The notes beneath the pieces are model-generated. The model made no database searches and was not told the DNA's origin. It worked only from the letters and a program-made list of their open reading frames with translations. From a virus, in IMG/VR virus record IMGVR_UViG_3300025133_000655, positions 1-22,158 of that record: DNA of 22,158 nt. The stretch is one strand, 5' to 3'. The position numbers were made by a program, and so were the translations under genes. Positions 1 through 22,158 of this stretch are shown piece after piece; the stretch's first letter is position 1; the number at the start of each line of letters is the position of its first letter.

Positions 1-108
1 TTTCAACTGACTCATTAGAGTTTTTTGTAAGAACATTATCTGCCCAGCAAATAAGACTACCACTACACCAATCGTTCCGTATTCTGCGAATAGTTCAATC
101 AATGTCAT
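1..108 (-). CDS. Small membrane protein, partial (holin-like candidate)
   Basis: Thirty-six codons are visible from the ATG at 106-108, and the frame is still open at the window edge, so the C-terminus is missing. The visible protein has a short N-terminal stretch, then a hydrophobic segment at about residues 11-27 (GTIGVVVVLFAGQIMF) followed by a polar, lysine-containing part. This one-helix layout is common among small phage holin-like proteins near the end of late operons, but nothing here proves that role. The start lies inside the preceding 72-aa gene with a 14-base overlap, so translation is probably coupled. It is the last visible gene of the leftward chain. Confidence 0.55.
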   Translation of the reverse strand, partial: MTLIELFAEYGTIGVVVVLFAGQIMFLQKTLMSQLK

Positions 109-313
109 ACCCCATTACTTCCCAACCGTTGCATGAAACAAAGAACATTAATGCAATTATGATGAAGGGTATCAATGGGGTAGCCCATCCTATCCACCTA
201 ATATATCGCTCAGGCGTTCTCGAATGTATCTCAGAGAATATATCGTCATATCGTATCTCATAGTCTTCTCGAGTAATATTCATCGGTCTCCTCTTATCAC
301 CTTTTCCGTTCAT
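95..313 (-). CDS. Small membrane protein with N-terminal GKGDKRRP motif
   Basis: This 72-residue protein has a basic N-terminus (NGKGDKRRPMNITREDY), an acidic middle (YEIRYDDIFSEI) and one hydrophobic segment at about residues 41-61 that should span the membrane. The pattern GKGDxRRP followed a few residues later by a YDxIF motif recurs in small conserved phage proteins of unknown function, as I recall it. The start has an AGGAAG-type ribosome binding site inside the upstream gene, which it overlaps by 17 bases; it also overlaps the next gene by 14 bases. The position among tiny overlapping membrane and coiled-coil genes suggests a lysis or late accessory role, which is inference only. Confidence 0.7.
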   Translation of the reverse strand: MNGKGDKRRPMNITREDYEIRYDDIFSEIHSRTPERYIRWIGWATPLIPFIIIALMFFVSCNGWEVMGYDID

Positions 314-473
314 TTTCCATCTTCCTTTTAATGTAACCTTCCCACATGTCTACTTTAAGAATAGCACGTTCGTCCGCTTCTATCTTTTCAGGAGAAACAT
401 ACACGAATGGTAAATCGTAACTCGTAGTTGCATTTTTCAATGTGCTTTTTAAAAAATATGTTTTAGGATTCAT
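297..473 (-). CDS. Hypothetical 58-aa protein in overlapping small-gene chain
   Basis: The frame runs from ATG at 471-473 to TGA at 297-299 and encodes 58 residues, from MNPKTYFLKS to KMENERKR. The end is rich in lysine, arginine and glutamate and there is no membrane segment. It overlaps the preceding gene by 11 bases (its ATG lies inside the last codons of the 62-aa coiled-coil gene) and the following gene by 17 bases. The tight overlap on both sides, filling what would otherwise be a gap in the operon, is the main support. I do not recognise the family. Confidence 0.6.
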   Translation of the reverse strand: MNPKTYFLKSTLKNATTSYDLPFVYVSPEKIEADERAILKVDMWEGYIKRKMENERKR

Positions 474-651
474 CGTCTTTAGGGATTAGCTCAGTCAGCC
501 CTTCAATAGCACCGCTGATAGCAATAATCTGTTGTTCGCGTTCCATTAATGCGTTACGCAATTCTGCAACGTCATTACGCAGAGTCGTTAGCGACTCTTT
601 ATGTGTATCAATTTTATCCTGCACGTCCTGTTTTTTTATATCTGTTTTCAA
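463..651 (-). CDS. Small coiled-coil protein (62 aa)
   Basis: The protein is mostly one predicted coiled coil, residues about 5-50, with regular leucines and charged residues (TTLRNDVAELRNALMERE) and then an ISGAIEGLTELI segment. Short coiled-coil proteins with a similar 'AISGAI' part are frequent beside phage tail-fibre and lysis genes, but their function is usually unknown. The start codon is TTG at 649-651: it overlaps the stop of the 92-aa gene as TTGA, and a GGAG motif lies about 8 bases upstream. No ATG exists near the start of this frame, so TTG is the likely start. Confidence 0.7.
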   Translation of the reverse strand: MKTDIKKQDVQDKIDTHKESLTTLRNDVAELRNALMEREQQIIAISGAIEGLTELIPKDDES

Positions 652-926
652 TTTTCATCTCCATTTGGTTCTTCAGCTTCATGGTCAAGCCATGCTTGCT
701 TAACTTCATCTGTCCATAATGCACCCGCTAGTGCTTGTATTTCTGTACTTTCGCCTGATACGTCCATATCAGAAGTCAGGGTTCGTCTGTGGAATGAGCG
801 TGATAACTCAGTATACCCCTTGCTTGCTGTGCCTTCAGATACGATGGTAGCTTCTCGAATTTGTATGTGTTTGAATTTGGTAACTATCTCATATTTATCA
901 TTAGTTATTTCTTTTTTAAGTGCCAT
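648..926 (-). CDS. Conserved phage protein downstream of fibre gene (92 aa)
   Basis: The 92-residue protein opens with MALKKEITNDKYEIVTKFKHIQIREATIV, continues with SRSFHRRTLTSDMDVSGE and ends in an acidic tail. This pattern (a KYE-hhxxFKHIQhRxATI strand pair, SRSFHR, then DxSGE and a WTDEVKxAW helix) is one I have seen in short proteins next to fibre genes in environmental tailed phages; no function is established. It starts 11 bases after the fibre stop with a GGAAGGG ribosome binding site and overlaps the next gene by 4 bases, so it belongs to the late operon. A small virion or fibre-associated role is plausible but unproven. Confidence 0.75.
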   Translation of the reverse strand: MALKKEITNDKYEIVTKFKHIQIREATIVSEGTASKGYTELSRSFHRRTLTSDMDVSGESTEIQALAGALWTDEVKQAWLDHEAEEPNGDEN

Positions 927-937
927 AATGCCCTTCC

Positions 938-2560
938 TTATTCGGATGTTTCGTAAGCAATTTGAAAATAAATGTCATCACCGCTTGATAGGTCTGCGTT
1001 GCTCATTTTACTCCAAGCCGACCCACCACCACTCTCATAGAAAAATAAATCTTCAGATGTATTCACGAATGGAGACACGTTATTTGCTTTTGTGTTAAAG
1101 TTGACCGAGTTAAGCATTGCTGTTCCGCCTGTGGCTGAATGACTCACACTAAAGGGTAAGCCTGTGATGGTGATGTTCCCTGAAGACGTACCGCTTGACA
1201 CGTTAGATAAGTGTCCCCATAAAGTGACCACATTACCGATTTTAGTGTACCGATTATTTGTGGAAGTACCACTATGTGTCCATGATGAATTCATGGTAGG
1301 AGTCCAACTTCCTTCTTCATAATCATCAAGTGTTGTTGACGATGAATTAAGTTTGACTCCGCTATCGAATTGTCCTACACCATCCACATGAAGTTCTTTG
1401 CTGGGCGAAGTTGTCCCGATGCCGACATTGCCACTATTTATTATACAATCACCTCCACCTGGAGTTAAATATAAATCTCCAGGTTTACTTCCGTGGTCAG
1501 TGCCGTAAAAAGTTGCAAATGCCCCCCTACCAGCTGAAACATCTCCACCACCACCAATTCGTGTAGCTTTTGTATCAGAGCCGTTAGAAGTATCTGTATA
1601 TATATCTAACCAAGAAGAATGACTGCCTATAATAGAACCATTTACATTAATATGTCCATCTACATCGAGTTTTTGGCTAGGACTCGTAGTTCCGATGCCG
1701 ACATTGCCACCAGTTATAGTCATTTTAGTAGAACCATCTTCTCTTATATAAACATCTCCACCAGCATTATCTATATCACCTAAAAATGTGTTTCCATTAT
1801 ATAGTAAAAATCTATTCGTGCCAATTTTGTAAGCATAACCACTATCTATATTTATATCATCACTAAATGTGGCAGATGTCCCTGTTAATGCACCTGTTGA
1901 CCCATCAATAATTTTTGTGTAATTATTTACTGCACCATAAGCAAAGCCTACCCCTGCAATAGCATAGCCTGCCTGTAGAGTTAATGCGGTAGTCGCGTTA
2001 TTCCCTGCGTATAAATAAGTAGCACCACTTACTCCGTAAATAATAGGAGTATTTCCTGCCCCTCTAATTTGTAGAGTGCTAGATGATGAATATATTTGTC
2101 CATTGGTAGTGAGATTACCTGTTAAAGTTCCACCACTTAATGGGAGATGTCCGACTTGAGAGTATGTATAAGCCGTATCCCAATTAGAATCTTTTCTCGT
2201 TCCTGCACCCGTGCCACTTGCAGGTTTAGAGTAGATTCCTTCATCGAACATTAACTTGCCATCAACGAGGAAGGTTAATGTCGGTTCTGTTCCCGTTAAG
2301 CGAAAAGATTCATTGCTCCCATACGAGCTACCATCTCCGTGAAAATATTCTAAATTCCCATATTGGGAGCGTCCTGTATGGTCACTAAATTTAATACCAA
2401 CACCTGTTCCATTCGTGCTTGAGTATAAAACAAGAGGGTCATCACTCGTTAAAGTTCCACCACTTGAAGGGAGATAGGAGTGTGTGTGGTTGCCTGCGGC
2501 AACATCACTGCTACCACTGCCAATATCGGCATCTGTTATGACTTTTTTCCAATCAGCCAT
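938..2560 (-). CDS. Tail fibre / receptor-binding protein
   Basis: The 540-residue protein has modular fibre architecture. Residues 1-12 (MADWKKVITDAD) resemble the N-terminus of the upstream 320-aa fibre-type protein and may be a shared virion anchor. Residues 22-40 and 134-150 carry NHTH and LPxSGGTLT repeats typical of fibre shafts. Residues 285-302 and 377-394 are two copies of GNVGIGTTSPS followed by a K/E-L-D/H-V-DG strand, a repeat common in phage fibres. Residues from about 415 form a C-terminal domain of the GSWTPT...RYTKIGNVVTLWG...GNITITGLPF type found at fibre tips, so receptor contact is likely there. The gene overlaps the preceding 50-aa gene by 8 bases. The host ligand is unknown. 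Confidence 0.88.
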   Translation of the reverse strand: MADWKKVITDADIGSGSSDVAAGNHTHSYLPSSGGTLTSDDPLVLYSSTNGTGVGIKFSDHTGRSQYGNLEYFHGDGSSYGSNESFRLTGTEPTLTFLVDGKLMFDEGIYSKPASGTGAGTRKDSNWDTAYTYSQVGHLPLSGGTLTGNLTTNGQIYSSSSTLQIRGAGNTPIIYGVSGATYLYAGNNATTALTLQAGYAIAGVGFAYGAVNNYTKIIDGSTGALTGTSATFSDDINIDSGYAYKIGTNRFLLYNGNTFLGDIDNAGGDVYIREDGSTKMTITGGNVGIGTTSPSQKLDVDGHINVNGSIIGSHSSWLDIYTDTSNGSDTKATRIGGGGDVSAGRGAFATFYGTDHGSKPGDLYLTPGGGDCIINSGNVGIGTTSPSKELHVDGVGQFDSGVKLNSSSTTLDDYEEGSWTPTMNSSWTHSGTSTNNRYTKIGNVVTLWGHLSNVSSGTSSGNITITGLPFSVSHSATGGTAMLNSVNFNTKANNVSPFVNTSEDLFFYESGGGSAWSKMSNADLSSGDDIYFQIAYETSE

Positions 2561-2705
2561 TTTGTTTAACTACTTCTTTTTCGAATGCTTTCGAAATTTT
2601 ACTAAGTAATTTGGCGATAACAGGAGCATCTTTACCTTTAATAGATAATGATTCAATAGCTACCTGAATAACTCGCAAATCGTCAATTTGTAAATCAACC
2701 TTCAA
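2553..2705 (-). CDS. Small protein (50 aa) upstream of fibre gene, TTG start
   Basis: The frame runs from TTG at 2703-2705 to TGA at 2553-2555. An AGGAG motif sits about 6 bases before the TTG, and no ATG is available. The protein begins with a VDLQIDDLRVIQVAIESL stretch, then SIKGKDAPVIAKLLSKISKAF, ending in lysine and glutamate. Short phage proteins with an 'I-KG-A--VA-L--K--KA' helix of this kind occur among head and tail genes; the function is unknown. It overlaps the gene before it by 11 bases and the fibre gene by 8 bases, so the three are probably translated in a coupled way. Confidence 0.62.
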   Translation of the reverse strand: MKVDLQIDDLRVIQVAIESLSIKGKDAPVIAKLLSKISKAFEKEVVKQNG

Positions 2706-2868
2706 GGTTACTCCTATGTAATTCAGAAAGTTTGGTCAATACAACATGAGCCTGTATTATCTCACTACCTTCAAAAGTAGACCTCATTATCAGTTTTAGT
2801 ATGAAGTCGGTGTCTTTAACTGATAATTTTATTTGTAGTTTAGGTTCATTCTTAACTAACCTACTCAT
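2695..2868 (-). CDS. Hypothetical 57-aa protein between fibre genes
   Basis: The frame runs from an ATG at 2866-2868, which overlaps the stop of the 320-aa fibre-type gene as TAATG, to TGA at 2695-2697. The product, beginning MSRLVKNEPKLQIKLSV and ending LHRSNLEG, looks like a short alternating strand-helix protein without membrane segments or cysteines. Its middle (LQIKLSVKDTDFILKLIM) loosely resembles the start of the next small gene (VDLQIDDLRVIQVAIESL), so the pair may be diverged copies; this is a weak eye-made comparison. It has no recognisable family. Confidence 0.55.
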   Translation of the reverse strand: MSRLVKNEPKLQIKLSVKDTDFILKLIMRSTFEGSEIIQAHVVLTKLSELHRSNLEG

Positions 2869-3830
2869 TACATATATACATACATTTGTTCACCATTTGT
2901 GTCTATATGTAACGCCCCAACAATATCTTGATCGCCTGACGAACTAGTGCTTCTTGATATAACACCCAATCTGTTAGATACTAATGATGAGTTTTCATTA
3001 GAATTTTTATCAGATTTAGCGATCCATTCATTAGCGCTTTCATCCCAAAAGATACTTAGTGTCTCTGCTTCACCGCGCAATATTTCAATCCCAGCATCTG
3101 TAGATGGAGTTGCATTACTGCCAATACCACTATTTAGCGTAACGATATTATCTTCAACACTTAATGTTGATGTATTAATTGTGGTGGTTGTACCGCTAAC
3201 GGTTAGATTACCAGCAATTGTTATGGTGTCGCTAGAGTCGCCGATCGTTAAACCGCCAGTACTAGCATTTAATGCAGTTTTCACATTATCTGTTGTACAA
3301 CTAACAGCACTCTCTGACGCTACTCCAATATCTGTGATGTGACCGAAGCCATCAAGAGTAATATCTTGTATATAAGTTCGTCCACTGTTGTTAGAACTCG
3401 CCTCAGATGATGTGTCGGCATGAGATATAGTTATTGTATCCGTCTGATTATTCCCCGATGTTGTAATTCCTGTCCCACCTGTGAGTACAAAATCTGCTTC
3501 ACCCGCAGTTGTATGACTCACTGAAGTACCATTATCTGCTAAAAACGAAACAGATTCTATATCCCCATAAGTGTTACTACTTGCCGATGTAATCCGCCCC
3601 TGTGCATCGACTGTTAATGTTGGTGCAGTATATGAGCCAGCTGTTACACTCGTATCCTCTAAATTTAGTGTAATTGTTTCGCTGGATGCTTGATTCGTTG
3701 TAAAATCACCACCCGTTGAAAGTGCTGTCCCGCCACTAATTGTTATTGTTGAATTATTAGCTTCCGTTACATTATTGTTATGATAATTAGCGTCATCTGC
3801 TGTTGTTATGACTCTTTTCCATGATGTCAT
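2868..3830 (-). CDS. Fibre-type structural protein
   Basis: The 320-residue protein is rich in serine, threonine, glycine and asparagine and has the low-complexity beta repeats of phage fibres. Residues 1-12 (MTSWKRVITTAD) match the N-terminus of the downstream 540-aa fibre. Residues about 67-83 (SYTAPTLTVDAQGRITS) and 156-168 (ITLDGFGHITDIG) are short turn-strand repeats seen in environmental phage fibres. Residues about 207-253 (VSGTTTTINTSTLSVEDNIV...DAGIEILRG) are another module widespread in marine phage structural proteins. A GAGGAG ribosome binding site precedes the ATG. It is probably a short fibre, shaft or baseplate-associated protein; no catalytic motif is visible. Confidence 0.8.
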   Translation of the reverse strand: MTSWKRVITTADDANYHNNNVTEANNSTITISGGTALSTGGDFTTNQASSETITLNLEDTSVTAGSYTAPTLTVDAQGRITSASSNTYGDIESVSFLADNGTSVSHTTAGEADFVLTGGTGITTSGNNQTDTITISHADTSSEASSNNSGRTYIQDITLDGFGHITDIGVASESAVSCTTDNVKTALNASTGGLTIGDSSDTITIAGNLTVSGTTTTINTSTLSVEDNIVTLNSGIGSNATPSTDAGIEILRGEAETLSIFWDESANEWIAKSDKNSNENSSLVSNRLGVISRSTSSSGDQDIVGALHIDTNGEQMYVYM

Positions 3831-3877
3831 GCCTTACTCCTCTTTATTGATCTTTTTGAATTACTCTTTAAGAATTG
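3829..3877 (-). repeat. Remnant copy of the 3' end of the 176-aa fibre-type gene
   Basis: The stretch between the 84-aa and 320-aa genes repeats the end of the gene at 4163-4693. Positions 3864-3877 are identical to 4256-4269 (14 bases, coding for part of ILKE in the intact gene). Positions 3829-3855 match 4158-4187 with few changes, including the AAAAAGATCAA-like part and the GAGGAGTAAG ribosome binding site. The roughly 70 bases between these blocks in the intact gene are missing here. This looks like the scar of a duplication followed by deletion, leaving a reused ribosome binding site before the 320-aa gene. Confidence 0.65.
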
Positions 3878-3904
3878 ATGTTTGTCTTAATGCTAAGCTT
3901 GCCA

Positions 3905-4159
3905 TTAATAAGTTTTTACTTCTAATTGATTAGAACCATTTATACAAGCATCTAATTTGTCTGTAGTTACTTTTATAGCAGCTATATCTGCTTGCATTAA
4001 TGCAATATCATCTTGCATTGTAGCAATCACACCTGTATCATCTATTGTCACATTATCTAGCTGGGTAACAGTATTGTCGCATTTTAGTTTAGCTCCGTCA
4101 TCAGATAAAACCTTATTCAGTAATTCTGATGCTGTATATTTATGGAAATCGGTTGCCAT
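3905..4159 (-). CDS. Small structural-type protein (84 aa)
   Basis: The 84-residue protein starts MATDFHKYTASELLNKVLSD, continues with a short coiled-coil-like part (MQDDIALMQADIAAIKVTTDKLD) and ends with NQLEVKTY. The helical middle followed by a short strand is typical of small virion proteins that trimerise beside fibres, but I do not recognise a named family. It follows the 176-aa gene by 3 bases, with a GAGGAG ribosome binding site inside the end of that gene. Downstream lies a 74-base gap carrying the remnant of a duplicated gene end. A fibre-complex role is inferred from position. Confidence 0.68.
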   Translation of the reverse strand: MATDFHKYTASELLNKVLSDDGAKLKCDNTVTQLDNVTIDDTGVIATMQDDIALMQADIAAIKVTTDKLDACINGSNQLEVKTY

Positions 4160-4162
4160 GTC

Positions 4163-4693
4163 TTACTCCTCTTGTTGTTGATCTTTTTTGCCATAATACA
4201 GATTTCCCCCATCACTGTATATACCGTTATCTACAGCCGTTGGAGGGGTAGATTGCTCTTTAAGAATTGGTACTCCATCATACTGAATTGAAAAAACTGT
4301 ATCAGTATTATTTTTAAACTCCGCTACATTACCCGTTGAAATACTCGATAATGTTGAAAATAGAAAATAATCATCAGTTGCATTGGTGTACCTCGTTGCT
4401 ACTCGGTCCCAAGTAACTCCATTATATAACTTTAATTGATTTTCGGCTGTATCATACCATAAATCACCCTCATTTAACCCTTTTGTTGGCGTGGTTGATC
4501 TTTGATAAAATCGGTTCGCAAGTTCTTCAATAATGTCTTGGACATTTGTATACGATAAATGCGTGTTAGATGTATTAATCGATTGATAGAGTGCTTGTTT
4601 TGACGCACCAACCGACTTTATAGTTTTAGCAACCTTCGATGGGACACTAACCGCTCTAGGACTATTTGATTTTAATGTTACCTGTACAGCCAT
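4163..4693 (-). CDS. Fibre-like virion protein (176 aa)
   Basis: Residues about 47-62 (LSYTNVQDIIEELANR) form a short helix often found at the start of fibre modules. Residues 68-98 hold the motif TPTKGLNEGDLWYDTAENQ, followed by LKLYNGVTWDRV, a module recurrent in phage fibre and neck proteins (P-x-x-GDLWYDTxxNxLxxYNG-xxW). Residues about 140-168 (GVPILKEQSTPPTAVDNGIY, then SDGGNLYYGK) are another common fibre motif. The start overlaps the stop of the 111-aa gene by one base. The end of this gene is partly repeated further down, before the 320-aa gene. I infer a structural role in the fibre or baseplate; the exact position in the virion is not determined. Confidence 0.75.
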   Translation of the reverse strand: MAVQVTLKSNSPRAVSVPSKVAKTIKSVGASKQALYQSINTSNTHLSYTNVQDIIEELANRFYQRSTTPTKGLNEGDLWYDTAENQLKLYNGVTWDRVATRYTNATDDYFLFSTLSSISTGNVAEFKNNTDTVFSIQYDGVPILKEQSTPPTAVDNGIYSDGGNLYYGKKDQQQEE

Positions 4694-5028
4694 TATCTGC
4701 TGACTGCATCCATAACAGTCATTCTCCCTGTTAGTAATTTCTCTTTTTTATTATCTTTATCAGATATAATATCCCAGTAGTGTCTGCCAGTATCTAACCC
4801 AGCGGTTACTGTATCCGTAAGACTGATAGTTACTTTACCATTGCCTGCATCTGTAACTTCTACGCCGAATACCGCGCTTGTAGAAACGCTACTAGGGGTT
4901 TTCCTTATTTTAGCCGTAACAGTAGCACCAATCAAACTCTGCGGATCACCATCAGAATCAGTAAACTCAAGTTCTAAGCTGAAGTCTGTAGATTTATATA
5001 CAGTTACATCAATATGTCCAACCGCCAT
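4693..5028 (-). CDS. BppU-like N-terminal domain protein (111 aa)
   Basis: The protein is a beta-rich Ig-like domain: VTVYKSTDFSLELEFTDSDG, then LIGATVTAKIRKTPSS, GKVTISLTDTVTAGLDTGRHY and DIISDKDNKKEKLLTGRMTV. The order 'strand, D-x-DG, LTG-A-v-a-iR, G-vt-sLt, L--GrY-wDi, l-eGr-tV' is the pattern of a widespread phage family related to the N-terminal domain of the lactococcal baseplate protein BppU. In such proteins this domain attaches fibres to the virion or stands alone as a small structural protein. A GGAG ribosome binding site lies about 10 bases before the ATG. Here it stands alone upstream of fibre-type genes, so a fibre-attachment role is plausible. Confidence 0.75.
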   Translation of the reverse strand: MAVGHIDVTVYKSTDFSLELEFTDSDGDPQSLIGATVTAKIRKTPSSVSTSAVFGVEVTDAGNGKVTISLTDTVTAGLDTGRHYWDIISDKDNKKEKLLTGRMTVMDAVSR

Positions 5029-5065
5029 TAGTAATTATCTCCAATAATATGTATTCGAAATCCAA

Positions 5066-5737
5066 TCATTCAGACTCCATCCCCTTGGCTAGTATTTGCA
5101 ACTCTTGCTGAAACTGTGCTTGCAGAGCCTGAAGCTCTGCCTGCATTGCATTAATTTGCGCTGTTACACCAGATGCTAATTCCATGTCCTCTTCAACTTC
5201 GACATACTCTCTTAGCTTTTCTCTCCTGTCGGATAATTGTCTTATCCTACCACGAATTGCTGCCCCTAAGACAACCAGTGTTTCCAGCTCGGTTGGGAAG
5301 TTTGCTATTTCTGTCTGATCATAATCCACTAACGGGGTTTCAATATAATTAATTTTACCTGCCGTTACGGCTCCATCGCCTACAAGATATAAACTCCCGC
5401 CTTCAATATAATAAATTGGGCTTTCGTCTGTAGCATAATGAATAGAACCTGTATCTTTTACTATGTCCTTATTAGATGCGGGATATGGACGTGCTACGTA
5501 TCCTGAATCATTATGTACAGACACAATACGTTTTCCCTTTAAAGGGTATCCTGTAGTTAGAACGTCTCCAGGTTCAGGGCTAACTTTCGCTAATCTTTCT
5601 AGCGGTACTACTTCAAATATTTCACGCGCGGTAGCTGTCAACCACTCGCTTATCGCCGTGAGCCAATCTGATTGTTCTATGTTAGGATCATTCGATCCTA
5701 TGTAATCTTCTACCCTATTATGTAATGTTGTTGCCAT
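5066..5737 (-). CDS. Head-tail connector / adaptor candidate
   Basis: The protein is about 223 residues from the ATG at 5735-5737. A TTG nine bases upstream (5744-5746) is in frame, but the ATG has a nearer GGAAA motif and is preferred. The N-terminal part has helices (YIGSNDPNIEQSDWLTAISE, then WLTATAREIFEVVP), the middle is beta-rich with a GGSLYLVG turn, and residues about 170-218 form a glutamine- and glutamate-rich coiled coil. Its place after capsid and two small genes, and before the fibre-type genes, is where neck or adaptor proteins usually lie. I cannot match it to a named adaptor; a tail-tube or internal structural role is also possible. Confidence 0.6.
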   Translation of the reverse strand: MATTLHNRVEDYIGSNDPNIEQSDWLTAISEWLTATAREIFEVVPLERLAKVSPEPGDVLTTGYPLKGKRIVSVHNDSGYVARPYPASNKDIVKDTGSIHYATDESPIYYIEGGSLYLVGDGAVTAGKINYIETPLVDYDQTEIANFPTELETLVVLGAAIRGRIRQLSDRREKLREYVEVEEDMELASGVTAQINAMQAELQALQAQFQQELQILAKGMESE

Positions 5738-5750
5738 ATTTTCCAAAGAT

Positions 5751-5768
5751 ATAGGGTGAAATCCCTAT
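5751..5768 (-). other. Small hairpin upstream of the 223-aa gene
   Basis: ATAGGG (5751-5756) and CCCTAT (5763-5768) form a 6-bp inverted repeat with a 6-base loop. On the leftward transcript it lies about 14 bases before the ATG and contains the AGGGAT motif that could otherwise act as a distant ribosome binding site. It may reduce or time translation; it has no U tract, so it is not a clear terminator. Confidence 0.35.
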
Positions 5769-5778
5769 TGTGTTTTAT

Positions 5779-6093
5779 TTAATAATCATATCTCAATACA
5801 TCCACAGCAGAACCATCTTTACCTCTGTTTGCTTCGTATTTTCCTTGCCTGACGGCGTTTTGCCATTCATTTGCATAGTATTGAGCTTTTTGGTAATCAC
5901 CGCTTCTCGCGGCTAATTTTTCTATCACTCTTCCGATAATACCTTCGTGATAATCGTCAGGAATATTTGTTATATCTGTATCCTTCTTTGTAAAATGTAT
6001 CCTAACTGTTTCCCCGTCAGCCAGTTTGGTGACATTAGAGTTATCATAGTCTCCAACCCCAAGCTTATTATCATTCATCCACCACACTTTCAC
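5779..6093 (-). CDS. Putative head-completion protein (104 aa), GTG start
   Basis: The frame begins with GTG at 6091-6093, one base into the TAG stop of the previous gene (TAGTG), with a strong GGAGGCAG ribosome binding site. The protein has a beta-rich start (MKVWWMNDNKLGVGDYDN...RIHFTKKDTDI) and a helical end carrying IPDDYHEGIIGRVIEKLAAR, then DYQKAQYYANEWQNAVR. The 'IP--yHe-i--rv-e-L-a--gd-qkA-yy---w' helix pair is a pattern found in small proteins of phage neck modules. Its place between capsid and fibre genes fits a head-tail joining role. The precise family is not identified. Confidence 0.62.
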   Translation of the reverse strand: MKVWWMNDNKLGVGDYDNSNVTKLADGETVRIHFTKKDTDITNIPDDYHEGIIGRVIEKLAARSGDYQKAQYYANEWQNAVRQGKYEANRGKDGSAVDVLRYDY

Positions 6094-6389
6094 TATACTG
6101 CCTCCGAAAGATCATCATTTTTTATTTCGCCAGCTAATTTGTCCATAATAGTGTCAGCATAATCCACTCTCCGAATACGGATAATATCATCTGCTGTTAT
6201 ACTTCCAGAAAACAATGAAAATGGATAATAGAGTACACTTGATTGTGTGGTGACGGTTTTTACATCATTAAGAATCTCCGTAAGAACCGTGAATTCTTTC
6301 ACTGCGTTATCTAAAAGTATGTTTATCTCAGTCTCACCTGTGCTTGGCGAGAGTTGCTGAATAAATTCTCGTGCTTGTTTTTTAGTCAT
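6093..6389 (-). CDS. Head-tail module protein (98 aa)
   Basis: The protein starts MTKKQAREFIQQLSPSTGET, followed by helices (INILLDNAVKEFTVLTEIL) and a strand region ending IRIRRVDYADTIMDKLAGEI. It is the first gene after the major capsid protein. Small helical proteins with an 'ei--ll--A-kef---t-il' core at this place in the gene order are usually head-completion or adaptor proteins. There is no ribosome binding site before the ATG; instead a strong hairpin ends 12 bases upstream, so translation may depend on that structure or be kept low. The function is inferred from position only. Confidence 0.6.
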   Translation of the reverse strand: MTKKQAREFIQQLSPSTGETEINILLDNAVKEFTVLTEILNDVKTVTTQSSVLYYPFSLFSGSITADDIIRIRRVDYADTIMDKLAGEIKNDDLSEAV

Positions 6390-6400
6390 AATTTATTAAG

Positions 6401-6431
6401 GATGGGCGGGTGCTAATGCACCCGTCCCATC
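6401..6431 (-). terminator. Strong GC hairpin after the capsid gene (attenuator candidate)
   Basis: GATGGGCGGGTGC (6401-6413) and GCACCCGTCCCATC (6418-6431) pair over 13 bp with one bulged base around a 4-base TAAT loop. It lies 15 bases after the capsid stop and 12 bases before the next ATG on the leftward transcript. The sequence after it (CTTAATAAATT) is A/T-rich but has no long U tract. It could be a partial terminator that makes capsid mRNA more abundant than downstream mRNA, or an mRNA-stabilising or translation-limiting element. Confidence 0.6.
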
Positions 6432-6445
6432 ACACTTGTCATTTA

Positions 6446-7801
6446 TTATGGAGTAGTTATCATTGCATGACTCTCTATCAAAGAGATACCAATACCTTCA
6501 TCACTGAAGTATTGATCCTTCACACCATCGTAAGCATTATTAGTCTTAATATTTGCTTGAAACTTTGGTTTCCGATATTGAGCATGAAAAAGATTACTAT
6601 CATCTACAATAACCATTTTCTTATTGTAAACACCACGTAATACAGGAGTAGGAATCAATTGGAGCATGCCGTGAGGTGTTTCTAGTAATCTGTAATTGAA
6701 TCCTAGTTTGTCTCTCTTCATGTCGCCAAGATTAACTGTCCATCCAGAGCCATCAGCGAAAGTAGAACCACTTGATGTATTACCAAGTTTAGACCAATAT
6801 CCAAGCGCTCCTGCACCAACAAATGCACGCTTCATCCCAGATGTTGGTACATACTGGAATATTTTTTCCGTAGCATCAACAAAATCGGAATATTTAGCAA
6901 CATCGGTTGAATCAAAAATGTTTTGCGCATCTCCATCCGTTGATCCGTACTTTTCTAAAGCAGTCACAAGACCCATTGTAGAACGAATAACTGCACCACT
7001 ATCATCTTTAATAGATGACTCTGCGAAACTTTCACCACTACCCATTCCTGTTCCTTTGGAGTTACCACCAAAGAGGAATGCACGCTCTTTCTGAATCTTA
7101 TGTTGCTGATTCTTCTGTAAACGCAATCTAGCTAATTCATTCTTCTCGCCACGTAAAGCAGACGCATACAGCGTTCCAGTGATCTCAATAGGTGTCTTAA
7201 AGATTTGACAGGAGTTGTAGACTACTTCTAACTCATTTGCCCATGCTTCAGGAGATTCTGTTCCTTCCCCGTGTGCATTACCAACTACGCTATATACTGC
7301 ATCAGCATTAGCCGCATTATTACCAATTGTTCCTGATCCTGCTATAGTCACAGGGGTGACTGAGAATGCAGTTTGGTCTGCAGCTCCAGTAAGCGTTACG
7401 ATACCAACAACGGTGAATTCTTTGTCATCGCTACCGTTCACATGAGTCCATCTTACTTCTAGCCCCTTCCACGATGCGGGTGCTTCAGTACCTGATACTT
7501 TAGCTTCTAGACCTGTTACACCAGACAGTGCATCTATCGCCATTTCTGTTCCCACTGCGGGAGTTCCAGTGGCTGCATACTGTCCTGTAAACTCTTGTGT
7601 TACCCAAGGATTACGATGTTCAAACATCTTAAAGACAGGATCGGCTAACCCTGATTTTGTTTCTTTATTAGCTATAACAGTTGTAAACGGTGTTACATCT
7701 GTCCATAGCTCTTTTACATTATTTGGGGAAATGTAGAAGTCTCGTCTATCTGTATAGAGGACTCCAGCGCTTCCACCACTACTTAGATTCTTTGCAGACA
7801 T
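6446..7801 (-). CDS. Major capsid protein (SU10/DUF5309-like, HK97 fold)
   Basis: The 451-residue protein is the most abundant-type head protein by sequence pattern and place. The N-terminal arm (residues 1-45, LYTDRRDFYISPNNVKELWT) is followed by an E-loop-like region near 55-80. Residues about 190-245 hold a long helical stretch (ELEVVYNSCQIFKTPIEITG, ALRGEKNELARLRLQKNQQH, KIQKERAFLFGG) like the spine helix region of the DUF5309/SU10 major capsid family. The C-terminal half has the beta-rich P-domain and ends in LIESHAMITTP. A strong AGGAG ribosome binding site lies before the ATG, as expected for the most produced protein. It follows the scaffold candidate by 29 bases. Confidence 0.85.
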   Translation of the reverse strand: MSAKNLSSGGSAGVLYTDRRDFYISPNNVKELWTDVTPFTTVIANKETKSGLADPVFKMFEHRNPWVTQEFTGQYAATGTPAVGTEMAIDALSGVTGLEAKVSGTEAPASWKGLEVRWTHVNGSDDKEFTVVGIVTLTGAADQTAFSVTPVTIAGSGTIGNNAANADAVYSVVGNAHGEGTESPEAWANELEVVYNSCQIFKTPIEITGTLYASALRGEKNELARLRLQKNQQHKIQKERAFLFGGNSKGTGMGSGESFAESSIKDDSGAVIRSTMGLVTALEKYGSTDGDAQNIFDSTDVAKYSDFVDATEKIFQYVPTSGMKRAFVGAGALGYWSKLGNTSSGSTFADGSGWTVNLGDMKRDKLGFNYRLLETPHGMLQLIPTPVLRGVYNKKMVIVDDSNLFHAQYRKPKFQANIKTNNAYDGVKDQYFSDEGIGISLIESHAMITTP

Positions 7802-7830
7802 TTTTATGTCTCCTTTTTAAGTTTAATTAT

Positions 7831-8691
7831 TTAACCCATTAAACCCAAATTGAATGCCTGTTCATCTGTTATTTCTTCCTGTGCTTCACCCGATTGTAGT
7901 GACGCTGGTAAAGGTGTTTCAATTCCATCACTTATACCAGTAGTATGATTAACGGGGACTGCTTTCATCAATCCACGTTCAAGCATATACAGTGTAGTAA
8001 GATTTTTAATTGTAACCCCTTCTTGCCTACCCATAGCATCAACGAAATCGTCAATATTGTCACTAGGTAGTCCATAGCTCACCACTTCTCCTCGAACATT
8101 ATTCAAAAAAGATGAATATTGTTGTTGCTCTGCAAGTTGTTGCTGCTGTACTATTCTCTGTTCTTCCATCTTAAGAGAATATTCAGCTACATCAGCTTGA
8201 TAGGTATCCATAGCATCGCGATACTTATACGACTCGGATTCAGGATCAGTAACGGCATCAGTTGGGTCATAATCTGAAGGCTTTACAGGTCTTTCAGGGA
8301 TAGTCACGGCATTCTCAGCTGGTTGTTGTCCTTGCTGATTTTGACTCATTGAAGAATTTTGGACATACGCTTCATATGACGACATTCTTTCTTGTAAATC
8401 GTTCAGCTCAGTATTCAACTGGTTGGCTCTTTGACTCTCCTTATCGAACTTGCTCTGCCAATGTTCAAAACGAGTAGGGTCTTCTTTTGCGTCTCCTACA
8501 GATTCTTGAACCTCTTCGTTGCTTTCAGATTGCGGGACACTCTCATCGGTATTCGCATCATCTGTTTGCGTTTCTATAACATCATCACTAATTGTATCAT
8601 CACCAATCGAAAGATCGAATACATTTTCATCCGAAACGATACTTTCAGATAGGGTTGATTCAGCATTAGTTATCTGTTTTTCATTTTCCAT
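7831..8691 (-). CDS. Scaffolding protein candidate
   Basis: The 286-residue protein lies between portal and capsid, the usual place of the scaffold. Residues 1-65 are highly acidic (many D, E, S and T), residues about 70-115 form a coiled coil (FDKESQRANQLNTELNDLQE), then comes a glutamine-rich and proline-containing linker, and a second helical, glutamine-rich part (YSLKMEEQRIVQQQQLAEQQ) at about 170-195. The C-terminal end (ITDEQAFNLGLMG) is short. Such acidic, elongated, helical proteins with low complexity are typical of capsid scaffolds. No protease motif is visible. The assignment rests on composition and position. Confidence 0.75.
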   Translation of the reverse strand: MENEKQITNAESTLSESIVSDENVFDLSIGDDTISDDVIETQTDDANTDESVPQSESNEEVQESVGDAKEDPTRFEHWQSKFDKESQRANQLNTELNDLQERMSSYEAYVQNSSMSQNQQGQQPAENAVTIPERPVKPSDYDPTDAVTDPESESYKYRDAMDTYQADVAEYSLKMEEQRIVQQQQLAEQQQYSSFLNNVRGEVVSYGLPSDNIDDFVDAMGRQEGVTIKNLTTLYMLERGLMKAVPVNHTTGISDGIETPLPASLQSGEAQEEITDEQAFNLGLMG

Positions 8692-8710
8692 TCTGTTTTA
8701 CCTCATTTGA

Positions 8711-10909
8711 TTAATTTTGATCAGCGACAAGGTTCTTCTTTATGTTAGATAGCTCGTCTTTTAGACGAGCATCAAATAGTTGAGCGGACGACTTTGCTTT
8801 GCCCTCCGCTTCATTAATATGTGTTTTAAATTTTTCTACTTCTAGACGCTTACGTGAATTTATCTCAGCACGTTCAGCCGTCTGTAAATCGCCCTTTAAT
8901 TTCTTAATTTCTTCTTCAGCAGATTGTAATGCACCCTGCATTTTCTGTATTTCACTTGTGCGTGTAAGTACACCTTCCATATCAACAACTTCAGTCTGCT
9001 TTAATACTTCAAATTGGTCAATTAATCCTAATTGATACATTTCCTTGTATCCTTCATACCTAGCCCATCTATTCGACGGAAGTGTGGATGACGAAACAAC
9101 AATCACATCATACGATCCTGTCGTTACATCATTCATGCGTTCTAGATAATCCCCAGTGGTGTCGTTATATAAATCTTGATTTATCTCAGTAACCTGTGAA
9201 ATGTTATTAGGGCGTAGTAATTGTATTGTTTTTCTCTTCGTATATATTTTTGGGATCATTTCAACAACACATTTAGCTAGTTCATTAAGAAAAGCTTCCA
9301 TGTCGTCTACTTTAGATTTCATCCGTCTTTGACCGTACTCATCTATCGCAACCGTACCCTTGTAGGTAGTAGGTGCGGCAGTCGGATCACCCTGCCCTAG
9401 TGGGTATACTCCTAAAATGTCATAGATAGATTTTTTTAAATTCTCTACATTGTGATATAATTCATTAGGTAGAGCAATCGGACCAGCTACGATAGGCTGT
9501 CCAAACTCAGGATCAAACTCAATAACGGCTGTTCCAGCCTTTCCCCACTGCTCTTCGAGTTCTTTGCGGTTCATTGATCCTTTAGGAATAAAAACTTTTG
9601 TATTTGTGCTATTCGATGCATGAGCAAGGATTAACGATGAATATTTATTTATCTGCTCTTGAATCGGCTTTACGAACCTCACATCACTAATCGGATATGG
9701 ATTACGATTATGGCGGTTCATTAGAGTTACAATTGGATACTCACCTATTTCAAGCATAGACTGATATGCTACTATTCCACCTATAGAAAGAACACGTCTA
9801 ATTCGCGGTAGTTTATGCGATTTGCACTCATACACAAACCTCTCTTTAGCCTGGAATCGAGTTAACACTTCCGAATAAATAGTATCCATTTGGCTTCCCA
9901 TCGGTGCTGCTCCAGCTACAGGGATCGTTTCACCTGTTTCAGGGTTAGTGCCAAAATGGTATATTTCACCAACAGACTTCATTAGAGATAGAATCTCCTG
10001 TACCTGTTGCTCTTGAACGATATATTCGGGGGGATCATTATTAACATGCATAGCCACAACGTAGCCTTCACCCCACTTCTTATATTCGTCTTCGTTTAAA
10101 ACCTGTTCTCTTTTTAAAATTGTGTCATAAATATTATGTCTAGTGACCATTGTCTTTGTATAGCGGTCAATAACTTCAAATCTGCGTCTTTCTCCTGACG
10201 TTGTATCGTCATCAACTGGAAGAATAGAATGTTCCTCTGGATTTCCTCTATCAGTGGAGGGGTATCGACTCGCTGGGGCTTCCTTCGCCTTAGAGAGCCG
10301 TGACTTGAAGGAGGGCATAAACCGCACGACTTGTTCTTCCGTCATCGCTTTGGCTATCATTACATGAGCGGCATCTCTTATATGAGGGTCCCTCGAAGCG
10401 GGGTCAATATATAAATCCAGAGGATTTATTGCTTTTACAAAAATCTCTTTATCTCCACTAAGTGGTGCTTTATCAATAAATACTTGCATAGCACCCATAC
10501 CCTTAACATAATAATCATCAACAACCTGTTTTAATTGGACATTTCCTCTAGAAATTTCCCATATATAGCTCATAAGATCAGAGATAGCGGCAGATATTTT
10601 CAAATCTGATGTTTCTCTCGCCGTGGCTTGAAAACGAGGTTTATTCGCTGTCAAGACAGCTTTCGCTTGCTCTACAGCAGGATGTATTTGGTTGTCAATA
10701 GAAGGACTTTGACTACGTTTTTTAAGCACTTGGACATGGGCGTTCTTCCATTGCACATTATTCCGAAATTCATCGTCTTCAAGTGCCTGTGTAGCCCATG
10801 TACTGCGTGCTGAATGGTAGTCTTCAAGCAACTTTTCTGATTTCTTCGCCTCAGAATGCTGCTTTTGTGTGGATAGAGTTTTAACTCTTGTAATATCTTC
10901 AGTTATCAT
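8711..10909 (-). CDS. Portal protein (P22-like)
   Basis: The 732-residue protein has the length and motifs of large P22-type portals. An N-terminal part with IHPAVEQAKAVLTANKPRF (about 75-93), a DDYYVKGMGAMQVFID segment (131-146) and an AINPLDLYIDP strand (160-170) are the usual portal core. A central segment near residues 400-445 contains YPISDVRFVKPIQEQINKYS and then an N-rich stretch with VFIPKGS, as seen in the P22-portal family. The last 75 residues form a coiled coil (SAEEEIKKLKGDLQTAERAE), which may line the inner barrel. The portal forms the DNA gate at one capsid vertex and docks the terminase. The ribosome binding site is weak (TTAGG). Confidence 0.88.
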   Translation of the reverse strand: MITEDITRVKTLSTQKQHSEAKKSEKLLEDYHSARSTWATQALEDDEFRNNVQWKNAHVQVLKKRSQSPSIDNQIHPAVEQAKAVLTANKPRFQATARETSDLKISAAISDLMSYIWEISRGNVQLKQVVDDYYVKGMGAMQVFIDKAPLSGDKEIFVKAINPLDLYIDPASRDPHIRDAAHVMIAKAMTEEQVVRFMPSFKSRLSKAKEAPASRYPSTDRGNPEEHSILPVDDDTTSGERRRFEVIDRYTKTMVTRHNIYDTILKREQVLNEDEYKKWGEGYVVAMHVNNDPPEYIVQEQQVQEILSLMKSVGEIYHFGTNPETGETIPVAGAAPMGSQMDTIYSEVLTRFQAKERFVYECKSHKLPRIRRVLSIGGIVAYQSMLEIGEYPIVTLMNRHNRNPYPISDVRFVKPIQEQINKYSSLILAHASNSTNTKVFIPKGSMNRKELEEQWGKAGTAVIEFDPEFGQPIVAGPIALPNELYHNVENLKKSIYDILGVYPLGQGDPTAAPTTYKGTVAIDEYGQRRMKSKVDDMEAFLNELAKCVVEMIPKIYTKRKTIQLLRPNNISQVTEINQDLYNDTTGDYLERMNDVTTGSYDVIVVSSSTLPSNRWARYEGYKEMYQLGLIDQFEVLKQTEVVDMEGVLTRTSEIQKMQGALQSAEEEIKKLKGDLQTAERAEINSRKRLEVEKFKTHINEAEGKAKSSAQLFDARLKDELSNIKKNLVADQN

Positions 10910-10923
10910 AAATTACCTAATGT

Positions 10924-10951
10924 AATATATGAACTATTGTTTATATGTCAA
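10924..10951 (-). promoter_or_regulatory. Sigma70-like promoter candidate before the portal gene
   Basis: On the leftward strand TTGACA (10946-10951) is followed after 16 bases by TATATT (10924-10929). These match the bacterial -35 and -10 consensus in 6/6 and 5/6 positions. The predicted start of transcription lies near 10917, only about 8 bases before the ATG, so the leader would be very short and the ribosome binding site barely included. This weakens the call. Confidence 0.35.
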
Positions 10952-10958
10952 TACTTTT

Positions 10959-12440
10959 TTATGATATTTGCCAATCTACCGACGATAAATATTTTTTTGT
11001 GTGAGAAGGTTTAGATGATTTTTTAGTATGAAATGGTTTATATACGTTCTTATTCGCATAAAAAAAGCCATCCAACAGGTCATCATGCTTCCCTCTAGGG
11101 TACATTAACAACTCATCAATAAAAGCACGTTGATCTTTGTGGATATACACTCTCCCAGACGCAAATAAGGGTTGTAAGGACTCTAAACGATAGCTTTTTG
11201 ATGATCTTGGGTTTTCTTTAATCTCAACTCCAGGAATATATCTTTCTCTCCGAACATAATCGCGTAACATTTCTTGATACCCTACAGACTCAATCCTTGT
11301 TTTTGTCGCCTTATATTTATCATAATTTTTTATGATGGCATTTGCGAGGTCCATAGGCTTGACTCTTTTTCTGAAATACGGAAGACAAAACCGATTATCG
11401 TCTTTATCGACACCTACGTTGAATATTACAGAATAATCAGCACTATTAGACGTTGATGATGCAGGATCGACTCCAGTAAAAATATTTATAGGTCTACTTT
11501 CTTTTAATTCGACCCCTTCAAGCTCTGTTATCTCCAAATAAGCTTCTTTATCAGTTAATTTGACAGTCCCATCATAAAATTTAAAGTAATCTTCTACGAA
11601 TAGCTGATCTTCATCGCCTATAACTTGACATAAGCGTTCTTTATAGAATGAACTCACCCTTCCAATATCTTCGAGAGCTGCCTTTTCTTCTAATAGCTCC
11701 TTAACCGATTTCATGTCTGCCCATAGTGACGTAGTTACCCCATCTTCACCTTCGATTAGGTATGAATAATGCAAACTTTGCCACGTTTTCATGTCTTTTA
11801 GGGTCAATACGAGGCATCTTTGGTGTAATGGAGTACCAATTACCAACATTCTACCTCTTTGAGCATCAAGTGATGGGATCGCTGATTGTAAAGCCCATCT
11901 CAGATTCCCTTCCATAGCTTCAGATGTCTTTGTGTTGTTCTCATCTTCAGGATCATCGAGAATAATCAAAGATGGACGTTGCCCTCCAATATTTGTCCCC
12001 CTTAACTGCTGTCCCATCCCTTTACAGATGATGGCGGAGCCATCCTTTAGCACTATTTCAGTAGATGCCCACTTTTTAGCACTATGTTGTCCCCAATATC
12101 CGAATAATTGACGGAATTCAGTCCCATAATCAAGTGTATCCTTTATAGTTTGCAATAAGTTAATAGCATGCCCCTGTGTTCTTGATACAAGTACCACTAC
12201 TTTTTTACCTTCATCGAAGAAAATATGATGTAAGGGCTTCAAAATCCCTACAACCATTGACTTTGCGCTACCTCTAGGGGCAATTATATTAATAAATGTT
12301 TGTTCTTCGTTCTGTACAGCGTCCGCTATTTCTTGATGAAACTCTGGAGTATCTAAATGAAATACCTTCGGAAGAATAATTTTACCAAATAACAACAGAT
12401 TGCCACGAAGTTTATTTAATATTTTCGTTTTATCGCTCAA
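10959..12440 (-). CDS. terL: Terminase large subunit (TerL)
   Basis: The 493-residue protein is the DNA-packaging motor. The ATPase half has a Walker A-like motif APRGSAKS (residues 54-61), a Walker B SLIILDDPEDE (157-167) and a coupling-type IGTP motif (201-204). The RNase H-like nuclease half has TGVDPA (322-327, Asp325), an ESVGYQ segment (384-389) and HDDLLDG (452-458), giving the acidic residues that bind two metals. The start is TTG at 12438-12440, overlapping the stop of the 67-aa gene as TTGA; the first in-frame ATG would remove the Walker A motif, so TTG is needed. AGGGG lies about 8 bases upstream. It works with the portal, which is the next gene. Confidence 0.93.
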   Translation of the reverse strand: MSDKTKILNKLRGNLLLFGKIILPKVFHLDTPEFHQEIADAVQNEEQTFINIIAPRGSAKSMVVGILKPLHHIFFDEGKKVVVLVSRTQGHAINLLQTIKDTLDYGTEFRQLFGYWGQHSAKKWASTEIVLKDGSAIICKGMGQQLRGTNIGGQRPSLIILDDPEDENNTKTSEAMEGNLRWALQSAIPSLDAQRGRMLVIGTPLHQRCLVLTLKDMKTWQSLHYSYLIEGEDGVTTSLWADMKSVKELLEEKAALEDIGRVSSFYKERLCQVIGDEDQLFVEDYFKFYDGTVKLTDKEAYLEITELEGVELKESRPINIFTGVDPASSTSNSADYSVIFNVGVDKDDNRFCLPYFRKRVKPMDLANAIIKNYDKYKATKTRIESVGYQEMLRDYVRRERYIPGVEIKENPRSSKSYRLESLQPLFASGRVYIHKDQRAFIDELLMYPRGKHDDLLDGFFYANKNVYKPFHTKKSSKPSHTKKYLSSVDWQIS

Positions 12441-12640
12441 AATAACGACCCCTGTTCGACTCCCTTCTCTTTTTGTTCTTTCTCGACCTTCTTATAATTG
12501 CTATCATAATCATATCCGTAATTCGCATATATGCGCTTAATAGCAATATCCTGTAGGTAGCTAGGTGTATTCCGAATCGTTTCATAATCTTCATCAGACA
12601 GCTTCGGTAACTTCTTCTTCCGCGTCACTATACTCAACAC
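12437..12640 (-). CDS. Hypothetical 67-aa protein between TerS candidate and TerL
   Basis: The protein is small and charged, with a basic start (TRKKKLPKLSDEDYETIRN), a helix containing YLQDIAIKRIYANYGYDYDS and a lysine- and glutamate-rich end. It overlaps the TerS candidate by 47 bases in another frame and TerL by 4 bases. An AAGGAG motif stands 3 bases before the GTG at 12638-12640 and 6 bases before a TTG at 12635-12637, so the TTG may be the true start. Genes at this place sometimes encode small terminase partners, but there is no motif to prove this here. Confidence 0.6.
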   Translation of the reverse strand: MLSIVTRKKKLPKLSDEDYETIRNTPSYLQDIAIKRIYANYGYDYDSNYKKVEKEQKEKGVEQGSLF

Positions 12641-13397
12641 TATCTCCTTCTATTTTCTCAACCAGTTTTAATTTCTTTTCTTCCTTCTCAATCTGACCTT
12701 CTATTGCACTCAACTGATTCATTTCAATAGACTTGGTTATTGCCTGTTTAGGGGGCTTCATGTCCAATAACGATATAAGATTCTCCGCCCCACGCAACAT
12801 GTTACTAGGATCACTCTTGTTCTTTGCGATCTCTATCGCATTAAATACGACTTCTAGAGCATCCTTTTCACTGAAGTCCTTATCAGCAAATGCCTCTCTT
12901 ACTTCTTTCTTTATCATACCTTTCCATTCCTTCGACTTTTTTATTTTCTTTATTGCCCACCTATGATCAAGCCCATCTTTTCTGTAATGTAAAGATAGTT
13001 CATTGCTCGATAAATCCTTTCCTTCTAAAACACCCTGTACATAAGCCTGTATCATAGCTTGCGCTCTTGGTTGCTTTAGCTCCTTCTCAATCCAAGTTCT
13101 CGGCTTTAAACCACCAAAACACTGCTTGTCCCAATAAGGTAAAAAATTCAACTTAGTAGTCTTATAATCAAATACGTCTCCAAATGAAAATCTAAAAAAT
13201 TTTCCAGTTGCCTTTTTATATTTCTTTACATCCGTACATTTAGCTACAAACCCATCATCCGTTAAGCCCCACTTACCTACATCACACTTACGCCATTCAA
13301 CGTATTTTATACCCTTCTTATCCGCATCTTCCTGTAAATGCACTTCATGCCATACCCAGTTATTCTGGTTCCCCACTCTTCGTTTAAAACTATACAT
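12594..13397 (-). CDS. Terminase small subunit candidate with extra N-terminal domain
   Basis: The 267-residue protein stands directly upstream of TerL, the usual place of TerS. Residues about 36-95 (RKCDVGKWGLTDDGFVAKC...FFRFSFGDVF) form a domain with a 'WGLTDDGfVakC' motif seen in several phage proteins of unknown role. Residues 100-165 are helical and basic. Residues 163-230 (EVREAFADKDFSEKDALEVV...LISLLDMKPPK) resemble the central helices and C-terminal 'LLdmkpPk' turn of small terminase-like proteins. The end is acidic and coiled (QIEKEEKKLKLVEKIE). DNA recognition for packaging is inferred; there is no clear helix-turn-helix. It could be an unrelated regulator. Confidence 0.6.
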   Translation of the reverse strand: MYSFKRRVGNQNNWVWHEVHLQEDADKKGIKYVEWRKCDVGKWGLTDDGFVAKCTDVKKYKKATGKFFRFSFGDVFDYKTTKLNFLPYWDKQCFGGLKPRTWIEKELKQPRAQAMIQAYVQGVLEGKDLSSNELSLHYRKDGLDHRWAIKKIKKSKEWKGMIKKEVREAFADKDFSEKDALEVVFNAIEIAKNKSDPSNMLRGAENLISLLDMKPPKQAITKSIEMNQLSAIEGQIEKEEKKLKLVEKIEGDSVEYSDAEEEVTEAV

Positions 13398-13566
13398 TGC
13401 CCATCCATATTTTTAATTAAAGTATTATGTATTATATACAATACATAAATAATACATATATAAAGATATTATTCCCCTAAAGGGAATAATATCTATCATA
13501 CTACGTATTAAATACATAGTATATATATATTATATATATATATAATACATATATCCATACGTGTCA
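13398..13566. repeat. AT-rich tract with 8-bp repeats (candidate origin)
   Basis: This 169-base stretch without a gene is nearly all A and T. It carries AATACATA four times in one orientation (13441, 13452, 13511, 13544) and once inverted (TATGTATT at 13426), a TA run at about 13519-13546 and a perfect 13-bp hairpin between the second and third copies. Repeats next to an AT-rich easily melted tract are the layout of iteron-type origins, but such words can arise by chance in AT-rich DNA. It also forms the leader of the TerS candidate gene and may hold promoters. Confidence 0.45.
13465..13495. terminator. Perfect 13-bp hairpin in the AT-rich tract
   Basis: AGATATTATTCCC (13465-13477) and GGGAATAATATCT (13483-13495) are perfectly complementary around the loop CTAAA. 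On the leftward strand it is followed by TTATATATG, giving a short T-rich tail, so it could end transcripts from the 65-aa gene. As a symmetric element it could equally be a protein-binding or origin structure. Confidence 0.5.
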
Positions 13567-13764
13567 TTATACTTCATCTGTAACAGTCTCTAAACTTTCA
13601 TCTATATACTCAATTAAATCTAATATTTCATCATGTGTCTCAAACTTGCTTGATAGCATATCATGCTCACCTAATGCCCGCAATTTATCCATGATATTTG
13701 CTATTAAATCCCATCCGTATATACCAAATAAGCGTTTATGCTGATACATCCTTGCTATTTTCAT
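13567..13764 (-). CDS. Hypothetical 65-aa protein, first gene of the leftward block
   Basis: The protein has a basic first third (MKIARMYQHKRLFGIYGWDL) and an acidic last third (EILDLIEYIDESLETVTDEV), is helical throughout and has no membrane segment. An AGGAG ribosome binding site lies about 11 bases before the ATG, with a closer AGGA. It is the gene nearest the divergent control region and is followed by the AT-rich tract with a hairpin. Its place could fit a late-gene regulator, but no DNA-binding motif can be identified and I do not recognise the family. Confidence 0.6.
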   Translation of the reverse strand: MKIARMYQHKRLFGIYGWDLIANIMDKLRALGEHDMLSSKFETHDEILDLIEYIDESLETVTDEV

Positions 13765-13842
13765 TCCTGCATTCTCCTGTTATTTGGGTGTTAATGTAAT
13801 ACTTTAAGGTTATCCTTGCAAATACTATTATTGTTGGAGTAA

Positions 13843-13872
13843 ATTAAATCTCACTACATGGGTAATTATCAA
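13843..13872 (-). promoter_or_regulatory. Sigma70-like promoter candidate for the leftward block
   Basis: On the leftward strand TTGATA (13867-13872) is followed after 18 bases by TTTAAT (13843-13848), each matching 5 of 6 consensus positions. The predicted transcript would start near 13836 and give a leader of about 70 bases before the 65-aa gene. Its place in the divergent region between the two gene blocks supports the call; spacing and sequence are acceptable but not strong. Confidence 0.4.
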
Positions 13873-13942
13873 AAAAATATTATAGAATGCGTGCGGGTTA
13901 AATACATCAAACATACCCCCTGTAATTGAGGATTGCTATCTG

Positions 13943-14054
13943 TGAAAGGGTTGAGTAATCGGGGAAGTAGTTGCCCGTTCGGCGTGCTTCGCACCCCGTC
14001 TACGTAAACGTAGCAACCTTTCATACGGCTATCAACATGGTGTTGATGGTCGCC
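13943..14054 (+). ncRNA. Structured leader RNA before the 98-aa acidic gene
   Basis: The gap 13765-14079 holds a dense set of inverted repeats. TGAAAGGGTTG (13943-13953) pairs with CAACCTTTCA (14014-14023) with one bulged G. Inside are CGGGG/CCCCG (13960-13964 with 13994-13998), GTGC/GCAC around TTC, and CTACG/CGTAG around TAAA (14000-14013) next to the outer stem. A further ATCAACA/TGTTGAT hairpin (14031-14047) follows, with GGC/GCC below it. GTTGC (13970-13974) could instead pair with GCAAC (14013-14017), which disrupts the outer stem, so two folds are possible. The gene starts 26 bases later and its message ends at a strong terminator. I match it to no known RNA family. Confidence 0.5.
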
Positions 14055-14079
14055 CAAACAATAACACAAAGGATATATT

Positions 14080-14376
14080 ATGACATATGTAAGTGCAACC
14101 ATCTCACGTTTAGTTACAAAGGATAACCTAGAGACAGGGGAAGAAGTAACTGCCTTCGATAATTCTATAACGCTCGATGAAGCTAAGGCTGGCGATTCGC
14201 TTTTCTATGATAGTGAAGAGACAGCATCTCGTGTTCATACCTACTTGGAGACTAAAGGCTTAGCCTTAGCTCATCTAGCGATGGAAGATCAAGAAGAAAC
14301 CTTCTACGAAGAGACGGGCAACTTTAGAACTTGGATTTGCAGGATCGGATTATTGATCCCAGAAGTTAAGGGATAG
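14080..14376 (+). CDS. Acidic 98-aa orphan protein in its own transcription unit
   Basis: The protein has about 19 aspartate and glutamate residues against 8 lysine and arginine, with no membrane segment and one cysteine (Cys87). It begins MTYVSATISRLVTKDNLE, has the segment DSLFYDSEETASRVHTYLE near residues 39-57 and a hydrophobic strand WICRIGLLIPE near the end. AAAGGA lies before the ATG. It is the first gene of the rightward block, preceded by a structured leader and followed 9 bases later by a strong terminator, so it is probably made early and separately. Small acidic early phage proteins sometimes mimic DNA or block host enzymes; that is only a suggestion here. Confidence 0.75.
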   Translation: MTYVSATISRLVTKDNLETGEEVTAFDNSITLDEAKAGDSLFYDSEETASRVHTYLETKGLALAHLAMEDQEETFYEETGNFRTWICRIGLLIPEVKG

Positions 14377-14384
14377 CACGGTTT

Positions 14385-14430
14385 CCAAAGGTGGGACGGC
14401 ATAAGCCGTCCTGCCTTTGGGGCTTTTATT
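14385..14430 (+). terminator. Rho-independent terminator
   Basis: CCAAAGG plus GGACGGC (14385-14400) pairs with GCCGTCC plus CCTTTGG (14405-14420) around the loop ATAA, with only a 2-base TG internal mismatch on each side. It is followed by GGCTTTTATTT. This is the clearest intrinsic terminator in the window and ends the transcript of the 98-aa gene. Confidence 0.88.
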
Positions 14431-14491
14431 TAACCGATTAAAATACCTATCCAATCCTTTTAAAACTTATTAATTAAAACGGGAGTTAAAA

Positions 14492-14701
14492 ATGAGACAA
14501 TTAGAAGTTATATATACTGCTACATCAGGGGAGAGTCCTTTGATTGGCTGGATATTTGAAGATGACTGGCATAATAAAGCCAGTAAAACTATACCAGTGC
14601 TATTTAAAAGACAGCGTGGTTTACCTGCATATTGCAAACAGGTAATTCTTAAAAGCTATTTAAAGATTAAAAAAGGAGTTAAAAATGATATACGCAGATA
14701 A
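14492..14701 (+). CDS. Hypothetical 69-aa protein
   Basis: The protein begins MRQLEVIYTATSGESPLIGW and continues IFEDDWHNKASKTIPVLFKR, a short beta-rich fold, then has a basic end (LKSYLKIKKGVKNDIRR). The ATG follows GGGAGTTAAAA, nearly the same ribosome binding context as the next gene (AGGAGTTAAAA). Its last 17 bases overlap the next gene, so the basic C-terminal tail is encoded by that gene's ribosome binding site region. It lies between a terminator and the 85-aa gene; no promoter is clear in the 60 bases upstream. No family recognised. Confidence 0.68.
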   Translation: MRQLEVIYTATSGESPLIGWIFEDDWHNKASKTIPVLFKRQRGLPAYCKQVILKSYLKIKKGVKNDIRR

Positions 14702-14942
14702 CAATTGTGAATGTATTGAAGAATACGATTTAAAAACTGGTAATCACACCTATACCTTCAAAGGTATATCGGTTGATACTAAAGAAGAGTTAGCTGTTAC
14801 GGTTAAAGCTGAAGACCTATTTAAATATAGGCAAGGTGAACTAATACAGAAGGCTTTCCCGTACTTGCCAGCAAGTGATAGAGAGTTTCTATTATCGGGA
14901 TACAGTTTCTGCTACACAGGCAAATCGTTTTGGGTTAATTAA
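14685..14942 (+). CDS. Hypothetical 85-aa protein
   Basis: The protein starts MIYADNNCECIEEYDLKTGN, followed by a beta hairpin (HTYTFKGISVDTKEELAVTV), a helix (EDLFKYRQGELIQKAFPYLP) and the end ASDREFLLSGYSFCYTGKSF. The 'YRQGELIQKAFPYLPAsdREFLLSGyC' helix pair resembles small phage proteins that carry an 'iqdaFP-Ls---REfl-SG-c' motif; I know that motif only as a recurrent pattern without assigned function. An AAAGGAG ribosome binding site precedes the ATG. It overlaps the 69-aa gene by 17 bases and is followed by a hairpin. Confidence 0.78.
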   Translation: MIYADNNCECIEEYDLKTGNHTYTFKGISVDTKEELAVTVKAEDLFKYRQGELIQKAFPYLPASDREFLLSGYSFCYTGKSFWVN

Positions 14943-14970
14943 TAAGTATTAATTCAGAAGACCTATTCAT

Positions 14971-14995
14971 GGGGTGTTTTTATAAAGAACACCCC
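14971..14995 (+). other. Inverted-repeat hairpin between small early genes
   Basis: GGGGTGTT (14971-14978) and AACACCCC (14988-14995) form an 8-bp perfect stem with a 9-base loop. It lies 28 bases after the 85-aa gene and about 28 bases before the next ATG. No U tract follows on the rightward strand, so an mRNA-processing or stability element is as likely as a terminator. Confidence 0.45.
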
Positions 14996-15023
14996 TAAAG
15001 GAAATAAGAAGGGAGTATTAATA

Positions 15024-15101
15024 ATGTTAGAATCATGGATAATTATAGCTATTTGCTTATTGATGCTGGCGATATTTAATCATCAACAATTAAAACAATA
15101 A
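15024..15101 (+). CDS. Tiny membrane protein (25 aa)
   Basis: The frame MLESWIIIAICLLMLAIFNH, ending QQLKQ, is a single hydrophobic helix (about residues 5-18) with a polar end. AAGGGAG lies 6-7 bases before the ATG, and the next gene's ribosome binding site begins at the stop codon. Size and the good start site support a real one-pass membrane peptide; phages often encode such peptides among early genes. The role is unknown. Confidence 0.5.
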   Translation: MLESWIIIAICLLMLAIFNHQQLKQ

Positions 15102-15114
15102 AAGGAGTAATAAA

Positions 15115-15192
15115 ATGAACCCAAAAGGATATAATCATACACCTGAAGAATATAATTTCAAAGAGTACGAAAATGATGGTGAAAGAATATAA
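15115..15192 (+). pseudogene. N-terminal fragment of a frameshifted small gene
   Basis: An AAAGGAG ribosome binding site precedes the ATG at 15115, and the frame encodes MNPKGYNHTPEEYNFKEYEN plus DGERI before TAA. The segment EEYNFKEYENDG is encoded again just downstream in the frame of the 67-aa open reading frame. Without the extra 37 bases the two frames would join as one protein: MNPKGYNHTPEEYNFKEYEN, DGDIVTAVCDMV and onward, about 76 residues. This is therefore probably the start of the original gene, cut off by the duplication. It could also be a sequencing or assembly error, or a real frameshifted pair. Confidence 0.6.
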
Positions 15193-15217
15193 TTTCAAAG
15201 AGTACGAAAATGATGGT
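15145..15217 (+). repeat. 36/37-bp tandem duplication causing a frameshift
   Basis: Copy 1 is 15145-15180 and copy 2 is 15181-15217. They are identical except that copy 2 has one extra A near its start (GAAAGAA against GAAGAA). Because the total added length is not a multiple of three, the reading frame changes within the small gene. The near-identity indicates a recent event or an artefact. Confidence 0.9.
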
Positions 15218-15376
15218 GATATAGTTACTGCTGTGTGCGATATGGTAGCTAAGTTTGCAAGAGTGGAAGCTAAGATTGCCAGTTTGCAAGTTGAAGTAGC
15301 ACAAAAGATATTAGTGGAAGCTGATAGTCTTAGAGAAATGGCATCTCGCGACTTAGATAAAGAAGGAGAAGAATAA
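15173..15376 (+). CDS. Hypothetical 67-aa coiled protein (main part of the disrupted gene)
   Basis: From ATG at 15173 the product is MMVKEYNFKEYENDGDIVTA, followed by VCDMVAKFARVEAKIASLQV and a helical, heptad-like end (EVAQKILVEADSLREMASRD). It looks like a short coiled-coil protein. No ribosome binding site stands before this ATG, whereas a strong one precedes the ATG at 15115 in the other frame, so this frame is probably the body of the original gene, reached now only by re-initiation or not well expressed. The stop overlaps the next ATG as TAATG. No family recognised. Confidence 0.55.
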   Translation: MMVKEYNFKEYENDGDIVTAVCDMVAKFARVEAKIASLQVEVAQKILVEADSLREMASRDLDKEGEE

Positions 15377-15672
15377 TGTTAGAATTAATACCATTTATGT
15401 TTTTAGGTGTATTTATGTACGGTGCAACTATTCTAACGTATCATAAATATTGCGCGTACGTACAATACCATAACTATTTATGCGATGCTTGGAATTATAT
15501 GTATGAATATCCATTTAAAAAAGGTACTAACGGGATTCTGAAAGACTATAAAACACTTAACACTTGGCGTGTTGCTGTTTTACATAATGTTAGGACAGAT
15601 GATCTAATCAAGTTTATCGATAAAAGCTTCAAAGCTGGTCTCTCTGAAGTAATTAAAAAAGATGAGATATAA
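15376..15672 (+). CDS. Membrane-anchored hypothetical protein (98 aa)
   Basis: The N-terminus (MLELIPFMFLGVFMYGATIL) is a hydrophobic helix that should insert in the membrane, followed by an aromatic segment (YHKYCAYVQYHNYLCDAWNY) and a charged soluble part (WRVAVLHNVRTDDLIKFIDK, SFKAGLSEVIKKDEI). The start overlaps the previous stop by one base, so translation may be coupled; AGAAGGAGAAGA gives a ribosome binding site. The last 54 codons, the stop and 16 bases beyond are duplicated in tandem directly downstream. I do not recognise the family; an inner-membrane role early in infection is possible. Confidence 0.62.
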   Translation: MLELIPFMFLGVFMYGATILTYHKYCAYVQYHNYLCDAWNYMYEYPFKKGTNGILKDYKTLNTWRVAVLHNVRTDDLIKFIDKSFKAGLSEVIKKDEI

Positions 15673-15865
15673 AAGGTATTTATTATAACATTTAAAAAAG
15701 GTACTAACGGGATTCTGAAAGACTATAAAACACTTAACACTTGGCATGTTGCTGTTTTACATAATGTTAGGACAGATGATCTAATCAAGTTTATCGATAA
15801 AAGCTTCAAAGCTGGTCTCTCTGAAGTAATTAAAAAAGATGAGATATAAAAGGTATTTATTATAA
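15512..15865 (+). repeat. 177-bp tandem duplication of a gene's 3' end
   Basis: Copy 1 is 15512-15688 and copy 2 is 15689-15865. By eye they differ at one base (CTTGGCGTGTT in copy 1, CTTGGCATGTT in copy 2). The unit is exactly 59 codons long, includes the stop of the 98-aa gene and keeps the frame: after the first TAA the frame remains open to the second TAA, but no start codon lies at the head of copy 2. Copy 2 is thus untranslated unless the stop is read through. Confidence 0.93.
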
Positions 15866-15884
15866 TCCTCTTGACCTATGGATT

Positions 15885-16126
15885 CCCAGACTTAACTGGG
15901 CAATGTGATGTAGGCTTCGCCTGAAACATTAAACAAAGACATAAATACCATATTAAGGGTAGTTACGGCTAAAACCGCCATTTGTAGGGGTGTATATGAT
16001 GTTTATATGTTCATATAGGCTTCAAATGAACAGATGAACAATACTTTCACCCCTACTCGTTCGTTAATGTCTAAGGAGAAACTCATCTGGATGAGACGAA
16101 GACTAAGCGTGGTCTACCCTTAGTAT
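15885..16126 (+). ncRNA. Structured non-coding RNA / leader with long-range stem
   Basis: The 301 bases 15866-16166 have no convincing gene but many stems. In order: CCCAG/CTGGG (15885-15900); ATGT-AGGC/GCCT-ACAT (15908-15929); an outer 13-bp stem, ATATTAAGGGTAG (15950-15962) with CTACCCTTAGTAT (16114-16126), one G-U pair; GTAGGGGTG/CACCCCTAC (15984-15992 with 16048-16056); TGTTCAT (16008-16014) with either of two tandem ATGAACA copies (16026, 16034); and CTCAT/ATGAG around CTGG (16082-16095). A local hairpin ACTAAG/CTTAGT (16102-16124) uses the same bases as the right arm of the outer stem. A 13-codon frame with an AGGGGTG site starts at 15996. The gene at 16167 follows. No known family is matched. 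Confidence 0.55.
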
Positions 16127-16166
16127 CTCAAAAAGAAACCCACCAACCAATAAAAGGATAAATATT

Positions 16167-16421
16167 ATGACACAAAGTAAAGCTAATACGGAAAGTATAG
16201 AATTAAGCAGGATGCAAGATATGGGCATAGGAGATTTAGCAAATTGGCTAGTTAGAATGATAGAATTGAGCGATAAGCTAAAAACCAAAAGAGTGTTTAA
16301 AAAACATAGAATTAATCTTGACTGTAGGATTAATAAGGGATTAGGTATTCTTAAGGATAGATCGTTATGGAAGGACTATAAGTGGAGAAGAATGCTTAAC
16401 GTAACTCGCAACTGGAAATAA
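16167..16421 (+). CDS. Basic 84-aa hypothetical protein
   Basis: The protein has a polar start (MTQSKANTESIELSRMQDMG), a helical middle (IGDLANWLVRMIELSDKLKT) and a strongly basic end (KRVFKKHRINLDCRINKG, LWKDYKWRRMLNVTRNWK). The positive charge could allow nucleic-acid binding, which is inference. It follows the structured untranslated region, and its start context AAAGGATAAATATTATGACA closely resembles that of the gene at 14080 (AAAGGATATATTATGACA). It ends 10 bases before the next small gene. No family recognised. Confidence 0.68.
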   Translation: MTQSKANTESIELSRMQDMGIGDLANWLVRMIELSDKLKTKRVFKKHRINLDCRINKGLGILKDRSLWKDYKWRRMLNVTRNWK

Positions 16422-16431
16422 GGGAAGATGA

Positions 16432-16608
16432 ATGAATGAAATAAGTACAGGTATTTTAATTATCGTAAATATCTTTATTTCTGCTCGCTTTAGAAATGAG
16501 CGGAATAAGGCTGTTGAGACAGCCGACAGGTGGAGACAAAGTGCATTAGACGCGGTTAGGCAAATGCACGATGTAGAAAAAAAACGGATTACTAGTTATG
16601 TACATTAA
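16432..16608 (+). CDS. Small single-pass membrane protein (58 aa)
   Basis: The frame from ATG at 16432 encodes MNEISTGILIIVNIFISARF followed by a charged helix (RNERNKAVETADRWRQSALD, AVRQMHDVEKK). One N-terminal membrane helix and a cytoplasmic helix is the likely layout. AGGGAAG lies before the start; two other ATGs in the overlapping ATGAATGAATG run lead to stops within a few codons, so this is the only useful one. It fills the gap between the basic 84-aa gene and the DUF932 gene. The function is unknown. Confidence 0.6.
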   Translation: MNEISTGILIIVNIFISARFRNERNKAVETADRWRQSALDAVRQMHDVEKKRITSYVH

Positions 16609-16625
16609 TAAAAAAAGGAAATAAA

Positions 16626-17642
16626 ATGTCACATCAAATAATGAATGACGAAGCTATGTTTAGCGTAAGGAAAACGCCTTGGCATAATCTTGGGACTGTC
16701 TTAGATGAACCCCCAACAACAGATGAAGCTCTTGTAGCTGCAAAATTAAATTGGCACGTATATAAAAAACCAAGTTTATTGGAATTTGAAGGTACTTTAT
16801 ATCCAACGTCAACTGTACACACTTACAGAATCGACGAAGATCGAAAACCTGTTATACTCGGAAGTGTTTCAGATCGATATGAAATAATACAAAATCACGA
16901 AGCATTTCGTGTATTTGATGAAGTATTATTAGATCACGGATACACTTACGAAACAGCAGGTGCATTAAGAAATGGTGAAATATGCTGGATATTAGCAAAA
17001 GGTCCAACTACGACTCTTGCTGGTGATGATGAAATAGAACAATATACATTGTTGACTAATTCTCATGGCGGAAGCTTAGGATTAAGTCTTATCCCTACTA
17101 CTGTGAGAGTTGTATGCGCTAACACGCATGCTGTTGCAATGGGTAGAACTAATGTTAATTCGGGATTCTATTTAAAACACACGCGAAATGTCAAAGATCG
17201 GTATGAAAAAGTAATCAACTTGCTTCAAAATGCTGAAGGAAGTTTTGATACCGCCGTTAATTCGTATAATCGATTCAATGATGTTAAAATGGATAATGAT
17301 GAAGCTATAAAGTACTTCGAATCAGTTATACCATCTTTAGCGATCCGTGATGAAGTGTTATACACTAAAACCAATAGATTGTCGCCAGCACCTACCCTTG
17401 CAACGAAGAAATTCGAACTCTTGATGGCTAATTTCCGTCATGGGAGCGGTAATCGTGGTGAGACGCTCTGGGATGCATTTAATGCTATCACAGAGTTTGT
17501 AGACCATGACTGGTATGATGCTAATTTATGGACTATTGGATTCGGTGAAGGACGAAAAATAAAGAATGCTGCTTTTAGTAATGCAATCGATGTGGCGGAT
17601 GAGCAACCGCTTTTCTTACCTCCGACCAATTACTCAGCATAA
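16626..17642 (+). CDS. DUF932 phage/plasmid-like protein (TIGR03299 type)
   Basis: The 338-residue protein matches the DUF932/TIGR03299 family in start and motifs: MSHQIMNDEAMFSVRKTPWH followed by NLGTVLDEPPTTDEAL, then GSVSDRYEIIQNHEAFRVFD near residues 79-98, ILAKGPTT at about 121-128, YTLLTNSHGGSLGLSLIPTT near 140-159, VRVVCANTHAVAM near 160-172, and a RHGSGNRGETLWDAFNAITE segment near 270-290. Proteins of this family are widespread in phages and plasmids and lie near recombination and replication genes; their biochemical function is not settled. An AAAAGGAAATAAA ribosome binding site precedes the ATG. A strong hairpin follows it. Confidence 0.9.
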   Translation: MSHQIMNDEAMFSVRKTPWHNLGTVLDEPPTTDEALVAAKLNWHVYKKPSLLEFEGTLYPTSTVHTYRIDEDRKPVILGSVSDRYEIIQNHEAFRVFDEVLLDHGYTYETAGALRNGEICWILAKGPTTTLAGDDEIEQYTLLTNSHGGSLGLSLIPTTVRVVCANTHAVAMGRTNVNSGFYLKHTRNVKDRYEKVINLLQNAEGSFDTAVNSYNRFNDVKMDNDEAIKYFESVIPSLAIRDEVLYTKTNRLSPAPTLATKKFELLMANFRHGSGNRGETLWDAFNAITEFVDHDWYDANLWTIGFGEGRKIKNAAFSNAIDVADEQPLFLPPTNYSA

Positions 17643-17652
17643 AGCAAAAAAC

Positions 17653-17714
17653 AATATCAAGTTCTTTGTCGTAAGTTTAACAATATATCGTTATGCGATA
17701 AAGGACTTGATATT
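17653..17714 (+). terminator. Long 19-bp stem-loop between DUF932 and ATPase genes
   Basis: Bases 17653-17671 and 17696-17714 pair over 19 bp around a 24-base loop. Two positions are G-U pairs when read as rightward RNA but mismatches on the other strand, which supports function in the rightward transcript. A T-rich stretch (TTAAGTTTATTTAAAT) follows. It may be a partial terminator or an RNase processing site that separates the DUF932 message from the replication genes. Confidence 0.6.
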
Positions 17715-17762
17715 TAAGTTTATTTAAATTAACATAAATGGTTACATGGAAGGAATATACCG

Positions 17763-18539
17763 ATGTTTGAATATAGAAAAGCCTTTGATTTGAACCCTCA
17801 AATCCTATTGATGTACGGCTCACCAAAAGTAGGTAAAACTACTGCATTAAGTCAAATAAGTCAAGATTGTCTCATTATAGACACAGAATGCGGAGCTAGA
17901 AAAGTCGATGGGGTTATTACAGAAGCAAATAATCTAGAAAACCTAAGACAAATTATTGGAGTACTATCTGATAATTTTCTAACGAAGCAATATAAGTATA
18001 TTGCTTTAGATACGATTCATAAAATCGTTGAATGGTGTGAAGATGATGTAGTAAGAGAGCATAACGCAGAAGACCCAGCTAATCCTATTAAAGTATTTAG
18101 CGATTTAGGGTTTGGTAAGGGTTATGCTAAACGCGAGCAAAAAGTGAAAGATATTATATATGCTTTCAAATCATATTGCGATTATTTAATCCTTGTAGGG
18201 CATAGAAAAATAGCATCACAGCTTGATAATGGATTGGTTGATCCGTCATCTCTTGATCTATCGGGTAAATTACGTAATACTATTTTCGCTATGTGTGATG
18301 CAGCAGGCTATGTCCATTGGGATGAAAATCAAAACCTCTGTATCTCTTTTAAGAGCGATAATGGTAATGTCGAAGCAGGAAGCAGATGTGAACATCTGAA
18401 GAATAAAGACATCCCCTTAAAATGGTCTAATATCTACCTACCGAAAGATATTAAACCTAAAGTTAATCCAAATCCAACGAAAAAGGTAAAGCGTATACCT
18501 AATAAGAATACGCAAGTTAACAAAAAAGGAATAAGTTAA
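17763..18539 (+). CDS. Sak4-like RecA-fold ATPase (recombination / annealing)
   Basis: The 258-residue protein has a P-loop at residues 19-27 (GSPKVGKTT), an aspartate-containing strand DCLIIDTECGARKV (35-48), a Walker B strand YIALDT (79-84) and a LILVGH strand (142-147) before a polar loop, all in the order of the RecA/Rad51-like Sak4 family (AAA_24). Sak4 proteins bind and anneal single-stranded DNA during phage recombination. The last 30 residues are lysine-rich and probably disordered. It lies 2 bases before a candidate ssDNA-binding gene, a pairing known for Sak4 systems. GGAAGGA precedes the ATG. An assignment as another ATP-dependent NTPase cannot be excluded. Confidence 0.82.
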   Translation: MFEYRKAFDLNPQILLMYGSPKVGKTTALSQISQDCLIIDTECGARKVDGVITEANNLENLRQIIGVLSDNFLTKQYKYIALDTIHKIVEWCEDDVVREHNAEDPANPIKVFSDLGFGKGYAKREQKVKDIIYAFKSYCDYLILVGHRKIASQLDNGLVDPSSLDLSGKLRNTIFAMCDAAGYVHWDENQNLCISFKSDNGNVEAGSRCEHLKNKDIPLKWSNIYLPKDIKPKVNPNPTKKVKRIPNKNTQVNKKGIS

Positions 18540-18541
18540 AA

Positions 18542-19111
18542 ATGGGACTACTAGAAACAGGCTTTAAAAAAGGAAATCACAATGGAATCGGCGATGGATT
18601 TTTCGCGAACAATGTTACTATTACAGATGCGAAAGATGTAAGCGGGAAAGAAATAACACTACCTAACGGGACAGTGTTATTTAAGCAAGATTGTGGTGTC
18701 CAGTTAACATACACGGATAATGATAACCCTAGTATAGGTGCTTTCAACATTCGAATTGGCGGTAATCTAAAACGCGATGAACAAACCAATACAGTTATTG
18801 GAACTGGTTCTGCGTTTAAACTGGAAGTATTATTCGAATCGATTGAATATGATCAAAAGATTCTTAACGATGATTATTCAATCAAAGATGAAGCGATAAA
18901 AGCATTAATCAATTCAGAGATAACGCTCTTAGCTTACCCAAATAATAAAAATAAGACCACTAACTGGGATATAGTGGGAACCAATGGAAAAGAAATGAAA
19001 AATGCATTTCTAAATCAAAGAATGAAGCCTAAGAATTATCAACCGCAGAATTCTGGTGCATTGTCACATGAGACGAATGGTGTAAGGGTTACATCTAATG
19101 CCCCGTTCTAA
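18542..19111 (+). CDS. Single-stranded DNA-binding protein candidate
   Basis: The 189-residue protein has a glycine-rich start (MGLLETGFKKGNHNGIGDGF), a beta-rich middle (VTITDAKDVSGKEITLPNGT, VQLTYTDNDNPSIGAFNIRI, FKLEVLFESIEYDQKIL) compatible with an OB-like fold, and an unstructured tail ending in SNAPF. A final hydrophobic F at the end of a flexible tail recalls SSB C-terminal tips, although the acidic residues usual before it are absent. It follows the Sak4-like gene by 2 bases and overlaps the next gene by 14. The place in a recombination module is the best support. It could also be a diverged phage structural or DNA-modifying protein. Confidence 0.6.
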   Translation: MGLLETGFKKGNHNGIGDGFFANNVTITDAKDVSGKEITLPNGTVLFKQDCGVQLTYTDNDNPSIGAFNIRIGGNLKRDEQTNTVIGTGSAFKLEVLFESIEYDQKILNDDYSIKDEAIKALINSEITLLAYPNNKNKTTNWDIVGTNGKEMKNAFLNQRMKPKNYQPQNSGALSHETNGVRVTSNAPF

Positions 19112-19361
19112 AAACTCAGACATAATAATAGATTGGCTCAAGACATTTCCTTCGGGAGGTGTCTTGGTCAATGCGGAAGTTCCTATAGATTTAAAGAAGT
19201 TCGGCGAACTATTTTATTTTAAAAATACGTCAGTTGATACATACAGTCGATTATGGAGAAAAATCAGAAATGAAACAGATTTATTATCCCGTAACGGACT
19301 TAAGCTCATTGAAAAAGGAAGCGGAAAAACGAAAATATGGACTCTGTACAAAAGTATGTAG
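19098..19361 (+). CDS. Small winged-helix-like protein (87 aa)
   Basis: The protein (MPRSKNSDIIIDWLKTFPSG and onward) has a first helix, a segment IDLKKFGELFYFKNTSVDTY, then SRLWRKIRNETDLLSRNG, and a final strand pair (LKLIEKGSGKTKIWTLYK). The 'T--tYsR-wRkiR-e' helix and following beta wing resemble small winged-helix DNA-binding proteins found between recombination and primase genes in phages. It overlaps the SSB candidate by 14 bases and the primase gene by 25 bases, suggesting coupled translation. A DNA-loading or regulatory role is inferred. Confidence 0.58.
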   Translation: MPRSKNSDIIIDWLKTFPSGGVLVNAEVPIDLKKFGELFYFKNTSVDTYSRLWRKIRNETDLLSRNGLKLIEKGSGKTKIWTLYKSM

Positions 19362-21094
19362 AAGTAGCAGTAGGATCAGTAGCCAATAGGCATATAATTG
19401 TCCCTGCTAATGATGTTCATAATTTCTTACAGGCAGAAAAAGAACTATATGTTAGTTATTTTTCTTACAATGAAGAAATTCTAGAACACATGAAAGTGTA
19501 TAAAACCGTAAGGTCTTATAAAGGTATGCATTATTTACGGCATATCATATTTGATATTGATAAAAAAAACCTTAAAGACGAAGCTATGCTTGATACAGTT
19601 CGATGGTTTATTAACGACAACCTTAAAGATGAATGGGGCTTAGAAAACGAGCATATACAGCCGTTCTTTAGCGGACGTGGGTTTCACCTACACTGTACAG
19701 ACTTCTTCGGTTTTGAGCCAAGTAAGAAGCTTCCATCTGTCGTTAAAGCAACATTGAATGAGTATTTCGATTTACCTGATGATATATATAATCCCAACAG
19801 GTTAATTCGTGTAGGATCATCATTTAATATGAAATCGGGGTTATATAAATGCCCCTTTACAATAGATGAAGTTATGAGCTTGACTATTGATGAAATTAAA
19901 ATGATAGCAAAAACCCCGCGTGAAGATTTTAATGATTACGCTAGTCTTCCAAAATTTGATAAATGTTTTACGAAGGAAATAATTACCCCAGTAAAAGATT
20001 TAACAAGAGAGCGGTCTGTTATTAAGGATGATCCAACTGGTGTTGTGACTTGTGTTCAGAAGATATTTAACGAAGGACCAGTACAGGGTAGTCGACACTT
20101 AAAGATGTTACGAATGATTAGTTCATTTAGGAGACATGGTGTGCCGCGTGAAGGTATTTATGATATTATGTCATCGTGGGCTTCAGAATTTGAGCCTTAT
20201 GAAGTAAAACGCACAGTTGATGGAGTATTTAAGCATGGGTATCGTTACGGTTGTAATGATGAAATAATGAATAAGTACTGTGATCAAAAATGTGTGTTTT
20301 ATAAACGTAAAGATTATACACTTGACCTGAAATCATCTAAGCAATTAGAAGAAAGCTTTGTTAATTATATTAGAGAAGACTTAACTAAAAAGTCTTTCAA
20401 TATAAAGAACATTTGGACTTCTGCTAGTTCAGATTGGATAGTTAGTCCAGGTCAATTTGTTTTAATTTACGGAGACACAGGTGCAGGCAAAAGCTCATGG
20501 GTGCAGAATCTTGTATATGAATCTGGACTAAAAACGATATTCTTATCGTTGGAAGTTGATGAATACACAACATATAGACGGTTTGTACAACTGGCACATG
20601 AAATGACTAAAGAAGAATCAATTAGTTACTATCAATATAACGATAACGGATTGTCAAATAAATTATCCAATATCAGAGTATTAACGATAGCTCCTACATT
20701 GAAAGCGGTAGAGCAACTTGTCGCTCAAGAAACACCTGAAATATTGGTTGTTGACACTACGGATGAAATCTTAATCGATGGAGTGCGTGGCGAAATTGAA
20801 AGACAAAATCATGTTGCTTTAGTTTTAAAAGAACTTGCCCAACGTCATAAGATGATTGTGATCGGTGTTCATCACCTATCAAAAGAATCATCTAAAAGAC
20901 CTATGGACATAGGAGTCCATAGCGGGAAAGGGTCTTCATCTTTTCCACAAAAAGCCGATAAAGTAATTGCAATAAACGGCATAGCTGGAGAAAGAAGACG
21001 AGTAGTAAAATCAGTAAAGTCGAGAGACGAACAGAATTTTCACATCGCTCTTGACTTCCATTACGAAACATACAGATTCAAGGAGGCTTTATGA
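19337..21094 (+). CDS. AEP primase - SF4-like helicase fusion protein
   Basis: The 585-residue protein joins two domains. The N-terminal archaeo-eukaryotic primase domain has HIIFDID (69-75, Asp73 and Asp75), FFSGRGFHLHC (110-120) and NRLIRVGSSFNMKSGLYKCPF (154-174), the three catalytic motifs. Residues 306-319 (Cys306, Cys315, Cys319) form a likely metal site. The C-terminal RecA/DnaB-like helicase half has Walker A GDTGAGKS (379-386), Walker B EILVVD (468-473), a GVHHLSKE motif (510-517) and a SGKGSSSFPQKADKVIAI segment (529-546). It would lay primers and unwind DNA at the fork. The ATG lies 25 bases inside the previous gene. No DNA polymerase is visible in the window, so the phage may use the host's or have one elsewhere. 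Confidence 0.86.
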   Translation: MDSVQKYVEVAVGSVANRHIIVPANDVHNFLQAEKELYVSYFSYNEEILEHMKVYKTVRSYKGMHYLRHIIFDIDKKNLKDEAMLDTVRWFINDNLKDEWGLENEHIQPFFSGRGFHLHCTDFFGFEPSKKLPSVVKATLNEYFDLPDDIYNPNRLIRVGSSFNMKSGLYKCPFTIDEVMSLTIDEIKMIAKTPREDFNDYASLPKFDKCFTKEIITPVKDLTRERSVIKDDPTGVVTCVQKIFNEGPVQGSRHLKMLRMISSFRRHGVPREGIYDIMSSWASEFEPYEVKRTVDGVFKHGYRYGCNDEIMNKYCDQKCVFYKRKDYTLDLKSSKQLEESFVNYIREDLTKKSFNIKNIWTSASSDWIVSPGQFVLIYGDTGAGKSSWVQNLVYESGLKTIFLSLEVDEYTTYRRFVQLAHEMTKEESISYYQYNDNGLSNKLSNIRVLTIAPTLKAVEQLVAQETPEILVVDTTDEILIDGVRGEIERQNHVALVLKELAQRHKMIVIGVHHLSKESSKRPMDIGVHSGKGSSSFPQKADKVIAINGIAGERRRVVKSVKSRDEQNFHIALDFHYETYRFKEAL

Positions 21095-21264
21095 AGATTA
21101 TAAAATCATCTTCTATTGACATGGAAAATGGCAAAGCTTGCGGGGTCTGTCTGTTATCTGGCTTACTGTCTTTCGAATTCGTATTCCTTAAAGAAAAATA
21201 TTATAATCTATCTTTCTCTATGAGGGTATACGGAGCAGGCATCAGTCTAACTATACATATATAA
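21091..21264 (+). CDS. Small 57-aa protein after the primase-helicase
   Basis: The ATG overlaps the stop of the primase gene as ATGA, and a near-perfect AGGAGG ribosome binding site lies 4 bases before it. The product, beginning MKIIKSSSIDMENGKACGVC and ending VYGAGISLTIHI, has two cysteines close together (Cys17, Cys20) and a short hydrophobic stretch (LLSGLLSFEFVFL). The Cys-x-x-Cys pair could bind a metal or form a redox pair, although with only one such pair a full zinc site would need partners. Strong initiation signals and the operon position are the main evidence. No family recognised. Confidence 0.65.
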   Translation: MKIIKSSSIDMENGKACGVCLLSGLLSFEFVFLKEKYYNLSFSMRVYGAGISLTIHI

Positions 21265-21271
21265 AGGGTAT

Positions 21272-21502
21272 ATGATGATAAAAACAGGAATAGTAAAAAT
21301 AACACTAGAGGAAAGCGAACTAAAAGAGATTGACGGCATTGATTGTGATGTCCGAGTTGTGGATTTTGTAAAGAATCCTGATGAAGGCACAGAAGTCGCA
21401 AATGACGGTAGGCACGCTTTAATTACGGAATATTCCTTCGGAAATAGTAAAAAGGAGTACGATTTTGGTGACGGCTATGATTGCTGTTGTCAAGTGTCGT
21501 AA
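21272..21502 (+). CDS. Hypothetical 76-aa acidic protein
   Basis: The protein begins MMIKTGIVKITLEESELKEI, continues DGIDCDVRVVDFVKNPDEG and ends with GDGYDCCCQVS. It is acidic, mostly strand-like and cysteine-rich at the end (three cysteines in a row). AAAGGG lies 6-7 bases before the ATG, which starts 7 bases after the previous stop. It is part of the replication operon by position. A hairpin follows 15 bases after its stop. I do not recognise it. Confidence 0.6.
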   Translation: MMIKTGIVKITLEESELKEIDGIDCDVRVVDFVKNPDEGTEVANDGRHALITEYSFGNSKKEYDFGDGYDCCCQVS

Positions 21503-21516
21503 AAGATTCAAAAGAT

Positions 21517-21547
21517 ATGGATGGCTTCTTATATAGGAGCCATCCAT
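21517..21547 (+). other. 13-bp hairpin before the nuclease gene
   Basis: ATGGATGGCTTCT (21517-21529) pairs with AGGAGCCATCCAT (21535-21547), one G-U pair, around the loop TATAT. It lies just before the ribosome binding site of the PDDEXK gene and no U tract follows. This favours an mRNA-stability or processing element over a terminator. It also argues against starting the nuclease at the earlier in-frame ATG at 21521, which lies inside the stem. Confidence 0.5.
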
Positions 21548-21568
21548 GAAAGAGAAAGGACGATAATA

Positions 21569-21871
21569 ATGTCTAGTCCAAGTAAACAAAAAGGTAATCG
21601 CTTCGAAAATGAATTAGTAGCCTTAGCGAAGGAGTTGGGATTAAAAGCTCAACGTGCGTGGGGTTCTAATGGTAAAGCCATGGGCGAACATGAAGAAGTG
21701 GACTGTAAAATAGAAGAATATACAGTGCAAGCTAAACGTAGAAAAAAAATAGCTTCATTTTTAAAGTGTGAGCATACAGATATAGTAGCATTCCGAGAAG
21801 ATCGCGGAGAGACTTATGCTTTAATGCCGTTTGATATATTTTTAGAGATGTTAAAGAAAATAAAAGGATAA
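21569..21871 (+). CDS. PDDEXK nuclease, Holliday-junction-resolvase-like
   Basis: The 100-residue protein starts at ATG 21569, after AAAGGACGATAATA; an in-frame ATG at 21521 would add 16 residues that read through a hairpin and has no ribosome binding site. The sequence has the archaeal-Hjc-like pattern: KGNRFENELVALAKELGLKA (Glu14), a W-G-S-N-G segment, then EEVDCKIEEYTVQAK with Asp45 and QAK (54-56) as the D...(E/Q)xK core. A Gln replaces the usual Glu before x-Lys, as in several resolvase and restriction-like members. It would cut branched or single-strand junctions during recombination or trim replicated DNA before packaging. Substrate choice is not determined. Confidence 0.75.
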   Translation: MSSPSKQKGNRFENELVALAKELGLKAQRAWGSNGKAMGEHEEVDCKIEEYTVQAKRRKKIASFLKCEHTDIVAFREDRGETYALMPFDIFLEMLKKIKG

Positions 21872-21875
21872 TGAG

Positions 21876-22085
21876 TTGGAATATTCTAAAAATGGTTTAG
21901 GTGAAACCAGTATTGGGATCACAGACCTCAAAAAGAAACTTGATAAAACAATTCTAGCCACTAAAACAAGTACTGAATTAGTAAAACTCCTTAACGATGG
22001 GCTGCATAAAAGAACAAAAGTATGGGTTAAAAAAGTAATCTATGTATTAGCACTACACGAAAACGCTGTTGCTAATAATAAATAA
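21876..22085 (+). CDS. Hypothetical 69-aa protein, TTG start
   Basis: The protein starts MEYSKNGLGETSIGITDLKK and is helical with many lysines (KLDKTILATKTSTELVKLLN, DGLHKRTKVWVKKVIYVLAL). The start is TTG at 21876; the nearby ATG at 21871 reads only 9 codons in another frame. An AAAGGA motif about 9 bases upstream supports TTG. It follows the nuclease by 4 bases and is followed by a hairpin that may end the transcript. A basic helical protein at this place could bind nucleic acid, but no motif proves it. Confidence 0.6.
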   Translation: MEYSKNGLGETSIGITDLKKKLDKTILATKTSTELVKLLNDGLHKRTKVWVKKVIYVLALHENAVANNK

Positions 22086-22106
22086 ATGTACAACAAAATG
22101 TATTAT

Positions 22107-22132
22107 ACAAAGGGGCTGTGAAGCCCCTTTGT
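22107..22132 (+). terminator. Terminator-like hairpin at the right end
   Basis: ACAAAGGGGCT (22107-22117) and AGCCCCTTTGT (22122-22132) form a perfect 11-bp stem around a GTGA tetraloop, a stable GNRA-type loop. The following TGTAAAAG has little T content, but the end of the stem is U-rich. It probably ends the replication operon, at least partly. A new frame may begin at ATG 22148, too close to the edge to judge. Confidence 0.68.
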
Positions 22133-22158
22133 TGTAAAAGAAAGAAAATGGATGATGA

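Follow-up and report, generated by a model that had tools for sequence, protein, structure and literature searches.

A probable structured RNA upstream of early genes in an uncultured phage

A spacer on the plus strand of an uncultured phage sequence probably forms a real, RNA-level structure, judging from its predicted fold. We tentatively propose that positions 15866-16126 may be a structured untranslated leader RNA of an early transcript, acting in cis. If real, this would place a structured RNA of no known family among the early control sequences of uncultured phages that are still poorly characterized as a group.

Gene layout around the spacer

The window, the whole stretch of DNA that we analyzed, comprises the 22,158 bases of an IMG/VR virus record. 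No close named phage was found: matches to the terminase were about 25% identical and those to the portal were partial. The minus strand carries the structural genes (terminase at 10959-12440, portal and head), while the plus strand carries the early and replication genes (DUF932, Sak4-like and primase-helicase), and all annotated-type genes near the spacer lie on the plus strand from 14080 onward. Where the early region begins, the sequence AAAAAAATATTATAGAATGCGTG (13871-13893) is shared with the terminase relatives L013, L014, L016, L031, L048, L051 and L078, and this sequence conservation marks it as a probable early promoter and transcript start.

The spacer is followed on the plus strand by an orphan gene of 84 amino acids (16167-16421, preceded by AAAGGA), a 58-amino-acid gene and DUF932. 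The 84-residue product had no Pfam or PHROG match, and tblastn against phages gave none at E<=1. The replication genes lie downstream of the structured core, with the primase-helicase gene at a distance of about 3.2 kb. On its other side, the spacer adjoins the second copy (15689-15865, plus strand) of a 177-bp tandem duplication, whose first copy spans 15512-15688 with one mismatch. The duplicated unit is the 3' end of the gene at 15376-15672, and the second copy stops exactly at the spacer start. This duplication reflects either a recent event or an assembly effect.

Predicted fold, strand preference and coding signal

We folded the 301-nt region 15866-16166 with ViennaRNA and compared it with shuffled sequence, as a sequence-only reading of the window had suggested. 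The computed energy was -82.7 kcal/mol (z -4.2), and none of 100 shuffles was as good. For the core, 15946-16130, the minimum free energy was -62.7 kcal/mol (z -5.9, 0 of 300 shuffles as good). Of 490 windows of 180 nt across the contig, 25 reached z values of about -3.5 or lower, and some of these are coding or hold terminator hairpins. Thus, low energy by itself is no proof, and the energy evidence is strong, not unique. The lowest fold z among these windows belongs to the AT-rich interval 13398-13566, which separates minus-strand genes and contains a 14-bp hairpin at 13464-13494.

The predicted core fold (15950-16126, plus strand) comprises a 17-bp bulged outer stem which encloses three hairpins. 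The 5' arm of the outer stem (15950-15966, plus strand) contributes 13 + 4 pairs to the 3' arm (16109-16126, plus strand). The run of 13 pairs between 15950-15962 and 16114-16126, with one G-U, is present as had been read from the sequence and has a pair probability of 0.96, remaining at least 0.94 in a 720-nt context and at 10-37 C. Residues 16109-16112 pair at p 0.88 and 16113 is bulged. Taken alone, the 13-bp run is mildly unusual, since a run at least as long occurred in 9 of 200 shuffles (4.5%). Hairpin A (15967-15979, plus strand) is a small 3-bp element with p 0.74 at 37 C and 0.93 at 20 C. Hairpin B (15984-16056, plus strand, p 0.95-1.0) is built from 9 bp, a 7x7 internal loop, 7 bp, a 1x1 loop, 7 bp and an 11-nt terminal loop; it is the largest contributor to the core, with z -5.6 by itself (0 of 300 shuffles as good). 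Hairpin C (16057-16102, plus strand, helices p 0.51-0.95) adds little (z -0.6 alone). Most core helices have probabilities of at least 0.9 in the 301-nt fold, and the core helices are kept in the 720-nt context and at 10, 20 and 37 C. Two further plus-strand hairpins lie upstream, CCCAG/CTGGG at 15885-15900 (p 0.99) and TAGGC/GCCTG at 15911-15923 (p 0.90). Elsewhere, a hairpin GGGGTGT...ACACCCC at 14971-14996 has the arms GGGGTGT/CACCCCTA in common with hairpin B, which starts at 15984. The contig contains GGGGTG just three times.

The sequence-only reading had described a switch or a folded RNA before an orphan gene. The complementary pairings that it listed are present in the sequence, and a folded, probably new RNA at this place is supported by the folding statistics, the strand preference and the non-coding character of the spacer. 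The switch is not, since the alternatives are thermodynamically negligible. ACTAAG (16102-16107) and CTTAGT (16119-16124) both exist, and the competing hairpin that they were thought to form has a mean pair probability of 9e-5 when the 301 nt are folded, falling to about 0 once more flanking sequence is included. Similarly, the two tandem ATGAACA copies, at 16026 and 16034, both lie in hairpin B, and TGTTCAT was not found to choose between them: TGTTCAT at 16008 pairs with the first copy (p 0.98) and TGTTTAT at 16000 with the second (p 0.95). TGTTTAT-A-TGTTCAT opposite ATGAACA-G-ATGAACA therefore forms a single continuous arm which lengthens one hairpin. We rejected a two-state riboswitch-like element, there being no mutually exclusive structures of comparable stability. 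Sequestration of the ribosome-binding site was likewise set aside: its pairing with 15866-15869 in the 301-nt fold is gone in wider context, and translational control is thus unsupported.

The strands were then compared. The minus strand of the core folds at -51.7 kcal/mol (z -3.8), against the plus-strand values given above, and the mirrored plus fold reaches just -44.3 on the minus strand. G-U pairs account for 8 of the 60 pairs in the plus fold of the core, more than on the minus strand. Better folding of the plus strand together with more G-U pairs favors an RNA over a DNA palindrome. The minus strand of the whole region nevertheless reached z -4.9, and folding as single-stranded DNA was good as well (z -5.0).

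The absence of a convincing gene in this stretch was also upheld. No protein frame of at least 40 amino acids lies within the spacer under table 11 or with TGA read as W, and the computed codon-usage scores of all six spacer frames are at most 0.04, in the off-frame range, versus 0.13-0.37 for genes. An 82-residue frame exists only with TAG read as Q; it was rejected, with a non-coding score of 0.03 and no convincing family, and TAG serves as a stop in this contig. Two short leader peptides, at 15996 (13 residues) and 16091 (MRRRLSVVYP, with AAGGAG at 12-nt distance), gained no further support. A promoter-like TATAAT at 15861-15866 was given no weight because such sites are rarer than in shuffles. 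No terminator-like site was found on the plus strand from 15866 to 16167, so read-through into the 84-residue gene is expected.

Relatives of the spacer RNA and of the terminase

As the sequence-only reading had supposed, the RNA matches no family in Rfam 15: none reached the gathering threshold in the window, and the best sub-threshold matches were to unrelated snoRNA models at E>=1. The same search led us to reject group I introns as well as other known families, GOLLD and ROOL among them. Blastn of the RNA against phages returned nothing meaningful, and searches of IMG/VR, GTDB genomes, phage records and 80 terminase relatives yielded no homolog. R1, a covariance model built from the RNA as a single sequence, had no match in the 80 terminase loci, in 34 whole records or in further loci. 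The arm pattern of hairpin B occurs in 108 stretches of the viral contigs searched, tRNA acceptor stems accounting for many of these; by blastn or nhmmer no stretch looked like the RNA, and R1 was negative on those tested. The DUF932, 84-residue, primase-helicase and Sak4 proteins led to no close relatives in viral contigs, and primase-helicase and terminase led to none in genome contigs. The 80 terminase loci are mostly 56-60% identical, with one additional match at 100% (L002). This 6.2-kb contig, whose terminase protein is identical to that of the window, is the same species from another sample, and it stops short of the RNA.

The early-strand spacers of the terminase relatives fold strongly, and stable hairpins are generally plentiful in the early regions of these phages. 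Four of them share a non-coding element of about 400 nt, multi-branched and with a long-range stem, on the minus strand of each contig (L003:680-1090, L025:2443-2853, L061:5086-5501 and L081:5555-5961). Their alignment has 116 pairs, 26 with compensatory changes. In a 12-sequence domain, 96.8% of cells are paired and 19 of 36 pairs are doubly changed; shuffles give 86.5% paired cells, and sliding the partners gives 35.3% at most. By this covariation in sequence, the element is a real RNA. Two covariance models of it (R2, R3), together with a profile HMM, detected additional members that are more diverged, and a pattern scan found it in 15 contigs; the other carriers are L006, L017, L045, L057, L068, L077, L193, L196, L197 and L202-L205. 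At terminase-anchored loci, it lies on the early-gene strand 2.0-3.7 kb upstream of terminase, and it is often followed by a terminator hairpin with a T-run. Rfam gave no gathering-level match in the carriers tested (L003, L057, L061 and L077 among others), and in L061 a permissive threshold gave nothing beyond chance matches. The element has the look of a phage RNA family that has yet to be described. A separate non-coding stretch, L026:5513-5754 on the minus strand, holds a tRNA T-arm-like GGGTTCGAATCCC within a long hairpin.

The spacer RNA lies on the same strand, 3.4 kb upstream of terminase. However, it is clearly shorter, at about 180-260 nt, and lacks the hairpin and T-run found after several family members. 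Its best score at the site was 6.0 bits with R3 (E 3.1) and 6.2 bits with R2 (E 0.43, many pairs broken), and the profile HMM gave no match there. By these three models, the spacer RNA is not a member of the approximately 400-nt family.

Possible roles and described phage RNAs

We infer a transcript, and any function, from the computed structure and its position. The leader at 15866-16126 would sit upstream of the 84-residue, 58-residue and DUF932 genes on the early transcript, its core (15950-16126) would form one rigid fold and not a ligand-responsive or two-state switch, and transcription would run on past it into the 84-residue gene. It would then act in cis on its own transcript, influencing how the early mRNA is elongated, processed or stabilized, and its target would probably be the downstream orphan-DUF932 operon.

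It is somewhat unlikely that the RNA is instead a separate trans-acting molecule, a functional counterpart or extremely diverged form of the approximately 400-nt RNA. Strand, distance to terminase and the demonstrated covariation of that family speak for this; however, the spacer RNA matches none of the three family models, is shorter and has no terminal hairpin with T-run, and the variable distance to terminase leaves the slot loosely defined. We consider it unlikely, by a further step, that it is the first member of an undescribed family in that slot, where the structured RNAs of this phage group would be interchangeable.

Slightly less likely again is a functionless spacer folding by chance, or as a by-product, in a hairpin-rich early region. 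Stable hairpins are general in the relatives' early regions, the 13-bp run recurs in shuffles, and the adjoining recent duplication is a sign of local rearrangement, but the multi-helix fold lies far beyond all 300 shuffles and 300 nt of non-coding DNA has been kept in a compact phage. We regard as improbable a DNA-level element, such as a replication origin, a recombination or protein-binding site, with cruciform or single-stranded DNA hairpins. Its single-stranded DNA and minus-strand folding and the replication genes downstream are consistent with this, whereas the core prefers the plus strand and has G-U pairs, no iterons were noticed besides the two ATGAACA copies, and the primase-helicase gene is kilobases away. 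Of these readings, the cis-acting leader is the likeliest. Together with the relatives' RNA, the spacer RNA would, if real, suggest regular use of structured early RNAs by such phages.

The put element is located near the start of early transcripts; the spacer RNA, unlike it, follows the first early gene at a distance of 1.8 kb. HK022 put RNA is described as a structured nascent RNA element of phage early transcripts, and it offers a possible mode of action for the spacer RNA (PMC9378689). GOLLD and ROOL are large phage RNAs, structured and without an assigned function, often near tRNA islands, and GOLLD is often over 800 nt (PMC12286853). The spacer RNA is likewise of phage origin and predicted to be structured, but measures about 180-260 nt; the window contains neither a tRNA nor a tmRNA, and no Rfam model matched. 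Abundant non-coding RNAs have been described in phages and satellites (PMC7567579). The manA and wcaG motifs of cyanophages are structured RNA domains near genes in marine phages (PMC2864571). Unlike these, the spacer RNA is without an Rfam match and its next gene is an orphan; like them, it is a predicted structured domain near genes.
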